A stretch of DNA of 64,000 nucleotides, taken from positions 310,001-374,000 of the forward strand of contig NZ_JAFY01000007.1 of assembly GCF_000526375.1 (NCBI RefSeq), written 5' to 3'. The position numbers were made by a program, and so were the translations under genes. The notes beneath the pieces are model-generated. The model ran no database searches. It saw only the letters and a list, made by a program, of their open reading frames with translations, and had not been told where the DNA came from. The stretch comes from Aminiphilus circumscriptus DSM 16581 (GTDB lineage: Bacteria > Synergistota > Synergistia > Synergistales > Aminiphilaceae). Positions 1 to 64,000 of the stretch are shown here, piece by piece; position 1 is the stretch's first letter; every line of letters starts with the position of its first letter.

Positions 1-294
1 AAATCCTTTCTCACGAACATGGTGCGCATCATCCTGGGGTGTCTCGCCGAGGTGGGACGAGGGCGGAGGAATTCCGACTGGATCGCCGATCTTCTCCGGG
101 GTGCCTCCCGTACTCAGGCCGGCCCGACGGCACCTCCCGGAGGGTTGTGTCTCTGGAGGGTTGGATATGAACCCTCTCCGTGGCATCCTCTTGTAGGACT
201 CGCGGGGAATGCGTATAGTCGTAGCGAAGGGGCGGACTTCGTGCCGCCGGAGGATGCCGTTTTTTCCGCAGACGGCGATGGTACGGAAGAGTAA
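1..294 (+). CDS. truA: tRNA pseudouridine synthase A, C-terminal fragment (cut by window edge)
   Basis: The frame is open from base 1 to a TAA at 292-294, giving the last 97 residues. TruA converts U38-U40 of the tRNA anticodon arm to pseudouridine. The visible part carries two typical C-terminal blocks: SFLTNMVRIILGCLAEVGRG, matching the family's SFLxxMVRxIxGxLxxVGxG, and AGPTAPPGGLCL, matching AGPTAPxxGLxL. The catalytic Asp lies upstream, outside the window. About 35 residues follow the usual family end and look poorly conserved. The next gene, mreB, begins 15 bases after the stop. The family call rests on two strong motifs. Confidence 0.88.
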   Translation, partial: KSFLTNMVRIILGCLAEVGRGRRNSDWIADLLRGASRTQAGPTAPPGGLCLWRVGYEPSPWHPLVGLAGNAYSRSEGADFVPPEDAVFSADGDGTEE

Positions 295-309
295 GGAGGG
301 TCCTCATCC

Positions 310-1353
310 GTGTTCGGAAGAGATATCGGCATAGATCTGGGAACGGCGACGGTGCTCATTTTCGTGCGTGGCAAAGGCGTCGTGTTGCGGGAGCCCTCGG
401 TGGTCGCCCTCGATCAGACGAATGACAGAATCCTCGCCGTCGGTGAGGACGCGAAGCGCATGCTCGGGCGCACGCCGGGACATGTCACGGCGGTACGCCC
501 TCTCCGGGATGGTGTCATCGCCAACTACACCATGACCGAGGCCATGCTGCGTCATTTCATCCGCAAGGTCACGTCCGGAGTGGGCAAGTTCTTTCGGAAC
601 CGCGTCATGATCTGCGTCCCTTCGGGAGCCACCGACGTGGAGCGCCGGGCCGTCCTCGAAGCAGCGGTGGAGGTTGGTTCCAGAGAGGCCTATCTCATCG
701 AAGAGCCCATGGCAGCGGCCATCGGTGCGGAACTCGACGTGGCTGAACCACGGGGAAACATGGTCGTCGACATCGGCGGCGGTACCACGGACATCGCGGT
801 GATTTCCCTGGGAGGCATCGTCGTGGCGGAATCGCTGCGGGTTGGGGGCGACAAATTCGACGAGGCCATCATGCGCTTCGTGCGGAAACAGTACAATCTC
901 GCCATCGGGGAACAGACGGCGGAAGATCTGAAAATCTCCATAGGCACCTGTCACCCCAAACAGGACGAGAGTGCCGAGATGACCATCAAAGGACGGGATC
1001 TCATTTTGGGGCTTCCCCGCCAGGTGGAAATCAGCAGCAACGACGTGGCCGAAGCGATCCGCGAACCCGTGCAGACCATTGTGGATGGAATTCGGCATGT
1101 TTTGGAATTAACGCCTCCCGAGCTTTCAGCCGATATCATCGATAGGGGAATCGTCCTTACCGGAGGAGGGGCTTTGCTGCGGGGGCTCACGGAACTCGTG
1201 ACCGAGCAGACGGAGATCTCCTGCTACATTGCCGAGCATCCGCTGGAGTGTGTGGCACTCGGCACGGGCAAGGCGCTCGACTCCCTGGACAAACTGAAAG
1301 AATCCGGAACCGTTTTGTCCGCCCTGAAAAAAGGAGGGCGACGCGGTCTCTAG
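310..1353 (+). CDS. mreB: MreB/Mbl-type rod-shape actin homologue
   Basis: This 347-residue bacterial actin polymerises under the inner membrane and guides cell-wall synthesis. The N-terminal phosphate-1 motif reads GRDIGIDLGTATVLIF. The phosphate-2 region is NMVVDIGGGTTDIAVISLGG, and an adenosine-type motif near the C-terminus reads VLTGGGALLRGL. Length is normal for the family. The start is GTG at 310, with a GGAGGG ribosome site at 295-300. The gene directly precedes two flagellar rod genes, as Bacillus mbl precedes flhO-flhP, so it may be closer to Mbl than to MreB in a strict sense. Assignment to the family is secure. Confidence 0.93.
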   Translation: MFGRDIGIDLGTATVLIFVRGKGVVLREPSVVALDQTNDRILAVGEDAKRMLGRTPGHVTAVRPLRDGVIANYTMTEAMLRHFIRKVTSGVGKFFRNRVMICVPSGATDVERRAVLEAAVEVGSREAYLIEEPMAAAIGAELDVAEPRGNMVVDIGGGTTDIAVISLGGIVVAESLRVGGDKFDEAIMRFVRKQYNLAIGEQTAEDLKISIGTCHPKQDESAEMTIKGRDLILGLPRQVEISSNDVAEAIREPVQTIVDGIRHVLELTPPELSADIIDRGIVLTGGGALLRGLTELVTEQTEISCYIAEHPLECVALGTGKALDSLDKLKESGTVLSALKKGGRRGL

Positions 1354-1371
1354 GAGGAAGGGAGGGCCTTC

Positions 1372-2166
1372 ATGTTTCGAGGCCTGTATGCGGGGGCTTC
1401 GGCAATGCTCGTCCAGGAGAAGATGCTGGACGTGGCGGGGAATAACCTCGCCAATGTGGATACGGCGGGTTTTCGTGGCCGCATCGCTGTAAATAAGTCC
1501 TTTCCGACGTTGCTCATGGAAAAGCTCGACGGCAATCCCGGCGAAACCTATCCACCCAAGCCGGACCGTCTCAAAAAACGTGAACTCATCGGCAGCGCCG
1601 CCTTTGCGAACGTCCTCTCCGAAACGGTGACGGACACCCAGGGAGGAGCCATGCGGGTCACCGACGCGCCTCTCGACGTGGCCATCCTCGGAGAGGGCTT
1701 TTTTGCCGTTCAGGACGGTCTCGGCAACACCTTCTACACACGGTCCGGTCATTTCGTCCTCGATGGAGAGGGAAACCTCGCCACCCACAACGGACATCTC
1801 GTCCAGGGGCTTGGCGGTCCCGTGGCGGTCGGAGCCGAGGCGGTCTCGGTCTTCATCAATGCCGGAGGGCAGGTCATCGCCGACGGCGTCGTGGTGGATC
1901 AGTTGCAATTGGTCGAGTTCGAATCTCCCACCTACCTCCGGCAGGAGGGGAAGTCCCTCCTCTCCGAGACGGAAGATTCGGGAGCACCTCAACCGGTGGA
2001 GGAGCCCCGTCTTGCCTCGGGAAGCCTCGAGATGTCCAATGTGAACGTCGTCACCGAGATGATTCGCATGGTCGAGGCGAATCGGGCCTACGAGGCCGCG
2101 GCAAAGACCGTTTCGGTGCAGGACGAAATGGCGAACCGTCTCAATCAGACCTACGGCAAGGCCTAG
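1372..2166 (+). CDS. flgF: flagellar basal-body rod protein, FlgF type
   Basis: This 264-residue FlgF/FlgG-family protein forms part of the proximal rod in the periplasm. The N-terminal helix reads MFRGLYAGASAMLVQEKMLD, followed by GNNLANVDTAGFRG, the classic rod/hook N-terminal motif. The C-terminal heptad helix contains LEMSNVNVVTEMIRMVEANR, the matching C-terminal motif. No signal peptide is expected, because rod proteins leave through the flagellar export apparatus. The gene lies 18 bases after mreB with a GGGAGG site, and flgG follows 24 bases later. FlgF is preferred over FlgG because the next gene fits FlgG better. Confidence 0.88.
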   Translation: MFRGLYAGASAMLVQEKMLDVAGNNLANVDTAGFRGRIAVNKSFPTLLMEKLDGNPGETYPPKPDRLKKRELIGSAAFANVLSETVTDTQGGAMRVTDAPLDVAILGEGFFAVQDGLGNTFYTRSGHFVLDGEGNLATHNGHLVQGLGGPVAVGAEAVSVFINAGGQVIADGVVVDQLQLVEFESPTYLRQEGKSLLSETEDSGAPQPVEEPRLASGSLEMSNVNVVTEMIRMVEANRAYEAAAKTVSVQDEMANRLNQTYGKA

Positions 2167-2190
2167 GCTGGCGAGGGGAGGAAACTCATC

Positions 2191-2979
2191 ATGATACGAT
2201 CCCTGTGGTCCGGCGCGACGGGTATGATCGCGCAGCAAACGAATCTGGACGTGATCTCCAACAACCTGTCCAACGTGAATACCTCGGGTTTCAAAAAGAT
2301 CCGGGCCGATTTCGAGGATCTTCTCTATCAGATAGACCGTGAGCCCGGTGCACCCGTGGAGCCTGCGTCGGTGGTCCCCACGGGTATCCAGGTCGGGCTT
2401 GGAACCCGCGTGGTGGGGACGAACCGTCTCATGTCCGCGGGAAATCTCAAGGTCACGGGAAACCAGCTCGATGTCGCCATCGAGGGAGACGGATTTTTCC
2501 AGGTGCAACTGCCCAACGGCGATATCGCTTACACCCGGGATGGCGCGTGGCGACTCGATGGGGACGGTCAGATCGTCACCTCCAACGGATATCTTCTGGA
2601 GCCCGCCGTGGTCGTTCCCGAGGATGCCGTCGAGATCACCATCAGCCCCACCGGCGACGTGAGCGTTCTCGTGCCCGGAGACGTGAACCCCCAGAACGTG
2701 GGACAGATCGAACTCGCCCGCTTCGTCAATCCCGGAGGATTGAAGGCCATTGGCAAAAACCTTTTCGTCGAGACCGCCGCTAGTGGCGCACCCCAGGTGG
2801 CCAACCCCGGCGACGAAGGGATGGGAACCACTATTCAGCATATTCTCGAGATGTCCAACGTGGAAGTCGTGGAGGAAATGGTGGGCATGATCGTCGCCCA
2901 GAGGGCCTACGAAGCGAATTCCAAGACCATACAGACCGCCGACGATCTTCTGCGCATCGCCAATTCCCTCCGGAGGTAA
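2191..2979 (+). CDS. flgG: flagellar distal rod protein FlgG
   Basis: This 262-residue protein should build the distal rod that passes through the P and L rings. It starts [20 protein letters not shown] and continues [20 protein letters not shown], a very typical FlgG N-terminus. The C-terminal helix contains [20 protein letters not shown] followed by [14 protein letters not shown], also typical. Length equals the family norm of about 260. A GGGGAGG site precedes the ATG. Only two bases separate it from flgA, so translation is probably coupled. Confidence 0.95.
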
Positions 2980-2981
2980 CG

Positions 2982-3890
2982 ATGTCGTTCTCTCGGGCGG
3001 GTCGTCTTTCGGCCCGCCTTGCGTTTCTCTCTTCCTTCGTGTTTCTCTTGGTTCCGCTCTCTTTCGGCGCGGAGAACGCAGCGCTTCTGGTCGTTCTGGA
3101 GCGGGACTTTGCTCACCAAGGCGGCGAGATGATGCTCCTCGAGGCGGCGAGCTTCGACGGAGATCCGTCTCTCGTCGCCCTGGCAGCGAGAGCCAGAATT
3201 CTTCCCAAGGACGGGATCCTCACCAGGGAAATGGTGCTGGAGGCTCTTTTGCGGGGCGGACTCGCCGGAACGCGAGTGGCTTTGCGCATGCCGGAGCAGG
3301 TGCGCGTGTTGCCCGAGGATCCGGTGACGGCGGATGTGCGCCGTCTCTCACGTTGGGTCTGGCGTCTCGATGTGGAGCGGGAAGGAACGCTTCCTTCCGG
3401 AGCGGTTCTCGTCAGTCCCAGAGAGATCAAGCCCGGTATCACCGCGACGGTCCTTCGGTATCGTCTGACCGGGGGGCGGGAATTTTCGGTCCCCGTCCGC
3501 ATCAAATGGCGCCAGCCCGCGGCGGTGCTTCGCCGCTCTCTGCCGAGGGGAAGCGTTCTTTCCGAGGAAGATCTGCGGGTTCTTTTCGTGGAACGTTCGG
3601 GGCTTCGGACGCCCGCGGATCCCTTTCGGCTTTGCGGGGCGAGGCTTACGAGAAATCTCGCGCAGGGAGGCGTCGTGTTCACGGACGATGTGGAATCGGT
3701 GCCGGTCATCGCCAAGGGAGATCCGGTGCGGATGGTTTTCCGGGCGGGAGGACTTCAGGTGGAGGCCTCGGGAGAGGCTCTCGACAACGGTGGTGTAGGT
3801 GATACCATACGAGTACGCAATGTGTTGAGCCGGCGGATCATCGCCTGTGTCGTTTCCGGTCCCGGCGTGGTCATCGTGGAGGGGGAGTGA
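2982..3890 (+). CDS. flgA: flagellar P-ring assembly chaperone FlgA
   Basis: This 302-residue protein has a clear signal peptide (RLAFLSSFVFLLVPLSFGAE) and is predicted to be periplasmic. FlgA helps FlgI subunits assemble into the P ring. The C-terminal half has the SAF-like FlgA region: an RRSLPRGSVLSEEDL block, then RNLAQGGVVFTDDVESVPVI and KGDPVRMVFRAGGLQVEASG. It ends in IRVRNVLSRRIIACVVSGPG, matching the family's IRVxNxxSxkvvxgxV pattern. It is longer than E. coli FlgA (about 220), the extra length lying in the middle. Its stop overlaps the GTG start of flgH by four bases (GTGA). Confidence 0.9.
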   Translation: MSFSRAGRLSARLAFLSSFVFLLVPLSFGAENAALLVVLERDFAHQGGEMMLLEAASFDGDPSLVALAARARILPKDGILTREMVLEALLRGGLAGTRVALRMPEQVRVLPEDPVTADVRRLSRWVWRLDVEREGTLPSGAVLVSPREIKPGITATVLRYRLTGGREFSVPVRIKWRQPAAVLRRSLPRGSVLSEEDLRVLFVERSGLRTPADPFRLCGARLTRNLAQGGVVFTDDVESVPVIAKGDPVRMVFRAGGLQVEASGEALDNGGVGDTIRVRNVLSRRIIACVVSGPGVVIVEGE

Positions 3891-4474
3891 CGAACATGGG
3901 ACGTCGCATGAGTGTTCCGGCCCTGTTGGGTCTCTTGGGTGTGTTCCTTGCTTCTGTCGGAGGGGCTCAGTCCCTTTGGCAGGACGGGGGGAGCCTTTTT
4001 GCGGATCAAAAACCCTCGAAGGTGGGGGATATCGTCACGGTGCTCGTCAAGGAAAAAACCGCCACCAAGGACGAGGCCAAGACGGATGTCTCGAAGACCA
4101 ACGATTCCAGCATCGCCGACGGATGGGGATTGTTCGACTTCATCAAGGCCCTCGGGTTCAAGTCCGGCAGTTCCACCAAGGGAGACGGCAGTACCGAGCG
4201 GACCCATACGGCGACGGCGCGGGTCACCTGTCTTGTCACGGAAGTACTGCCCAACGGAAACCTCGTCATCGAGGGAGGAAGGGATCTCAAAACCCACGAC
4301 GAGACCCTTAAACTCCGTTTCCGCGGTGTCGTGCGTCCCAGTGACATCGGTTCCGACAATGTGGTCCTGAGCGATCTCGTGGCGAATGCCGAGGTGGGTA
4401 TCGAAGGCAAGGGTGCGTTGACGCGCGTGCAACGTCCCGGAGTACTCACGCAAATCTTCCAGGTTCTGTTCTGA
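3887..4474 (+). CDS. flgH: flagellar L-ring protein FlgH, without a lipobox cysteine
   Basis: This 195-residue FlgH should form the ring around the rod in the outer membrane. The family core is clear: GSLFADQKPSKVGDIVTVLV near residue 40, then TARVTCLVTEVLPNGNLVIE, and a closing GVLTQIFQVLF. The N-terminus has a hydrophobic signal (ALLGLLGVFLASVGGAQSLW). No cysteine occurs there, whereas enterobacterial FlgH is a lipoprotein with a lipidated Cys; the only Cys is in the core. The start is GTG 3887 overlapping flgA, or ATG 3896. Ring anchoring must therefore differ from the E. coli model, unless the start has been misread. Confidence 0.9.
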   Translation: MTNMGRRMSVPALLGLLGVFLASVGGAQSLWQDGGSLFADQKPSKVGDIVTVLVKEKTATKDEAKTDVSKTNDSSIADGWGLFDFIKALGFKSGSSTKGDGSTERTHTATARVTCLVTEVLPNGNLVIEGGRDLKTHDETLKLRFRGVVRPSDIGSDNVVLSDLVANAEVGIEGKGALTRVQRPGVLTQIFQVLF

Positions 4475-4479
4475 GGAGT

Positions 4480-5643
4480 GTGACGACGGTGTATCGCACC
4501 GAGATGAAGCGGCGAATTTTTCCGGGAGCGGGAATCCTTTCTGTCGTAGGAGTCGTAGGACTTTTTTTGTTGACGCTCTTCCCGGTCGGAGCTTCTTTTG
4601 CGGAGGAACTCCATCCGGACGTTCGGGTCAAGGATCTCGTCAACGTCGAGGGGGTCCGCCCGAACCAGCTCATCGGCATGGGGCTCGTGGTAGGGCTTCA
4701 GGGCACGGGAGACAAGGGTGACCTGGCGTTGCGCATGATGCAGAACATGGCCCGCCAGTTCGGTGTCGCCGTGGACACCAAGGCTATCAAGAGCAAAAAC
4801 GCCGCGGTCGTCACCGTGACCTGCGAGCTTCCTGCCTTCGCCCGCCCGGGGCAGACCGTGGATGTCGGCGTGAGCGCCATGGGGGACGCGAAAAGCCTTC
4901 AGGGGGGCGTTCTCCTGCAAACACCTCTCCAGGCCGCGGACGGCAAGGTCTACGCCGTGGCCCAGGGTCCCCTCCTCGTGGGCGGTTTCGCCGCGGGAGG
5001 CCAGGGCGCGCAGGTGACGAAGAACATCACCACCACGGGGCGCGTCGCCGGAGGTGCCATCGTCGAGAGAGACGTTCCCATGGCTTTTGCGGAGGGAGGG
5101 CGCATCACCCTTCTGCTCCGTAATCCGGATTTCACCACTGCCCAGCGGGTCGCGGAAGCGCTCAACCGGCAGTACGGCAACATCGCCGCTCCTGTCGATG
5201 CCACCCGGGTCGCCGTCGTGGTGCCCCCCGCTTTCGGTACGAATCCCACACAGTTCCTTGCCGAGGTGGAAGGGCTTCGAGTTCGTCCCGACACGGTCGC
5301 GCGCGTCGTGGTGAACGAGCGGTCTGGAACGGTCGTCATGGGTGGTGACGTGCGCATCGGTTCCGTCGCCGTCGCTCACGGCAACCTCACCGTTCGGGTT
5401 CAGGAGCGCCAGGACGTCTCCCAGCCGCAGCCCTTCAGTCGGGGAGAGACGACGGTGACCACCCAGACGGACGTGAGCGTTCAGGAACAGCCGGGACAAC
5501 TCCTCACACTCCCTGCGGCGACGAGCGTGAACGATCTGGTGAAATCCATGAACGGCGTCGGCGCCAGCCCGAGGGACATCATCGCCATTCTCCAGGCCAT
5601 CCAGCAGGCGGGTGCACTTCACGGAGAGCTGGTGGTCATGTGA
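4480..5643 (+). CDS. flgI: flagellar P-ring protein FlgI
   Basis: This 387-residue protein is predicted to form the periplasmic P ring around the rod. A signal peptide (hydrophobic VVGLFLLTLFPVGASFAEE) is followed by the strongly conserved start of mature FlgI: VRVKDLVNVEGVRPNQLIGM and GLVVGLQGTGD. Further family blocks are FARPGQTVDVGVSAMGDAKS, LQGGVLLQTPL and, near the end, VNDLVKSMNGVGASPRDIIA. Length is near the family norm of about 365. The start may be GTG 4480, five bases after flgH, or ATG 4504. The stop overlaps the flgJ start (TGATG). Confidence 0.95.
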   Translation: MTTVYRTEMKRRIFPGAGILSVVGVVGLFLLTLFPVGASFAEELHPDVRVKDLVNVEGVRPNQLIGMGLVVGLQGTGDKGDLALRMMQNMARQFGVAVDTKAIKSKNAAVVTVTCELPAFARPGQTVDVGVSAMGDAKSLQGGVLLQTPLQAADGKVYAVAQGPLLVGGFAAGGQGAQVTKNITTTGRVAGGAIVERDVPMAFAEGGRITLLLRNPDFTTAQRVAEALNRQYGNIAAPVDATRVAVVVPPAFGTNPTQFLAEVEGLRVRPDTVARVVVNERSGTVVMGGDVRIGSVAVAHGNLTVRVQERQDVSQPQPFSRGETTVTTQTDVSVQEQPGQLLTLPAATSVNDLVKSMNGVGASPRDIIAILQAIQQAGALHGELVVM

Positions 5644-5960
5644 TGAAGATCGACGATCTGGTCGGGACAGCACGGAGCGGAGACATCGCGGAAAAAATAT
5701 CCTCACGCGAGGCGACGGAACTCGAGGAGGCATGCCGCCAGTTCGAGGGCATTTTCCTCGGCATGCTCTGGAAGGACATGATGCGCCAGGCCCGCAGCAT
5801 GGGGGGGCACGACGAAAAGCGCCCCTTCGGCGTTCTCGAGGATCTTTCCGTCGAGATGGCTGCCGAATCTCTCACGCGGGGAGAAGGAATCGGACTCTGG
5901 AGGATCCTTTACGAGCAATTGAAAGAGGCGCTTCCGCAGGACAAGGCGGCGGACGCCTGA
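5643..5960 (+). CDS. flgJ: rod-binding protein, FlgJ N-terminal domain only
   Basis: This 105-residue protein corresponds to the rod-binding domain of FlgJ, a scaffold for rod assembly. The hallmark is EEACRQFEGIFLGMLWKDMM, matching the family's CxxFExxFxxxxLKxMR pattern, with RGEGIGLWRILYEQL at the end. The muramidase domain found in enterobacterial FlgJ is absent, as in many bacteria where the hydrolase is a separate protein. The ATG overlaps the flgI stop (TGATG), so translation is coupled. No hydrolase gene is visible in this window. Confidence 0.85.
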   Translation: MKIDDLVGTARSGDIAEKISSREATELEEACRQFEGIFLGMLWKDMMRQARSMGGHDEKRPFGVLEDLSVEMAAESLTRGEGIGLWRILYEQLKEALPQDKAADA

Positions 5961-5962
5961 AG

Positions 5963-6391
5963 ATGTCAAAAAATCAACCGTGGTGGATAAATGGTTTATT
6001 TTTTTCCTGCCGAGGATGCGGCCGGTGCTGTCGAGGAGAGCCCGGAGCGGTGTGGTTCACTCCTTCCGAGGAGGAGGCTCTGTGCACCTTTCTCGCTCTT
6101 TCTCCGGAACAGTTCCGCCGTTCCTACACGGTGACCAGGGAGCGCCGTCCCTCTCTCCGGGAGCGGTGGAACGGCGACTGCGTCTTTTTCGATGCCTCCC
6201 TTGGGAAGTGCGCTGTTTACCCCGTCAGGCCTCTTCAGTGTCGTCTCTTTCCCTTCTGGCCCTCTCTGCTCGCGCACCCCGACAACTGGGCGGATGAGGC
6301 GAGGCGATGTCCTGGCATGGATTCGGGAACATTTCACGCCGCCGCACTCATTCGGGAACACCTTGCCCTGGCACCCTTCCCAGATCTCTAG
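5963..6391 (+). CDS. YkgJ-type cysteine cluster protein
   Basis: This 142-residue protein has the zinc or iron-binding Cys cluster of the YkgJ family (CxCGxCC). The sequence reads FSCRGCGRCCRGEPGAVWFT, then CVFFDASLGKCAVYPVRPLQ and CRLFPFWP. The ATG at 5963 lies two bases after the flgJ stop, and an in-frame upstream extension into flgI is rejected. Molecular function of the family is unknown. Position at the end of the flagellar operon may be coincidental. No transmembrane segment or signal is seen. Confidence is high for family, low for role. Confidence 0.85.
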   Translation: MSKNQPWWINGLFFSCRGCGRCCRGEPGAVWFTPSEEEALCTFLALSPEQFRRSYTVTRERRPSLRERWNGDCVFFDASLGKCAVYPVRPLQCRLFPFWPSLLAHPDNWADEARRCPGMDSGTFHAAALIREHLALAPFPDL

Positions 6392-6583
6392 TCCGCCTCA
6401 TCCGGCTGAACCGGCGGGAACCGCTGAAAAAGATTTCCGCCGTGAGCGTTTACCCAATCCGAATACCCCTGAAGAAAACTTGCTTTGCAGTTTTGTGTCC
6501 CTTCAAAAAGGCCATTTGTCCGGAGAATCCACGATCCCTTCAGAAAGACCGAAGTTTGCTCCCGTTAATCATCTTCATCTTCC

Positions 6584-6682
6584 GGAACCTCAAGAAGGCT
6601 ACGTCAGCCCCGCAGGGCGCCTCGCAGAGCCTGATGCGACCCGAGTCAAGGAAAAGCGAAAGATCTTTGTTCAGAGTTTTCC
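6584..6682 (+). repeat. MITE-like element, copy A (degenerate)
   Basis: This is one of three related ~95-100 bp copies in the window; the others are 10675-10774 (inverted) and 33162-33255. The shared core runs from GGCTRCGTCAGCCCCGCAGG through CTCGCAGAGCCTGATGCGAC to CCGAGTCAAGG. The ends are imperfect inverted repeats, best preserved in copy B (GGAATCTCTGAATAAGG and CTTTATTCAGGGCTTCC). In copy A the left end has lost bases, reading GGAACCTCAAGAAGGCT. The core folds into small hairpins such as GCCC-CGCA-GGGC. It encodes no protein. Confidence 0.75.
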
Positions 6683-6790
6683 TCCCTTTTTCGTGTCCGG
6701 ACCGCCGAAACCAGCGGTGGAAGATGCGTGTCCATGAAACATGGTCTTCGCGAAAGAACGAATTGTCGTCTGATGTCTGGAAATTCCCAC

Positions 6791-6819
6791 TTGCGCGAAG
6801 ATCGAGTCCGACATAGAAT
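6791..6819 (+). promoter_or_regulatory. candidate sigma-70-type promoter for lat
   Basis: TTGCGC at 6791-6796 is separated by exactly 17 bases from TAGAAT at 6814-6819. The lat start is about 90 bases downstream. The boxes match the consensus at 4/6 and 5/6. It is predicted by eye only. Confidence 0.45.
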
Positions 6820-6907
6820 GTAAACCGGGTGAAGTTAAGAGTACAGTTCACAAGGTGATTTCCGAGGGTGGGCTGTCGAGCCGTTTGATCACAAGGAGGA
6901 AGGTACA

Positions 6908-8269
6908 ATGGCACACGTCAAGTGGAGCGTGACTCCGGACCAGGTGTTCCCGACCATCGAGAAATGGATGCTCCGGGACGGCTTCGATATCGTCATCGAC
7001 ATGGAAAAATCGAAGGGCAGTCACATTGTCGATGCGAAAACCGGAGACCAGTGGCTTGATTTCTACACGTTCTTCGCCTCGGCACCTTTCGGCATGAATC
7101 ATCCGCGGACGACGACCGACGAGTTCAAGGAGAAGATCTTCCGCTCCGCCATCAACAAAGTTGCCAATTCGGACATCTACACCGTCGAAATGGCAGAGTT
7201 CGTGAAGACCTTCGCCGAGGTGGCGAAACCCGAGGGCATGGATCACCTCTTCTTCATCGACTACGGCACTCTCGCCGTGGAGAACACCTTCAAGATCGCC
7301 ATGGACTGGAAGGTGCGCAAGCTTCTCAAGGCCGGCAAGATCACCAAGGGCCAGGCCGTTTCGGGAAGCAAGGGCACCAAGGTCCTCCATTTCAACGAAG
7401 CCTTCCACGGACGCAGCGGTTATACCCTTTCCACCACCAACACCAATGACCCCAACAAATACCAGTTCTTCGCCAAGTTCGACTGGCCCAGAGTCCTCAA
7501 TCCCAAGATAGTCTGGCCTCTCGAACAGAACCTGGGTATCGTCGAGTGGATGGAACGCACGTCCCTCAACCAGATCAAGCGTGCCATCGCCGAAGATCCC
7601 GACGACATCTGCGCGATCATCATCGAGACCATCCAGGGCGAGGGCGGCGACAACCATTTCCGCACCGAGTTCTTCAAGGCTCTGCGCCAGATCTGCGACG
7701 AGAGCGACATCCTCCTCATCTTCGACGAGGTCCAGTGCGGCATGGGCATCACCGGTAAAATGTGGGCCTGGGAGCATCACGGTGTGAGACCCGACCTCTT
7801 TTCCTTCGGGAAAAAGGCCCAGCAGTGCGGCGTCGTGGCGGGGCCCCGCATCGACGACGTGGACGACAATTGCTTCGTCGTCTCCAGCCGCATCAACTCC
7901 ACTTGGGGCGGTACCATTTGCGACATGGTCCGCGCCACCCGCTATCTCGAAATCTACCGCGACGAGAACATCCTCGACTACGTGGCCAACACGGCGGGCT
8001 CCCAGCTGCTCAGCGGGCTTATGGATCTCCAGAAGGAATTTCCCCACCTCATTTCCAACGTGCGCGGCAAGGGGCTTATGTGCGCCTACGATTTCCCCAA
8101 CGCCGAGCTGCGGGATACCTTCAAGAAGGGATGCTGGGACAGAAAGATGCTCATTCTTCCCTGCGGCAACGTCTCCATGCGGTATCGTCCCGCCCTCAAC
8201 GTTCCCGTGGAGGATATCGAGAAGAGCCTCGAAATCTCCCGGGAAGTTCTCAAGAGCATGGACAAGTAG
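6908..8269 (+). CDS. lat: L-lysine 6-aminotransferase (PLP-dependent)
   Basis: This 453-residue class-III aminotransferase should move the epsilon-amino group of L-lysine to 2-oxoglutarate, giving aminoadipate semialdehyde (piperideine-6-carboxylate). The family signature is seen in WLDFYTFFASAPFGMNHPR near residue 50, FNEAFHGRSGYTLSTTNTND, and IETIQGEGGDNHFRTEF. The cofactor region is LLIFDEVQCGMGITGKMWAW, followed by DLFSFGKKAQQCGVVAG. The PLP lysine is probably K302, by comparison with Mycobacterium Lat. A block usually reading GGALAVENALK is YGTLAVENTFK here, so this is a divergent member. A GGAGGAAG site precedes the ATG, and the gene is a single transcription unit ending at a strong terminator. 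No semialdehyde dehydrogenase lies nearby. Confidence 0.88.
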   Translation: MAHVKWSVTPDQVFPTIEKWMLRDGFDIVIDMEKSKGSHIVDAKTGDQWLDFYTFFASAPFGMNHPRTTTDEFKEKIFRSAINKVANSDIYTVEMAEFVKTFAEVAKPEGMDHLFFIDYGTLAVENTFKIAMDWKVRKLLKAGKITKGQAVSGSKGTKVLHFNEAFHGRSGYTLSTTNTNDPNKYQFFAKFDWPRVLNPKIVWPLEQNLGIVEWMERTSLNQIKRAIAEDPDDICAIIIETIQGEGGDNHFRTEFFKALRQICDESDILLIFDEVQCGMGITGKMWAWEHHGVRPDLFSFGKKAQQCGVVAGPRIDDVDDNCFVVSSRINSTWGGTICDMVRATRYLEIYRDENILDYVANTAGSQLLSGLMDLQKEFPHLISNVRGKGLMCAYDFPNAELRDTFKKGCWDRKMLILPCGNVSMRYRPALNVPVEDIEKSLEISREVLKSMDK

Positions 8270-8635
8270 AAGCAGGACCCGCGCTCCCGGAGCCGTCTTT
8301 CGGAAAGCGTTCGGATGCGTAAAGAAGCGATGTTCGCGGGCTCCCTTGTGGAGCCCGCTTTTTTACATGCGGTAATTCCGGGAAAATGTGGTACTGTTTT
8401 TCTTGAAGCGTCACCCTTCCAGTACCGCCGATAGGGTGTGATGTTTTTCGAAAAACCGGGAGGAACGGGTCTTTCCGAGACCGGACGACAGTTTTCGGGT
8501 CAGGAGAGCCGAACGTGTTCGTTGAAAGACCTCTGCGCCGAGAGGTCGTTTCCGTCGAGGTGCGTGGAACGCGGCTTTTCATTCGACCGCCTGTTTCCGG
8601 ACAGAGAGCTTTCGAAACGAGGAGATGATGGAGCG
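8270..8635 (+). other. intergenic region between lat and the DUF3084 gene
   Basis: Apart from the terminator at 8336-8364, no gene is supported. An in-frame upstream extension of the next gene to ATG 8438 would add 66 residues of low conservation with no good ribosome site, so it is not accepted. A sequence GCCGATAG at 8427-8434 resembles a sigma-28 -10 box but lacks a -35 TAAA at the right distance. Confidence 0.5.
8336..8364 (+). terminator. intrinsic terminator after lat
   Basis: A perfect 9-bp stem GCGGGCTCC / GGAGCCCGC with a 5-base loop is followed directly by TTTTTT. It lies 67 bases after the lat stop. Confidence 0.9.
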
Positions 8636-9841
8636 GTGCTTGAACACCTGGGCGACATCAACTGGAAGCTCCTGATCGTTCTTATTCTCGTGAGTGCTGT
8701 TGTGGCCTACGTGGGAGACGTGTTGGGCATGCGCATCGGGAAAAAGCGCATCTCCATCTTCGGCTTACGGCCCCGCTACACCTCGTCGATTGTCACCGCG
8801 GTGACGGGAGTGATCATCACCCTTGCCACCCTGTTCATTCTCTCCACCACCACGGACACGGTCCGAACGGCGCTGTTCAGCCTCAAATTCGTTCAGCGAC
8901 AGATCACCGAACTTACCTCCCAACTCCAGGAAAACCAGCAGGAAATGCAAGCGCTGGAACTCCGGCTTTTCGAGAATCAGGCGGAGCTTGCCACGAAGCG
9001 TCAGGAACTGGCCCAGGTGGAAAAGCGCCTTGCCGAAAGCGAGGAGTCGCTGCGAACCCTTCAGGAGCAGCTCGAGCGTTCTCTCGCGGCGAAGAGTGCC
9101 GCCGAGGAGCGCCGCCAGAAACTGGAAGGAGAGGTGCATCGTCTCGAGGTGCAACGGACCGAACTGGAAAAGGACATCGAGGCGCTCCGAACGGGTCTCG
9201 AGCAGATCCGTGCGGGGCGCATCATCGTCCTGGCCGGAGAGATCATCGCCCAGTTGCCTCTTCCCCAGGGGAGCGATGACGTTGCGGCGGAAGAGGCCAT
9301 CCGGTCTCTCCGCGAGCGTGCCGTTGTGGTGATCCGCCGTCGCCTTCCCGAAGGTTCCGAGGAAATGCCCGTCGAGATCAGCGCTGATTCCCTTCGTCAG
9401 GTGCTCGATCAGGTTGGCGCGGATGGGGCTCCCCTGCGTATGGTGCTTCGCCTGGTGGCCAGCTCCAACGCCGTTCTCGGCGAGCGCGTGCAGACCAAAG
9501 TCGAGGCGCTGGAGAGCACGCGGATCTACGAGGCGGGGACGGTTCTGCTCGTGCGCAGGATCCAGGGAGGACTTACACTCGATGCGGCGGAAGCGAAACT
9601 CTACGAAATCCTCGCGGAGGTGAACGGAAAAGCCACGGCGGACGGCGTGCTGCGCGATCCGCTTCGTGGAACGGTGGGTACTCTCGCCGCGGCGGAGTTC
9701 TTCGACGCCGTGGAGAAGATCGCCTCTTCGAAAGGAACGCTCGAACTCATCGTCACCGCCGCGGAGACCACCTTTACGGAAGGGCCCGTGCAGGTGAAGT
9801 TGGAAGTGCGTTCCCCTGAGGAGGAAACTGAGGTACAATAA
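8636..9841 (+). CDS. DUF3084 membrane-anchored coiled-coil protein
   Basis: This 401-residue protein matches the DUF3084 family of unknown function. Two N-terminal membrane helices are visible: INWKLLIVLILVSAVVAYVG and, after the conserved link RIGKKRISIFGLRPRYTSSI, VTAVTGVIITLATLFILSTT. Residues of about 85-200 form a long coiled coil rich in Glu, Gln and Leu. A globular C-terminal domain follows. Start GTG 8636 is chosen because the family begins just before the first helix and a GGAG at 8621-8624 fits. A periplasmic-facing scaffold role is possible but not shown. Confidence 0.8.
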   Translation: MLEHLGDINWKLLIVLILVSAVVAYVGDVLGMRIGKKRISIFGLRPRYTSSIVTAVTGVIITLATLFILSTTTDTVRTALFSLKFVQRQITELTSQLQENQQEMQALELRLFENQAELATKRQELAQVEKRLAESEESLRTLQEQLERSLAAKSAAEERRQKLEGEVHRLEVQRTELEKDIEALRTGLEQIRAGRIIVLAGEIIAQLPLPQGSDDVAAEEAIRSLRERAVVVIRRRLPEGSEEMPVEISADSLRQVLDQVGADGAPLRMVLRLVASSNAVLGERVQTKVEALESTRIYEAGTVLLVRRIQGGLTLDAAEAKLYEILAEVNGKATADGVLRDPLRGTVGTLAAAEFFDAVEKIASSKGTLELIVTAAETTFTEGPVQVKLEVRSPEEETEVQ

Positions 9842-9889
9842 ACACACATCCTGCGTTTCCTCGGGGAAGACGAAGGGAGATCTGGAGAA

Positions 9890-10108
9890 ATGCTGATCGT
9901 GGCATGCCAGCTTTGCGGTGAAGTGAAGGTTTTGGCGGGTGCTCCCGACGCGGATGGCATGGCCCGGGCCATGTGGATATGTCCTCGCTGCGGTACCGGC
10001 CAGGTGGTGCAGCTTCCGGTGAGTGCCGATGCCCGCGGAGGCGATTTGCGGCGTATCTGTGTCGGCATGTCTCTCGGCGGCGCTGATTCCGCGACGGCTC
10101 GGTCGTAA
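9890..10108 (+). CDS. small putative zinc-ribbon protein
   Basis: This 72-residue protein has two CxxC knuckles, ACQLCGEVKVLA and WICPRCGTGQVV, 27 residues apart, the pattern of a zinc ribbon. A good ribosome site (AGGGAG...GGAG) precedes the ATG. The C-terminal part, after about residue 48, has no recognisable features. I do not recognise a family. It sits 48 bases after the DUF3084 gene and 30 before an acetyltransferase gene, so the three may be co-transcribed. Confidence 0.55.
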   Translation: MLIVACQLCGEVKVLAGAPDADGMARAMWICPRCGTGQVVQLPVSADARGGDLRRICVGMSLGGADSATARS

Positions 10109-10138
10109 AGGCCGTTTCCGACGCATCCGGGTTGCTCC

Positions 10139-10579
10139 GTGCCGAAAGTGCCGCACCCCATTCCGCAGGGGTATCTGTTCTACGACAGCAAACTGGCCGT
10201 GGACGCGGAGAGCATACATAACCTCTACCTTTTCACACGATGGGGGAGAAGCCGTTCTCTCGAGGAGATCCGAAAAATGCTCGAGGGGAGCAGCATGTGC
10301 TTTTCCGTCCACTTCGAGTGCAAGGTAGTGGCCTTCTGTCGTCTTCTTACGGATTTTGTCTTTCGCGGGTCGCTCTGGGACATCCTGGTTCATCCCGACC
10401 ACCAGGGCAAGGGGCTGGGATCCGCGCTGATTGAATATGTCTTGGAACATCCGGCGGTGCGCAAGATCCCGCTTCTCATCACCTATACCAGCGACTTGGC
10501 GCCCTTTCTCGCCCCTCACGGATTCGAGCATAGGGAAGGGGCGGTCATGTTGCTTCGCAGACCGATAGAATATTCCTGA
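10139..10579 (+). CDS. GNAT-family N-acetyltransferase
   Basis: This 146-residue protein has a GNAT fold. The acetyl-CoA loop is clear: WDILVHPDHQGKGLGSALIE, matching V-HPxxQGxGxGxxL. The C-terminal strand pair reads LLITYTSDLAPFLAPHGFEH. The substrate cannot be predicted. The start is GTG 10139 with a weak ribosome site (CATCCGGG). A hairpin shortly after the stop may end the transcript. Confidence 0.85.
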   Translation: MPKVPHPIPQGYLFYDSKLAVDAESIHNLYLFTRWGRSRSLEEIRKMLEGSSMCFSVHFECKVVAFCRLLTDFVFRGSLWDILVHPDHQGKGLGSALIEYVLEHPAVRKIPLLITYTSDLAPFLAPHGFEHREGAVMLLRRPIEYS

Positions 10580-10591
10580 CGTGATTTTCCC

Positions 10592-10618
10592 CACAGCTTT
10601 TTCCGGGAAAAGGCTGTG
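10592..10618 (+). terminator. hairpin after the acetyltransferase gene, weak terminator
   Basis: CACAGCTTTTTCC pairs with GGGAAAAGGCTGTG with one bulge. There is no run of T afterwards, so termination may be inefficient. It lies 12 bases after the stop at 10579. Confidence 0.5.
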
Positions 10619-10632
10619 AGAAATGTTGTACG

Positions 10633-10661
10633 TTGACATTTCTTTCCAGGCACTGTATAAA
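10633..10661 (+). promoter_or_regulatory. near-consensus sigma-70-type promoter for metK
   Basis: TTGACA at 10633-10638 (perfect -35) and TATAAA at 10656-10661 (5/6 of -10) are 17 bases apart. This is the best promoter match seen in the window. The predicted start, near 10668, would put a MITE copy inside the metK leader. Confidence 0.75.
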
Positions 10662-10674
10662 ATGTACATTACAA

Positions 10675-10774
10675 GGAAGCTCCGAAGAAAGACCTTTCGC
10701 TTTCCCTTGACTCGGGTCGCGTCAGGCTCTGCGAGGCGCCCGGCAGGGCTCACGTAGCCTTATTCAGAGATTCC
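10675..10774 (-). repeat. MITE-like element, copy C, in the metK leader
   Basis: This inverted copy relative to A and B lies just after the metK promoter and 77 bases before the metK start. On the minus strand it reads GGAATCTCTGAATAAGGCTA, then CGGGCGCCTCGCAGAGCCTG and CGACCCGAGTCAAGGGAAAG. Its right end (GGTCTTTCTTCGGAGCTTCC) has diverged from that of copy B. It will be transcribed as part of the metK 5' leader if the promoter call is right. Confidence 0.8.
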
Positions 10775-10851
10775 ACAAGGTTGACGTTTCTCTGCCCGTG
10801 ATGTTCCTTATGCATGGGCAGTAATGTTGTGTTGCGGAGGTGCGGTAGGTT

Positions 10852-12054
10852 ATGGCGAACGAGCGTTTTCTCATTACGTCCGAGTCGGTGACGGAAGGGC
10901 ATCCGGACAAGCTGGCGGACCAGATCTCCGACGGAGTTCTCGACGCGATTCTCGAGCAGGACCCCATGGGACGAGTGGCCTGTGAGACTCTCGTCACCAC
11001 CGGATTGGTCGTTGTCGCGGGAGAGATCACCACGTCCTGCTACGTGGAGATCCCGGCCCTTGCGAGATCCATCGTCAAGGAAATCGGCTACACCCGAGCG
11101 AAGTACGGATTCGACGGGGATACCTGCGCGGTGATCACCGCCATCGACGAACAGTCTCCCGACATCGCCCAGGGAGTGGACAAGGCCCTGGAAATCCGCG
11201 AAAAAGACATGAACGACGATGAAATCGACAAAGTCGGCGCAGGCGATCAGGGCATGATGATCGGCTATGCCTGCAATGAATGCGAGGAATATCTGCCTCT
11301 TCCCATTGCACTGGCCCATCGTCTGGCTCGGCGGCTCGCCAAAATGCGCAGAGACTGCGTTCTCCCCTATCTGCGTCCCGACGGAAAAACCCAGGTGACG
11401 CTGGAATACGAGGGGAGAAAAGCCCTCCGTGCAGACACCATCGTCGTCTCCACCCAGCATCATCCCGAAGTGGAGCAGAAACAGATCGCCGCGGACATCC
11501 TGGAGCACGTCATCAGGCCGGTGATCCCTGCGGCGCTGCTGGACGGAAAGACCCGTCTTCTCGTCAACCCCACGGGCCGCTTTGTGCTGGGCGGCCCCAT
11601 GGCGGATACTGGTCTCACGGGACGCAAGATCATCGTCGATACCTACGGCGGTGTTGCGCCTCATGGTGGAGGTGCCTTCTCCGGCAAGGATCCCACCAAG
11701 GTGGACCGTTCCGCCGCGTACATGGCCCGCTATGCCGCAAAGAACATCGTCGCCGCGGAGCTGGCGGAGGTGTGTCAGATCCAGGTGGCCTACGCCATCG
11801 GTGTGGCCCATCCCGTTTCCATCATGGTGGAGACCTTCGGTACCGGCGTCGTGGACAACGCCACGCTCACGAGGTTTGTGCGCGAACAGTTTGACTTCCG
11901 TCCCGCCGCCATCATCCGGGATCTGGAACTTCGCAAGCCCCAGTATCGCCGGCTCGCCGCCTATGGACACATGGGACGCATCGATCTGGATCCTCTGCCC
12001 CGGTGGGAGTGCACGGATCGGGCCGAGGCGCTTCGCAAGGCCGCGGGGCGCTGA
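10852..12054 (+). CDS. metK: S-adenosylmethionine synthetase
   Basis: This 400-residue cytosolic enzyme makes S-adenosylmethionine from methionine and ATP. Family landmarks: [20 protein letters not shown] (His and Asp at the active site), the phosphate loop [16 protein letters not shown], and [20 protein letters not shown]. Asp and Lys residues of the metal and triphosphate site are all present. The length is normal. The gene appears to stand alone, with its own promoter and a ~180-base leader that includes a MITE copy. No SAM riboswitch motif was recognised in the leader. A GGAGGTGCGGTAGGTT segment precedes the ATG. Confidence 0.97.
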
Positions 12055-12085
12055 AAAAGAACGAACGCGTGGGAAGAAACTCTTT

Positions 12086-12125
12086 GACGGCAGCGGGGGC
12101 GTTCGATTTCGCCCTCGCTGCCGTC
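12086..12125 (+). terminator. hairpin after metK
   Basis: GACGGCAGCG (12086-12095) pairs with CGCTGCCGTC (12116-12125); the inner bases GGGGCG and CGCCCT can extend the stem. Only short T-rich sequence (TTCCGTTCC) follows. It probably ends or weakens metK transcription. Confidence 0.6.
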
Positions 12126-12206
12126 TTCCGTTCCTCCGGCAAAAAAACCGGAGTGTCGTTCGCCGGGCGTTCTCGAGGCGGAACGTTTCCGGTTCTGCTG
12201 TAGGGC

Positions 12207-12890
12207 ATGTTCACCTTTCTGCGACAGGTTTTCTGCCATCTCCTCTGGCCCGCAGTCTGCCCGCTCTGTGGACGCATGGCGGTTCCCGTTTGTCCCGCCT
12301 GTCTCGACGCGCTTCTTCCACCGCCGACACCGGTCTGTCCCCGTTGTGGTGTTCCCGCACCCTGTCCGGCACATCCCGATCTGCCGCCGCTCTTCTTCGG
12401 CACCCTTCACGACGGCATGCCGCGGCGTCTTCTCCTCGATCTCAAATACCGAGGTCAGTCCTCTCTCGGCATCCCCATGGGGCACGCGCTCGGCCGGCTC
12501 GTCGCCGCGTGCCCGAGCTTCCCCGAGGGCGATCTCGTTCCCGTTCCGCTCCATCGGGGGAGTCCGCGTTCCTTCAATCAGGCAAAACTTCTCGCGGAAG
12601 GAATGGCCTCGGTTCTCTCCCGCCCGGTCCGAGATGTGCTGGAATGGCAAAGAGCCCTTTCGCCACAGGCGGAACGCTCCGCCGCCGACCGCAGAAGCCT
12701 TCCCGAAGAGGCCCTTTCGGTGCGCCGCTGTTCAGGTCCCTTGAGAGGCGTTATACTTGTCGATGATGTGTGCACCACGGGAACCACGTTCCTGCGGGCC
12801 GCCGGCGCGGTGATGCGTGCCGGTGGAGCGGTGTCCGCTCTGGTTTCCTGGAGTCGCTCCCGGGGAGGGAATCCGCATGGCCCACTTTGA
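12207..12890 (+). CDS. comFC: ComFC-family phosphoribosyltransferase
   Basis: This 227-residue protein has the ComF/GntX layout. An N-terminal four-cysteine zinc region (CPLCGR, CPACLD, CPRCGVPAPC) is followed by a phosphoribosyltransferase domain. The PRPP-binding motif reads GVILVDDVCTTGTTFLRAAG, and a DLVPVPLHRGSPRSFNQAKL block matches the family's VPVPxxxxRxxxRGFNQAxxLA. In naturally competent bacteria ComFC aids DNA uptake or recombination. Here its place before yvyF and flgM repeats the Bacillus comF-flagellar order. It overlaps yvyF by 14 bases. Confidence 0.9.
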   Translation: MFTFLRQVFCHLLWPAVCPLCGRMAVPVCPACLDALLPPPTPVCPRCGVPAPCPAHPDLPPLFFGTLHDGMPRRLLLDLKYRGQSSLGIPMGHALGRLVAACPSFPEGDLVPVPLHRGSPRSFNQAKLLAEGMASVLSRPVRDVLEWQRALSPQAERSAADRRSLPEEALSVRRCSGPLRGVILVDDVCTTGTTFLRAAGAVMRAGGAVSALVSWSRSRGGNPHGPL

Positions 12891-13278
12891 TCTGCGCAGT
12901 TGTGCCGTCTGCGGCAACGCCTTCGTGAGCGCCGGCACCTCGTCGGTGTGCAACGAGTGCCGGGTCGAACTCGACGAGGTGTACGCCTACGTGCGGGATT
13001 TCCTGCGCGCCCACCCCAAGCTCACTCCCACCGTTCAGGACCTGTCGAAACTTCTCGATCTCGACGAAAAATTCCTCCAGGCCCTTGTCGAGGACGGGCG
13101 CATTCAGAAAGTCGAACCCGGGAAGGGGCGACGGAACTGCCAATCCTGCGGTGCCTCCATCGTGACGGGAAACCTGTGCTCTACCTGCTCCCGCAGGATT
13201 CACGCGGACATTCTCAAGGACAAGAAGAACCTCCTGTACATTCATCAGAAATACCGCCGCAACAAAAAGGAGCGTTGA
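12877..13278 (+). CDS. yvyF: YvyF/TIGR03826-type flagellar-operon zinc-finger protein
   Basis: This 133-residue protein has an N-terminal CxxC pair (SCAVCGNAF ... SVCNECRVELDE) and a C-terminal one (NCQSCGASI ... NLCSTCSRRI). A helix-turn-helix-like middle reads TPTVQDLSKLLDLDEKFLQA. The pattern matches the flagellar-operon protein named YvyF in Bacillus, thought to influence flagellar gene expression. The start ATG 12877 is inside comFC and preceded by GGGGAGGGA. The gene ends before a strong terminator, so the comFC-yvyF pair is probably transcribed separately from flgM. Confidence 0.82.
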   Translation: MAHFDLRSCAVCGNAFVSAGTSSVCNECRVELDEVYAYVRDFLRAHPKLTPTVQDLSKLLDLDEKFLQALVEDGRIQKVEPGKGRRNCQSCGASIVTGNLCSTCSRRIHADILKDKKNLLYIHQKYRRNKKER

Positions 13279-13352
13279 GCGCGGTTCCGTCGGCTCTGCG
13301 GTAGCGGTCCTGTGCGACGGTTCCGCGAGCGCCTGCGCCGCGTAACGCCTGG

Positions 13353-13396
13353 GGCGTTTTGTGTGACACACGTGTCGCGCAAAACGCCGATTTTTT
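13353..13396 (+). terminator. strong intrinsic terminator after yvyF
   Basis: GGCGTTTTG (13353-13361) and CAAAACGCC (13380-13388) form the outer stem, with further pairing inside (TGTGACA / TGTCGCG). Six T residues follow at 13391-13396. It separates comFC-yvyF from the flgM transcription unit. Confidence 0.9.
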
Positions 13397-13407
13397 CCTC
13401 GGGTGGC

Positions 13408-13435
13408 TAAAGCTTTTCTCAAGATATTCCGATAC
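13408..13435 (+). promoter_or_regulatory. sigma-28 (FliA/SigD)-type promoter for flgM
   Basis: TAAA at 13408-13411, a 16-base spacer, then TCCGATAC at 13428-13435. The sigma-28 consensus is TAAA-N15/16-GCCGATAA, so the -35 is perfect and the -10 matches at six of eight. It lies 35 bases before the flgM start and directly after a terminator, an ideal position. Confidence 0.75.
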
Positions 13436-13469
13436 TGGAAGCGAGCTTCATGGACAGGGGTGAGGGATC

Positions 13470-13751
13470 ATGATCGACAAGGTGCAGCGCGTTCTGGGTG
13501 CCCAGTATCTGCAGAAAAGCGCGGGGAAATACAAGTCGGCGTCCGGAGAAACCCAAAGCGACGGACTTGAGGTCAGCACCTTCGCCAAAGAGCTGGCCAA
13601 AGCGACGGGCGAACTCAAGAAGCTCCCGGAGATTCGGAGTGAGCGCGTGGACACGCTTCGCGAGCAGGTCGAATCGGGTACGTACAAACCGGACCTGAAT
13701 CTCGTCGCACGGCGTCTTCTCACTGCGGGTATCCTGCAGAAGGAGGAATGA
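13470..13751 (+). CDS. flgM: anti-sigma-28 factor FlgM
   Basis: This 93-residue FlgM should hold sigma-28 inactive until the hook is complete, then be exported. The C-terminal sigma-binding helices read PEIRSERVDTLREQVESGTY and KPDLNLVARRLLTAG, a textbook match to the family's RxxkVxxlkxxIxxGxYxxd pattern. The N-terminal half is rich in charged residues and probably disordered. The gene has its own sigma-28-type promoter, giving feedback control. flgN follows four bases after the stop. Confidence 0.93.
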   Translation: MIDKVQRVLGAQYLQKSAGKYKSASGETQSDGLEVSTFAKELAKATGELKKLPEIRSERVDTLREQVESGTYKPDLNLVARRLLTAGILQKEE

Positions 13752-13755
13752 CCCC

Positions 13756-14202
13756 GTGGTGGAAAAATTGGTTCCTCTGCTCGAGCAACAGGCGCAGACG
13801 CTGCTTGAGCTGTGGAATGTGGTCGTGCAGCAGCGGGAGGCGCTCCGGGAAGAGCGCCTTTCTTCGTTGCAGGACTTGATGAAGAAAGCGCAGGCGCTTT
13901 CCTCCCGGGCCCGAGCTCTGGAGGCCGCCCGCGAAAAGGAGACGAACTCTCTGGCGGGTATCCTCGGATGCGCACCTGTTCTAAGTGAATTTGTCCCCCG
14001 CCTTGCGGAAGCCGAGGCGGGTCGGCTTCGCTCCGCCGGAGACGGATTGTGCAAGGCAGTGCTGAAGCTCAAATCGGAAATGCAGATCCTTTCGAGGCTC
14101 GTGGAGCAGAGCACCATGCTGGGTGAATTGCTCATCGGCGAGTGGCGCCGCCTTGAAGGATCTTTCGGGACGCCGACGGGAGGCTTCGATTTCCGGGGAT
14201 AG
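13756..14202 (+). CDS. flgN: FlgN-type export chaperone for hook-associated proteins
   Basis: This 148-residue, largely helical protein has the size and position of FlgN, the chaperone for FlgK and FlgL. The N-terminal LVPLLEQQAQTLLELWNVVV and VQQREALREERLSSLQDLMK fit the FlgN start. A C-terminal LKSEMQILSRLVEQSTMLGE forms an amphipathic helix, the usual binding site for FlgK/FlgL. Sequence conservation in this family is low, so position between flgM and flgK is part of the evidence. The start is GTG 13756. Confidence 0.82.
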   Translation: MVEKLVPLLEQQAQTLLELWNVVVQQREALREERLSSLQDLMKKAQALSSRARALEAAREKETNSLAGILGCAPVLSEFVPRLAEAEAGRLRSAGDGLCKAVLKLKSEMQILSRLVEQSTMLGELLIGEWRRLEGSFGTPTGGFDFRG

Positions 14203-14237
14203 GCGTGCGGTGCGAACGAAGGAGGGAGAGGTTCGTC

Positions 14238-16793
14238 ATGGTCAGTACCTTTTTCGGCCTTGAGATGGGAAAAAGGGCGCTCAACTACTTCCGAACGGGC
14301 ATGGATACGGCGGGGCACAACATCTCCAATGCCGATATCGAGGGATATTCGCGGCAGCGTGTCCAGGCGTCGAGCACCGACCCTTACACGGTGCCCGGCC
14401 TTTCCAGCCCCTCCTCCCCCGGACAGATCGGAACCGGCGTGGGTGTGGATGCTATCGTGCGCATCCGCGACGCCTTCCTGGACATGCAGTACCGCGAAGA
14501 GACCACGGTTCTCGGCTATTGGGAGCAGATCGAAGAGGTGATGAACACGCTCGAGGTCTTCGTCGGCGAACCGTCCACGGATGGTCTTTCCAGTGCCCTT
14601 GACGACTTCTGGTCCGCCCTCCAGGAGGTGCACACGAACCCCGAGAGCTCCGCTGCCAGAGAAGAGCTGGTCCAGAAGACAATCACTCTCACGACGCTTC
14701 TCGATCAGCTCTCGACGAACTACACGCAGTACCGGGAGGCGCTGAACGAGGAAGTGGCGCTCAAGGTGCAGGAGGCGAACAACTACATCGACCAGATCGC
14801 GGCACTGAACGGCGTCATCGCCGAAGTGCAGGGTGTCGGAGGAAATCCCAACGACCTGCTGGACAGCCGGGACCTTCTGGTGGAGAAACTCTGCAAGCTC
14901 ATCGACTGCACCGTCTCGACGTCTTCCGAGCAGGCGGACGGCGATTACAAGATCTATCTCGACGGCAGGATCCTCGTCCAGGGAACACAAACGCGCCATC
15001 TCGTCCTTGCCCCCGTCGCGGGAAACCTGGGGTACTACGATGTGCAGGTGGAGGACAACGAGTTCGATTACGTGGACAACCCCGATGTGCTCGGCGTCAT
15101 CATCGAACAGCAGGCCTCCGAAGCGGTGCACGTGCTCACCGTGGAGCGCCTCGCCTCCGAGACGTCCTGGGAGATCGGCAACGGCAACGACCGCGTCGAA
15201 CCTCAATATACGGACGAGGCATTGAATCTCTCCGGCAGCTTCAGCATCACCGTGAGCAGCTCGGGAACACAGAAGACGAGTTCCTCGTTCGACGGAAGCG
15301 CCGCCACCGCCATCGCCCTTGACGTGCCTGCGAGTACGGACCCTACATCCTATCAGTTCCGCATCGCCTCCGGAGATTTCGAGAGCATCATCACCGCTTC
15401 CTGGAATGCGGGGGCCGCTCAGTGGGAACTGACGGACAATCACGGATCGACGCAGGTGAACGGCTCCGGTGCCGGTGGCGCCCTGTTGCTTTCCGACCTG
15501 CAGGCTTTTCTCTCCGACACGGTCTATACCGACGCGAGGCTCAACGTGAGCGTCGGCGAGAACACCGCCGGAACGAAATCTTGGCTCAAGGTCGCCTCCA
15601 CGGAGAACAGCCTTCTTTCCTTTACGGACGTCAAGGGAGATCTCCTCGCGGGCAAGCTCGGCATGGCCGACGAGGGAGTTACCGTGGAGATCGAAATCAC
15701 CGAAGAGGACACGCTGGAGACGATCCGGAACAAGATCAACGGTCACTTCGCGGCCTCCGACGATGATCCCGATTCGCCGGAGCAGTGGCTCCACGCGGAG
15801 ATCCGCTACGACGAAGTCACGAACAGCCACTATCTCGTGCTCCAGAGCAACGTCGTCGGCGAGGCGTACCGGATCAATGTGGGCGGCGACGAGGGCGGCA
15901 GCCTCTACGCAGCACGCAAGCTCGGTCTCGTCAATACCGAGGACACGGCCCTCGGCGTCGAGCAGAACTCCACCAGCGTGCTCACCCGGGCGCAGGACGC
16001 AGTGGTCATGCTTGACGGCGTGCGCTACATGTCCTCGGAGAACACCTTCACCGAGGCGCGCCTGCTGTCCAAGAGCGACGGCTATGCGGCGTCCACCCTG
16101 CAGACGGTCTGCACGGGGATCCACTTCACCCTGAAGGCGACGGGCACCTCGGGAATCACCGTGGATCATCACGTTCAGGGCGGGGAGATCGCGGCACTTC
16201 TGGAGGCCAGGGACGACATCATTCTGAGCCATCTCGCCACCTTCGACGAAATCGCCTACGAGCTCGCCCAGGAGATGAACGCCATCCACTATGCCGGGCA
16301 CGGTTACGGTGACAGCGCCACGGAAACCGGCATCGCCTATTTCGACCCCATTGCACTCCGGTCCGGTGCCTCCACCAAGCTGAGCCTCAATGCGGCCATA
16401 GAGAAGAACGCGAATCTCATCGCCGCCGCGAGCGACGACGGCAACGGCTACACGTGCGGTTCCGGCGACGGAAGCAACGTGCTTCGCATGGCCCAGCTCA
16501 AACAGGCCACCGTGCTCAATGGAAACAGTGCCAGTTTCAACGGCTACTACGAGACCTTCATCGCGAAGATCGGCAGTGAGGGACTGCGTGCCACTACCAT
16601 GGCGTCCAATCAGCGGGCACTGGTAAACCAGATCGAGACGCAGCGCCAATCGGTGATGGGAGTCAACCTGGACGAGGAGATGATGGACATCATCCTCTTC
16701 AATCAGGCGTTCAATGCCATGTCCCGGTTCATCACCACCCAGGACGAGATCCTGGACAAGATCATCAACGGCATGGGCGTCGTCGGTCGCTGA
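14238..16793 (+). CDS. flgK: hook-associated protein 1 (hook-filament junction), FlgK
   Basis: This 851-residue protein joins hook and filament. The N-terminus has the rod/hook motif GMDTAGHNISNADIEGYSRQ, and FlgK blocks follow, including VNNYID-like EANNYIDQIAALNGVIAEVQ and GGNPNDLLDSRDLLVEKLCK. The C-terminal helix reads LVNQIETQRQSVMGVNLDEE, then FNQAFNAMSRFITTQDEILD. It is much longer than E. coli FlgK (about 547), owing to a 300-residue central insertion. ATG 14238 is preferred to an upstream GTG because AAGGAGGGAGAGG sits just before it and the family starts there. Confidence 0.93.
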   Translation: MVSTFFGLEMGKRALNYFRTGMDTAGHNISNADIEGYSRQRVQASSTDPYTVPGLSSPSSPGQIGTGVGVDAIVRIRDAFLDMQYREETTVLGYWEQIEEVMNTLEVFVGEPSTDGLSSALDDFWSALQEVHTNPESSAAREELVQKTITLTTLLDQLSTNYTQYREALNEEVALKVQEANNYIDQIAALNGVIAEVQGVGGNPNDLLDSRDLLVEKLCKLIDCTVSTSSEQADGDYKIYLDGRILVQGTQTRHLVLAPVAGNLGYYDVQVEDNEFDYVDNPDVLGVIIEQQASEAVHVLTVERLASETSWEIGNGNDRVEPQYTDEALNLSGSFSITVSSSGTQKTSSSFDGSAATAIALDVPASTDPTSYQFRIASGDFESIITASWNAGAAQWELTDNHGSTQVNGSGAGGALLLSDLQAFLSDTVYTDARLNVSVGENTAGTKSWLKVASTENSLLSFTDVKGDLLAGKLGMADEGVTVEIEITEEDTLETIRNKINGHFAASDDDPDSPEQWLHAEIRYDEVTNSHYLVLQSNVVGEAYRINVGGDEGGSLYAARKLGLVNTEDTALGVEQNSTSVLTRAQDAVVMLDGVRYMSSENTFTEARLLSKSDGYAASTLQTVCTGIHFTLKATGTSGITVDHHVQGGEIAALLEARDDIILSHLATFDEIAYELAQEMNAIHYAGHGYGDSATETGIAYFDPIALRSGASTKLSLNAAIEKNANLIAAASDDGNGYTCGSGDGSNVLRMAQLKQATVLNGNSASFNGYYETFIAKIGSEGLRATTMASNQRALVNQIETQRQSVMGVNLDEEMMDIILFNQAFNAMSRFITTQDEILDKIINGMGVVGR

Positions 16794-16835
16794 GACGCCG
16801 CGTAGGGTTCCCGGAATCAGGAGGAGGGAGTAGGT

Positions 16836-19800
16836 ATGCAGCGCGTAACGAATTCCATGGTGCAGATTTCAACACTGGCGGACATGCACAACAACCTGAA
16901 CCGCCTCCTGAAACTGCAGCAGCAGATTTCCTCGGAAAAGCTCTACAGCCGCCCCTCGGACAACCCTGTGGCCGTGGCGCGGGAGCTGTCCCTGGGCACT
17001 GCTATTTTCGAGAATGCCAGATACGTGTATAACATGGACAGCGGTGTTACTCTGCTGGAGAACACCGAGTCCGCACTGGACCAGATCACCTCCATCGTGC
17101 AGCGTATCCGGGAGCTGACGATCTATGCCGGAAACGGTGCGCTGGAGGATGTTGACATGGATGCCATCGCCCAGGAGATTGCGGAATTGAAGGAAGAACT
17201 CCGGCTCACCGCCAATTACAGTGTGGAGGGGCGCTATCTCCTGTCTGGGCTTGCCACGGACACCATTCCCTTCCAGTACGACGCGAACGGCAATGTGGTC
17301 TACATGGGCAACGATTACAACATCTACTTCGAGACGGAACGCGGCTCCGAGGGAAAGGTCTCCCTGAACGGCCTGGAGGTCTTTCCGTCGGATGTGACGC
17401 AGTACGTGTTGCAGAGCATCGAGGTGCCCATCGACTTTGAATGGAGCGGCCGCAGCGAGGTGCTCCAGTTTCAGGTGGGGGACCGTACGGCGAAGGTTCT
17501 CATTCCGGAAAAATGGACCGATGACGACGGCGTGGACAGTGTGGACGACACGGACTACAACCGGTTCCGCGATCCCAACGAGACGGAAGGGTACACTCTG
17601 GATGAGATCGCAGCGATCATCAATTCCAGCCTTGCCATGGGAGACGTGGGGCGTCTCGTCTCCGTCGAGGTCGTCAAGGACGAGGCCGCGGGCGTGCAGC
17701 GACTGGTGATCCGCAGCCACACGGGAGAACCCGTGCAGCTCACCTCCTGGCCCAGTACGGATGCGGAACAGCTCTCTCAGGGGATCGAGGGCGTCGATGT
17801 GGATCTGGCGACTCCCCTTGCGGCGGACGGTACGCTCACCTTCGGATGGAACGACGGAACAACCAGCACCATCGACGTGACGACCGCCGATTCTCTCCAG
17901 GATATCGCGGACCGCATCAACGCCGAGATTCCGAACGTTCTTGCACGAATCGTGGAGGACGGTTCGGGGAACGGTCGGCTCGTCGTCTTCGGTCAGGAAG
18001 AGGGAGAGGCATTCTACCTTACCGCGACAGACGGTGCCAAATATCTTTTCCCCGTGCCGCCATCCGCCGAGGGAGAAAATGGAAATTTGGCGACACCCGT
18101 GACTGCACCCGGTACGCTCACCTTCGAGAGAAGCGACGGAACGACCAGCGTCGTCAACGTGGCTCCGACGGACTCGCTTCAGGATATCGTGGACAATATC
18201 AATGCCGGAGTCTCGGGTGTCATTGCCGCGATCGTTGAAGATGGTGCGGGCAATGGGCGAATCGCCCTTTTCAATGAATCGGGGGGGACGGTGGCGCTCA
18301 CTCCGGCCGGTGGCGCCACGGATCTTTTCTCGACAGCGTTGACGATGGATCCTGCGAAGGATCTCGCCCTTGCCAGCGAGGCCGTGAAAAAGACCACCGA
18401 CCACAGCCATATCGACCTCACCAGCCTTTTCCGCATGGAAACCACGATCAAGAGCACGGAGGTGGACACGAACTTTTCCATCGACACCACGGCGGCGGCA
18501 CTGCACTGGCGGCTGGAGAGCGGTTCCAACCGGGCGGAGATCCTCATCACCGATGACGCGAATCTGACGCTGGAGGAATTAGCCACCCGCATCCGCAATG
18601 TCGCCGGAAGCTGGCTTGAGGTGACGGTGGAGACGGACGAGCAGGACCAGGGGCTTTCCCCCGCCTCTTCGGGGGGAACGAACGCGGAGAATGCCACACA
18701 GCGCCTCGTCATCAAGACCCTCGACGGCGAGTCCTTCGTTCTCTACGACAAGACGTCCGTTGCTGGGGCCGACTACGCGAGCCAACTCGGAGTCAGCACC
18801 GTCACGAAGGGCGTCACGAGTGGAACGTTCCCTTCCGGAAGTGGTCTCGACGAGACGTTGCCGGCGCTCGTGAGTGTCACCGTGGGAGACAGGGAATACA
18901 CGGTCAAACTCTACCGGGAGAATGTGACGACGGCGGGAACGAACGACCTCGACGGTGTCAAGGTCGCCGAGGAGATTGTCCGCCAGGTCAACGAGCAATA
19001 CGGAGGCAAACTGCTCGGCACGGACGACCTTGGCAGCGGACAGTTCGTCCTCTACAGTTACACCGGAGAACCGCTGCGGATCACGGATCTCCCCTTCGGC
19101 GACCCGGACCTTAAGGCCGACGAATACGGCGGCGGCATCGCCCTGCAGCTCGGCCTCACCACGGGAGTGATCGGTGACGCCGTGTCCGACGAGGCCGTAG
19201 GTGCTTTGTGTACTCCGGGAACCTTCCGTATCAGTACCCTCGGGCGCACCGTGGAAATTGCGGTTGTCGCCGGAGATACCCCCCAGACGATTGCGGAGAA
19301 GATCCGCCTGAACGCCGGAAGCTGGCTCGACGTGTCCTTTGTGGACTCCAACATGAGTGCGGCCGGGGGAACCGTCCAGCTCGCCCTCTCCGCGAAGGAC
19401 GGTTCCCCTGTCTCCGTGCTGGATCTCACCGGAGATGTGGCGCAATACCTCGGGCTGGACAACACCGTCCGGGCGGAACTCGGCGGTACCCTGCCCACGG
19501 CGGGGAATCTCGAGATCACCGTGGACGGATATACCCATTCCATCGATCTGTCGACTATCCGCGATTACGACCAATCCGGAACCGTGGATTTCAACGATCT
19601 CGTCATCGCGATCAACAACCGTTTCCAGGGACAGGATCTCCGGGCGGAACTCCTTGACGACGGAGGGACATCCTATCTCGCCCTCCTCTCCGATCAGGGG
19701 TACCGTATCAGCGTGACGGACACCTCCGGGACGTTGATCACGGGAGGTGTGACGACCACGGCGGTGCGCAACGGTCCTCTTTCCGACGACACACCCTATA

Positions 19801-20177
19801 CCCAGAACGTGACGGTGCGCACTGCGGCGAACCAGAACCAGACGAATTTCTTCGGTCTTCTCGACGACCTCACGGCGGCGATAACATCCCAGGATCGGGA
19901 GGGATTGAGCAATTCCCTTCTCGGCAAGATCGACGATTTTCTCGACAATCTTCTGCGGCAGCGCACGGAGGTAGGAGCGCTCGTGCAGCGTTACGAGAAG
20001 AGCCAGGCGCGCCTGACGATGAACACCACGTCTCTCACGGAGCTGCAGAGCAAGGTTGCGGACACGGATCTCGCCGATGCCATCACCAAGTACCAGATGG
20101 CTCAGGCCATCTATTCGGCGAGTCTGGCCGTGATCGCCCAGATCATCCAGCCAACGCTCGTGGATTTCCTGAGCTGA
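16836..20177 (+). CDS. flgL: hook-associated protein 3, FlgL, unusually large
   Basis: This 1113-residue protein has FlgL ends: MQRVTNSMVQISTLADMHNN with RLLKLQQQISSEKLYSRPSD at the N-terminus, and RYEKSQARLTMNTTSLTELQ with KYQMAQAIYSASLAVIAQII at the C-terminus. Typical FlgL is about 300 residues. The extra 800 residues lie in the middle as repeated beta-rich modules with DSLQDIADRINA-like helices, similar to hook IN motifs of flagellar proteins. Two adjacent modules (about residues 324-417 and 418-510) are clear duplicates. The inserted domains should project from the hook-filament junction. AGGAGGAGGGAG precedes the ATG. Confidence 0.9.
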   Translation: MQRVTNSMVQISTLADMHNNLNRLLKLQQQISSEKLYSRPSDNPVAVARELSLGTAIFENARYVYNMDSGVTLLENTESALDQITSIVQRIRELTIYAGNGALEDVDMDAIAQEIAELKEELRLTANYSVEGRYLLSGLATDTIPFQYDANGNVVYMGNDYNIYFETERGSEGKVSLNGLEVFPSDVTQYVLQSIEVPIDFEWSGRSEVLQFQVGDRTAKVLIPEKWTDDDGVDSVDDTDYNRFRDPNETEGYTLDEIAAIINSSLAMGDVGRLVSVEVVKDEAAGVQRLVIRSHTGEPVQLTSWPSTDAEQLSQGIEGVDVDLATPLAADGTLTFGWNDGTTSTIDVTTADSLQDIADRINAEIPNVLARIVEDGSGNGRLVVFGQEEGEAFYLTATDGAKYLFPVPPSAEGENGNLATPVTAPGTLTFERSDGTTSVVNVAPTDSLQDIVDNINAGVSGVIAAIVEDGAGNGRIALFNESGGTVALTPAGGATDLFSTALTMDPAKDLALASEAVKKTTDHSHIDLTSLFRMETTIKSTEVDTNFSIDTTAAALHWRLESGSNRAEILITDDANLTLEELATRIRNVAGSWLEVTVETDEQDQGLSPASSGGTNAENATQRLVIKTLDGESFVLYDKTSVAGADYASQLGVSTVTKGVTSGTFPSGSGLDETLPALVSVTVGDREYTVKLYRENVTTAGTNDLDGVKVAEEIVRQVNEQYGGKLLGTDDLGSGQFVLYSYTGEPLRITDLPFGDPDLKADEYGGGIALQLGLTTGVIGDAVSDEAVGALCTPGTFRISTLGRTVEIAVVAGDTPQTIAEKIRLNAGSWLDVSFVDSNMSAAGGTVQLALSAKDGSPVSVLDLTGDVAQYLGLDNTVRAELGGTLPTAGNLEITVDGYTHSIDLSTIRDYDQSGTVDFNDLVIAINNRFQGQDLRAELLDDGGTSYLALLSDQGYRISVTDTSGTLITGGVTTTAVRNGPLSDDTPYTQNVTVRTAANQNQTNFFGLLDDLTAAITSQDREGLSNSLLGKIDDFLDNLLRQRTEVGALVQRYEKSQARLTMNTTSLTELQSKVADTDLADAITKYQMAQAIYSASLAVIAQIIQPTLVDFLS
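17805..18370 (+). repeat. tandem ~282-bp coding duplication inside flgL
   Basis: Two successive modules share order and wording. GTLTFGWNDGTTSTIDVTTA and DSLQDIADRINAEIPNVLAR and IVEDGSGNGRLVVF in the first align with GTLTFERSDGTTSVVNVAPT, DSLQDIVDNINAGVSGVIAA and IVEDGAGNGRIALF in the second. The period is 94 codons. The copies have diverged at many positions, so the duplication is not recent, but both are clearly related. Confidence 0.85.
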
Positions 20178-20254
20178 TGTCGGTGATGACGGTTGCGGGA
20201 CATTCCCTCGGGGCGGTTTTGCTGCTCCGCTGGTTGACGACGAGGTGAGATGGT

Positions 20255-20818
20255 GTGAGGACTTTTGCGACCGCGCGGTTCGGCGTTCTTTCCGTGAACG
20301 AGGAAGATGTGCTTCGTTTTCCGAAGGGAATTCCCGGTTTCTACGAACATCGTGAATGGGCTCTTGCCGGAGAGGACGACAACCCCGTGAAATGGCTCCA
20401 AAGCCTTTCCGACGGGGCCATCGCTCTTCCCGTGATGCCACCTCAGGCGGTGCTGCCCGACTATAACGCCAGGATCGTCTCCGGTGATCTGGAAGAACTT
20501 GCCGTGGAGGATCCTGGCGGACTGAGCATTCTGGTCGTGGTCTCCATTCCTCCTGATGCACCCTGGAACATGACCGCCAATCTGCGCGCTCCCATCGTGG
20601 TGAACGTGGCAAAGCGCCTGGCGAAACAGGTCATCTGCAGCAACGAGGAATACGGCCTTCGCGCTTTCGTCCTCTCCGATGCAATGCGGGCATCCTTCGA
20701 AGCCCAGGCTCGTCTTTCCGCCGAAGAGGCCGCCCGTGCGGCCGGTCCCGCCGGAGCCTTCGGAGAGGAACACGGGGCGGGTTCCCGCACTACCCCGACG
20801 GGAGAGGAGAACTTCTAG
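20255..20818 (+). CDS. fliW: flagellar assembly factor FliW (CsrA antagonist)
   Basis: This 187-residue FliW binds either flagellin or CsrA; when flagellin is exported, free FliW traps CsrA and flagellin translation rises. Family blocks: VLRFPKGIPGFYEHREWALA, the VMPPQAVLPDYN segment, and LRAPIVVNVAKRLAKQVICS followed by NEEYGLR. The last 45 residues are Ala/Gly/Glu-rich and exceed the usual family length of about 150. The start is GTG 20255. The stop overlaps the csrA GTG by one base (TAGTG), so translation is coupled, fitting a 1:1 partner pair. Confidence 0.93.
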   Translation: MRTFATARFGVLSVNEEDVLRFPKGIPGFYEHREWALAGEDDNPVKWLQSLSDGAIALPVMPPQAVLPDYNARIVSGDLEELAVEDPGGLSILVVVSIPPDAPWNMTANLRAPIVVNVAKRLAKQVICSNEEYGLRAFVLSDAMRASFEAQARLSAEEAARAAGPAGAFGEEHGAGSRTTPTGEENF

Positions 20819-21048
20819 TGCTCGTGCTCACGCGCAAGGTCGGGGAAGGACTCGTCATCGGCGAGGACATCGAGATCGTCATTGTGGAGACCCGGGGCGA
20901 TTCGGTGCGCATCGGCATCAGCGCGCCCCGTTCCGTGGGGGTATGGCGCAAGGAGCTGTGGGATCAGATCCGGGAAGAGAACCTCCGGGCGGCCGCCCAG
21001 AGCCCCTCCGCGCCGCTGGAGGACCTTTTTCCGAAGAAGGAAGAATGA
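20818..21048 (+). CDS. csrA: carbon storage regulator CsrA
   Basis: This 76-residue RNA-binding protein represses translation by covering GGA-containing ribosome sites. The first 50 residues match the family: MLVLTRKVGEGLVIGEDIEI and GDSVRIGISAPRSVGVWRKE, with the key Arg residues of the RNA-binding face (R6 and the R in the VxVxRxE-like segment) present. The last ~20 residues are an extension. The GTG start overlaps the fliW stop. A likely target is the flagellin leader at 24011-24042, about 3 kb downstream. Confidence 0.95.
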   Translation: MLVLTRKVGEGLVIGEDIEIVIVETRGDSVRIGISAPRSVGVWRKELWDQIREENLRAAAQSPSAPLEDLFPKKEE

Positions 21049-21187
21049 ACGTTCCCTGATCGCGCTCTTTTTCATGAAAGCCGCCGGCTGTTGTCCGTAT
21101 GCCGCTGCACTTGTTCCGGCCGACGCCGCCTGCGTGTCGGCCCGTTTCTTTGTGAACCACACCTGATCATGCCGGAGGAGAGATGTC

Positions 21188-23941
21188 GTGAAACCTTCAC
21201 CCCTTCTCGAACAGAACCTGAGAACACTCCGCACCCTCCAGCCTCTTTTGGCCAAGAAGATCGAGGAACGTCTTTCCGCCTGGCAGGACCTGCCGGAGCC
21301 GCAGATCCGCGAGGTGCGCAACGGACGCTGGATCTCGGGGCTGTCTCCGGTGCCCTTTTTTCAGCACCCCGTGGAAGCCCGCCGAGATAAGCGCCTTGCC
21401 AGAAAGTCACTCTTCCTTCTTCTGGGGGTCGGTGCGCCGCCCTATCTGTTTCACCGCTTTCGCTCCCTTCCAAAGGGAACATTGGGCGTGGTGGTCTTCG
21501 AGCCGAACCTGGACCTGCTCATCCACACCCTGAACCTCACGTCGGTCTACCTGGCCGTTCCCGAAGGATGTCACCTTTCCTTCCTGGTTTCCGCGGATGT
21601 TCCCGACATCAGGGAGGCCATGGACGTCAACATCCGCCCCATGGGGAGTTACATCGTGGCCGACGCGGAGTTTCTGCTCCACGACGGCGAGACGGAGGCC
21701 TTCGGCGGCGTCTTCCGGCAGATGCGGGACGGTTTTCTGCGGGAGGTCCGTGCCCACATCGACATGCTGGGCAACTCTCCGGAGGACACGCTCCTCGGCT
21801 TCCGGCAGATGGTGCTGAACCTCCCCTGGCTCCTCACCACCCCGGACCTCGGCGCCCTGGCGGAGCACTTCCGAGAAGTGCCCTTCATCTGCGTCGCCTC
21901 GGGGCCTTCGCTCGAAAAAAACCTGCACCTGCTCCGGGGCATGGAAGACCGCTGCGTCATCATCGCCGCGGACACGGCCCTGCGGCGCTTGCTCGTCGAG
22001 GGCATCCGCCCTCACGTGGTGGTGACTCTAGAGCGCCCCATGCAGATGTACAACAAATATTTCCGCCCCCTTGTGGAAGAGCACGCCGAGGCCTGCCGGG
22101 ACATCCTGTTGCTCTCCCAGGGGGTGAGTCCTCCCCAGATTCCGGGACGCTGGCCCGGTCCGAAGGCCGTGGTGGGAAAGATGGAGGTTCCTGTGGACCG
22201 GTGGTTCATGCACTCCGTCCTGAAGAGCTTTCTCCTTCGGTCCGGCATGTCCGTGGCGCACATGGCCCTTGTTGTGGCCGCCATGTGGGGTGCCACGCAC
22301 ATTGCCCTCGTCGGACAGGATCTGGCCTTCGGCGAGGAGGGGCAAAGCCATGCGGAACTCACCGCCGACGTCTCCGCCCGGGAGGTGGAAAGAAAACGCG
22401 GACAGGAGGGGGGCTTCGACGTCCCCGGCTCCCTCGGCGGCACCGTGCGGACCACGAACGTCTGGTTTCTCTTCATCAAGGTCTTCGAGATGTTCATCCC
22501 CGATCTGCGGGGTGTCGCCGTCCACGATTGCACCGAAGGAGGCGCTCTCATCCGCGGCACGGAAGTGTGCCCTCTCGCGGAGTTTCTGGACCGTTTCGTC
22601 CTTTCCCGAGAGCCGCTGGAGACGACCCCCGGCGCACTGGTCATCAGGGCGCAGCGGGAGCGCACTCCGGACATCGCCGGAGTGCGGGGGCGCATCGCCC
22701 GCTCCCTTGAGGAGATCCGCGCCTGCGGTGCCGCCCTCGACGACATCGGTGCCGCAGTGGAGCGGGCCGTCGCACCGGGGCTCTCCCCCGAGCGGCGCCG
22801 ACAGATTGCCGGCAGGGTGGCGACCGATCTGGATCGTGTACATGTCACCAATCCCGTGCTCGGTTTCATCGGCCAGAGCTACGCGAACCTCGCCGGGGTG
22901 GTCATGGCCCGCACCCGCTGGTTGGAGACCGTGGCGGAGGTGGAGGAGTGGGCCCGCATCCAGCGGGAAATCCTTCAGGCCCACCGGGTGAACGTGGCCT
23001 TTCTCGACCAGTGGCTCCGCTATGCCGACGCGCTCATCGGCGTCCTTTTGGAAGAAGTCGGAGGGGCCCCCGAGAGGGGGGTTCCGCTTCCGCCTCTCGA
23101 TAACGGCGAGGCCGCCGACCGCTTTCCGGAGCTGCTCCGCCGCCTCGCCGCCGAGGTCGGAGAGGCGCGCAATGCCGCCATGGCACGGCTCAACCTGCTC
23201 GTCGCCCGGAGCGATGCGGGGCTCTCTCCCTGGACGGCGGGAGAGCGATGGGGCCTGGCACTCTTTCTCCACGCCCAGGGGCGCGCCGAGGAGGCGGTGC
23301 ACCACATGGAGCGCGCCTACGGGGAGTACGACGGAAAGGAACTCCCCACGGAGCAGATCGTGGCCTTTCTCAAAGACTATGCCCGCATCGTGGCCACCCA
23401 CGATCTCTGTTTCGTGCCGCGCTACCGCCTTGCCCGGACGCTGCTCGACAACGCTCGTCGCTACGCCCCGGAAGACCCGGAGCTCCCCGCGCTCACGGAG
23501 CAAATGCTTCAGGGACTGCAGGGATACCTGGATGACCTGCTCCGTTCCGGCATGGCGGGAAAACCCGAGGTGGACTTCGAGGCCCGGCGCATTGCGGCGG
23601 AGAAGCTGCTCAACGCGGGCAATCTTCCCGCCACCTTTGCCGCCGTGTGGCGCCTGGTGCTCGATTTCGAGGAAACAAAGCCCCATCTGGTGCGTCCCTT
23701 TCTTCTGTGGCTGGTAAAAACCGTCACCAACTGTCTCGACGCGGCGGACCCGGCCATTCAGAACGCCGCCGAGGCTGCGGTGGAGGGCATGCTGCGCCGG
23801 GTCTCTCTTTTCCCAAGGCTTCGCGTTCCGCTCTCGCAGCGCCTTTTGGAAAGATTCGACGATGCGGGACTCAAGATTTCCGTGGCGAGTGCCGAAGAAG
23901 AAAGCGGGAGTATCCGAGGGATACCGGAGAAGGAGGAGTGA
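21188..23941 (+). CDS. maf: Maf-type motility accessory factor (DUF115/MptE-like flagellin glycosyltransferase)
   Basis: This 917-residue protein contains a DUF115 domain. The signature is FICVASGPSLEKNLHLLRGM near residue 235, then ADTALRRLLVEGIRPHVVVT and MALVVAAMWGATHIALVGQD. A short motif LVGQDLAFGEEGQSHAE follows. Maf proteins transfer pseudaminic or legionaminic acid to flagellin in Campylobacter, Aeromonas and related bacteria. Here the gene lies between csrA and flagellin, and pseudaminic acid genes follow flaG, so glycosylation of this flagellin is likely. The C-terminal 450 residues are helical with no further domain recognised. The start is GTG 21188 with a GGAGGAGAG site. Confidence 0.87.
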   Translation: MKPSPLLEQNLRTLRTLQPLLAKKIEERLSAWQDLPEPQIREVRNGRWISGLSPVPFFQHPVEARRDKRLARKSLFLLLGVGAPPYLFHRFRSLPKGTLGVVVFEPNLDLLIHTLNLTSVYLAVPEGCHLSFLVSADVPDIREAMDVNIRPMGSYIVADAEFLLHDGETEAFGGVFRQMRDGFLREVRAHIDMLGNSPEDTLLGFRQMVLNLPWLLTTPDLGALAEHFREVPFICVASGPSLEKNLHLLRGMEDRCVIIAADTALRRLLVEGIRPHVVVTLERPMQMYNKYFRPLVEEHAEACRDILLLSQGVSPPQIPGRWPGPKAVVGKMEVPVDRWFMHSVLKSFLLRSGMSVAHMALVVAAMWGATHIALVGQDLAFGEEGQSHAELTADVSAREVERKRGQEGGFDVPGSLGGTVRTTNVWFLFIKVFEMFIPDLRGVAVHDCTEGGALIRGTEVCPLAEFLDRFVLSREPLETTPGALVIRAQRERTPDIAGVRGRIARSLEEIRACGAALDDIGAAVERAVAPGLSPERRRQIAGRVATDLDRVHVTNPVLGFIGQSYANLAGVVMARTRWLETVAEVEEWARIQREILQAHRVNVAFLDQWLRYADALIGVLLEEVGGAPERGVPLPPLDNGEAADRFPELLRRLAAEVGEARNAAMARLNLLVARSDAGLSPWTAGERWGLALFLHAQGRAEEAVHHMERAYGEYDGKELPTEQIVAFLKDYARIVATHDLCFVPRYRLARTLLDNARRYAPEDPELPALTEQMLQGLQGYLDDLLRSGMAGKPEVDFEARRIAAEKLLNAGNLPATFAAVWRLVLDFEETKPHLVRPFLLWLVKTVTNCLDAADPAIQNAAEAAVEGMLRRVSLFPRLRVPLSQRLLERFDDAGLKISVASAEEESGSIRGIPEKEE

Positions 23942-24045
23942 TGCCTGCCGGCGAAACGAAAAAAGTGCGTTGTGTTTTTGCGCTCCGAGGGAAGAAACAT
24001 CTGGCAGTCAGGGTACGGATGCCCGACGACGGACAAGGAGGTTGA
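23941..24045 (+). CDS. possible 34-residue leader peptide coupled to maf and preceding flagellin
   Basis: The ATG overlaps the maf stop (TGATG) and has a perfect GGAGGAG site inside the maf 3' end. The frame runs 34 codons and stops at 24043-24045, six bases before the flagellin ATG. It contains many basic residues (MPAGETKKVRCVFALRGKKH) and matches no family I know. The frame covers both predicted CsrA sites. Translation here would open them, so it may be a regulatory leader. It could also be a chance frame. Confidence 0.35.
   Translation: MPAGETKKVRCVFALRGKKHLAVRVRMPDDGQGG
24011..24042 (+). promoter_or_regulatory. two CsrA-type binding sites in the flagellin leader
   Basis: Site 1: GGGT (24011-24014) and GCCC (24021-24024) form a short stem presenting the hexaloop ACGGAT, the favoured CsrA arrangement with GGA in the loop. 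Site 2: GGACAAGGAGGT at 24031-24042 matches the CsrA consensus RUACARGGAUGU at 10 of 12 and contains the flagellin Shine-Dalgarno AAGGAGGT. The Bacillus hag leader has the same arrangement of two sites with the second over the ribosome site. Binding is inferred. Confidence 0.7.
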
Positions 24046-24051
24046 CCTCTC

Positions 24052-26391
24052 ATGAGAATCTACCATAATATTCCCGCGCTGTACGCGTACAATTCCGTCT
24101 CGTCCACCACGAGCGCCATGCAGAGTTCCATCGCCAAGCTCTCTTCCGGCTTGCGGATCAACAGCGCCGCCGACGACGCGGCGGGGCTCGCCATCTCCGA
24201 GAAGATGCGCGCCCAGATCAGCGGTCTGGACCAGGCCTCGGCGAACGCCCAGGACGGCATCTCCATGATTCAGACCGCCGAGGGCGCCCTCAACGAGACG
24301 CACTCCATCCTGCAGCGCATGCGCGAGCTCGCCGTCCAGGCCGCCAACGACACGCTCACAAGCCAGGACCGCAGCTACATCCAGCTCGAGATCGACCAGC
24401 TCAAGGAAGAGATCGACCGTATTTCCACGACCACCCAGTTCAACAAGAAAAAACTCCTCGACGGCAGCGCCGCCGCCCTCTGGTCCTCCGACAGCCTGGA
24501 CACCGTGGCCACCATCAACGGCGCGCTCCGCACGGTGGACCAGTTCGGCCAGAAGGCCTCCGCCGAGGGGAACTACATCATCCGCATCAGCGCCAACCCC
24601 GGAAATGCGCAGGTTCAGAAGAGCGACATCTTCAAAGTGAAGCACGAGAACGTGGTCATGAACGTGGGACTCAACACCGAGGCGGGTGCCCGGAGCGTCG
24701 AGGTGGACAACCTTCCCGCAGGGGACTACAACATAACGATCGGAAGTGTCGGGGGTATTGTCGCAACGGCGAGCCAGGTTTATAACTTCGGCACGCTGAG
24801 CGCAGGCACCGGTTATGCAACAGCCGTCGCGGCGGCGAGCATTCTTTTCGAGGTGCTCTCCGTGAACACCGCCGCCGGGACCGTCGTGGTCCGCGCAGAA
24901 TCCTACGTGATGGCCGCCGACGGAACGGTGACGAACTACACGGACGAGAATCTCACCCTCACCACAGCGAGCAAGACCGGTTACACCGGCCTTGGTTTCC
25001 TGATGGGGACGGCCGCGCTTGCCATTGATAACATCACGCAGTTTGTCGTGGGGGGTAAGATGGTCCTTCATCTCGCGGGAAGCGGCGCTGCCGATGTTGA
25101 CGGTGTCATCAACGTGAGTGCCACGATCAACAGCACCTGGGCCGCCGCGGGGAACTGGAGCACGGCTACGGCGGATCGGACGCTTGAGCGCGGCTTCGCG
25201 GTCGCGCTGACGGCGATTCAAAATCAGGACATCCACTTCAGGACGTTCTACCTGAACACTCAGAACGGAAACGTCTTCCAGTCGGACATCACCATCGGAT
25301 TCAACAGCAACACGACCGCATGGACGGCCATGGGTGCGACGGCGAACCTCGTCAGCTTCACCGCCGCCTACGTGGGACAGGTGGCCGAGGGGGATGTGTC
25401 CCTCCGGGATCTGGACAAGTTCTGGGACGCCAACGGCCGCTTCCTGCTGGAGGATCCCCAGAATATCACCATCACCCAGGGGAACGGCAAGCAGACCACC
25501 ATCACCCTCAACTCCACGGACACGCTGAACGGCGTGGCGCAGAAACTCAACGACGCCATCGCCTTCGGTCTCGGCCAGTCTCAGTACGTGGGTGCCGACG
25601 CGGACAAGTTCGTCTCCTTCGTGGGTGCCGACGACGTGACGGCCTCCACCCCCGAGGCGGTGCAGGGCACCTTCGTCATCCGCTCCGCCGTGGCGGGCAA
25701 GGCGGGCGAGCTGAACTTCGCCGGTGACGAGGATGTCATCAAGGCCCTGAGCCTCAATGTCATCAAAAAGTCCTCCGAGTCGGAGTTCCGCGTCACCGTC
25801 CAGGACGCCCACAACGGCAACACCGTCGCCTCGGGCGTCAAGATCACCGGCAACAAGCTTCTCGGTGTGGTGCACGAGAACGTGGACGTCACCTTCAATG
25901 CCATGGCGAACATCGATGTCGCCTGGTCCGAGGCCGCCAAGGGATTCATCCTCACCAAGGAGAACGGCGTCTACGAGACCACGCTGCACCTTGCGGACAA
26001 CACCACGGTCTTCCAGATCGGCGCCAACGAGAGCGAGGACATGGGCATCAGCATCGGCAACATGAGTTCCAGCGCCATCGGCGTGGACAACGTTCTCGTC
26101 ACCGACCGGGAGTCCGCATCCAGCGCCATCACCCTCATCGACACCGCCATCGATAAAGTGTCGTCCCAGCGGGCCAAGCTCGGTGCCTACCAGAACAGGT
26201 TGGAGCACACCATCAACAACCTGACCGTGGCGAGCACGAACCTCACTTCCGCCGAAAGCCGCATCAGGGATGTCGACATGGCGAAGGAAATGATGAACTT
26301 CACCAAGCTGAATATCCTGCTCCAGTCCGGCAACGCCATGCTGGCCCAGGCGAATCAGCTTCCCCAGAACGTGCTGTCGCTCCTGCGGTAG
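24052..26391 (+). CDS. hag: flagellin, large
   Basis: This 779-residue flagellin is exported without a signal peptide and forms the filament. The N-terminal D0/D1 region is strongly conserved: [20 protein letters not shown], then [20 protein letters not shown] and [20 protein letters not shown]. The C-terminal D0/D1 reads [40 protein letters not shown] and ends [16 protein letters not shown]. About 500 variable residues between residues 145 and 690 would form outer domains, a likely place for glycans. Expression is probably controlled by CsrA and FliW. A GC-rich terminator follows the stop. fliD and fliS, which often follow, are not in this window. Confidence 0.95.
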
Positions 26392-26410
26392 ACTGCCCGT
26401 TTGTAGTGTC

Positions 26411-26441
26411 CGAAGGGGGGGGAGCCCCCCCTTCGTGTTTT
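26411..26441 (+). terminator. intrinsic terminator after flagellin
   Basis: CGAAGGGGGGG (26411-26421) pairs with CCCCCCCTTCG (26425-26435), followed by TGTTTT. flaG begins 25 bases further on, so flaG transcription is probably a read-through fraction of flagellin mRNA. Confidence 0.85.
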
Positions 26442-26466
26442 CAGGCGGCAATGAGGAGGAATCGAC

Positions 26467-28114
<1,648 letters not shown>

Positions 28115-28120
28115 GCCCTT

Positions 28121-28852
28121 ATGCGTGTCGTTGGAATCGTTCAGGCCCGCATGACCTCCACGCGCCTTCCGGGAAAGGTCCTCAAGGAGGTTTTGGGAAA
28201 GCCGCTGCTCCAGTATGAGCTGGAGCGCCTTTTCCGCGTCCCCTCCCTCAACGGCTTGGTGGTGGCGACGACGGAAAACGCGTCGGACGATCCTGTGGCG
28301 GAGTTGGCGTCTGCGTGTGGTGCCGGCCTTTTTCGCGGTTCCGAAGAGGATGTCCTGGCTCGCTACCACGGTGCCGCCCGCGAGGCGAACGCGGACGTGG
28401 TGGTGCGTTTCACCGCAGACTGTCCGCTCATTGATCCCGTCGTCTCCGAGAAAGTGATTCGTCACTATCTGGACCACGCCGAATCCTTTGAGTACGTGTC
28501 CAACACGTTGGTGCGCTCCTTTCCGCGCGGGCTTGACACGGAAGTGTTTTCCTTCTCCGTTCTCAATACGGCGTTTCACGAGGCGATTGCACCCACCGAG
28601 CGGGAGCACGTCACGCCTTTTCTCTATCGAAATCCGGATCGATTTCGTCTTGGAAATGTCGTGCACGAGGAAGACTTGTCGCACCATCGCTGGACCGTAG
28701 ACACGCAGGAGGATTTCGAATTGATCCGCCTTCTTCTTGAAGCCCTTTACCCCCAAAAACCGGACTTTGTTTTGGGAGATGTTCTGTCCGTGCTCGAAAA
28801 GATGCCGGAGTTGTGGAAGATGAATGCATCTGTTCGGCAAAAATTAGACTGA
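28121..28852 (+). CDS. pseF: CMP-pseudaminic acid cytidylyltransferase (PseF/SpsF type)
   Basis: This 243-residue nucleotidyltransferase should activate pseudaminic acid with CTP. The nucleotide-binding N-terminus reads VVGIVQARMTSTRLPGKVLK, followed by FRGSEEDVLARYHGAAREAN and VVRFTADCPLIDPVVSEKVI. It belongs to the SpsF family (COG1861) rather than the NeuA-like PseF of Campylobacter, but fills the same place in the pathway. The HHRWTVDTQEDFELIRLLLE block is shared by SpsF proteins. It follows pseB by six bases. Confidence 0.85.
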   Translation: MRVVGIVQARMTSTRLPGKVLKEVLGKPLLQYELERLFRVPSLNGLVVATTENASDDPVAELASACGAGLFRGSEEDVLARYHGAAREANADVVVRFTADCPLIDPVVSEKVIRHYLDHAESFEYVSNTLVRSFPRGLDTEVFSFSVLNTAFHEAIAPTEREHVTPFLYRNPDRFRLGNVVHEEDLSHHRWTVDTQEDFELIRLLLEALYPQKPDFVLGDVLSVLEKMPELWKMNASVRQKLD

Positions 28853-28954
28853 GGAAGTGTATGGTGCGTGCGGTCACTACGTGAAAAGGAAAGGTCCCCC
28901 AGGGGAAAAATGTTCTCTTGACGAGCTGCAGCAGGCCTACAACACCATACTGAC

Positions 28955-29104
28955 TTATGGACAGGCGGCCCTTCTTTTCGCTGTGGTGAGGTTGCATAGG
29001 GCGAAGAGCACGTAGACGACACCGGTATTTTTGGCGAGACCTTTATAGCGCACCTTGGGAAATCCGAAGCCGCATGTGACGACGTGGAAGGATATGTTCA
29101 ACTC
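28955..29104 (-). mobile_element. C-terminal remnant of a DDE transposase (IS5/IS4-like)
   Basis: On the minus strand the frame ending at the TAA at 28955-28957 encodes a fragment with FHVVTCGFGFPKVRYKGLAK followed by NTGVVYVLFALCNLTTAKRR. This matches the C-terminal KVRYRGLxKNxxxLxxLFALxNLxxxR block of IS5-type transposases. Upstream catalytic residues are missing; the homology stops where the truncated DUF4910 gene begins. It is a non-functional relic. No terminal inverted repeat was recognised on either side. Confidence 0.75.
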
Positions 29105-29818
29105 GAGAACGGACTGTTGCTCTCGGCATTGGGAAAATGGTTGCGGACGAAGGAAAGACGTTTTTCTCACCGCCTGGTTTTTGTTCCCGAGACGATCGGT
29201 GCGGTGGCTTACATTAATCGCAATTTCGAAGTGCTTAAGGAAAGGACAATTGCCGGATTTGTGTTGACTTGCGTTGGGGACGAGAATGGCTTCTCTTTCT
29301 TGCCCTCCCGCAGGGGAAATACGTTGACGGATCGCATATGCCGCCACGTGCTGTACTATGCGGTTGGGGAATATCGGGAATATTCCTTTCTGGACCGGGG
29401 AAGCGATGAGCGGCAGTACTGCAGCCCCGGCGTTGATCTTCCCGTCGCTTCCATCATGCGTTCGAAATATGGAGAATATCCCGAATATCACACGTCAGCC
29501 GACGACTTATCCTTTGTCACCCCCGGAGGTTTGCAGGAATCTTTCGAAATATATCAAATGTGCCTGGATGCCTTGGAACGAAACGAGGTTTACCGAACGG
29601 CATGTTGTTGCGAACCCCAGCTCGGGAAGAGGGGGCTTTATCCTACGCTGAGCACGAAGAATTCGGCAAAAGAAGTGCGAACAATGATGAATCTCCTCTC
29701 TCTTGCCGATGGCGAGACGGATTTGTTGGATATCGCTGAGCGGTTGGATGTGGGAATGTGGGAACTGTATTCTCTCGTCGATATTCTTATAGCACATGAT
29801 CTGCTTTTGAGAATGTGA
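29105..29818 (+). pseudogene. 5'-truncated DUF4910 aminopeptidase-like gene
   Basis: The remaining frame encodes the C-terminal ~235 residues of a DUF4910 protein, an aminopeptidase-like fold often found among polysaccharide genes. Matching blocks: FVPETIGAVAYINRN, then DERQYCSPGVDLPVASIMRS and KYGEYPEYHTSADDLSFVTP, and CEPQLGKRGLYPTL. Full proteins have about 430 residues with metal ligands such as H in a CHPS-type motif upstream, which are missing. The break coincides with the transposase remnant. An ATG at 29084 lies within the remnant, so a short product is conceivable, but activity is unlikely. Confidence 0.78.
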
Positions 29819-29900
29819 AAGAGAAATGCTTTATGAAATATGAGAAAATATTTTTATGTTTTGCTCTTCTAGCTCTAGCGTACAGGAAAAGGAGAGGTGT

Positions 29901-30932
29901 ATGATTTTGTTGATGTTGAGAGGCGAAAGATCAGTTGGCGGAGGAGCACCGGCCTTTGTCATCGCCGAAATAGGAGCGAATCATAATCGCTCCCTTTCTT
30001 TGGCGAAGGAGATGATTGACGCTGCCGTCGCCGCGAAGGCCGATGCGGTGAAGTTTCAGATCTACAGCGCCGAGACGCTCTATTCGCGCAACACGCCGCG
30101 TCATTCCGGTTACGACAAGGACCTTTTTCCCCTTATCAAGGAGATCGAAACTCCCCGGGACTGGCTCCCCGAGCTGGCGGCCTACTGCGAGGAGCGCAAC
30201 ATCCTCTTCTTCGCCACGCCCTTCGATGCCGCCGCCGTGGACGAGCTGGACGCCGTCAGTGCGTTGTTCAAGATCGCCTCTTTTGAAATTGTGGATCTTC
30301 CCCTGATTCGTTATTGCGCCTCCAAGGGAAAGCCGCTCCTTCTCTCCACCGGCCTTGCCTCGATGGAGGAAATAGAGGATGCCTACGTGACGTGCAGGGA
30401 CGCGGGAAACGAACAGGTGGCCTTTCTTCAGTGCGCTTCGGTGTATCCTGCACCGGCGCACATCATGAACCTGCGGAGCATGGAGACGCTGCGCCGCGCC
30501 TTCGGTGTTCCCACGGGTCTTTCCGACCACACCCGGGGAATCCATGTGAGCGTCGCCGCCGTGGCTCTCGGCGCGTCGGTTATCGAGAAGCATTTCACCA
30601 TGGACCGGACCATGACGGGGCCCGACCACCCCTTTGCCATCGAACCCGACGAACTCGCGGAGCTTGTCCGTCAGATCCGCGAAGTGGAAGCCGCACTGGG
30701 CGACGGGCGAAAGCTCGGGCCTGCTCCGGAGGAGCTGGAATTTTACCAGAAAGCGCGCAGAAGCCTCCACGCGGCAGTCGACATTCCCGAGGGAACGGTC
30801 ATCACCGAAGAAATGGTGTGCGCGAAACGTCCTGGTTTCGGCATTCGCCCGAAACATTTGCCGTTGGTGCTGGGCCGGGTCGCCCGACGGCGTATCGAGG
30901 CGGATGAATGGATCACCTGGGAGATGATCTGA
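29901..30932 (+). CDS. pseI: pseudaminic acid synthase
   Basis: This 343-residue enzyme condenses the 6-deoxy-diacetamido-altrose with phosphoenolpyruvate. It belongs to the NeuB family: FVIAEIGANHNRSLSLAKEM, DAVKFQIYSAETLYSRNTPR and GLSDHTRGIHVSVAAVALGA with SVIEKHFTMDRTMTGPDHPF. A C-terminal SAF (antifreeze-like) domain starts near residue 285 and includes RSLHAAVDIPEGTVITEEMV. The start ATG 29901 follows AGGAAAAGGAGAGG. An in-frame ATG at 29856 is less likely. Distinguishing PseI from legionaminic acid synthase rests on the neighbouring pseB, pseG, pseH and pseC. Confidence 0.9.
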   Translation: MILLMLRGERSVGGGAPAFVIAEIGANHNRSLSLAKEMIDAAVAAKADAVKFQIYSAETLYSRNTPRHSGYDKDLFPLIKEIETPRDWLPELAAYCEERNILFFATPFDAAAVDELDAVSALFKIASFEIVDLPLIRYCASKGKPLLLSTGLASMEEIEDAYVTCRDAGNEQVAFLQCASVYPAPAHIMNLRSMETLRRAFGVPTGLSDHTRGIHVSVAAVALGASVIEKHFTMDRTMTGPDHPFAIEPDELAELVRQIREVEAALGDGRKLGPAPEELEFYQKARRSLHAAVDIPEGTVITEEMVCAKRPGFGIRPKHLPLVLGRVARRRIEADEWITWEMI

Positions 30933-31034
30933 GTGCGTGTTCTTTTGTTGGGGCCAGGCGATTCTCCTTTGTCGCATATCCGGAGAAAAACCTATCGTGA
31001 TTCAGACAGCGAAAAATTATTGCTGAGAGAGTGA
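30933..31034 (+). pseudogene. 33-codon stub resembling the start of a Rossmann-fold sugar gene
   Basis: A GTG at 30933 directly follows the pseI stop (TGAGTG). The frame begins VRVLLLGPGDSPLSHIRR, which looks like the first beta strand and loop of a glycosyltransferase or formyltransferase-like protein, then runs into unrelated sequence and stops at 31032-31034. It is probably the remnant of a gene that once lay between pseI and pseH. Confidence 0.35.
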
Positions 31035-31093
31035 AGAGAAGGAACGCCGTTTTTTGTAGAAACGAGAGATCGACAAAGGGAGAGTCGGTGCTG

Positions 31094-31669
31094 ATGCCTT
31101 TCTCGAAGAAGTCCGCCGTAACCTTTCTCGACGTCGCCGCGATCCCCGACGAGATCCAATGGAGGATTCTGGAGTGGCGGAACAGTGATTTCGTTCGTTC
31201 TCAAATGCTGCGGCAGCATTTGATTTCCCAGGAAGAGCACGGGGCGTGGCTTGCTGGACAGCGGAGCGGCGCGGGTGGGACCCGTTGTCGTGTCGCCCAT
31301 GTGGATGACAAACCGTTCGGTGTCGTTTCGTTGAATCATATCGACATGCGTGCGGGCAACTCCGATTGGGGGATGTACATCGGAGAAAAGGAATTTCTGG
31401 GAAAAGGCTTGGGTAAGGTTCTTTTGGCGGAGATTCTCCGTTGGGGATTCGAAGAAACGGATCTGCAACGCCTTTATACATCCGTGCTTGCGACAAATGC
31501 CCAGGCGTTGGACCTTTATCTGAAAGCCGGTTTTATCCAGGAAGGACGATGGAGGAAACATGTCCTTTGCGAGACGGGCGAGCGAAGGGACCTTTTGTGG
31601 ATCGGCATGCTCCGCGACGAATGGGAGGCGGAGAAGTCCCGTATTCTGCAATGGGCCTTGTCGCGTTGA
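31094..31669 (+). CDS. pseH: PseH-type N-acetyltransferase
   Basis: This 191-residue GNAT enzyme should acetylate the 4-amino group of the UDP-altrosamine intermediate. The segment ILEWRNSDFVRSQMLRQHLI with SQEEHGAWL matches PseH, where RN..vR..M...I..E.H..WL is conserved. The acetyl-CoA part is GWMYIG-like WGMYIGEKEFLGKGLGKVLL, and SVLATNAQALDLYLKAGFIQ closes the domain. The start is ATG 31094 or GTG 31088; GGGAG lies at 31078-31082. It stands alone between decayed stretches, about 160 bases after pseI. Confidence 0.88.
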   Translation: MPFSKKSAVTFLDVAAIPDEIQWRILEWRNSDFVRSQMLRQHLISQEEHGAWLAGQRSGAGGTRCRVAHVDDKPFGVVSLNHIDMRAGNSDWGMYIGEKEFLGKGLGKVLLAEILRWGFEETDLQRLYTSVLATNAQALDLYLKAGFIQEGRWRKHVLCETGERRDLLWIGMLRDEWEAEKSRILQWALSR

Positions 31670-31963
31670 ACCTGTGGAGATCTGAATTCTGGAAGTCTCT
31701 CATGCATACAGCGATCATGCACACAGAGAGAGGCGTGTCCCTTCATTGCCATGTTGCGCATGAGGGAACACGAGGAAGAGAAGAGCTGCTGTAGCCGTCA
31801 CTCCCCCGACGGTGCCGGAGCGACCACGGGAAGAATCCACCAGACGAGACGCCGGGAGACGCCGCCCTTGGTGCGCACCTCCTCGCCCTTCTCCTGAGAC
31901 TGGTGACAGGAGGAGAAGACCACAAAGACAAGCTGTGCGGAGACGACGTGTGGAGACAGGATT
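31670..31963. other. non-coding gap between pseH and pseG
   Basis: No recognisable gene. A minus-strand frame covering 31798-31960 is free of stops but matches nothing I know, and no start signal fits. The stretch is consistent with decayed DNA in an island already showing other remnants. Confidence 0.4.
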
Positions 31964-32938
31964 GTGAGAGAAATGCGCGTACTTTTCCTCTCGAACGGGG
32001 GACCCGGAATTGGTGGTGGGCATCTTTCCCGCTGTGCCGCTCTGGCGGCGGCTTTCGGCGCGGAAGGGCTGCAATGCCGGTGGGTGGTGAACGAAGCCGC
32101 CCTGGCCATGTTGCCCCGGGAAACGCTTGTGGAAGCTCTCCCCGAAGCGCTCCTGTTCGCTTCCGACGCGGTTGACCTTGTACGAAAGCAGCGCCCCGAT
32201 CTCATCGTGGTGGACAGTTACGTTCCGGAACTCTCGTTCCTCCGCGAACTGCGGGCCGTTGCGCCGCTCTGCGTGATTGACGACGACCGGGACCGTCCCG
32301 TTGACGAGGTTGCGTCGGTGTTGTTGAACTACAATCTGGGAGCCGAGGAGTTGGGATACGGAAGCTCGCCGGAACGGTCCCTTCTGGGGCTTCGGTATGC
32401 TCTGCTCCGCTCCGTTTTCGCGGACGTTGTTCCGCAAAGCGGCGAGTATGTTTTTCTCGCCGCGGGCAGTGCGGATATCCGTTCCGTGACGAGCACGTTT
32501 CTTGAGTGGTGGCGTCCTACTTTTCCGCCGCTGGTTGCCGTGCTCGGTCCTTTTGTTCCTCCCGGGGAGCGCGAACGGGCCCGGCAGCATGCGCGTTGTC
32601 TTCCTCAGGTGCGCCTCCTCGTGGCTCCCGAGGAGTATCCGCGCCTGTTGGCCGGAGCGGGTTTTGTCCTTTGTACCTCCAGTGTGTCCGCCTACGAGGC
32701 CCTTGCTCTCGAAAAGCCCCTCGCAGTTTTTCAGGTCGCGTCAAACCAGTGTCGTATCGGAGGGCTCATCGAGCAACGCGGACTTGGCGAAAACCTGGGA
32801 GAATGGGGGACCTTCACCGGAGACGACGTGGCCCGGGTGCTGTCCCGAGAGTGGAAAAAACCGGTTCCGTCCGTCAATCTCAATGGAGCTGTCGAGGTTG
32901 CGCGGACGGTGAGGGCGTGGTTGGAGGACAGACACTGA
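31964..32938 (+). CDS. pseG: UDP-2,4-diacetamido-trideoxy-altropyranose hydrolase PseG
   Basis: This 324-residue GT-B-fold hydrolase removes UDP before the PseI condensation. Matching features are VLFLSNGGPGIGGGHLSRCA (catalytic His in GxGHxxR), DLIVVDSYVPELSFLRELRA, the CVIDDDRDR segment and NYNLGAEELGYGSSPERSLL with LLGLRYALLR. The C-terminal nucleotide-binding region reads VLCTSSVSAYEALALEKPLA. Length is near normal. The start is GTG 31964 or ATG 31973. It lies apart from pseH and pseC rather than in a compact operon. Confidence 0.88.
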   Translation: MREMRVLFLSNGGPGIGGGHLSRCAALAAAFGAEGLQCRWVVNEAALAMLPRETLVEALPEALLFASDAVDLVRKQRPDLIVVDSYVPELSFLRELRAVAPLCVIDDDRDRPVDEVASVLLNYNLGAEELGYGSSPERSLLGLRYALLRSVFADVVPQSGEYVFLAAGSADIRSVTSTFLEWWRPTFPPLVAVLGPFVPPGERERARQHARCLPQVRLLVAPEEYPRLLAGAGFVLCTSSVSAYEALALEKPLAVFQVASNQCRIGGLIEQRGLGENLGEWGTFTGDDVARVLSREWKKPVPSVNLNGAVEVARTVRAWLEDRH

Positions 32939-33387
32939 AGTTCGCATGGTCGCCTGTGGTGGATCGTTTTCCTCTTGCTGTCATCGTTACCTTCTTTAAC
33001 CTTCTCGTTCACAATGCCATGCAAAGACTTGAAGAGGACATCTCAATTTTTCCACGCAATCGGAGCGAGGCTTACGGAGAACGCCGTGTGATTGCGAAGC
33101 AGGAGGCGTGCTGTTTTTCAGTGCGGTCCAGTGTTGTCGATCTTCTCGGGATAAGCCTTTAGGAATCTCTGAATAAGGCTGCGTCAGCCCCGCAGGGCGC
33201 CTCGCAGAGCCTGATGCGACCCGAGTCAAGGGAAAGGTCTTTATTCAGGGCTTCCTTTATACCGGAAAGACGTTGGATGGTTTTCTTCGGCGGGATAGAA
33301 TCGGTGCGAATCCACAAGCGTTTTCGCATGGAGATGAAGTTCAAAAACGAAAGAACCGGAATGGAACCGAGCCGGATGGAAAGGGGT
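32939..33387 (+). other. gap between pseG and pseC holding MITE copy B
   Basis: No gene is supported. 33162-33255 is a MITE-like element. 32939-33161 shows short frames on both strands without recognisable family matches. 33256-33387 contains several in-frame ATG codons upstream of pseC, so the true pseC start is uncertain. Confidence 0.5.
33162..33255 (+). repeat. MITE-like element, copy B (best preserved ends)
   Basis: The ends read GGAATCTCTGAATAAGGCT and GGTCTTTATTCAGGGCTTCC, imperfect inverted repeats sharing GGAA, CTGAATAA and G at matching places. The core is nearly identical to copy A over CGTCAGCCCCGCAGGGCGCC and TCGCAGAGCCTGATGCGACC and CGAGTCAAGG. It encodes no protein and lies between pseG and pseC. 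Confidence 0.82.
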
Positions 33388-34557
33388 ATGACCTTGGCGG
33401 AAAAACAGGCGTTTCTTCCCTACGGACATCAATGGATCGACGATGAGGACATCGCCGCCGTAGTGGCCGTTCTCAAGGGGGACTGGCTGACCATGGGGCC
33501 CACGGTGGATGCTTTTGAAAACGCTCTGGCGGAAAAGGTGGGCACTCGCTACGCGGTGAGTTTTTCCAGTGGAACGGCGGCGCTGCACGGTGCCATGTAT
33601 GCCGCCGGCGTCGGGCACGGTGACGAGGTCATTGTTCCCCCGATGACGTTTGCGGCGACGAGCAATGCCGTGTTGTACATGGGAGGTATTCCGCGCTTTG
33701 CCGACATTGCGCCGGAGACGTGGTGCCTGGATCCGGAGGCCGCGCAAAAGGTCGTTTCCGGCCGGACGAAGGCCATTGTTCCCGTGAGTTTTACCGGATT
33801 TCCTCTGCCGCTGGAGCCCTTTCGGGCTCTGGCGAAGCACGCCGGAGCCGTTCTCATCGAAGATGCCTGTCATTCCCTCGGAGGCGAGCGGGAGGGGCGC
33901 AAAGTGGGCAGGGATGCGGACATGACTGTGTTCAGCTTCCATCCGGTGAAGCACATCACCACCGGAGAGGGGGGCATGGTGGTGACCGACGACGACGAGT
34001 TCGCCCGGCGGCTTCGCCTGTTCCGCTCCCACGGCATCACCAAGGATCCCGCGCAGATGCGAACGGTTCCCCACGGTCCCTGGTACACGGAGATGCAGGA
34101 CCTGGGCTACAACTATCGGCTCACGGATCTTGGCTCTGCCCTTGGGCTCAGTCAATTGCGCCGGCTCGACGCCTTTGTCTCCCGGAGGCGGGAACTGGCG
34201 GCGCTCTACGACCGCCTGTTGCCGGAACTGAACGGAAAGACGTCCGCGCCTGTCGTCGAAACGCCTCCCACTCACCCTGGACATGCCTACCATCTTTATG
34301 CGGCGAATTTCGAACCTGCGGTGCGGAAGCACCTTTTCGAGGAATTGCGGAAGGCCGGTATCGGTGTGCAGGTGCATTATCTTCCCGTCCATCTGCACCG
34401 GTATTACCGGGAACGTTTCGGCTGGAAAGAAGGGGATTTCCCCGTGGCGGAGCGCCTCTACGGGGGGGAGATCTCCTTGCCTCTTTTCCCCTCCATGGAA
34501 AACGACGATGTTTCTCGCGTGGTCGGAGAAATCCGACGAATACTGGAAAACATGTGA
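33388..34557 (+). CDS. pseC: UDP-4-amino-4,6-dideoxy-altrosamine transaminase PseC
   Basis: This 389-residue PLP enzyme adds the 4-amino group to the product of PseB. It belongs to the DegT/AryC1 sugar aminotransferase family: FLPYGHQWIDDEDIAAVVAV, LKGDWLTMGPTVDAFENALA, SFSSGTAALHGAMYAAGVGH and EDACHSLGGEREG. The PLP lysine lies in VFSFHPVKHITTGEGGMVVT. Start ATG 33388 gives a normal length, though ATG codons at 33361 and 33376 are possible. The gene completes the six-enzyme route to CMP-pseudaminic acid but lies 5 kb from pseB, which it usually adjoins. Confidence 0.9.
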   Translation: MTLAEKQAFLPYGHQWIDDEDIAAVVAVLKGDWLTMGPTVDAFENALAEKVGTRYAVSFSSGTAALHGAMYAAGVGHGDEVIVPPMTFAATSNAVLYMGGIPRFADIAPETWCLDPEAAQKVVSGRTKAIVPVSFTGFPLPLEPFRALAKHAGAVLIEDACHSLGGEREGRKVGRDADMTVFSFHPVKHITTGEGGMVVTDDDEFARRLRLFRSHGITKDPAQMRTVPHGPWYTEMQDLGYNYRLTDLGSALGLSQLRRLDAFVSRRRELAALYDRLLPELNGKTSAPVVETPPTHPGHAYHLYAANFEPAVRKHLFEELRKAGIGVQVHYLPVHLHRYYRERFGWKEGDFPVAERLYGGEISLPLFPSMENDDVSRVVGEIRRILENM

Positions 34558-34641
34558 GGCGTGAAACGGTGTTTCCACGGACCGGCACTGCCCATATCCA
34601 TGTCCGTATCTTCGTGAATGGGTTTTATCGTCCGTGTTCCG

Positions 34642-34863
34642 TCATTCTTCCATTTTGTGGTATTCCGCAACCTCGACGTGATTTTTCTCGCAGAGAGCCC
34701 GAACGTGATCTCGGGCTTCGCAGGGAAAGCGGCAGGCAAGACCGCAACTTGCGGAGAGTTCCCGTGGGACCGGCGTTATGCGGGCGTTGATTCCAGCGGC
34801 GCGGCACATTTTTTCGAAGCGGAGCGCCATGTGGGTCGTCTCGAAAGTGGCAATGCAGAACAC
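34642..34863 (-). CDS. DUF3343 small protein (putative Se/S carrier-like)
   Basis: This 73-residue protein matches DUF3343: CIATFETTHMALRFEKMCRA, then ARITPVPRELSASCGLACRF. The family is annotated as putative sulfur or selenium carrier because of a conserved cysteine in the SSCG-like motif, here SASCG. On the minus strand GGAGGG lies seven bases before the GTG start, good support for a real gene. It is a single minus-strand gene between two plus-strand genes. Partners often seen with the family (selenocysteine or cysteine desulfurase-type genes) are not nearby. Confidence 0.78.
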   Translation of the reverse strand: MFCIATFETTHMALRFEKMCRAAGINARITPVPRELSASCGLACRFPCEARDHVRALCEKNHVEVAEYHKMEE

Positions 34864-35165
34864 GGTCTATCCCTCCAGAGCGTCGGGCAAGGATTTTTGT
34901 GCGGGGACGGGATGGTTGTCGGACAAACGGAGTGCCTGCCGTTTTAAAGAATCGTCGTTCTCCGTGCTGAATCATGCTACCATGATCCGCATCGGAGAGG
35001 AACGCCCAAAGATGTGTGCGATGTGTTCCGTATCCGATTGGAGAACGGAAAACAGGGCCGTTTCAGCATTTCTACCTAGACGAGAACTCTTCCGCAGAGT
35101 AGAATTTTCCGGGTGTAGGGAAAAGGTATCGCAAACGAATGTACTTTCGAGGAGGTCCGTGGGGA
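34864..35165. other. 302-base region between the DUF3343 gene and ompH
   Basis: No gene recognised. It should contain promoters for both divergent genes, but no pair of -35/-10 boxes stands out. The bases just before 35166 include a good ribosome site for ompH (GGAGGT at 35151-35156). Confidence 0.4.
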
Positions 35166-35606
35166 ATGAAAGCGTTCGGAAAAGGTGTCCTGTTGGTGTT
35201 GGCGGTTGTTGTTCTCACTGGGGTAGCGAGTGGGGTGGCACTTGCGGCGGAAAAGATCGGTGTCATTGACCCCCAGAGGATCATGTTTAACCACCCCAAG
35301 TTCGAAGAGACACAGAAGAAAATCCAGCAGGTTGTCGAGTCGAAACAGGACGAGGCGAAAATGGCCATCGAGACCGAGTCAGACAACAAGAAAAAGGCGG
35401 ACATCTATCAGAAGAAACGCGAAGAGGCCGCAACCGAGCAGAACAAACTCATGGAACCCCTCTTCAAGGATGTGGATCTTGCCATGCGCGCCGTGGCGAA
35501 GGCAAAGGGGATCACACTGGTTCTCGACAAGGGCATGGTCTTCTTCGGCGGTGAGGACATCACCAACGACATTATTCAAGAACTGAAGAAGTCTGCGTCG
35601 AAGTAA
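35166..35606 (+). CDS. OmpH/Skp-family periplasmic protein
   Basis: This 146-residue protein has a signal peptide (VLLVLAVVVLTGVASGVALA) and an OmpH domain. The first strand KIGVIDPQRIMFNHPKFEET and the last segment GITLVLDKGMVFFGGEDITN flank a charged coiled coil, the Skp tentacle layout. Skp holds unfolded outer-membrane proteins in the periplasm, so its presence supports an outer membrane in this organism. ATG 35166 fits GGAGGT nine bases upstream; an ATG at 35139 is possible. A very strong terminator follows, so the gene is a single unit. Confidence 0.87.
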   Translation: MKAFGKGVLLVLAVVVLTGVASGVALAAEKIGVIDPQRIMFNHPKFEETQKKIQQVVESKQDEAKMAIETESDNKKKADIYQKKREEAATEQNKLMEPLFKDVDLAMRAVAKAKGITLVLDKGMVFFGGEDITNDIIQELKKSASK

Positions 35607-35631
35607 TGTTTTAACGTTTATTGTCTTCCAA

Positions 35632-35665
35632 AGCACTGCCGATTCGTATCGGCAGTGCTTTTTTT
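35632..35665 (+). terminator. strong intrinsic terminator after ompH
   Basis: AGCACTGCCGAT pairs perfectly with ATCGGCAGTGCT around the loop TCGT, followed by a run of T residues to 35665. It is the cleanest terminator in the window. Confidence 0.95.
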
Positions 35666-35820
35666 ATGCTCATCGACTTGTTTCCCTTCTCTCCGATGCC
35701 GCTGAATCGTCATTCCTCCCTTTTTGGAGAGTTCATTGCGCGGGGATCAGCCGGCTCTCGTTTTGCGAGAAAGAGCGGACCTCATTCGATCGATTGAGCG
35801 AGAGTGGTTACGAGCCCCGA

Positions 35821-35859
35821 GAGACGATTCGGGGGGCGTTTCGCCCCCCGAATCGTCTC
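35821..35859. terminator. perfect 18-bp palindrome between ompH and livF
   Basis: GAGACGATTCGGGGGGCG (35821-35838) and its exact complement (35842-35859) are separated by TTT. On the plus strand a T-rich stretch follows (GTTTTTGTTTTT). On the minus strand it lies about 30 bases after the livF stop, so it may end livF transcription there without a T run. It is the likely shared boundary of the two convergent units. Confidence 0.7.
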
Positions 35860-35892
35860 GTTTTTGTTTTTGGTGTCCGTGTGGTGCCCGGC

Positions 35893-36615
35893 TCAGTGCG
35901 TTGCGGGTTTTCCGCCGAGGTAGGCCGCCTCCACCTCGGGATTCGCGAGGAGTTCTTTGGATGTTCCCGAGAGGATGAGTCGTCCCGTCTGGAGCACATA
36001 GGCCCGATGGGAAAGCAGGAGCGCCTGGCGGGCGTTCTGTTCCACCAGGAGGATCGTCACCCCCTCCTCGTTGATGCGCCGGAGTTCCTTGAAGATTTCC
36101 TTGATGATGATCGGCGCGAGCCCCAGAGAGGGCTCGTCCAGAAGAAGCACCCGGGGGCGGGCCATGAGCGCCCGGGCGATGGCGAGCATCTGCTGCTCCC
36201 CTCCCGAGAGCGTTCCCGCGTACTGGTCCGTGCGTTCCCGGAGCCGGGGAAAGAGCGTGTAGACCCACTCCATGTCCTCGGCGATCTTGTTCCGGTCGGA
36301 CCGGGGGAAGGCACCCATGAGGAGGTTCTCGTACACCGTGAGGGGGGCGAAGACCTTCCGCCCCTCGGGAGAGAGGGCGATGCCCTGGGCGACAACCTGG
36401 AAACTCCGCTCCGCCAGGAGCTTCCCATCCAGATAGACCTCGCCCCTGTCGCGCTTCACCATGCCCATGATGGCGTTCATCAGGGTGGACTTGCCCGCCC
36501 CGTTGGCGCCGATGACGCTCACGATCTCCCGCTCCTCCACGGCGATGCTCACGTCCGATAGGGCGCGGATGGCGCCGTAGCTCACGGAGAGATTCTTCAC
36601 GTCCAGGAGGGCCAT
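35893..36615 (-). CDS. livF: branched-chain amino acid ABC transporter, ATPase LivF
   Basis: This 240-residue ATPase energises uptake of leucine, isoleucine and valine or related amino acids. Walker A is SVIGANGAGKSTLMNAIMGM, the signature is AGTLSGGEQQMLAIARALMA and Walker B is PRVLLLDEPSLGLAPIIIKE. The length and the RALSDVSIAVEEREIVSVIG start are typical of LivF. The ATG overlaps the livG stop by one base (TAATG). It is the last gene of livK-H-M-G-F. Confidence 0.95.
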   Translation of the reverse strand: MALLDVKNLSVSYGAIRALSDVSIAVEEREIVSVIGANGAGKSTLMNAIMGMVKRDRGEVYLDGKLLAERSFQVVAQGIALSPEGRKVFAPLTVYENLLMGAFPRSDRNKIAEDMEWVYTLFPRLRERTDQYAGTLSGGEQQMLAIARALMARPRVLLLDEPSLGLAPIIIKEIFKELRRINEEGVTILLVEQNARQALLLSHRAYVLQTGRLILSGTSKELLANPEVEAAYLGGKPATH

Positions 36616-37388
36616 TATTCCTCCACCTCCTCGCCGAGATAGGCCTTGAGCACCTCGGGATGTCCCTGGATGTGCTCGGGATCGCCTTCGGCGATGAGCG
36701 CGCCGAAGTTCATGCACACGATGTGGGGGCAGATCTCCATGACGAGTTCCATGTGGTGCTCGATGACGAGGATGGTGAGACCGAAGTCCGCGTGAATCTT
36801 CTGGATCAGACGGTTCAGGTCCTGCACTTCCTCGGGATTCATGCCCGCCGCGGGCTCGTCCAGAAGGAGTAGCCTGGGCTCCAGGGCGAGGGCCCGGGCG
36901 ATCTCCAGGCGCCGCTGGTGCCCGTAGGGAAGGGTGGTGGCGGTCTGGTCAGCCCGGTCGGCGAGCCCCACCCGTTCGAGAAGCGCCATGCTCCGGTCCC
37001 GGATCTCCCGTTCCACGGAGCGCCAGCGGCCGAGATGGGTGCAGGCTTCGAGGAAGGAGTAGCGGTGGTGTTGCTGGCAGGCGGTCATGACGTTCTCCAG
37101 GACGGTGGCGCTGGCGAAGAGGCGCAGGTTCTGGAAGGTCCGGGCGATTCCCTTGCGCACCACTTCGTAGGTCTTGTGGTTGGTGATGTCCTCCCCGAAG
37201 AAGGTGATGTGGCCGCTGGAGACGTCGTAGACGCCGGTGACGAGGTTGAAGATGGTGGTCTTTCCCGCGCCGTTGGGGCCGATGAGCCCCGCGAGTTCTC
37301 CCTCCTGGAGGATGAAGCTCATGTCGTTCACGGCGTGGACGCCGCCGAAGAATTTGTTGACGCCGCCGAGTTCGAGGGCGAAGGCCAT
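36615..37388 (-). CDS. livG: branched-chain amino acid ABC transporter, ATPase LivG
   Basis: This 257-residue ATPase pairs with LivF. Walker A is [20 protein letters not shown] and Walker B is [20 protein letters not shown]. The signature region reads [20 protein letters not shown], the [15 protein letters not shown] variant characteristic of LivG. The ATG at 37388 is chosen as the natural family start; the frame stays open further upstream across livM, but that extension is not coding. Five bases separate it from livM. Confidence 0.95.
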
Positions 37389-37393
37389 GGGTG

Positions 37394-38266
37394 CTACCTC
37401 CTCTCCTGCGCGGGGGCTTTTCTTCCCAAGAGTTTCCGGAAGAGTTTCGGGCCGAATTCGTACTGGCCCATGATGCCCTCGGGACGCAGGACCATGATGA
37501 CCACGAGGACGGCTCCGTAGATGAGCATGCGGTACTGGGAGATGGGGCGGAAGAGTTCGGTCACGAGAGTGATGATGGTGGTGCCGAGGAGGCATCCACT
37601 CAGGGAGCCGAGGCCGCCGAAGACGACCACGGCGGTGAGTTCGGTGGATTTGAGCATGTCGAACATGACGGGCTGGATGAAGGAGAGAAAGCCCGCGAGG
37701 AGCCCTCCGGAGACGCCGCAGTAGAAGGCGGAGATGGTAAGGCTCAGGACGCGCACTCTGGCGGTGTCGTAGCCCAGGAGGGCGGCGGCGATGTGGTCGT
37801 CCCGGCAGGCCTTGAACATGCGGCCGTAGCTGCCGTTGAGAAGACAGAAGAGCAGGAAGGCGAGCACGAGGAAGAATCCCACGGCGACGGGCATGGTGGT
37901 GAAGGTGGGGATGCCGGGATAACCCCGGGCGCCCCGGGTGACGGACTGCCAGTTCTCGAGAATGAGCCGGATGGCTTCGCCGAGGCCGATGGAGGCGATG
38001 GCGTAGTAGTCGCCCATGAGTTTCAGAGTGGGGATGCCGATGACGTAGGCGACGACGATGGCGAGAATGCCTCCGGCGACGACGGCTGGAAGCCAGTGGA
38101 GGTGGTATTTGACGGTGAGGATGGCGGTGGCGTAGCCGCCGAGGGCCATGTAGGCGGCGTGTCCGAGGGTGAAGACGCCGGTGAAGCCCGTGAGGAGGCA
38201 CACGCCCATGGCGGCGATGGCGTTGATCATGAGCAGGGTGATGATGCCTTCGGTGTAGGCGGACAT
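37394..38266 (-). CDS. livM: branched-chain amino acid ABC transporter, permease LivM
   Basis: This 290-residue membrane protein has about eight hydrophobic helices. The LivM motif is [20 protein letters not shown] near residue 27, and the coupling EAA-like segment includes [21 protein letters not shown] second conserved stretch is [20 protein letters not shown]. The length is slightly shorter than E. coli LivM, which has an N-terminal extension. It follows livH by 13 bases. Confidence 0.94.
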
Positions 38267-38279
38267 GGTCTGCCTCCCT

Positions 38280-39161
38280 CTAGACTTTCTCGCCCACGGA
38301 TTTGCCGAAAAGGCCCGTGGGTCGGAAGAGGAGGGTGATCACGAGGAGTGAGAAGACCACCAGATCCCGGAGTTGACTGGAGATGAAGCCCGCGGTGAGC
38401 ATTTCGGCGAGGCCGAGGATGAGGCTGCCCACGACGGCGCCGGGAAGGGAGCCGAGTCCGCCGATGACGGCGGCGACGAAGGCTTTGATGGTGATGCCGC
38501 CGAGCTGGGGATAGAGGGTGTACCGTACGGAGAGGAAGATGCCTCCCACAGCGGCCAGAACCCCGGCGACGAAGAAGACGAGGGAGATGAGGCGGCTCAC
38601 GTTGACGCCCATGAGGCCGGCGATGCGCAGGTTGTACGCGGCGGCGCGGATGGCGAGTCCCCATTTGGTCCGGGTGAGGAAGAGCTGGAGCCCTCCGAGG
38701 CAGATGATGGCGACGACGAGGGAGATGAGGTCGAAGGCGCTGGTGGTGGCGAGCCCGAAGAGGTTCACGGGGTTGGTGGGAATGACCGGAGGAAGCGCAC
38801 GGAAGCGGCCTCCCACGGTGACGACGAAGATGTTTTCGATGACGATGCTCATGCCCATGGAGGCGATGAGGAGGTAGAGGGTGACGTTGGTGCGCTCACG
38901 GATGGGTTTGTAGGCGAGTCTTTCCGTGAGGATGGCGCTCACGCCCGCGGCGATGAGGGACAGGCCTCCCGCGAGCCAGATGTTCATTCCCAAGGTCTTC
39001 AGGGCGAAGTAGCAGGAGTAGCCCCCGATGACGAGAAAGCTTCCGTGGGCGAAATTGGAGAAGAGAAGGATCGAGTACACCAGGGAGTAGCCTACGGCGA
39101 TGAGGGCGTACACCGATCCCAGCGACAGGCCGTTGATGATCTGCTGCAGAAGAGTACCCAA
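38280..39161 (-). CDS. livH: branched-chain amino acid ABC transporter, permease LivH
   Basis: This 293-residue permease forms the channel with LivM. It begins LLGTLLQQIINGLSLGSVYA and continues LIAVGYSLVYSILLFSNFAH, the textbook LivH start. A conserved C-terminal part reads AFVAAVIGGLGSLPGAVVGS. A TTG start at 39161 is preferred because GAGGTG lies eight bases upstream and the protein then begins at the family's usual place; an upstream ATG at 39188 would add nine residues. An attenuator-like hairpin separates it from livK. Confidence 0.93.
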   Translation of the reverse strand: MGTLLQQIINGLSLGSVYALIAVGYSLVYSILLFSNFAHGSFLVIGGYSCYFALKTLGMNIWLAGGLSLIAAGVSAILTERLAYKPIRERTNVTLYLLIASMGMSIVIENIFVVTVGGRFRALPPVIPTNPVNLFGLATTSAFDLISLVVAIICLGGLQLFLTRTKWGLAIRAAAYNLRIAGLMGVNVSRLISLVFFVAGVLAAVGGIFLSVRYTLYPQLGGITIKAFVAAVIGGLGSLPGAVVGSLILGLAEMLTAGFISSQLRDLVVFSLLVITLLFRPTGLFGKSVGEKV

Positions 39162-39207
39162 CAGTGATTCACCTCGTTTCGTGTGCATGGGAAAACACGA
39201 AAGTGTA

Positions 39208-39240
39208 AAGGACTCCCCGCACGGAGAGCGAGGAGCCCTT
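39208..39240 (-). terminator. hairpin between livK and livH (attenuator type)
   Basis: On the minus strand AAGGGCTCCTCGC pairs with GCGGGGAGTCCTT around a short loop, with two G-U pairs, followed by TACACTTTCGTGTTTT. A partial stop here would give more binding protein than permease, as usual for such operons. Confidence 0.6.
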
Positions 39241-39293
39241 CACGCGGATGGAGTGTACGGAGGCGTGTCGAAACGCCCCCGTAGAATCATTTC

Positions 39294-40445
39294 CTAGGGT
39301 TTGATTTTCTTGAAGAACTGCCCCTTGCCGTCCTTGGCGATGAGGACGACGCCATCCTTGTCCTGGGGGTTGTGATCCGCGGGGTTGATGGTGAGCGTGG
39401 CGTGGTGGAGTTTCAGATCCTTGGTCGTCTCAAGGGCGTCGCGGATTTTCACGGAATTGACTTCGCCGGCCCGCTCGATGGCGTCCTTGAGCCAGTAGAT
39501 CGCATCGTAGGCCATGACGCCGTTGGCGAATTCCTTGCATTCGTCGTTGTACTTGGCCTTGTAGTCCGCGAAGAACTTGGCCATGTTGGGGTCCTCCGGA
39601 GCCACGTGGGTGATCCAGTAGGAGTTCTCCATGGCATCCCCGGCGATCTCCCACATGAACTCGCCGTAGCCGTCGCCGCCGATGAAGACGATCTCGTTCA
39701 TGCCGAGTTCCCGGGCCTGTTTGATGATGAGGGCCATTTCCTTGCCCATGTTGGGAAGGACGAGCACATCGGCGTTCTTGTTCTTGATCTCCGTGAGCTG
39801 TGCACGGAAGTCCACATCCTGGGCGCCGCGGAAGCCGAGGTCCGCCACGACCTCGCCGCCGTATTCTTTGTAGCTTTCCACGAAGAACTCCCGGAGCCCC
39901 TGGGAATAGTCGCTGGCCACGTCATAGAGGATGGCCGCTTTGAGCTTGCCGAGTTCTTTCGCGGTGAAGTAGGCGATGAGCTTTCCCTGATAAGGATCGG
40001 TGAAGCAGATGCGGAAGTTGTAGGGCTTCACCTTGCCGTCCTCGCCGACGGTGACGAGGGGGTTCGTGGGCAACGTGCCGATCTGGGGGACTTGCTTGCT
40101 GTTTACCAGAGGCGCTGTGGCAATGTTCCCGCCGCTGCCGTTGGGGCCGATGATGGCGACGACCTTGTCCTCGTCGATAAGCCGCCGGGCGGCGTTCACG
40201 GCATCTTCGGGACGCGCTTTCCAGTCGTAGACGATGAGTTCGATCTTCTTGCCGAGGACTCCACCGGCGCTATTGATTTCCTCAATGGCGAGCTTCGCGG
40301 CCATTTCTTCGGTCTTGCCGTAGGCAGCCCAGTCACCGGTGAGCGCAGCGATGTGTCCGACCTTGATTGTATCCTCCGCAAAAGCTGCTCCACAGATCGT
40401 TCCCGCCAAAGCCAGAAGAAGCACCGTCAACGCCAGTTTCCTCAA
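39294..40445 (-). CDS. livK: branched-chain amino acid ABC transporter, periplasmic binding protein LivK
   Basis: This 383-residue protein binds the amino acid in the periplasm. The signal peptide is RKLALTVLLLALAGTICGAA, and mature protein begins DTIKVGHIAALTGDWAAYGK, typical of this family. The segment AIIGPNGSGGNIATAPLVNS forms the ligand loop. A TTG start at 40445 is chosen: GGAGGT lies seven bases before it and the signal peptide begins there. It heads the liv operon, 98 bases after the upstream kinase-like gene. Confidence 0.93.
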   Translation of the reverse strand: MRKLALTVLLLALAGTICGAAFAEDTIKVGHIAALTGDWAAYGKTEEMAAKLAIEEINSAGGVLGKKIELIVYDWKARPEDAVNAARRLIDEDKVVAIIGPNGSGGNIATAPLVNSKQVPQIGTLPTNPLVTVGEDGKVKPYNFRICFTDPYQGKLIAYFTAKELGKLKAAILYDVASDYSQGLREFFVESYKEYGGEVVADLGFRGAQDVDFRAQLTEIKNKNADVLVLPNMGKEMALIIKQARELGMNEIVFIGGDGYGEFMWEIAGDAMENSYWITHVAPEDPNMAKFFADYKAKYNDECKEFANGVMAYDAIYWLKDAIERAGEVNSVKIRDALETTKDLKLHHATLTINPADHNPQDKDGVVLIAKDGKGQFFKKIKP

Positions 40446-40543
40446 GGAAACCACCTCCAGATAGGATTGAATGCCTATTCGGAATTGTAGCAGAAAAGAC
40501 GGGATCGTGTCTCTGTCGAAAATGTCATAATCCTGCTCACATT

Positions 40544-41047
40544 TCAACGTTTGTAGCCAATGATGTTGCGGAGAAGGTGCCTGCGGTCCGCTACGTCCTC
40601 TTCAGTCTCCACACCTTTGGAGGCGAATCCGTCCACCACTCCCGCGACGCCCCTGCCTTGATCCGTCTCGCAGACAATGACCTGAAGGGGGTTTGCCGTT
40701 GCAGCATCAATGCGGCAGACTTCCTGGACTGTTTTGATGCGATCGAGCACGTTGATGGGATATCCGTTCCGGAGCAGGATGACGAAGGTGTGTCCCGTGC
40801 GGAGTTTCATGGCGTTGGCAACGGCGGTCTCGACAAGGTCTGGAGTGTTGCCGTCGCTGCGGACGAGACAGGGGCCGGAGGCCTCGCAGAAGGCGATGCC
40901 GAATTCGAGCTGGGGTCCCGCCGTGACGAGGGCTTCGTAGAGATCTTCCACGGTCTTGATGAAATGGCTTTGGCCGAGGATGAGATTGCATCCTTCGGGA
41001 ACGTCCATCTGTTCCACCGACCATCCTTTGATCGCTACAACGCTCAT
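40544..41047 (-). CDS. adenosine-specific kinase-like protein (COG1839)
   Basis: This 167-residue protein belongs to a family first studied in archaea as adenosine-specific kinase. The motif region [20 protein letters not shown] near residue 50 and [20 protein letters not shown] match the family closely. [21 protein letters not shown] stretch with [10 protein letters not shown] follows. The ATG at 41047 has GGAGGT seven bases before it. The gene's link to the neighbouring amino-acid transporter is unclear. The family's true physiological role remains uncertain. Confidence 0.82.
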
Positions 41048-41129
41048 TCTTTCCACCTCCCGATGATGTTCGAACGAAAGCGGACTTTCGAACAGCTCGC
41101 TATGTTTGTACTGGCGACGTGGATTGTGA

Positions 41130-42311
41130 TCATTGCGCCTCGCCGGAGAGGAACTCCTCGCGCATGCGTTTGCGGAGTCCTTCGTCGAGAAATGTCCGGA
41201 GCGTGCCGAAGGCGAGGGCTTTCGCGCCCAGGAGGATACCCGGGTGTGCGGCGGAAGAGGCGCAGAGGGCGGCGAATTCCCGCGTGTGCAGTGCCATGGG
41301 CTCCTCCGTGAGGGCGAGCACTGGCTGAAGAGCGGGGCAGCGGAAGCTCACGTTTCCCACGTCCGAGGATCCTCTCGGTTCCGGGGAGGAATGTACGGGG
41401 ATGTTCAGACTCCGAAAGACGTCCTCCATCATGAATTCCGCAGTGGGGTTGGGTTTCAGGTTGTCGAAGCTCGCCTCGTAGTTGCGCCATGTCACGGAGG
41501 TCCCCGTGGCGAGGGCGGCGCCCCTGGCGCAGTTGTAGATTTTTTCCATGAGTTCGTTCAGATAGGTGCGCCAGGGGGCACGGAAATAAAAACGGGCGGA
41601 GGCGCTTTCGGGAACGATATTCGGCGCGGCACCGCCCTCCCGGACGATGCCGTGCATGCGCACCTCCGGCCGGACGTGCTGGCGGAGCATATCCACCGCG
41701 TGGAAGAGGAGCTGTACGCCGTTCAGTGCGTTGTGTCCTTCCCAGGGCATGGCTGCGGCGTGGGCGGCCTTTCCCTTGAAGGTGAACTCGATGGCGTCCA
41801 TGGCGAGACATCGGTAGCGTACAAAGCTTTTTCCGGCGCCGGAATGGATCATCATGGCCAGGTCCGTGTCGTCGAAAATGCCCTGGGCTGCCATGGAGAC
41901 CTTGGCTCCGTTGGTTTCCTCCGCGGGAGTTCCCACGATCCACAGGGTCCCGTTCAGCTGGTTCATCACCGGAGCGAGTCCCGCGGCGGCGAGAAGTGTC
42001 ATCGCGCCATGAACGTTGTGTCCGCAGGCGTGGCCGATTTCCGGCAGCGCGTCGTATTCGGCGAGGAGTGCCACTTTGGGGCGTTTTCCGTTTCCCAGAA
42101 CCGCCGAATAGGCGGTGGGAAGTCCCGCAAAAGGGTGTTCCACGGTGAAACCGCATGTTCTCAGAAAGTCCACGTGGAGGCGGCTTGCAGTGAATTCCTG
42201 TTCTGAGACTTCGGGATTGGCCGCTAGATGGTCGCTCAGGCTGTAAGCCTTTTCCGCAAAGGTTTCCAGAGCCTGTTGTACTTCTGTTTCCAATGCAGTG
42301 GGTCGGTGCAT
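41130..42311 (-). CDS. M20-family amidohydrolase (N-acyl amino acid or peptide deacylase)
   Basis: This 393-residue protein has the M20 metallopeptidase layout. Metal-binding motifs: [20 protein letters not shown] (His and Asp/Glu ligands), then [20 protein letters not shown] with the catalytic Glu-Glu pair. A dimerisation domain includes [20 protein letters not shown]. It is closest in wording to AbgB-type aminobenzoyl-glutamate or N-acyl amino acid hydrolases. Substrate cannot be read from the sequence. It lies between a D-aminoacylase and the kinase-like gene, all on the same strand, consistent with scavenging of acylated amino acids. Confidence 0.88.
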
Positions 42312-42372
42312 GGATTCATCCCCTTTTTAAGGTTGGTCTCTTCCGAGCTTTTGGAAGAGCGGTGGTGTGCTC

Positions 42373-43704
42373 TCAGCGGCGGAGGAGGAACGTTCCGAGC
42401 GGCTCCTCCGTGATCGTTCCCTCTCGTACGGCCACGCGTCCTCCGAGAAGAACGGCGCGGATGCCCTCGGGCGGCGCGAGCTGGTCGGAAAATGTCGCCT
42501 TGTCCGTGAAGCGCTCCGGCTCGAAGAGCACCAGATCGGCGGCGTTCCCGGGGCGGAGCGTGCCGCGATCGAGCCATGTCATTTCGGCGGGGATACTCGT
42601 GGCGTGGGCGAGTGCTTCGGGCCAGGAGAGCCCCTCCTCACGGAGTATGCGAAGTCCCCGGGGGAATGTTCCCGCGGCCCGGGGATGTCCTTCGCCGTTC
42701 CGTAAGACCGCGTCGGAGGCGATGGCGCAGCGGGGATGCCTGAGGCAGGTGCGCACCTCGGATTCGTTCAGCACATGGGCGATGATGAGTGCGGTGGGCG
42801 TTTCGGATCGCATTTCCTCGAACATGGCTTTGGTGAGGCGCTGCCCTTTGAATTTTCCCGATCCGGCCTCGAGAACTCCCACGTCTTTGTTCCAGCGATC
42901 CTCGAACCCGGGGTCGAAGACGGCGGACCCTACGGACGTGCAGAATGCCGCATAGGGGTAGCAGTCGAAGGTCACGTCCGTTCCGGCTGCGTATGCCTGA
43001 TCCACCATGTCCAGAGCGGTCTGAAGCCTGCCGAAGGCGGTCATGCTGCCGAAATGCGAGATCTGCACGCGCACGCGGTGTCGCGCGGCGATGTCGATGG
43101 CTTCCTGGATCGCCTCGAGGCAGCGGGGACCATCGAAACGAATGTGGATGGAGATCCACCGGCGGGGAAATTTCGCGACCACGTCGGCGAGGGCGGCGAT
43201 TTCCGCGGGGTCGGTATTGGGAACATATTCGAGTCCCAGGGAGAGCCCGAAGGAACCTTCGGAAAGCTCCCGCTCCAGCAGAACCTGCATCTCCGTCGTC
43301 TCGCCCGGCGTGGCGGGGCGATAGATGTCGTTCACGCCGACGGATTCCCGGAGAATACGATGTCCCGTGAGATAACCCAGATTGAGCCAGGGGGTCTGTC
43401 GCTTCGGTCGAACCGTTCCGAGCAGAGGTCCCGAGCCGCAGTTGCCCGCGATGGCGGTAGTCACGCCTTGTCGGAGCAGCGCACGTTCCACCGAATGGGG
43501 GTCGTCGAGTTCTTCATCGTGCATGTGCGTGTCCACGAAGCCGGGACAGACAATGCACCCCGTCGCATCCAGAACCTCCGTCGATTCTCCTTCCTCCTTG
43601 CCAACGTGCACGATTCGTCCGTCGGAGATCGTCACCGATGCCTCGACGAGCGTTTTCGTCTCGGGATCGGCCACCAGGCCCCCTCGTATGCGCAGGTCAT
43701 TCAT
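42373..43704 (-). CDS. N-acyl-D-amino-acid deacylase / D-aminoacylase family
   Basis: This 443-residue amidohydrolase should release amino acids from N-acyl-D-amino acids. The metal motif GCIVCPGFVDTHMHDEELDD and the barrel segments RVRVQISHFGSMTAFGRLQT and DVTFDCYPYAAFCTSVGSAV are typical. The C-terminal part has the family's IPAEMTWLDRGTLRPGNAAD block and the small beta domain with LVLFEPERF. ATG 43704 has GGAG upstream; the much longer open frame continuing over the carrier gene is not coding. A dihydroorotase-like role is less likely. Confidence 0.87.
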   Translation of the reverse strand: MNDLRIRGGLVADPETKTLVEASVTISDGRIVHVGKEEGESTEVLDATGCIVCPGFVDTHMHDEELDDPHSVERALLRQGVTTAIAGNCGSGPLLGTVRPKRQTPWLNLGYLTGHRILRESVGVNDIYRPATPGETTEMQVLLERELSEGSFGLSLGLEYVPNTDPAEIAALADVVAKFPRRWISIHIRFDGPRCLEAIQEAIDIAARHRVRVQISHFGSMTAFGRLQTALDMVDQAYAAGTDVTFDCYPYAAFCTSVGSAVFDPGFEDRWNKDVGVLEAGSGKFKGQRLTKAMFEEMRSETPTALIIAHVLNESEVRTCLRHPRCAIASDAVLRNGEGHPRAAGTFPRGLRILREEGLSWPEALAHATSIPAEMTWLDRGTLRPGNAADLVLFEPERFTDKATFSDQLAPPEGIRAVLLGGRVAVREGTITEEPLGTFLLRR

Positions 43705-43811
43705 GTGCAAACACTCCTTTCTCCCCGTTCCCGTACGGAAGGGGCATCCATGAAAAGGGCAGGGTTTCCCCTGCCATGGTGAACTACATGAGCGATTTGT
43801 GCAAGAGCGGA

Positions 43812-43861
43812 CTTGCCCGGCTCCGGGAGGAACGGTGTTTTCTCTTCCGGAGTCGGGCAAG
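43812..43861 (-). terminator. hairpin between the carrier and deacylase genes
   Basis: On the minus strand CTTGCCCGACTCCGG pairs with CCGGAGCCGGGCAAG with one G-U pair and a 20-base loop. It lies just after the carrier gene stop. No long T run follows, so it may be a partial terminator or mRNA stabiliser. Confidence 0.55.
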
Positions 43862-43871
43862 AAAAGTGCGG

Positions 43872-45263
43872 CTACAGAAGGTTGAACGCCACCGCCGCCC
43901 AGACGAAGACCATCTGCACGACGAAGAGAAGGAGGAAGAAGGGGACGAAATACTTCCACCACTTTTCGATGGGCACCTTGGAGATGCTGCAGATGACGGG
44001 AAGCAGCGTGGTGGGCCAGAGGATGTTGGAGAAGCCGTCGCCGAACTGGAAGGCAAGCACCGCCGTGTTCCGGGAAATTCCCAGGAGATCCGAGAGGGGC
44101 GCCATGATGGGCATCGTCGTCGCGGCCTGCCCGGATCCGGAGGGGATGAAGAAGTTGATCAGGGTCTGAACAATGAGCATTCCCTCCGCGCCGACCCAAC
44201 TGGGGAAGTTGGAGAGCGGTTGGGCGAGGCCGTTGACCACCGTGTCGATGATCTGCCCTTCCTTCATGACGACGAGAACACCCCTGGAAAGGCCGATGAC
44301 GAGGGCGCCGAAGACGATGTCCCGGCATCCTTCGAGGTAGCAGGAGGCAAGTTTGCTGGGGCTCATGCCACTCAGGAGTCCCGAGGCGAAGCCCATGATG
44401 AGGAAGAGCCCCGCGATTTCGTCGAAGTACCATCCCTTTTCGATGACACCCCAGACGAGAAGCACCACGGTGCCCACCACAACGGCGAGGATCGCCTTGT
44501 CCTTGGGGCGGAAGTGACTTTTCACGAGTTCGTCGTGATCGAGGGCGAGGCTGCCCATGTCCAATCCGTAGACGAGGCTTTTTGTCGGATCCTGTTTGAT
44601 CTTCTTTGCATAGCGCATGGTCCAGAGCACTGCCATGGAGACCATGACGAACCAGCAGACCATGCGGAATCCCATACCCTCGAAGAGAGGATCGATCTCG
44701 GCGATCTTTTGAGCGATCCCTACGGTGAAGGGATTCATGAACGCCGCTGCGAATCCCATGGCGACGCCGAAGCAGACCATGGACACGCCCACGATGGCAT
44801 CGTACCCCATGGCGATGGCGAGTCCCACGAAAAGAGGGATGAATCCGAAGGTTTCCTCGTACATGCCGAAGATGGCGCCGCCGAGGGCGAAGGTGTACAT
44901 GAAGACCGGTATGGCTAATATTTCCTTGCCTTTCAGAATGCGGAGAAGCCACCCGATGAATGCGTGGAGCGCACCGGTCTGAAGCACTACGAAGAAGGAT
45001 GCGTAGACGAGAAAGACGAAGAAAATGATCTCTCCGGCATCGACCATGCCTTTCTGGATGGCGATGAAGGTGTTGAAGGGGCTGACCGGAGTTTGTTCCA
45101 CATGATGGTATGTACCGGGAACCACGAGTGTTCTGTTGGTGCGTTCGTCCTTGGCGCGGTCGAATTGTCCCGCCGGGAGGACGTAGGTTCCGATCACGGC
45201 GAGAACGATGAGACCGAAGAGCAGCACAAAGGTATGCGGTACTTTGGATTTCCTTTCCGACAT
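43872..45263 (-). CDS. YfcC-family membrane carrier (C4-dicarboxylate/basic amino acid type)
   Basis: This 463-residue carrier has about 12 hydrophobic helices and belongs to the YfcC/DcuC-like family. Characteristic segments are PHTFVLLFGLIVLAVIGTYV, LPAGQFDR, and near the end LINFFIPSGSGQAATTMPIM with APLSDLLGISRNTAVLAFQF. Members are annotated as C4-dicarboxylate or arginine/ornithine-related carriers, but substrate is uncertain. Followed by a D-aminoacylase and an M20 amidohydrolase, so an N-acyl amino acid or dipeptide is a reasonable guess. A candidate promoter lies at 45420-45448. Confidence 0.85.
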   Translation of the reverse strand: MSERKSKVPHTFVLLFGLIVLAVIGTYVLPAGQFDRAKDERTNRTLVVPGTYHHVEQTPVSPFNTFIAIQKGMVDAGEIIFFVFLVYASFFVVLQTGALHAFIGWLLRILKGKEILAIPVFMYTFALGGAIFGMYEETFGFIPLFVGLAIAMGYDAIVGVSMVCFGVAMGFAAAFMNPFTVGIAQKIAEIDPLFEGMGFRMVCWFVMVSMAVLWTMRYAKKIKQDPTKSLVYGLDMGSLALDHDELVKSHFRPKDKAILAVVVGTVVLLVWGVIEKGWYFDEIAGLFLIMGFASGLLSGMSPSKLASCYLEGCRDIVFGALVIGLSRGVLVVMKEGQIIDTVVNGLAQPLSNFPSWVGAEGMLIVQTLINFFIPSGSGQAATTMPIMAPLSDLLGISRNTAVLAFQFGDGFSNILWPTTLLPVICSISKVPIEKWWKYFVPFFLLLFVVQMVFVWAAVAFNLL

Positions 45264-45419
45264 GTTCAGAATCCCCTTTCTCGTTGCCGGATAGAAGAGT
45301 GATGAAGAAGCGGATGACGAAAACTTTCGTGAAAGGGAACGACACGATCATCGAAGAGGCTACCTGGAATTTCCACCCCCTGTTTTTGCAGGTGTTTCAA
45401 ATGTTGAGGCATCCAGCGG

Positions 45420-45448
45420 AATATACCATGTGCTTATGCCACAGGCAA
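45420..45448 (-). promoter_or_regulatory. candidate promoter for the carrier-deacylase genes
   Basis: On the minus strand TTGCCT (45448-45443) and TATATT (45425-45420) are 17 bases apart. About 155 bases separate it from the carrier start. Match is 4/6 and 5/6, so it is suggestive only. Confidence 0.4.
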
Positions 45449-45509
45449 GTTGATGAGCGCCGAAATATGGCAGTGTCACTCTGTTGAGAAAAAGAGAAGA
45501 GGAGGGCGG

Positions 45510-46892
45510 TCAGAAATTCCGGGGCGCGGCGCCTTGGGGACGGAGGAAAAGGGTGGGGAGGAAACACGCTCCCGCCACCGCGAGCCCTGCAAAGAGGGGC
45601 TCGCCGCCAAGTCCCGAGAGCGGCCAGAGAAGTGTTGTTGCGATGCCCCCCGCACTGGAGGCGAAGGCGATTCGGGCCGGAATCCTTTCGGGAAAGAGAA
45701 CCGCGAAGACCAGGGGAAAGAAGGTCCCCGCTCCACGAAGGCCCATGCTGAGGTAGCTCCAGACGAGAATGAGAGAGTCCCTTCCAAGGAGGCCGAAACC
45801 CGCCGCCGCCAGGACGACGAGAAAAACGGCCCAGCGGTTTGCCTGGAGGACGGAGCGTGGAGACAATCTCTTTCCTGCGAGAGGAAGGAGCACATCCTGA
45901 ACGAGGTTGGTGGCGATGCCCAGGGCCAGTCCCGCCGCGCATCCGATAACGGTAATGAGAATTCCCGACCAGAGAATCCCCGCGACAAAGGGGGAGAAGG
46001 TGATCCGGATAAAATGGGAAAGGGCCTGAGCGGGAGGAATCGTGATGCCCGCGGTCCGCATATGGAGCCCGACCCAGATGCCGAAGATACCGAGTGGTGG
46101 CATGATGAGCGCCGAAAGCAGGGCGCCCCGTCTCGCCGTCGCGGCGTCGGCGGCGGCAAAAATGGACTGGATGTAGATCTGAGTGCTCAGGACTCCCACG
46201 AGAAGAGAGGTCGCGGCGCCCAGATCCTTCGAGAACCCTCTTCCGAAGAGAGTGAAGAAGGGGTGGAACGGCAGGGCGTTCCATAGCGCTCCGGGTGTCG
46301 CTCCGTTCAACCAGGCCGCTCCGGCGCAGATGCCGAGAATGAGATAGAGAAAGAGGATTTTCGCCTTTCCCAGCGCGCCGAAGCTTCGCAATCCTCCGGC
46401 GAAGATGAAGCTCATCACCAGAAAGGCCGTTGCGAGCGTGGCGAGCTCCGGGGACAGGGGAAAGGCATTCTGGAGAAGGGCGATTCCCGAGAGGAACTGC
46501 GCCACCACGGAAATGAACGTTCCGAGAATCGAGGCGATCATCGCGGTGGCGGCGGTGGGACCGCCGTAGCGCAGGCGGAGAAATTGCGGGATCGTGGTAA
46601 GTTCCGTCTCCCGGAGGGGCGAAGCGAACCACAGCCCGAGGACCAGGCAGCCGAGACCGCCTCCGAGCGTGAACCACCATGCGGAGAGGCCGTACTGGTA
46701 AGCCATCTGAACGGTGCCCACGGTGGAAGCGCCTCCAACGAGGGCGCCGAGAAGGATGCCGACGACGCTTGCGGAAGAACTGCGACGTCCGCCGAGAGTG
46801 AAATCTCCCGCGGTTTTCGTCGCACCTCCGGAGAGCGTCCCTCCGAGAAAGAACAGAACGATGACGGCAAGAGCGGATGCGGTAAAGAACAT
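45510..46892 (-). CDS. sodium:solute symporter (SSS family)
   Basis: This 460-residue protein has about 12-13 membrane helices. It matches the solute-sodium symporter family through DFTLGGRRSSSASVVGILLG near residue 29, then GGASTVGTVQMAYQYGLSAW, and an RELTTIPQF-like segment (ETELTTIPQFLRLRYGGPTA). GTFISVVAQFLSGIALLQNA continues the core. Members carry sugars, amino acids, pantothenate or carboxylates, and the substrate here is unknown. GGGAGGT precedes the ATG. It is divergent from the next gene, with 84 bases between starts. Confidence 0.87.
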   Translation of the reverse strand: MFFTASALAVIVLFFLGGTLSGGATKTAGDFTLGGRRSSSASVVGILLGALVGGASTVGTVQMAYQYGLSAWWFTLGGGLGCLVLGLWFASPLRETELTTIPQFLRLRYGGPTAATAMIASILGTFISVVAQFLSGIALLQNAFPLSPELATLATAFLVMSFIFAGGLRSFGALGKAKILFLYLILGICAGAAWLNGATPGALWNALPFHPFFTLFGRGFSKDLGAATSLLVGVLSTQIYIQSIFAAADAATARRGALLSALIMPPLGIFGIWVGLHMRTAGITIPPAQALSHFIRITFSPFVAGILWSGILITVIGCAAGLALGIATNLVQDVLLPLAGKRLSPRSVLQANRWAVFLVVLAAAGFGLLGRDSLILVWSYLSMGLRGAGTFFPLVFAVLFPERIPARIAFASSAGGIATTLLWPLSGLGGEPLFAGLAVAGACFLPTLFLRPQGAAPRNF

Positions 46893-46976
46893 GAGGCAGG
46901 ACCTCCCCGGATTCAGCGAAGCTCGCGGGGATATGATACTCTACAACGAGAGAGTCGGTCGACAGGAGGTGTTTGT

Positions 46977-48188
46977 GTGTTTCATCGAGCCCGGGTGGTA
47001 CTGTTTCTTCTCGCGTTTCTCTGTGTTTCTTTCATTTCAGGACCTGAAACGGGGCTTGCGGTGCCGAAGGGAGTCGATCCCGTCGAAGAGGGATGGATGT
47101 GGCAGATTGCGGTGATTCCGCCTGTCGAGGGGTGGAATTCTCCGCAAGGGGAGTCCGTGTGGATGGCCCTCTCCCTTGCAGCCGGGGAAGTCAACGAGAG
47201 CCACGGTGGAGTCAATGGCCATGATGTCCGCTTTTTTCAGGTGACCCTCCCGGGTCGTGAAGATATTCCTTTGGATTTTCCTGGTTTGCTTCGGGAATGG
47301 AAGACTCGCCGGGTGATCGCGGTGCTCAGCTTCGCCGATGACGAGACGAATCTTTCCCTGATACCGCTCTTGCGGATTGAGGGAATGCCCCTGTTGTTGG
47401 CCTGGGGAGAATGGCTCTCCCTCCGGAACGGTGACGGGCAACCCGAGCCCTTCGTGTTTGCCCTGTCTCTCTTTCGTCGTTTTCGCATCGTGTCCCTTGC
47501 GGAGGAACTCCGGCGTACCATGCCGGAGGGCACGGGGATCGTTCTCGTGGCGGATCGCCTGGATCCGGTGCTGGCTGCATCGAGCGTTCTTTTGGACCGT
47601 CTTCTTCAGGACCGGGGGTTTGTCCCTCTTCCCGTGTGGGTTGCGGGAGCGGGAGACAAGGATGTCCGGTTCCGTCTTCGCGAGGCGGAAAACGCCGGGG
47701 GCCAGATCCTCGTGAGCCTTCTGGACGTGATGGGAACACTCGATCTCTGGCGCCAGATCAGGGAAACTGGAAGTCCGCTTGCGATTTGGTACGGAGGAAG
47801 CATGAGTCCCTTTCTCGCGGATCGAAAAGGATTGGTGCTCAGCGATCAGGACGAGCCGCTCTCGAGAGATCCTTCGTTGCGCGGATTCAGGCTTCGCATC
47901 TGGGATGTCCTCCGGGTCCGCGTGGCCGATGCGGCACTCGCCGCAAGGGCCTACGCACTTGCCCGTTGGTTTCTCCGTGGGCTGGAGGAGACACCTCCCT
48001 CGGATATCGCCAGGCTTCCGGAAAGGCTTGGAAACGCGACGGGCATTCCCTTCGGGGAAGAAATTCTTTCCATCGATCCCGCTACGCATCGTCCCCGGGA
48101 AAGAAAAGTCGCCGTTCTGGAAAGTGACGGAGCTGGATGGTTTTTGCGACGGATTGTTTCTGTTCCGTCCGGTGCTTTCCCGGAGTAA
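46977..48188 (+). CDS. periplasmic-binding-protein-like (type I fold) secreted protein
   Basis: This 403-residue protein has an N-terminal signal region (VVLFLLAFLCVSFISGPETG). The rest resembles LivK-type type-I binding proteins: IAVIPPVEGWNSPQGESVWM with ALSLAAGEVNESHGGVNGHD, and an AVLSFADDETNLSLIPLLRI block. No ABC permease or ATPase genes adjoin it. The GTG start at 46977 has a perfect AGGAGGT six bases upstream. The divergent neighbour is a sodium symporter. A sensor or scavenging role is possible. The family match is moderate, made from pattern only. Confidence 0.65.
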   Translation: MFHRARVVLFLLAFLCVSFISGPETGLAVPKGVDPVEEGWMWQIAVIPPVEGWNSPQGESVWMALSLAAGEVNESHGGVNGHDVRFFQVTLPGREDIPLDFPGLLREWKTRRVIAVLSFADDETNLSLIPLLRIEGMPLLLAWGEWLSLRNGDGQPEPFVFALSLFRRFRIVSLAEELRRTMPEGTGIVLVADRLDPVLAASSVLLDRLLQDRGFVPLPVWVAGAGDKDVRFRLREAENAGGQILVSLLDVMGTLDLWRQIRETGSPLAIWYGGSMSPFLADRKGLVLSDQDEPLSRDPSLRGFRLRIWDVLRVRVADAALAARAYALARWFLRGLEETPPSDIARLPERLGNATGIPFGEEILSIDPATHRPRERKVAVLESDGAGWFLRRIVSVPSGAFPE

Positions 48189-48344
48189 TCCGCTTCTGCC
48201 GGAGAATGGCACGGTTCCGTGGACATTCATGGGCACATTGCCCGCGCGAAAGCCAAGAGCGGCACAAAACGGGGAGACGAAGATCCTGTGATATGGTACT
48301 ATATGTGAAGCGAGGAACAATATTACCCGCAGGGGGGATTCCGT

Positions 48345-48719
48345 ATGAACCTGAAAACCGTGGCAGAATTGCTCGGAGCCGACGTTCTCTGCATCTCCGG
48401 GTGCTTGGAGGAAGTGGAGGTGGATCACGCATACGCGGCGGATCTCATGAGCGATGTCCTTGCCTTTGCATGCCCCGGCTCACTCTTACTCACGGGGCTC
48501 ACCAACGTGCAGATCATCCGTACCGCCCAGATGCTCGATATTCCCGCAGTGGTCTTCGTCCGAGGCAAGCGCCCCCAGGAAGAGGTGGTGAAGCTTGCCG
48601 AGCAGGTAGGGATATCTCTTCTGGTTTCCGCGAAAAGCATGTACGAGAGCTGTGGCCTTCTCTACAAAGCCGGTGTTTTTCCCTGCGATATTCCTGAGCG
48701 GGGAGGGGAATCCTCTTGA
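48345..48719 (+). CDS. DRTGG-domain protein, first of two
   Basis: This 124-residue protein consists of one DRTGG domain, a fold related to CBS-linked and phosphotransacetylase-type modules and of unknown ligand. Pattern: MNLKTVAELLGADVLCISGC, then AADLMSDVLAFACPGSLLLT, NVQIIRTAQMLDIPAVVFVR and ISLLVSAKSMYESCGLLYKA. The second DRTGG protein of the operon (50496-50831) has the same layout. GGGGGG precedes the ATG. Its stop overlaps the next gene's TTG start (TTGA), so translation is coupled. Confidence 0.82.
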   Translation: MNLKTVAELLGADVLCISGCLEEVEVDHAYAADLMSDVLAFACPGSLLLTGLTNVQIIRTAQMLDIPAVVFVRGKRPQEEVVKLAEQVGISLLVSAKSMYESCGLLYKAGVFPCDIPERGGESS

Positions 48720-49183
48720 CCGACCCGTATGTGGTGGAGTTCACGGTCGAGGGAGAGGATTTTCTCGCCGCAGGCGAGGCGTCGAACAACATCAAGGAGA
48801 CGCTGAAGATGCTCGGTGTTCCGTCAAGCATCTGCCGGAGGGCGGCGGTGATCACCTACGAGGCGGAGATGAATCTTGTCATTCATGCCCGGGGTGGTAC
48901 ACTGCGTGCGGAGATTACCCATGAGCGGATTGAACTCACTGCACGTGACGAAGGGCCCGGCATTGCGGATGTGGATCTGGCCATGCGCGAAGGGTACTCC
49001 ACGGCACCGGATCACGTGAGGGAACTTGGGTTCGGTGCGGGCATGGGATTGCCGAACATCAAGCGTAACGCGGACGCGTTGTATATTGATTCCGTCGTCG
49101 GAAGAGGGACGGAGCTTCGTGCGGTCATTTATTTCGATGGGGAGGACTCCTCGGGAGGTGGAAAAAGGAGGGCAATGTTGTGA
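48716..49183 (+). CDS. HATPase-type ATP-binding protein (RsbW/anti-sigma-like)
   Basis: This 155-residue protein is a stand-alone GHKL ATPase domain. The N box is YEAEMNLVIHARGG (Glu and Asn ligands of Mg-ATP), the G1 box ARDEGPGIADVDLA and the G2 box LGFGAGMGLPNIKRNADAL. Serine kinases of the RsbW/SpoIIAB type have this layout. No dimerisation/phosphoacceptor domain of a histidine kinase is present. TTG 48716 is the start, coupled to the previous gene; the stop overlaps the next start (GTGA). A target for the kinase is not visible, unless it is one of the DRTGG proteins. Confidence 0.85.
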   Translation: MTDPYVVEFTVEGEDFLAAGEASNNIKETLKMLGVPSSICRRAAVITYEAEMNLVIHARGGTLRAEITHERIELTARDEGPGIADVDLAMREGYSTAPDHVRELGFGAGMGLPNIKRNADALYIDSVVGRGTELRAVIYFDGEDSSGGGKRRAML

Positions 49184-50499
49184 TTTCAGGTGTCAAGATT
49201 CTGGATTCCGTTTGCAAGGGATGTGTGAACTGCATCAAGTCCTGTCCCACCGAAGCGATCCGCGTGGTGGACGGACTCGTACACATTATCCCTGAATTGT
49301 GCATCAGTTGTGGAGAGTGCTTGCGTACCTGTCGAGAAAAGGCTCTTGGCCTCGATGAGGACGATTGGGGTGTCCTTCGTGCTTACGGTTCCCCGATCCT
49401 TTTAGCGGATCCCACGTTTTATGTGCAGTTCGGTAGTTACTGGCGGCCTTCTCTTGTTCGCGAGGCGCTGCTGGGAGTCTGGGGTGTCGAGGATCTCGCG
49501 GAGGAGATGAGCGTTGCCTTCGACTTGGTGGCCTATGCGAATTGCCGTGCCATCGAGGAGACACCGCCCGACCGGCTTCCGCTCATTTCCACCTATTGCC
49601 CGGCCATGATCCGTCTCATCAGAGCGCGCTTTCCCGAACTTTTGGGACACTTGATTCCCTCGGAATCGCCCCTGGAGATTGCCGCGCTTCTCCATCGAAA
49701 GAACAAGGGGGATGTCCGTCCTGTCACCCTGGCCGCTCCCTGCCCGGCCAAAATAGCCATGGTCCGGGAACCCGTGGGAAGAGAAACGAGCATCGTCACT
49801 CACGCGGTATCTGTCCGTCGCGTGGTTCGAGATCTCCTCGCCGCTGGTTCCAGAGTGGAGCAGGATGTCCCTGCCCTGGAGAACAAACGATGGATTCTCT
49901 GGGGACTCCGTGGAGGAGAATCGCGGCACATGGCGCAATTTTCCCGCCGCCGTCCCTTGAGGACGCTTGCTGTGTCCGGATTGCGCAATAGCATCGACCT
50001 TTTGCGGGAGCTGGAGTTGGGACGTCTTCAAAACATTGACTTCGTGGAATGCCGTGTCTGTGACCTGGGGTGTATTGGAGGAATCGGCAATGCGGAATCA
50101 CGGTTTCTCGCCCATCTCCGTCTGAAAAACCTTCCCCAGAAGTGGCGTCTTTCTCCCGAGGAGAAAAGAACCGTGGAGGAACTTTACGAAAGCGGCATAT
50201 GGCGGCTCGAGAAGGCCGTTGAGCCGCTGGAGAGGCTTCCTCTCGGGGAAGACCTCGCGGAATCCATGGCCAAACTGAAGCGGCTCAAGTCCATCTATGC
50301 GGAACTTCCTCATCTCGATTGCGGCGCCTGTGGGCGCCCCTCCTGTCATGCTCTGGCGGAGGATGTCGTCCGGGGTGACGCGGAGATGACGGACTGTGTT
50401 TTCAAACTGCGGGATCGCATCGCTTCGCTGGCGGAGGAGATCACGAATCTCTCGAAGAATGTGCCTCACACACTGCGGACGAGGAGCGACGAACGATGA
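49180..50499 (+). CDS. ferredoxin plus [FeFe]-hydrogenase-like C-terminal domain plus Fe-S domain
   Basis: This 439-residue soluble protein has three parts. Residues 12-22 and 41-51 hold two CxxCxxCxxxC ferredoxin clusters. Residues of about 65-310 resemble the hydrogenase catalytic domain: STYCPAMIRL (C140), AAPCPAKIAM (C188) and VECRVCDLGCIGG (C294, C298) line up with the L1, L2 and L3 motifs, so all four cubane-ligand cysteines are kept. The proton-relay Cys before C140 is Tyr139. Residues 381-406 form a CxxCx4Cx16C Fe-S domain (PF04060-like). Catalysis is doubtful; sensing or electron transfer is likelier. Similar proteins accompany hydrogenases in Thermotoga. Confidence 0.85.
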   Translation: MISGVKILDSVCKGCVNCIKSCPTEAIRVVDGLVHIIPELCISCGECLRTCREKALGLDEDDWGVLRAYGSPILLADPTFYVQFGSYWRPSLVREALLGVWGVEDLAEEMSVAFDLVAYANCRAIEETPPDRLPLISTYCPAMIRLIRARFPELLGHLIPSESPLEIAALLHRKNKGDVRPVTLAAPCPAKIAMVREPVGRETSIVTHAVSVRRVVRDLLAAGSRVEQDVPALENKRWILWGLRGGESRHMAQFSRRRPLRTLAVSGLRNSIDLLRELELGRLQNIDFVECRVCDLGCIGGIGNAESRFLAHLRLKNLPQKWRLSPEEKRTVEELYESGIWRLEKAVEPLERLPLGEDLAESMAKLKRLKSIYAELPHLDCGACGRPSCHALAEDVVRGDAEMTDCVFKLRDRIASLAEEITNLSKNVPHTLRTRSDER

Positions 50500-50831
50500 C
50501 CATCGGAGAGATTCTTGCTCATCTCGGTGCGGACGTGGCGAATATTGGAGACGAGGAGCGGGAGGTGACCAGGGGAATCGTGGGCGACCTCCTGAGTTAT
50601 GTCATGGGCACGGCTCCGGAGAATGCCCTGTGGATCACGATCCACGGCCATCTGAACGTCGCTGCCGTGGCGGTCCTGCGGGACATTCCCTGTGTGATTC
50701 TTGCGGGAGGAAGAACGCCGAATCCTGATTTTCTCGAGCGCTGTCGCGCGGAGGGCATCGCCGTGGGGTTGGTGAAGGATACCGCCTTCGATGTATGCGG
50801 GAAACTGTGGGAGATCGGCTTGAGGGGTTGA
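50496..50831 (+). CDS. DRTGG-domain protein, second of two
   Basis: This 111-residue protein repeats the domain of 48345-48719: MTIGEILAHLGADVANIGDE, then VGDLLSYVMGTAPENALWIT, NVAAVAVLRDIPCVILAGGR and IAVGLVKDTAFDVCGKLWEI. Both end in a short helix with a conserved Cys (ESCGLL in the first, DVCGKL here). The ATG overlaps the previous stop (ATGA), so translation is coupled. The PHP gene starts four bases after its stop. Confidence 0.8.
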   Translation: MTIGEILAHLGADVANIGDEEREVTRGIVGDLLSYVMGTAPENALWITIHGHLNVAAVAVLRDIPCVILAGGRTPNPDFLERCRAEGIAVGLVKDTAFDVCGKLWEIGLRG

Positions 50832-50835
50832 CGCC

Positions 50836-51762
50836 ATGGAGAACGCTGGAACCGGGGGCCGTCGCGCCCGATCGGAAACGGAAGTGCATGCTCCGGAGAG
50901 CGGACATCCGGCGAATTCCGGAGCGAGCACGTCCCCAGTCGCGGGAGCAACGGCTCTTTTGCTGCGGCGGTTTCGCGTCGATCTGCATGTGCATTCCGTT
51001 CTCTCCCCCTGTGCGGAACTGGAGATGGGTGCGCGGGAGATCGTTCGCCGGGCCAGTAGGGAGGGAATCGCCCTTCTGGCCCTTACGGACCACAACGCGG
51101 TGGCCAATGTCCCAGCCCTGGCGGAGGCCGCGGAGGCCGAAAGGGAGAGGCTGCGCGCCTCCGGTGTGGATGACGGAGGTATTCCCAGGATTCTCTGTGG
51201 TGTGGAGGTGCAAACCGAGGAGGATATTCACCTGGTGGCTCTCTTCCGGAGTGCGGAGGATGGCTTTGTTTTTCAGGAATGGCTTTGGAAATCTCTTCCC
51301 TCCCGTGCCAACGATCCTGACATTTTCGGGTATCAGTTGATCATCGACGGAAAAAACGCGGTGCTTGACCAGGTGGAGACGCTCCTCGTCCAGGGGGTTT
51401 CCCGTTCCGTGGATGAAGTGATCGCGGAAATCCGCCGCAGAGGAGGGCTTTCCTTTCTCGCGCATGTGGATCGCCCCGGCTTTTCCTATGTGGCGGTGCT
51501 CGGCTCCGTGCCGGAGGACCTTGCTGTGGATGCGGTGGAACTGTCCCGGCGTCTTTCCGCCGAGGAGGCGCTTGTCTGGAGGGATCGGTTGGGAAGCAGG
51601 ACGATCCTTCGTTCTTCCGACGCGCACCGTCTTGAGGATCTCCGTCGGGAGCACTGCATGGAACTTCTTCTCGCGGAGCCGACCTTCGACGAAGTCGCCC
51701 TCGCCCTGCGAAACGAGGCAGGACGGTGTGTCCTCTGGCCCTGGGAGGAAACGCCGCCCTGA
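50836..51762 (+). CDS. PHP-domain metal-dependent phosphoesterase
   Basis: This 308-residue protein has a PHP domain from about residue 46. Metal-binding motifs are all present: FRVDLHVHSVLSPCAELEMG, ALLALTDHNAVANVPALAEA, LCGVEVQTEEDIHLVALFRS, GGLSFLAHVDRPGFS and ILRSSDAHRLEDL. The family hydrolyses phosphate monoesters or nucleotides of unknown identity here. The first 40 residues are poorly conserved, so a later start is possible. It is the last gene of the DRTGG-HATPase-Fe-S operon. PHP proteins also neighbour [FeFe] hydrogenase gene sets in other anaerobes. Confidence 0.87.
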   Translation: MENAGTGGRRARSETEVHAPESGHPANSGASTSPVAGATALLLRRFRVDLHVHSVLSPCAELEMGAREIVRRASREGIALLALTDHNAVANVPALAEAAEAERERLRASGVDDGGIPRILCGVEVQTEEDIHLVALFRSAEDGFVFQEWLWKSLPSRANDPDIFGYQLIIDGKNAVLDQVETLLVQGVSRSVDEVIAEIRRRGGLSFLAHVDRPGFSYVAVLGSVPEDLAVDAVELSRRLSAEEALVWRDRLGSRTILRSSDAHRLEDLRREHCMELLLAEPTFDEVALALRNEAGRCVLWPWEETPP

Positions 51763-51783
51763 TCGGTGATTCGGAAAGCGTTC

Positions 51784-52410
51784 TTACTTCGGTGTGTGAC
51801 GGGAGGCGAGTTCCCGCCACAGTTCTTCGAGGGGAATGTCCAGGGCGAGGAGCCCCACCAGAAGGTGATACAGAAGGTCCGACGCCTCGTACACCGCGCC
51901 TTCGCGGTCCTGGAGCGCCACGGCGAGAGAGGTTTCCAGGCCTTCCTCGCCGATCTTCTGGGCTACCCGGGGAATTCCCTTACCGAGAAGGCGGGCGGTG
52001 TAACTTTCCTCGGGTGAATCGTTTTTCCGTTTCTGCAGATAGCGCCAGAGGGTTCCGAGAAAGGTGGGATCTCCCGGAGGCGTTCCCCAGAGAGGGTTGT
52101 GGAAGCAGCTTTCCTTTCCCGTGTGGCACGCCGGTCCCGCCGGTTCCACAAGTGCCAGGATCGTGTCTCCGTCGCAGTCCGCCCGAAGCTCCCGGAGCCT
52201 CTGCGTGTTTCCGCTGGTCTCTCCCTTGTGCCATCTCCCTCCGCGGGATCGGCTGAAAAAGACCATCTCTCCCGTCGCGACGGTCTCTTCGAGCGCCGCG
52301 CGATCCGCCCAGGCCATCATGAGCACTTTCCCGGAAAGGGCGTCCTGGACGATGACCGGGATGAGTCCCTTCTCGTCAAAACGCAGTGTGTCCCAATGCG
52401 ACGTCGTCAT
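51784..52410 (-). CDS. hisIE: phosphoribosyl-AMP cyclohydrolase / phosphoribosyl-ATP diphosphatase
   Basis: This 208-residue fusion carries out steps 2 and 3 of histidine synthesis. The HisI domain shows [40 protein letters not shown] and a zinc-binding region with [20 protein letters not shown] followed by CHTG and SCFHN. The HisE domain has [20 protein letters not shown] and [20 protein letters not shown]. Its stop is only 21 bases from the end of the convergent PHP gene. A 364-base gap separates it from hisF. Confidence 0.95.
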
Positions 52411-52774
52411 GAGTCTCGTTCATTTCCTTTCATCGCGGATTCTCCACGGAAACTCCGAATGAACCGCTTCCGCGTCGTATGCCTTCTGTTTCGGATAAGA
52501 GAGATGTGCTGGTCTTGGCTTAGTAAGCCAAACGCAACAGCGTGGCGCTCGCTCGCGAGAAATTTCCGCTGGCGTGTCTGACTGAGGCGTTTTCACGGTC
52601 TCTTGTCGCGAAGCGCTACGGTTCTCTCCCGTTCGTCCCGGATGAGAAACCGAATGTCCTTTCCCTTTGAGAGGAGCTCCAGAAGCTCCCCGCCTTGACC
52701 TCCATGTTAGCGGAAGCAGCCTGTTCCACTTTGAGAGGAACGCCAGAAGCTTCCCGACCCATCAGTGTTCCCGT
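52411..52774. other. 364-base gap between hisIE and hisF
   Basis: No gene is recognised on either strand. The region contains a short palindrome TTGGCTTAGTAAGCCAA at 52515-52531 and an imperfect direct repeat (52659-52693 and 52722-52757). It interrupts an otherwise gapless operon. It may hold a promoter for hisIE, but none stands out. Confidence 0.5.
52659..52757 (+). repeat. pair of imperfect ~35-bp direct repeats
   Basis: Copy 1 (52659-52693) and copy 2 (52722-52757) share CTTTGAGAGGA, then CCAGAAGCT and CCCG, with single changes between. Their centres are about 63 bases apart. Function unknown. Confidence 0.55.
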
Positions 52775-53548
52775 TCAGACAAATGCTCCGTCGTTCTCCA
52801 GCCTCACGGCAAATCCTTTCCGCCGGAGTGCTTCCTTCACTTGGGAGATGCGGAGATGTCCGTAGTGAAAGATCGACGCGGCGAGCACCGCATCGGCTCC
52901 CGCCGCGAGAGCTTCGGCCAGATGTTCCGTCGTGCCGGCGCCTCCCGAGGCGATGACGGGAACCCGCACGGCTCGGGTCACGGCGGCGAGCAGTTCCGTG
53001 TCGTATCCAGCGGTGGTGCCGTCACGGTCCATGGAAGTGAGGAGAATTTCTCCTGCCCCGAGCCGTGCGCCTTCCCGGATCCAGTCGAGGCAATCCATGC
53101 CGGTGGCGGTCCTGCCACCCTCCACGTACACTTCCCAGGAGTCGCCCTTTTTTCGGACATCCACGGCGAGAACCACCGCTTGTCTTCCGAGGACGCGCGC
53201 GCAGGCGGTGAGGAGATCCGGAGTGCGCACCGCGGCGGTGTTGACGGAGACCTTGTCCGCACCGAGGCCGATGATCTCCACCGCATCCTCCGGCGTGGAA
53301 ATGCCTCCCCCCACGGTGAAGGGAATGGAGAGACGGTCTGCAACGGCGGTGACCCAGTCGCGCATGGTCTTGCGCCGTTCCGTCGAAGCGGAGATGTCGA
53401 GGAAGACGAGTTCGTCCGCTCCCTCTTCCATGTACAGGGCCGCGAGCGTCGCAGGGTCTCCCGCATCGCGGAGATCGACGAAATTGACGCCCTTCACCAC
53501 CCTGCCGTTCTTCACGTCCAGGCAGGGGATCACTCGGGATGTCAGCAT
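52775..53548 (-). CDS. hisF: imidazole glycerol phosphate synthase, cyclase subunit
   Basis: This 257-residue TIM barrel closes the imidazole ring with ammonia from HisH. Landmarks: [20 protein letters not shown] (catalytic Asp), [40 protein letters not shown] (second catalytic Asp) and [23 protein letters not shown] 53548 is chosen; it overlaps the 3' end of hisA by seven bases, so the two are coupled. The open frame extends upstream but lies inside hisA. Confidence 0.97.
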
Positions 53549-54261
53549 AGGCGCCACCGTTGCAGCGCCGTGGCAAGATCGAACTCGCCTTCGTAGAGTG
53601 CCTTGCCTACCACGGCTCCCGTCAAGCCTGCCTCGTCCAGAAGATGGACGTGCCGTTCCGACCAGATGCCCCCCGCGGCAATGAGACGAGCTTCGGGACA
53701 GAGACGCAGCAGCCGCTGGTAGAGCGGGAGATCCGGGCCTTCGCCGGTGCCGTCTCTGTCCACGGCGGTGACGAGAAATTCCTCGTATCCCAGGTCGAGG
53801 AGGCGCCGCAGGAGCACCTCCGGAGTGAGGGTGCTCGTCCTGGTCCAGCCGGACACGGCCACCCATTCGCCCTTCACGTCCACTGTAGGCAAGAGACGAT
53901 TTCCGAATTCCTCCCGGCAACGGCGGGCGGTTTCCTCATCCTTCGCGAGAAGACTCCCCACCATAGCTCGGGAAGCTCCGGCGTCGAGCGTGGCGGCGAT
54001 ATCCTCGGGGCGCCGAAGTCCGCCTCCGTACTGCACGGAGAGCCCGAGTGCCGCCAGGTCCGGAAGCAGGTCCAGATGAACCGGTGCACCTCTCCGAGCC
54101 CCCTCGAGATCCACCACGTGAAGCCATGTCGCTCCCGCCTCGGCGAAGGATGCCGCCGTACCCAGCGGGTCGTCGCCGTACTCACTTCGGCGGCTGAAAT
54201 CCCCCTTGGTGAGACGTACCACCTTGTGTCCGTAGAGATCGATGGCCGGATAGACGATCAT
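53542..54261 (-). CDS. hisA: phosphoribosylformimino-AICAR isomerase
   Basis: This 239-residue TIM barrel isomerises ProFAR. It starts [20 protein letters not shown] with the catalytic Asp, and continues [40 protein letters not shown] and [20 protein letters not shown] carry the phosphate loops and the second Asp. The start ATG at 54261 overlaps the hisH stop. Length equals the family norm. Confidence 0.96.
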
Positions 54262-54983
54262 GTCGGGCCTCCTTGTCCGGTTGATCCGTGTTTGGAAGCG
54301 TTGTTCGTCCTCGCGGAAATGTTCCCCGCCCCGGGAGCGGAGACGCCGTGACGGAGAAAGGCGAGCAGACGTCCCAGAAACGCCACACCTTCGAGGCCGC
54401 TTCGCTCGGGATGAAACTGGCATCCCGCGACGCGCCCGCCGAGAACGACCGAAGGGAACTGAAGGTCGTCCAGCCGGGTCGTTGCCGCCGCATGGGCACT
54501 TTCCCGCAGCGCGAAGCTGTGGACGAAGTAGAAGAAACTGCCCGACGGTACGAGAGCGTGCATGTTCTCTTTGCCGGGAAGCCAGGTGATGCTGTTCCAT
54601 CCCATGTGAGGCACCTTGGAGACACCTTCGAGGGGATGGACGACACCGGAAAGGAAACCGAGTCCGGAAGTGTTTCCGTCCTCCATGCTCGCCTCGCAGA
54701 GAAGTTGCATGCCGAGACAGATCCCCAGAAGCGGCCGTTCCGCATCGACCCATCGGCGCAGTGCCTTTTCCCATCCCTTTCTCCGGAGCAGTTCCATGGC
54801 GGGAGGAAAAGCTCCGACGCCCGGAAGAATCAGAATATCCGTGTCGTCCGGACGTAGTTCGCCCGGGGAGGAAAGGATCCGGGACGGCAGACGCAGGCGG
54901 ACGAGGGCCCGGTGGAGGTTGCCGAGGTTTCCCGCACCGTAATTGATGACGCCGCAGCGGAGTGGCGCGGATTCTTCCGTCAT
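54258..54983 (-). CDS. hisH: imidazole glycerol phosphate synthase, glutaminase subunit
   Basis: This 241-residue class-I glutaminase supplies ammonia to HisF. Seen are GVINYGAGNLGNLHRALVRL, the ILPGVGAFPPAMELLR loop, the nucleophile Cys in PLLGICLGMQLLCEASMEDG and the catalytic His and Glu in GCQFHPERSGLEGVAFLGRL. The last 30 residues after the usual end are Gly/Ala/Asn-rich and extend into the hisA start. It overlaps hisB by four bases. Confidence 0.95.
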   Translation of the reverse strand: MTEESAPLRCGVINYGAGNLGNLHRALVRLRLPSRILSSPGELRPDDTDILILPGVGAFPPAMELLRRKGWEKALRRWVDAERPLLGICLGMQLLCEASMEDGNTSGLGFLSGVVHPLEGVSKVPHMGWNSITWLPGKENMHALVPSGSFFYFVHSFALRESAHAAATTRLDDLQFPSVVLGGRVAGCQFHPERSGLEGVAFLGRLLAFLRHGVSAPGAGNISARTNNASKHGSTGQGGPT

Positions 54984-55549
54984 AGCCAGATCCCTTTCGT
55001 GCTTCCCGGTTCCTCCGTTGGAACGAGAGCCTGTCGGAGTGCTCTGCCGACACCCTTGAAGACCGCTTCCGCCAGGTGGTGGGCATTGTCAACCGCGAGG
55101 GCGCGCACGTGGAGCGTAGTGCGTGCTTCACGACAGAACCCCCTCCAGAATTCCTCCACGAGTTCCGTGTCGAAATCCCCGCACCGGGGAGAGGGGAAGG
55201 GCGCATCCCATCCGAGGTGGGATCTGCCACTCAGGTCAACCGCGACGAGAACCAGAGTCCCGTCCATGGGGAGGGCGCACCAGCCGTATCGGGTCCGCCC
55301 GGTTCCGTTCCGGAGTTCCTCGAGGAGCGCCTGCCCCAAAGTGATGCCGAGATCCTCCGTGAGGTGATGAGCGTCCACCTGCAGATCTCCACGGGCGGTC
55401 ACGGCGAGCGTCCACCCTGCATGATGGGCGAGGAGTTCCAGCATGTGGCCGAGGAAGCCGCAGGGCACGTCGATGGCGCCGGTGCCGGGTTCAAGGGAGA
55501 GGGAAAGAGCGATTTCCGTCTCCCGGGAGCGTCGCTCACGCCGAGTCAT
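54980..55549 (-). CDS. hisB: imidazoleglycerol-phosphate dehydratase
   Basis: This 189-residue enzyme makes imidazole acetol phosphate. It has both manganese-binding motifs: DAHHLTEDLGITLGQALLEE and VDNAHHLAEAVFKGVGRALR. The N-terminal motif usually reading GFFDHML is GFLGHMLELLAHHAGW, with Asp replaced by Gly. The ending, STKGIWL, is typical. It is the single-domain form without the phosphatase half of E. coli HisB. It overlaps hisG by 14 bases. Confidence 0.95.
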   Translation of the reverse strand: MTRRERRSRETEIALSLSLEPGTGAIDVPCGFLGHMLELLAHHAGWTLAVTARGDLQVDAHHLTEDLGITLGQALLEELRNGTGRTRYGWCALPMDGTLVLVAVDLSGRSHLGWDAPFPSPRCGDFDTELVEEFWRGFCREARTTLHVRALAVDNAHHLAEAVFKGVGRALRQALVPTEEPGSTKGIWL

Positions 55550-56189
55550 GACTTCTTCCCGCCTTTCTCTCCTGGAATCGTTTCACCAGGTCGCCGATGA
55601 GGTCCCACTGAAGATGGGCGCTCTTGCGACTGGCGACGAGATGCAAAGAGACCGGAGCCACGTCCTCCAGGACCGTGAGATGGTTTGCCTTGAGCGTGTT
55701 GCCCGACTGCACGATGTCCAGAATGCAGTCGGCGAGTCCGAGGCGCGGTGCCAGTTCGATGGAGCCGTTCAAATGCAGGATGTTCACCTGGACGCCCCGG
55801 GAGGAAAAGTGTGCGTCCGCGATGCGCGGATACTTGGTGGCCACCCGGATGTCCATGATGTTGCTCTCGTGGGCGAGGAAACGGTCCGCCATTTCCGGAG
55901 GGCCCGCCACGACGAGACGGCAGCGTCCCATGCCCGTGTCGGCGAGAAGAACCAGAGATGCGCTGGTTTCCCAGAGCACGTCGCTTCCGGCGAAGGCCAG
56001 ATCGGCCACGCCGTGATGGGCGTAGAGCGGGACATCCATGGGCTTGGCGAGAATGTAGCGCACGGATTCCTCGGAGATGACGAGCGATCGTCCGGGAGAA
56101 CGCAGTTTTTCCGTGGGAAGGCCGAGTTCCTGCAGCAGAACGATGGCGTCCTCCTGAACCCGCCCCGTGGGCAGGGCGATGGTCAGCAT
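55536..56189 (-). CDS. hisG: ATP phosphoribosyltransferase, short form
   Basis: This 217-residue HisG catalyses the first step of histidine synthesis. It starts MLTIALPTGRVQEDAIVLLQ. The PRPP-binding region is LGLADCILDIVQSGNTLKAN, matching the family's DxIVDIVxTGxTLxxN pattern. The C-terminal regulatory domain of the long form is missing, so it needs HisZ, which is encoded just upstream. Feedback by histidine should act through the HisG-HisZ complex. The ATG at 56189 overlaps hisZ by seven bases; an upstream ATG at 56210 is less likely. Confidence 0.95.
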   Translation of the reverse strand: MLTIALPTGRVQEDAIVLLQELGLPTEKLRSPGRSLVISEESVRYILAKPMDVPLYAHHGVADLAFAGSDVLWETSASLVLLADTGMGRCRLVVAGPPEMADRFLAHESNIMDIRVATKYPRIADAHFSSRGVQVNILHLNGSIELAPRLGLADCILDIVQSGNTLKANHLTVLEDVAPVSLHLVASRKSAHLQWDLIGDLVKRFQERKAGRSHDSA

Positions 56190-57394
56190 GGGAACGTCTC
56201 CTCCATCCACAGATCGAGGGGGATGTCACCCGCGGCGCCCACCTGGGAGACGGTGCGCCGCGAGGCGTCGATCCACCAGGTGTAGCCCCGGAGTCGCGCA
56301 AGTTCCCGTGAAAACGCCTGCACATCGTGCCAGCTCATCTCCACCCGCGCTCCCCGGGAGAGCAGTTCCTCTCCGAGGCGCAATGCTTCCTCGGGTTCGC
56401 ATTCCCGCCCCCAGAGCATGACCGGAACGGGGGTGTTCCTGCGGATTCCCGACGCTTTTGCGAGGGCCTCCAGATCCAGCGCAAAGCCCAGAGCCTGCCC
56501 GACCAGTCCGTAGCGGGCAAGAAGACCGTCGTAGCGCCCGCCGCCTCCGAGTGCCCGTCCCCTGTTCGAGAGGTAGACCTCGAAGACGGGACCGCTGTAA
56601 TAGCCCAGTTCACGAAAGAGAGCGAGGTCCACCTGAAGGAGCTCTCCGAAGCCGAGATGCCCGAGAGAGCGGACGATGCTTTGGAGCGCTTCCGTCGGCC
56701 TGTCCGATCCGAGCAGATCCGCCGCTTTGGGGAAGACCTGGTCGGGTTTTCCCTTCAGACGCGGAAATTCCTCGAGAAGGCGTCTTTTTTCCGGCGTCAG
56801 CGGGTGATGACCGAGCATGTCGTAGTAAGCCGCGTAGGAATCCTCCTGGAGTGCCGCCGTGAGTGCCCTGGCGAGGTGCGGGTCCACGCCGTCGAAGATG
56901 GCCGAGAAGATCGTCACGTCGCCGAGCACCAGCGTGGGGGCGGTGATGCCCGCCCGCCCCAATGCCCGGAGAAGCAGCGAGAGGACTTCGATGTCCGCTC
57001 CCGTTCCCTCCCATCCGAGGAGTTCCGCCCCAACCTGGAACTGTTCCAGCTCCGTGTCCGAAGGTCCGGGAATACGATATACCCGGTCGGCGTAGCAGAG
57101 CCTCAGAGGGCGTTCGTGGGGTGCGTAATGCGTGGCGAGATGGGCGACAGCGGCGAGGGTGAGATCTCCCCGGAGCACACAGGGCTCACCGAAGGGTGAA
57201 TTGAGCCCCAGCAGGCGATTCCGGAAATGAGGGGCCAGACGATCCCAAACGACTTCGGAAAGCTGCAGTCCCGAGGGCCAGAGAGGGCGGTAGCCGTATT
57301 GGGTAAGCGTCCCCAGAACGGCTTCGCGACTCTGGGTCATGGCTTCCGCCAGCGGTCCTCCGACGTTGCGGCATCCCTTGGGAATACGGTTCAT
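56183..57394 (-). CDS. hisZ: ATP phosphoribosyltransferase regulatory subunit HisZ
   Basis: This 403-residue protein is a catalytically inactive paralogue of histidyl-tRNA synthetase. Class-II features remain: LRGDLTLAAVAHLATHYAPH (motif-2-like, LRxDxT), EFQ-like LEQFQVGAELLGWEGTGADI, and a late GRALGGGGRYDGLLARYG loop. No anticodon-binding domain of full HisRS length follows. It pairs with the short HisG next to it. ATG 57394 is chosen by family start; the stop of hisD overlaps it (ATGA). Confidence 0.94.
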   Translation of the reverse strand: MNRIPKGCRNVGGPLAEAMTQSREAVLGTLTQYGYRPLWPSGLQLSEVVWDRLAPHFRNRLLGLNSPFGEPCVLRGDLTLAAVAHLATHYAPHERPLRLCYADRVYRIPGPSDTELEQFQVGAELLGWEGTGADIEVLSLLLRALGRAGITAPTLVLGDVTIFSAIFDGVDPHLARALTAALQEDSYAAYYDMLGHHPLTPEKRRLLEEFPRLKGKPDQVFPKAADLLGSDRPTEALQSIVRSLGHLGFGELLQVDLALFRELGYYSGPVFEVYLSNRGRALGGGGRYDGLLARYGLVGQALGFALDLEALAKASGIRRNTPVPVMLWGRECEPEEALRLGEELLSRGARVEMSWHDVQAFSRELARLRGYTWWIDASRRTVSQVGAAGDIPLDLWMEETFPC

Positions 57395-58653
57395 GAGGGG
57401 ATTCCCCGCTTTGTCATGGCAAGGGCGTGGGCGGCAAGTCCTTCCGCGGTCGCCAGGGCGTTTCCCGCCTCCGCGAGTGCTTCCGCTCCTTCCCTGGAAA
57501 GACGAAGCTGTTGCAGGGGCCTGAGGAAAGTCCCCGTCCAGAGGCCGCCGCCGAAGCGTGCCCGGCCTTCCGTGGGGAGGATGTGGTTTGTTCCCGCCAC
57601 ATAGTCGCCGAAGGCCTCGGCGCTGAAGTGACCGAGGAAGACCGCTCCGTAGGCGGTAAAGAGTGGAAGGGCGCTCTCCGGATCGGCGAGGGCGAGTTCC
57701 AGATGTTCCGGCGCGAGACGGTTCGCGAAGGCTGCCGCTTCCTCCAGTGTGCACACTGCGACGACACCTCCCGTGCTCCAGGATTCCCGGGCGATGCGGG
57801 CGTTTTCCTCCGGAAGTTCCCCGAGAAGCCGTTCCGTCGCCGCCAGAGAAGCCAAAGCCGTTTTTTCATCAAGAGTGAGGAGAATGCTTCGGGCCAGGGG
57901 ATCGTGTTCCGCCTGGGCGAGAAGATCCGCGGCGATCAGATCAGGGGAGGCCGTTTCATCCGCCACCACGAGGACCTCACTTGGACCGGCCAATCCGTCG
58001 ATGCCCACCTCGCCGAAGAGAAGACGTTTGGCCTCTGTGACATACACATTTCCGGGTCCGACGATCATATCCACCTTTGCCACAGGACTTGTTCCAAGGG
58101 CGAGGGCGGCAACGCCCTGGGCCCCTCCCAGCGCCCAGATCTCCTCGATCCCGAGGAGACCGAGAGTTCCCAGAACCACGGGGTGGATGCCTTCGGGACC
58201 ACGGGGCGGAGAAAGAACGGCAATGCGGGAAACTCCCGCCTCCTGAGCTGCAACGATGCCCATGACGGCGGTGCTGGGAAGAGGGTAGCGTCCACCCGGA
58301 ACGTACACCGCGACGTTTTCCACGGGAAGGAAGCGCAGTCCCGCGCTAACGCCGGGGGCGATCTCCCAGGTGCAGTTCCGGAAGAGGTCACGCTGCAGGC
58401 GGTGGAAGGTGCGTACATTGTTCACGGCAGTTTCCAGTGCGGTGCGCACATGCGGAGACATGGCCGAGATGGCCTCGACGGCTCGTTCCCTGGGAATGCG
58501 GAAGGGGCCCGAGAAACCGTCGTATCTGGCGGAAAACTCCTGGACCGCCGACCAGCCGCGTTGGCGTACCGCCTGGACGATGGCGGCGGTGCTTTGCCTC
58601 GCGGCGGAGAGAATCGGTTCATTCGATGGGGAAACATTCTTGAGATAGTTCAT
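57391..58653 (-). CDS. hisD: histidinol dehydrogenase
   Basis: This 420-residue zinc enzyme makes histidine from histidinol in two NAD-dependent steps. Landmarks: [60 protein letters not shown] and [17 protein letters not shown] with the zinc ligands Gln and His, then [22 protein letters not shown] site precedes ATG 58653. It is the first gene of the his operon, about 50 bases from a good promoter. hisC is not in the window. Confidence 0.97.
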
Positions 58654-58708
58654 GGCTCCTCCTTTATTAAGATGAACAAATGCAATGGTAGGCTCGCAAG
58701 ACTCGGGC

Positions 58709-58737
58709 ATGATACCACGGGGGCAGGGCTCTGTAAA
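58709..58737 (-). promoter_or_regulatory. sigma-70-type promoter of the his operon
   Basis: On the minus strand TTTACA (58737-58732) and TATCAT (58714-58709) are 17 bases apart, five of six and four of six matches. The hisD start lies about 50 bases downstream of the predicted start. The short leader leaves no room for a His-rich attenuator peptide. Confidence 0.6.
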
Positions 58738-58855
58738 GGCCTTCTTCTCTCGACAGCTTCTCTTTTGAAAGGTAGACTCTCGAAAAGAGCGGTTGAAGAA
58801 AAAGCGAAGGGGTTTCTTGTGCGGTCGGCGCATTTTTCGGCGAGGAGAGACGGGT

Positions 58856-60226
58856 ATGGCGAGGAAAGAAGAGGCAAGATATGTCTGCTCCGCCTGCGGA
58901 CATGTGGCCCTGTCGCTGTTGGGGCGTTGTTCCCGGTGCGGCGCCTGGGGGAGTTTCGAGAGAGAACGGATCCCGGGAAGCGGAACATCGCTTCGTGTTC
59001 CCCGGAGGGATGGCTCGGGCATTTTGCGCAAGAGTCAGGCGGGGGCGGTGCTGCTGCGGGACGTGTCGTCGGGAGGACGGATTTCTTCGGGTCTGGACGA
59101 AATGGACCGGGTTCTCGGCGGAGGATGGATGCCCGGAGGCGTGACCCTCCTTGCCGGAGAGCCTGGAATAGGCAAGTCAACGCTGCTGTTGCAGATCTGC
59201 GGCGCTATGGCGGAGGCGGGGAAACGGGTTCTTTATGTTTCGGGAGAAGAATCCCTGTCTCAGGTTGCGGAGCGGGCGAGGCGTCTTGGAGCGGTGTCGG
59301 AGGAAATGGAGCTGGTCGCATCGGACGATCCGTCCCTGTTTCTCGATGGGGTGGAACAGTACGCTCTCGTGGTGGTGGACAGCGTACAGTCCATGCGTTC
59401 CGCCGAGGTGGAGACTTGGCCGGGTACGCCGACGCAGATCCGTGCGGTGGCCCAGTCCTGCATCGACGCGGCTAAAGGGACGAACGTGCCTCTGGTGCTT
59501 GTGGGGCACGTGACCAAGGATGGCCAGATCGCGGGGCCGAAACTGCTGGAGCACATGGTGGACACGGTTCTCTCTTTTTCCGGGGAACACGCATCGTCCC
59601 ACAGGCTGCTTCGGGCCTCGAAGAATCGTTTCGGCGCAACGGACGAATTGGGCGTGTTCGAGATGGCCCAGAAAGGGCTTCTTCCCGTTGCGGACCCGGG
59701 GCGCGTCTTCTGGAGCGGCCTGCAGGACGACGTCTCCGGTGTCGCCAGGACGGTTGTCCTGGAGGGAACCCGTCCTTTCGTCGCGGAAGTGCAGGCTCTG
59801 GCGTGCCAGACCCCGTACCCCTATCCGAAACGGACCACCCGAGGAGTGGAACTCAATCGGGCGCAGCTTCTCCTGGCGGTGCTCGAAAAGCGCTGCGGCC
59901 TTTCCTCGAGGAATTCCGACGTGTTCGTGAACGTGGCGGGAGGGTTGCAGATCCGGGATCCCGCGGCGGACCTGGCGCTCTGTGCGGCCTTGGCGTCGTC
60001 CATGCTGGACAGGGCTTTGGAGGGGCGCTGCTGTTTTCTGGGAGAAGTGGGACTCGCCGGCGAAGTGCGCCCCTGTGGTCGGGTTGCGGGGCGTCTCCGC
60101 GAGGCGGCGCGCCTGGGGTTTACGCGAGCCCTGGTGAGCCGACGCGAAGCGAAGGATCTGGAGTGCGAGATGGAGGTGGTGCGCGTGGGGTCTTTGACGG
60201 AAACACTGCGTGCTGTTCTGCCGTGA
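58856..60226 (+). CDS. radA: DNA repair ATPase RadA
   Basis: This 456-residue protein aids branch migration in recombination. It has the four-cysteine zinc finger YVCSACGHVALSLLGRCSRC, Walker A LLAGEPGIGKSTLLLQICGA, Walker B YALVVVDSVQSM and the RadA motif KNRFG in LRASKNRFGATDELGVFEM. A Lon-protease-like C-terminal domain follows (NVAGGLQIRDPAADLALCAA). ATG 58856 has GAGGAGAG seven bases upstream. The stop is followed closely by the NfeD-type gene; it may be in one unit with it and the slipin gene. Confidence 0.97.
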   Translation: MARKEEARYVCSACGHVALSLLGRCSRCGAWGSFERERIPGSGTSLRVPRRDGSGILRKSQAGAVLLRDVSSGGRISSGLDEMDRVLGGGWMPGGVTLLAGEPGIGKSTLLLQICGAMAEAGKRVLYVSGEESLSQVAERARRLGAVSEEMELVASDDPSLFLDGVEQYALVVVDSVQSMRSAEVETWPGTPTQIRAVAQSCIDAAKGTNVPLVLVGHVTKDGQIAGPKLLEHMVDTVLSFSGEHASSHRLLRASKNRFGATDELGVFEMAQKGLLPVADPGRVFWSGLQDDVSGVARTVVLEGTRPFVAEVQALACQTPYPYPKRTTRGVELNRAQLLLAVLEKRCGLSSRNSDVFVNVAGGLQIRDPAADLALCAALASSMLDRALEGRCCFLGEVGLAGEVRPCGRVAGRLREAARLGFTRALVSRREAKDLECEMEVVRVGSLTETLRAVLP

Positions 60227-60243
60227 GGAAGGAGAACGTTTCC

Positions 60244-61593
60244 GTGTGCCGGAGGGCGGAGCGTCTCTTCTTGGGGGTGTTCCGTGTGCTCCTCCTCGCG
60301 TCGTTCTTTCTGTGGGGGAGCACGGAGGTCTTCGGGGCGGACAGAGTTGTGGTCTCCTCCATAAAAGGGAGCATCGGCATCGCCATGGAACAACACCTGG
60401 AAGAGGTGCTCTCCAAGGCGAAGCTGCAAGAGGCATCCCTCCTCGTGATCGAACTCGACACGCCGGGAGGGCTTGTCACCTCCATGCGTGGCATGGTGCA
60501 GAACATCCTGAACGCACCTTTCCCCGTGGTTGTCTGGGTCGCTCCCAAGGGAGCCAGGGCTGCCTCGGCGGGGGCCTTTCTCGTTCAGGCCGCCCACGTT
60601 GCGGCCATGTCGGAGGGAACGACCATGGGTGCGGCCCATCCTGTCATGGCCTCCGGACGTGATGTGGAAAGCAAGGAGCTGAACCGAAAGATCACGAACG
60701 ATCTGGCGGCGCAGATGCGTTCCCTCGCGGGAGAACGGGACCGCAACGCCGAACTGGCAGCGAAGATGGTCACGGAGAGCCTCTCCCTCACCGCGAAAGA
60801 AGCGCTGGATGCTGGTGTGGTCGATGTCGTCACCTCCGACCTGGAGACGCTTCTGGCCTCGGTGGACGGGCGGATCGTCATCGTTCAGGGCAAGAACAGG
60901 CAGATACTTCTCCGGGATGTTGCAGTGACGGAGCTTCCTGTGTCGGAATCCCTCCGCCTGCTCGAACTCATTTCCAGGCCGGATGTGGCGTATCTCCTGC
61001 TGTTGGGAGGAATTCTGGCTGTTGTCTTCGAAGTGCTCTCACCGGGAGGGTTCGTTCTCGGCGTCTCCGGTGCGGTGATGGTGCTCCTCGGTGCCTTCGG
61101 CCTCCGCATGCTCCCCTTCAACTGGGCGGGTATCGTGCTCCTGCTTGCGGGCATCGCGGTATTGGTGACGGATGTGCTCGTTGGGGGGGTGGGTATTTTG
61201 AGCGTCTTCGGCGCCGCGGCGCTCCTTGTAGGAGGGCTTGTGCTCTTTCGCGCTCCGGGGGGGGAACTGATGCGTTTCTCCTACGAGATGATGGTCGGCG
61301 CTGTCCTCGCCCTTGCGGTGTTCTTCGTCCTCGCGGCGTGGCTTGTGGTTCGTTCTCTTCGGAAGCGGGCCACCTCGGGAAAGGAGGGGCTCGTGGGTGC
61401 CGTCGGAGAGGTCGTTCAGGCTCTTGTGCCGGAAGGAATGATCCGTTGTCACGGTGAATTCTGGCGTGCCCGGACCGAGTCCGGCGAGAATCTTTCCGTT
61501 GGCTCCAGGGTGGAGGTGGTGCGTGCGGAGGGACTCACCCTTGTCGTCCGCACTGTAGCGAAAGAGGAAAAGAAGGAGGGGGATCGTTCATGA
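60244..61593 (+). CDS. NfeD1b-type membrane-bound ClpP-class serine protease
   Basis: This 449-residue protein has a signal peptide ([20 protein letters not shown]), a ClpP-like domain (about residues 35-230), four membrane helices (about 250-375) and a C-terminal NfeD OB domain. The protease part shows [20 protein letters not shown], and the nucleophile Ser in [20 protein letters not shown]; the Lys partner follows in the helix with [20 protein letters not shown]. Members cleave stomatin-like proteins near the membrane. The slipin gene overlaps its stop. GTG 60244 is chosen because GGAAGGAG lies nine bases upstream; GTG 60223 overlapping radA is possible. Confidence 0.9.
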
Positions 61594-62414
61594 TCCGGGA
61601 AATACTGGAGATGCTGATCGGTGCGGGGAGCAGCCTCGGAGGGTTGTTCATTCTGGTGATCCTTTTCGTCTCTGCCGTGAAAGTTGTTCCGGAGTACCAG
61701 AGAGCGGTGGTTTTTCGCCTCGGGCGCCTCATCGCCGCAAAGGGGCCCGGACTGGTACTCGTGATTCCCTTCGTGGACCGGGTACTCCGCGTGGATCTTC
61801 GGGTCGTGACCTTGGATGTTCCCGTTCAGGAGGTCATTACGAGGGACAACGTTCCCATCAAGGTGAATGCCGTGGTCTATTTTCGCGTCATGGATCCCTC
61901 CCGCTCCATGGTCGAAGTGGAGAACTACATCATGGCCACCAGCCAGCTTTCCCAGACCACGCTCCGATCTGTCATCGGAAGGGCGGAACTGGACGAAGTG
62001 CTTTCCGCGAGGGACAAGATCAATCAGGAACTGCAGCAGATCATCGATGAAAGAACCGATCCCTGGGGGATCAAGGTGAGCGCCGTGGAAGTGAAGGAGT
62101 TGGAGCTTCCGGAGGGAATGAAACGCGCCATGGCCAGGCAGGCCGAGGCCGAGCGGGAGCGCCGGGCCAAGGTCATCAATGCCGAGGGCGAGTTCCAGGC
62201 GGCGGAACGGCTCACCGAGGCGGCGCATCTCATGGAGAAATCTCCGGTGACGCTTCAGCTCCGGTATCTTCAGACGCTTCGGGAGGTTGCGAGCGAGAAG
62301 AATTCCACGACCATCTTCCCGCTTCCGATCGACCTGGTGAAACCTTTTCTTGAACGGCATCTTTTTTCGGAAGCGAAGGAGCAGGAGACTCGCGCTTCGG
62401 GTGAAGGGCACTAG
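61590..62414 (+). CDS. slipin/stomatin-like SPFH-domain membrane protein
   Basis: This 274-residue protein has one N-terminal membrane helix ([20 protein letters not shown]) and an SPFH domain: [40 protein letters not shown] and [21 protein letters not shown] coiled coil rich in Glu and Ala follows ([20 protein letters not shown]). NfeD-slipin operons are common, and the protease upstream is the expected partner. The ATG overlaps the upstream stop (ATGA), so synthesis is coupled. Confidence 0.94.
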
Positions 62415-62740
62415 GGTAATTCCTGACGCGAGGCGGGCGAGAGGGCGCGTCTGCCTCGATACCCGATGCGTCCCGCCGTGGACGTTGTTTCCGGCGCAGG
62501 CGTGAGGAGTCGAGAAGAGCGAGGGACGTGGAGAGAACGAGGCGCGATGGGACGGCTTTGCGGTTCTCTCCGCGTCGTGGCATAATGGTGCGCGTTTGCC
62601 GATCGTCGGAGGTGTACCTCGAAAAAAGGTCCGCCTTGAAGCCCGGTTTTTCGGAAGGTGCCCGGGGGATGTGTTGTGCGTCGTTCCGGGTCAGAAGGGA
62701 ATTTTCCGCCCGCCGAGGCGGGCGAGGAGGTCGCGACAGA
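62415..62740 (+). other. 326-base leader region of leuS
   Basis: No gene is supported. A candidate promoter lies at 62558-62586. GC-rich hairpins occur, including GCCCGCCGAGGCGGGC near 62708-62724 just before the ribosome site. No T-box (AGGGTGGNACCGCG-like) element, common before tRNA synthetase genes in Firmicutes, was found. Confidence 0.5.
62558..62586 (+). promoter_or_regulatory. candidate promoter of leuS
   Basis: TTGCGG at 62558-62563 and CATAAT at 62581-62586 are 17 bases apart (4/6 and 5/6 matches). The leader to the leuS ATG would be about 150 bases. Confidence 0.5.
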
Positions 62741-64000
62741 ATGGGATACGATTTTCCGACCGTTGAAAAGAAGTGGCAACAGTACTGGGAAGAGAAGGGC
62801 GTCTTTCACGTGGAACGGGATCCGGGCAAGCCCAAGTTCTATTGTCTGGAGATGTTCCCCTACCCGAGCGGTGCGCTGCACATGGGGCATCTTCGGAACT
62901 ATTCCATCGGGGATCTGTTGGCCCGGTTCCTCTGGATGAAGGGATTCAATGTGCTGCATCCCATGGGATTCGATGCCTTCGGGCTTCCCGCGGAGAATGC
63001 CGCCATCAAGTACGGCGTACACCCCCATCAGTGGACGTGGCAGAATATCGAGCACATGACGGACCAGCTCAAGCGGATGGGCTGCAGCTACGACTGGCGT
63101 CGTCGGGTGGAGAGCTGCAATCCCAACTATTACCGGTGGACGCAGTGGCTTTTCCTCCAGTTCTTCAAGAAGGGGCTCGCCTATCGGAAGCATGCACCGG
63201 TGAACTGGTGTTCCGACTGCAAAACTGTTCTCGCCAACGAACAGGTGATTGACGGAGGGCATTGCTGGCGTTGCCACACGCCGGTGACGAAGCGCGCCCT
63301 CGAGCAGTGGTTCCTGCGCATCACCGACTATGCCCAGGAGTTGCTCGACTCACTTAAAGAGCTTCCCGGGTGGCCTGAGAGAGTACGTGTCATGCAGGAG
63401 AACTGGATCGGCCGATCCGAGGGTGTGCGTCTCGCGTTTTCCGTTCCGGAATTCGGCGAAGAGCTGGAGACGTTTACCACCAGATTCGATACCATCTTCG
63501 GCGTGACCTTTCTTGCCCTGGCGCCGGAGCATCCCCTGGTGGAAAAAATCATCGCGCGCTCTCCTCAAGCGGAGAAATTGCGCTCCTTTGTTCGGGAAGT
63601 CACTGCCGAGAGCGAGATCGACCGGACGGCTGTGGGAGGAGAGAAGAAGGGCATCTTCACGGGGTATTCGGCGGTCAATCCCGTGAACGGCGAAGAGGTG
63701 CCTCTGTACATTGCGAACTATATCCTCATGGAATACGGCACCGGGGCCATCATGGGCGTTCCCGCCCACGACCAGCGCGACTTCGATTTTGCCCGCAAGT
63801 TCGGCATTCCCATTCGCGTCGTCATCGCTCCCGCGGACGGAACGAAGCTTGACGGAAACACCATGCCCAAGGCCTTCGAAGAGCCTGGGATCCAGTGCAA
63901 TTCGGGATTTTTCGACGGAATGCCCTCGCAGGAGGCGATTCCCCGCATGGCTGCCTGGGCGGAGGAGCAGGGATACGGCGTCCGGGAAGTGAACTTCCGT
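62741..64000 (+). CDS. leuS: leucyl-tRNA synthetase, N-terminal part (cut by window edge)
   Basis: The first 420 codons are present and open to the window end. The class-I HIGH motif is in FPYPSGALHMGHLRNYSIGD. The zinc-binding module reads VNWCSDCKTVLANEQVIDGG with HCWRCHTPVTKRALEQWFLR. The editing domain begins near residue 225 and shows FTTRFDTIFGVTFLALAPEH with the T-rich region and YGTGAIMGVPAHDQRDFDFA. KMSKS lies downstream, outside the window. ATG 62741 is preceded by GAGGAGGT. Start and family are secure. Confidence 0.98.
   Translation, partial: MGYDFPTVEKKWQQYWEEKGVFHVERDPGKPKFYCLEMFPYPSGALHMGHLRNYSIGDLLARFLWMKGFNVLHPMGFDAFGLPAENAAIKYGVHPHQWTWQNIEHMTDQLKRMGCSYDWRRRVESCNPNYYRWTQWLFLQFFKKGLAYRKHAPVNWCSDCKTVLANEQVIDGGHCWRCHTPVTKRALEQWFLRITDYAQELLDSLKELPGWPERVRVMQENWIGRSEGVRLAFSVPEFGEELETFTTRFDTIFGVTFLALAPEHPLVEKIIARSPQAEKLRSFVREVTAESEIDRTAVGGEKKGIFTGYSAVNPVNGEEVPLYIANYILMEYGTGAIMGVPAHDQRDFDFARKFGIPIRVVIAPADGTKLDGNTMPKAFEEPGIQCNSGFFDGMPSQEAIPRMAAWAEEQGYGVREVNFR

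What the first reader, a model, noticed from the sequence alone, without database searches (positions are those of the whole stretch)
48345..51762. Compact DRTGG-HATPase-hydrogenase-like-DRTGG-PHP operon as a candidate redox signalling module
Five genes overlap or nearly overlap: two DRTGG-domain proteins, an RsbW-like ATPase, a protein with hydrogenase-type cluster motifs, and a PHP phosphoesterase. No catalytic hydrogenase subunits lie beside them. Related genes accompany [FeFe] hydrogenases in Thermotoga and clostridia, but their function is not established. A model: the Fe-S protein senses H2 or redox state, the ATPase phosphorylates a partner, and DRTGG/PHP proteins handle a nucleotide or phosphate ligand.
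Basis: partly seen in the sequence, partly recalled or inferred. Interest (0 to 1): 0.78.

Follow-up and report, generated by a model that had tools for sequence, protein, structure and literature searches.

The report
Group D hydrogenase-like redox signalling operon
Five tightly overlapping genes encode a widely conserved, probably redox-sensing module built around a "sensory" hydrogenase relative; a sixth, often distant gene travels with it, and many bacteria keep the module although they appear unable to make the iron cofactor that such a protein would need to sense hydrogen.

Summary
In detail: D1-HAT-FES-D2-PHP (48345-51762, +) is a translationally coupled operon in a Synergistota genome. 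D1, HAT and FES lie in this order at all 122 homologous loci examined (Synergistota, Clostridia, one Parabacteroides record); 113 have all five genes in order. FES is not an unclassified Fe-S protein: it has every sequence hallmark I could test of a Group D (M2e) [FeFe] hydrogenase, the putative H2-sensor group of TamHydS.

Three things appear new against the open literature I could search. (1) A second ATPase, HAT2 (probably the "HisK" of the A. mobile NiFe-HydABCSL operon), is present in 59 of 61 FES+ genomes but 4 of 60 without FES; in 37 of the 59 the two are unlinked, so HAT2 looks like a sixth component. (2) The module adjoins NuoE-HAT2-trx-NuoF cassettes whose catalytic subunit is [FeFe] hydrogenase, [NiFe] hydrogenase or a formate-dehydrogenase-like protein. 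(3) 29 of 61 FES+ Synergistota genomes lack detectable HydE, HydF and HydG, so FES there probably has no Hyd-built diiron site and cannot be the assumed H2 sensor.

Best model: an Fe-S redox sensor coupled to GHKL ATPases and a PHP phosphoesterase, tuning NAD/ferredoxin bifurcating enzymes. The signalling steps are inferred.

The parts
48345..48719 (+). D1: stand-alone DRTGG-domain protein, 124 aa; invariant D33, M35-S-D-V-L39, T50-G-L52, N54, R59-T-A61, R73, K75
   Evidence: PF07085, E 6e-5, below cut-off; 53-56 homologues; AlphaFold pLDDT 86; Foldseek best 3l2b/3l31/2ioj DRTGG domains, E about 1e-7.
48716..49183 (+). HAT: GHKL ATPase resembling anti-sigma F factor SpoIIAB; N-box E49xExN53, G1 D78xGxG82, G2 GFGAGMG 105-111 nearly invariant, so ATP binding is expected
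   Evidence: PF02518; TIGR01925 E 5e-11, far below cut-off; SpoIIAB chains 1th8/1til; 120 homologues.
49180..50499 (+). FES: Group D-type [FeFe]-hydrogenase-like protein, 439 aa; 8 N-terminal Cys (two 4Fe-4S), 4 [4Fe-4S]H Cys (C140, C188, C294, C298), C-terminal Cx2Cx4Cx16C (C381/384/389/406), E247 and E290; no PAS domain
   Evidence: all 16 Cys, E247 and E290 invariant in 61 sequences; monophyletic, 100/100; AlphaFold pLDDT 94.7; Foldseek: [FeFe] hydrogenases.
50496..50831 (+). D2: second stand-alone DRTGG-domain protein, 111 aa, apparent paralogue of D1 (GDLLS...WIT...N..AVA..L)
   Evidence: 111 homologues.
50836..51762 (+). PHP-domain phosphoesterase; probable metal ligands H51, H53, D85, H86, E124, H132, H210, D262, H264 at least 97% conserved; the first ~45 residues may be a mis-called start
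   Evidence: PF02811; 109 homologues.
46983..48188 (+). Periplasmic-binding-protein-like gene (Peripla_BP_6, weak) 157 bp upstream; lineage-specific neighbour in Synergistota, not part of the core module; start codon uncertain
   Evidence: directly upstream, same strand, in about half of the 40 Synergistota loci; absent from the Clostridia loci.

Best explanation
The operon encodes five parts of a conserved, probably six-part signalling module. FES, a Group D hydrogenase-type protein, is the redox-sensing subunit: electrons from reduced ferredoxin (or from H2, where an H-cluster is made) enter its [4Fe-4S] chain and change its conformation. Two GHKL ATPases read this out: HAT (SpoIIAB-like, in the operon) and HAT2 (encoded elsewhere in this genome, inside a [NiFe] bifurcating-hydrogenase operon). 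The two small DRTGG proteins act as ligand-binding or phosphorylatable adaptors, and the PHP protein removes the phosphate or degrades the nucleotide signal. The likely output is adjustment of NAD/ferredoxin electron-bifurcating enzymes (HydBC-type NuoE/NuoF cores), whatever their catalytic metal. In Synergistota the protein most likely works as a [4Fe-4S]-only redox sensor. Shown: operon, conservation, Group D hallmarks, HAT2 co-occurrence, neighbourhood types, absence of detectable maturases in 29 genomes. Inferred: sensing, kinase and phosphatase chemistry, and the target.
For: D1-HAT-FES order in 122/122 loci and all five genes in order in 113/122. HAT2 in 59/61 FES+ against 4/60 FES- Synergistota genomes, genus level 28/28 against 3/21 (p about 1e-10); 37 of the 59 pairs are more than 10 kb apart or on different contigs. 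Neighbouring cassettes NuoE-HAT2-trx-NuoF followed by HydA in Clostridia, by NuoG-HoxY-HoxH-HoxW in L068-L070, and by a pyridine-nucleotide-reductase plus molybdopterin protein in L067. The window's own genome has HAT2 inside such a [NiFe] operon on contig C5. HAT keeps all ATP-binding motifs and PHP its metal ligands. No DNA-binding or sigma factor is a conserved neighbour among the families I identified, which favours a post-translational output. No HydE, HydF or HydG over cut-off in 29 FES+ genomes.
Against: No biochemical evidence for any step. No obvious phosphoacceptor (STAS protein or response regulator) is conserved with the module, so HAT and HAT2 may use ATP conformationally, as chaperones or assembly ATPases. 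Co-occurrence was not corrected for phylogeny beyond counting genera. In many Synergistota, including this one, the module is not adjacent to any bifurcating enzyme. All 121 genomes carry a NuoF-type gene, so the tie to bifurcating cores rests on neighbourhood, not on presence/absence.
Confidence: 0.55

Rival explanations
1. Classical Group D reading: FES carries a full H-cluster and is a true H2 sensor; the other genes relay the H2 signal.
For: Group D hallmarks are conserved, including E247/E290, the equivalents of E252/E289 that TamHydS needs for H2 turnover (PMC10407848). Clostridial genomes with FES mostly have HydF (18 of 22) and Ala at the C299 position, as TamHydS does. Semisynthetic TamHydS turns over H2 (PMC8163306). 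The window genome itself has HydE, HydF and HydG, so an H-cluster there is not excluded.
Against: 29 FES+ Synergistota genomes, in 13 genera and 7 families, lack all three maturases. The C299 position is Tyr in all 40 Synergistota loci and Phe in Parabacteroides. The K358 equivalent is Lys in 22/22 maturase-positive but Arg or Met in 7/18 maturase-negative loci.
Confidence: 0.25
2. Assembly/repair module: the two GHKL ATPases, DRTGG and PHP proteins act as chaperones that load or repair cofactors of the bifurcating HydABC-type complex, with FES as Fe-S scaffold or electron donor.
For: HAT2 lies inside hydrogenase operons; the A. mobile authors suggested maturation and/or regulation for the accessory genes HydD, HydP and HisK (PMC8880783). 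The unit is conserved whatever the catalytic metal, as expected for work on the shared NuoE/NuoF core.
Against: Many species with HydABC or other NuoF cores lack the module (e.g. most of genus g6), so it is not required for assembly. Redox-tuned hydrogenase folds and PHP phosphoesterases are not typical of known Fe-S assembly systems (own knowledge).
Confidence: 0.15
3. Nucleotide second-messenger system: PHP or a HAT protein makes or breaks a nucleotide (such as Ap4A or pAp) that the DRTGG proteins bind, with FES as redox switch.
For: The D1 model's closest solved structures include the CBS/DRTGG regulatory region of C. perfringens pyrophosphatase, known to bind Ap4A (own knowledge). PHP is nearest by profile to nucleotide-acting PHP enzymes, weakly and far below cut-offs.
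Against: No synthetase-like gene in the module. DRTGG ligand binding is unknown for stand-alone domains, and in the pyrophosphatase the nucleotide sits mainly in the CBS domains (own knowledge).
Confidence: 0.15

Closest known systems
Group D (M2e) [FeFe] hydrogenase, TamHydS of Thermoanaerobacter mathranii (PMC8163306, PMC10407848, PMC13104023)
   Same: Two N-terminal 4Fe-4S clusters, H-domain with the four [4Fe-4S]H cysteines, C-terminal Cx2Cx4Cx16C, no PAS, C299 lost, glutamates equivalent to E252 and E289, a HATPase gene next door, frequent linkage to group A hydrogenase.
   Different: C299 position is Tyr in Synergistota (Ala in TamHydS); M353 position is mostly Ala in this lineage, not only Ser/Thr; many Synergistota carriers lack HydEFG. 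The DRTGG/PHP genes and the unlinked HAT2 partner are not mentioned in the Group D papers I could read.
Group C (M2f) sensory [FeFe] hydrogenase (TmHydS; R. albus HydS locus)
   Same: Same Fe-S plus H-domain plus PF04060 architecture, low-activity sensory proposal.
   Different: Group C has a C-terminal PAS domain, a different neighbourhood (SpoIIE-type phosphatase, L075/L076) and forms a separate branch.
Electron-bifurcating NiFe-HydABCSL operon of Acetomicrobium mobile (PMC8880783) and the Bfu family (PMC9304861)
   Same: The NuoE-HAT2-trx-NuoF-NuoG-HoxY-HoxH-HoxW cassette in L068-L070 and L169 matches that gene content; HAT2 corresponds to HisK.
   Different: Those papers do not describe the D1-HAT-FES-D2-PHP module or HAT2's co-inheritance with it (no such terms found).
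SpoIIAB/RsbW-type anti-sigma kinases
   Same: HAT shares the GHKL fold motifs including the N-box glutamate and asparagine.
   Different: No sigma factor and no STAS anti-anti-sigma partner conserved in the module; best family score is far below the anti-sigma F cut-off.
DRTGG regulatory domains (CBS-DRTGG pyrophosphatase, HPr kinase N-terminus, AF1212)
   Same: Fold of D1.
   Different: Here the domain is stand-alone and present as two paralogues.

Membership tests
Group D (M2e) [FeFe] hydrogenase | Two N-terminal [4Fe-4S] motifs, H-domain, C-terminal Cx2Cx4Cx16C, no PAS | tested here: met
   C12/15/18/22, C41/44/47/51, C381/384/389/406; protein ends at residue 439 with no PAS match. Definition from PMC8163306.
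Group D (M2e) [FeFe] hydrogenase | Four [4Fe-4S]H cysteines kept, C299 replaced | tested here: met
   C140, C188, C294, C298 invariant in 61 sequences; C299 position Y, A or F.
Group D (M2e) [FeFe] hydrogenase | Conserved glutamates E252 and E289 (TamHydS numbering), E252 specific to Group D | tested here: met
   Window E247 (in GGE) and E290 invariant in 61/61. Correspondence is by motif spacing, not by direct alignment with TamHydS. Definition from PMC10407848.
Group D (M2e) [FeFe] hydrogenase | M353 replaced by Ser or Thr | tested here: inconclusive
   Ser/Thr in the clostridial and Parabacteroides sequences shown; in Synergistota mostly Ala, also Ser/Thr. The source calls it well conserved, not absolute.
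Group D (M2e) [FeFe] hydrogenase | Clusters in phylogeny with TamHydS, apart from groups A, B, C | tested here: inconclusive
   FES is one branch, support 100/100, apart from A, B and C representatives; the TamHydS sequence itself could not be fetched, and groups E-G were not sampled.
[FeFe] hydrogenase (catalytic or H2-sensing) | Diiron H-cluster built by HydEFG | not testable with these tools
   Genomic proxy only: HydE, HydF, HydG present in the window genome but all undetected in 29 of 61 FES+ genomes.
SpoIIAB/RsbW anti-sigma factor | Score over the family cut-off and a sigma factor or STAS partner | tested here: not met
   TIGR01925 42.7 bits against a cut-off of 135; no such partner among conserved neighbours identified.
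DRTGG domain protein | DRTGG profile and fold | tested here: met
   Profile just below cut-off; fold match E about 1e-7 to DRTGG structures. D2 fold not modelled.
PHP phosphoesterase | Multinuclear metal-binding His/Asp/Glu set | tested here: met
   PF02811 over cut-off; ligand residues at least 97% conserved in 109 homologues.

The most novel reading that the evidence does not exclude
A Group D hydrogenase-type protein has been retained, repeatedly and together with its whole six-protein module, as a [4Fe-4S]-only redox sensor without any diiron cluster, controlling bifurcating NAD/ferredoxin enzymes whatever their catalytic metal. 'Sensory [FeFe] hydrogenase' would then be a misnomer for this branch, and H2 sensing may be secondary in the group as a whole.
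Probability: 0.5. Interest if true: 0.75.

Novelty: new variant of a known kind. Interest (0 to 1): 0.62.

Why it matters
What Group D [FeFe] hydrogenases do in the cell is an open question; published work rests on one semisynthetic protein, and its H-cluster is justified by the general conservation of HydEFG (PMC10407848). These data give that question a concrete partner list (D1, HAT, D2, PHP, HAT2), a likely target class (bifurcating NuoE/NuoF enzymes), and natural test cases: species that keep the module but have no detectable HydEFG, where H2 sensing by an H-cluster should be impossible.

Tried and rejected
Chance co-occurrence: rejected by gene order in 122 loci. Selenocysteine or pyrrolysine in FES: the in-frame TGA seen in the search table for L008 and L010 is the normal stop codon at the end of the match. 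A tie to [FeFe] hydrogenase alone: within Synergistota FES is not enriched with HydF (32/61 against 40/60) but is with the Hox-type [NiFe] subunit (32/61 against 5/60). IMG/VR contigs: no relative found. Plasmid records: group C loci served as outgroups; two records labelled Subdoligranulum and Parabacteroides plasmids carry the module but are probably misassigned chromosome pieces. Solved structures of D1 by sequence: nothing. AlphaFold coordinates could not be read, so I could not test whether Tyr139 blocks the diiron pocket. TamHydS, T. maritima and A. woodii sequences could not be reached. Literature: no open paper found linking DRTGG or PHP proteins to this system; key subscription papers (Calusinska 2010; Schuchmann & Mueller 2012; Schut & Adams 2009) were not readable, so novelty is provisional.
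Full report
OBSERVATION. Five ORFs, 48345-51762 on +, lie exactly as described. Three junctions share 4 nt (TTGA, GTGA, ATGA), D2 and PHP are 4 nt apart, and purine-rich Shine-Dalgarno-like stretches precede the starts, as in a translationally coupled operon. No sigma-70-type promoter or terminator stands out from shuffles in a way that defines its ends.

DOMAINS. D1 and D2 match DRTGG just below the cut-off; a confident D1 model has the DRTGG fold. HAT is a GHKL ATPase nearest SpoIIAB in the PDB, with N, G1 and G2 boxes nearly invariant in 120 homologues. PHP keeps its metal-ligand residues in 109 homologues. FES has two 4Fe-4S motifs, a diverged Fe_hyd_lg_C domain and a PF04060 cluster domain, and its model is an [FeFe] hydrogenase fold.

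WHAT FES IS. Group D (M2e) proteins are defined in PMC8163306 by two N-terminal 4Fe-4S motifs, an H-domain, a C-terminal Cx2Cx4Cx16C motif, loss of C299 and no PAS domain; PMC10407848 adds two conserved glutamates, E252 and E289. FES meets all of these: 16 cysteines plus E247 and E290 are invariant in 61 sequences. FES sequences form one branch with 100/100 support apart from A, B and C representatives. I assign it to Group D with about 0.9 confidence; the TamHydS sequence itself could not be aligned, and groups E-G were not sampled.

NEIGHBOURHOOD. In Synergistota, 40 loci were taken: D1, HAT and FES were in order in all 40. One genome-contig scan gave 80 further loci, all clostridial-type because the query's first row was a Subdoligranulum sequence; two plasmid-collection records added Subdoligranulum and Parabacteroides. 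Over these 122 loci, 113 have all five genes in order. A sample of 299 Bacillota genomes has 117 with a full-strength FES match, E 1e-100 or better, counted from the table; these are well separated in score from the 560-650 aa group C proteins.

SIXTH COMPONENT. Many loci carry a second GHKL ATPase, HAT2. It sits between NuoE and a thioredoxin-like 2Fe-2S protein in bifurcating-enzyme operons and corresponds by position to HisK of the A. mobile NiFe-HydABCSL operon, which its authors assumed, with HydD and HydP, to act in maturation and/or regulation (PMC8880783). Across 121 Synergistota genomes HAT2 is present in 59 of 61 with FES and 4 of 60 without (tabulated); by genus, 28 of 28 against 3 of 21. 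In 37 of the 59 the two genes are unlinked. The counts share ancestry and were not corrected on a tree. In the window genome HAT2 lies on contig C5 within NuoE-HAT2-trx-NuoF-NuoG-HoxY-HoxH-HoxW.

NOT ONLY [FeFe]. Beside the module, the NuoE-HAT2-trx-NuoF cassette is followed by HydA (47 of 82 non-Synergistota loci, 12 more with NuoF and HAT2 only), by a [NiFe] hydrogenase in L068, L069 and L070, and in L067 by a protein with pyridine-nucleotide reductase and molybdopterin domains, formate-dehydrogenase-like; L071 has the same arrangement by similarity but was not scanned.

NO MATURASES. Of 61 FES+ Synergistota genomes, 29 have no HydF or HydG and none of the 29 appears among HydE-positive genomes. 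They span 13 genera in 7 families and include single-contig, 99% complete genomes (G024, G048). In most of them FES is the only Fe_hyd_lg_C protein; G030, G044, G087 and G105 also have a group C-type one. 26 of the 29 have a Hox-type [NiFe] large subunit. A caution: the HydG search also missed several genomes that have HydA, HydE and HydF (e.g. G026), so no single maturase search is reliable; the claim rests on all three being absent. The window genome has all three, so there an H-cluster remains possible. Two sequence signs fit loss of the diiron site: a bulky aromatic at the C299 position in Synergistota and Parabacteroides (Ala in Clostridia), and loss of the K358-equivalent lysine in 7 of 18 maturase-negative but 0 of 22 maturase-positive loci. 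The second reflects perhaps two evolutionary events, so it is suggestive only.

MECHANISM. Committed model: FES senses electron pressure through its Fe-S chain; HAT and HAT2 convert this into a phosphorylation or conformational signal; DRTGG proteins are adaptors; PHP resets the system; the output acts on bifurcating NuoE/NuoF enzymes. Shown are the operon, its conservation, the Group D hallmarks, HAT2 co-inheritance and the neighbourhoods. The chemistry and target are inference. That the six genes form a functional unit I hold at about 0.95; that it is a redox-signalling system for these enzymes, 0.55.

NOVELTY. Group D proteins, bifurcating operons and HisK/HAT2 are each known. The six-part unit, its indifference to the catalytic metal, and Group D proteins in genomes without HydEFG were not found in the open papers searched, but important subscription papers could not be read. 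I rate it a new variant of a known kind.

Noticed in passing
window 46983-48188 (+): A secreted Peripla_BP_6-like protein lies directly upstream of D1 in about half of the 40 Synergistota loci, with no transporter genes evident beside it here; possibly an extra, lineage-specific input.
   Followed up: partly
genomes G030, G044, G087, G105: Group C-type (580 aa, PAS-length) [FeFe] hydrogenase proteins also occur in genomes without detectable HydE, HydF or HydG, so the maturase-free pattern may extend beyond Group D.
   Followed up: partly
genomes G010, G026, G039, G041, G053, G077: HydE and HydF, and in most a catalytic-type HydA, are present but no HydG was found at E 1e-50, including one single-contig genome (G026). 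Either HydG is very diverged there or the search missed it.
   Followed up: no
L177-L180, L182-L184, L186-L190, L193, L194, L196: HAT2 is a stand-alone gene away from any NuoE/NuoF cassette in many Synergistota, yet still co-occurs with FES.
   Followed up: partly
L164 4873-6942 (-), genome G041: A 690-aa diverged Fe_hyd_lg_C protein (L1 motif SQPCP) on a long branch outside A-D representatives; group not assigned.
   Followed up: no
window 51784-55549 (-): Histidine biosynthesis genes (HisIE, HisF, HisA, HisH, HisB by sequence) run convergently just downstream of the operon.
   Followed up: no
L073, L074 (PLSDB records OY725842.1, NZ_OY725779.1): Records called plasmids carry core genes (gyrA in L074) and are probably chromosome fragments.
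   Followed up: no
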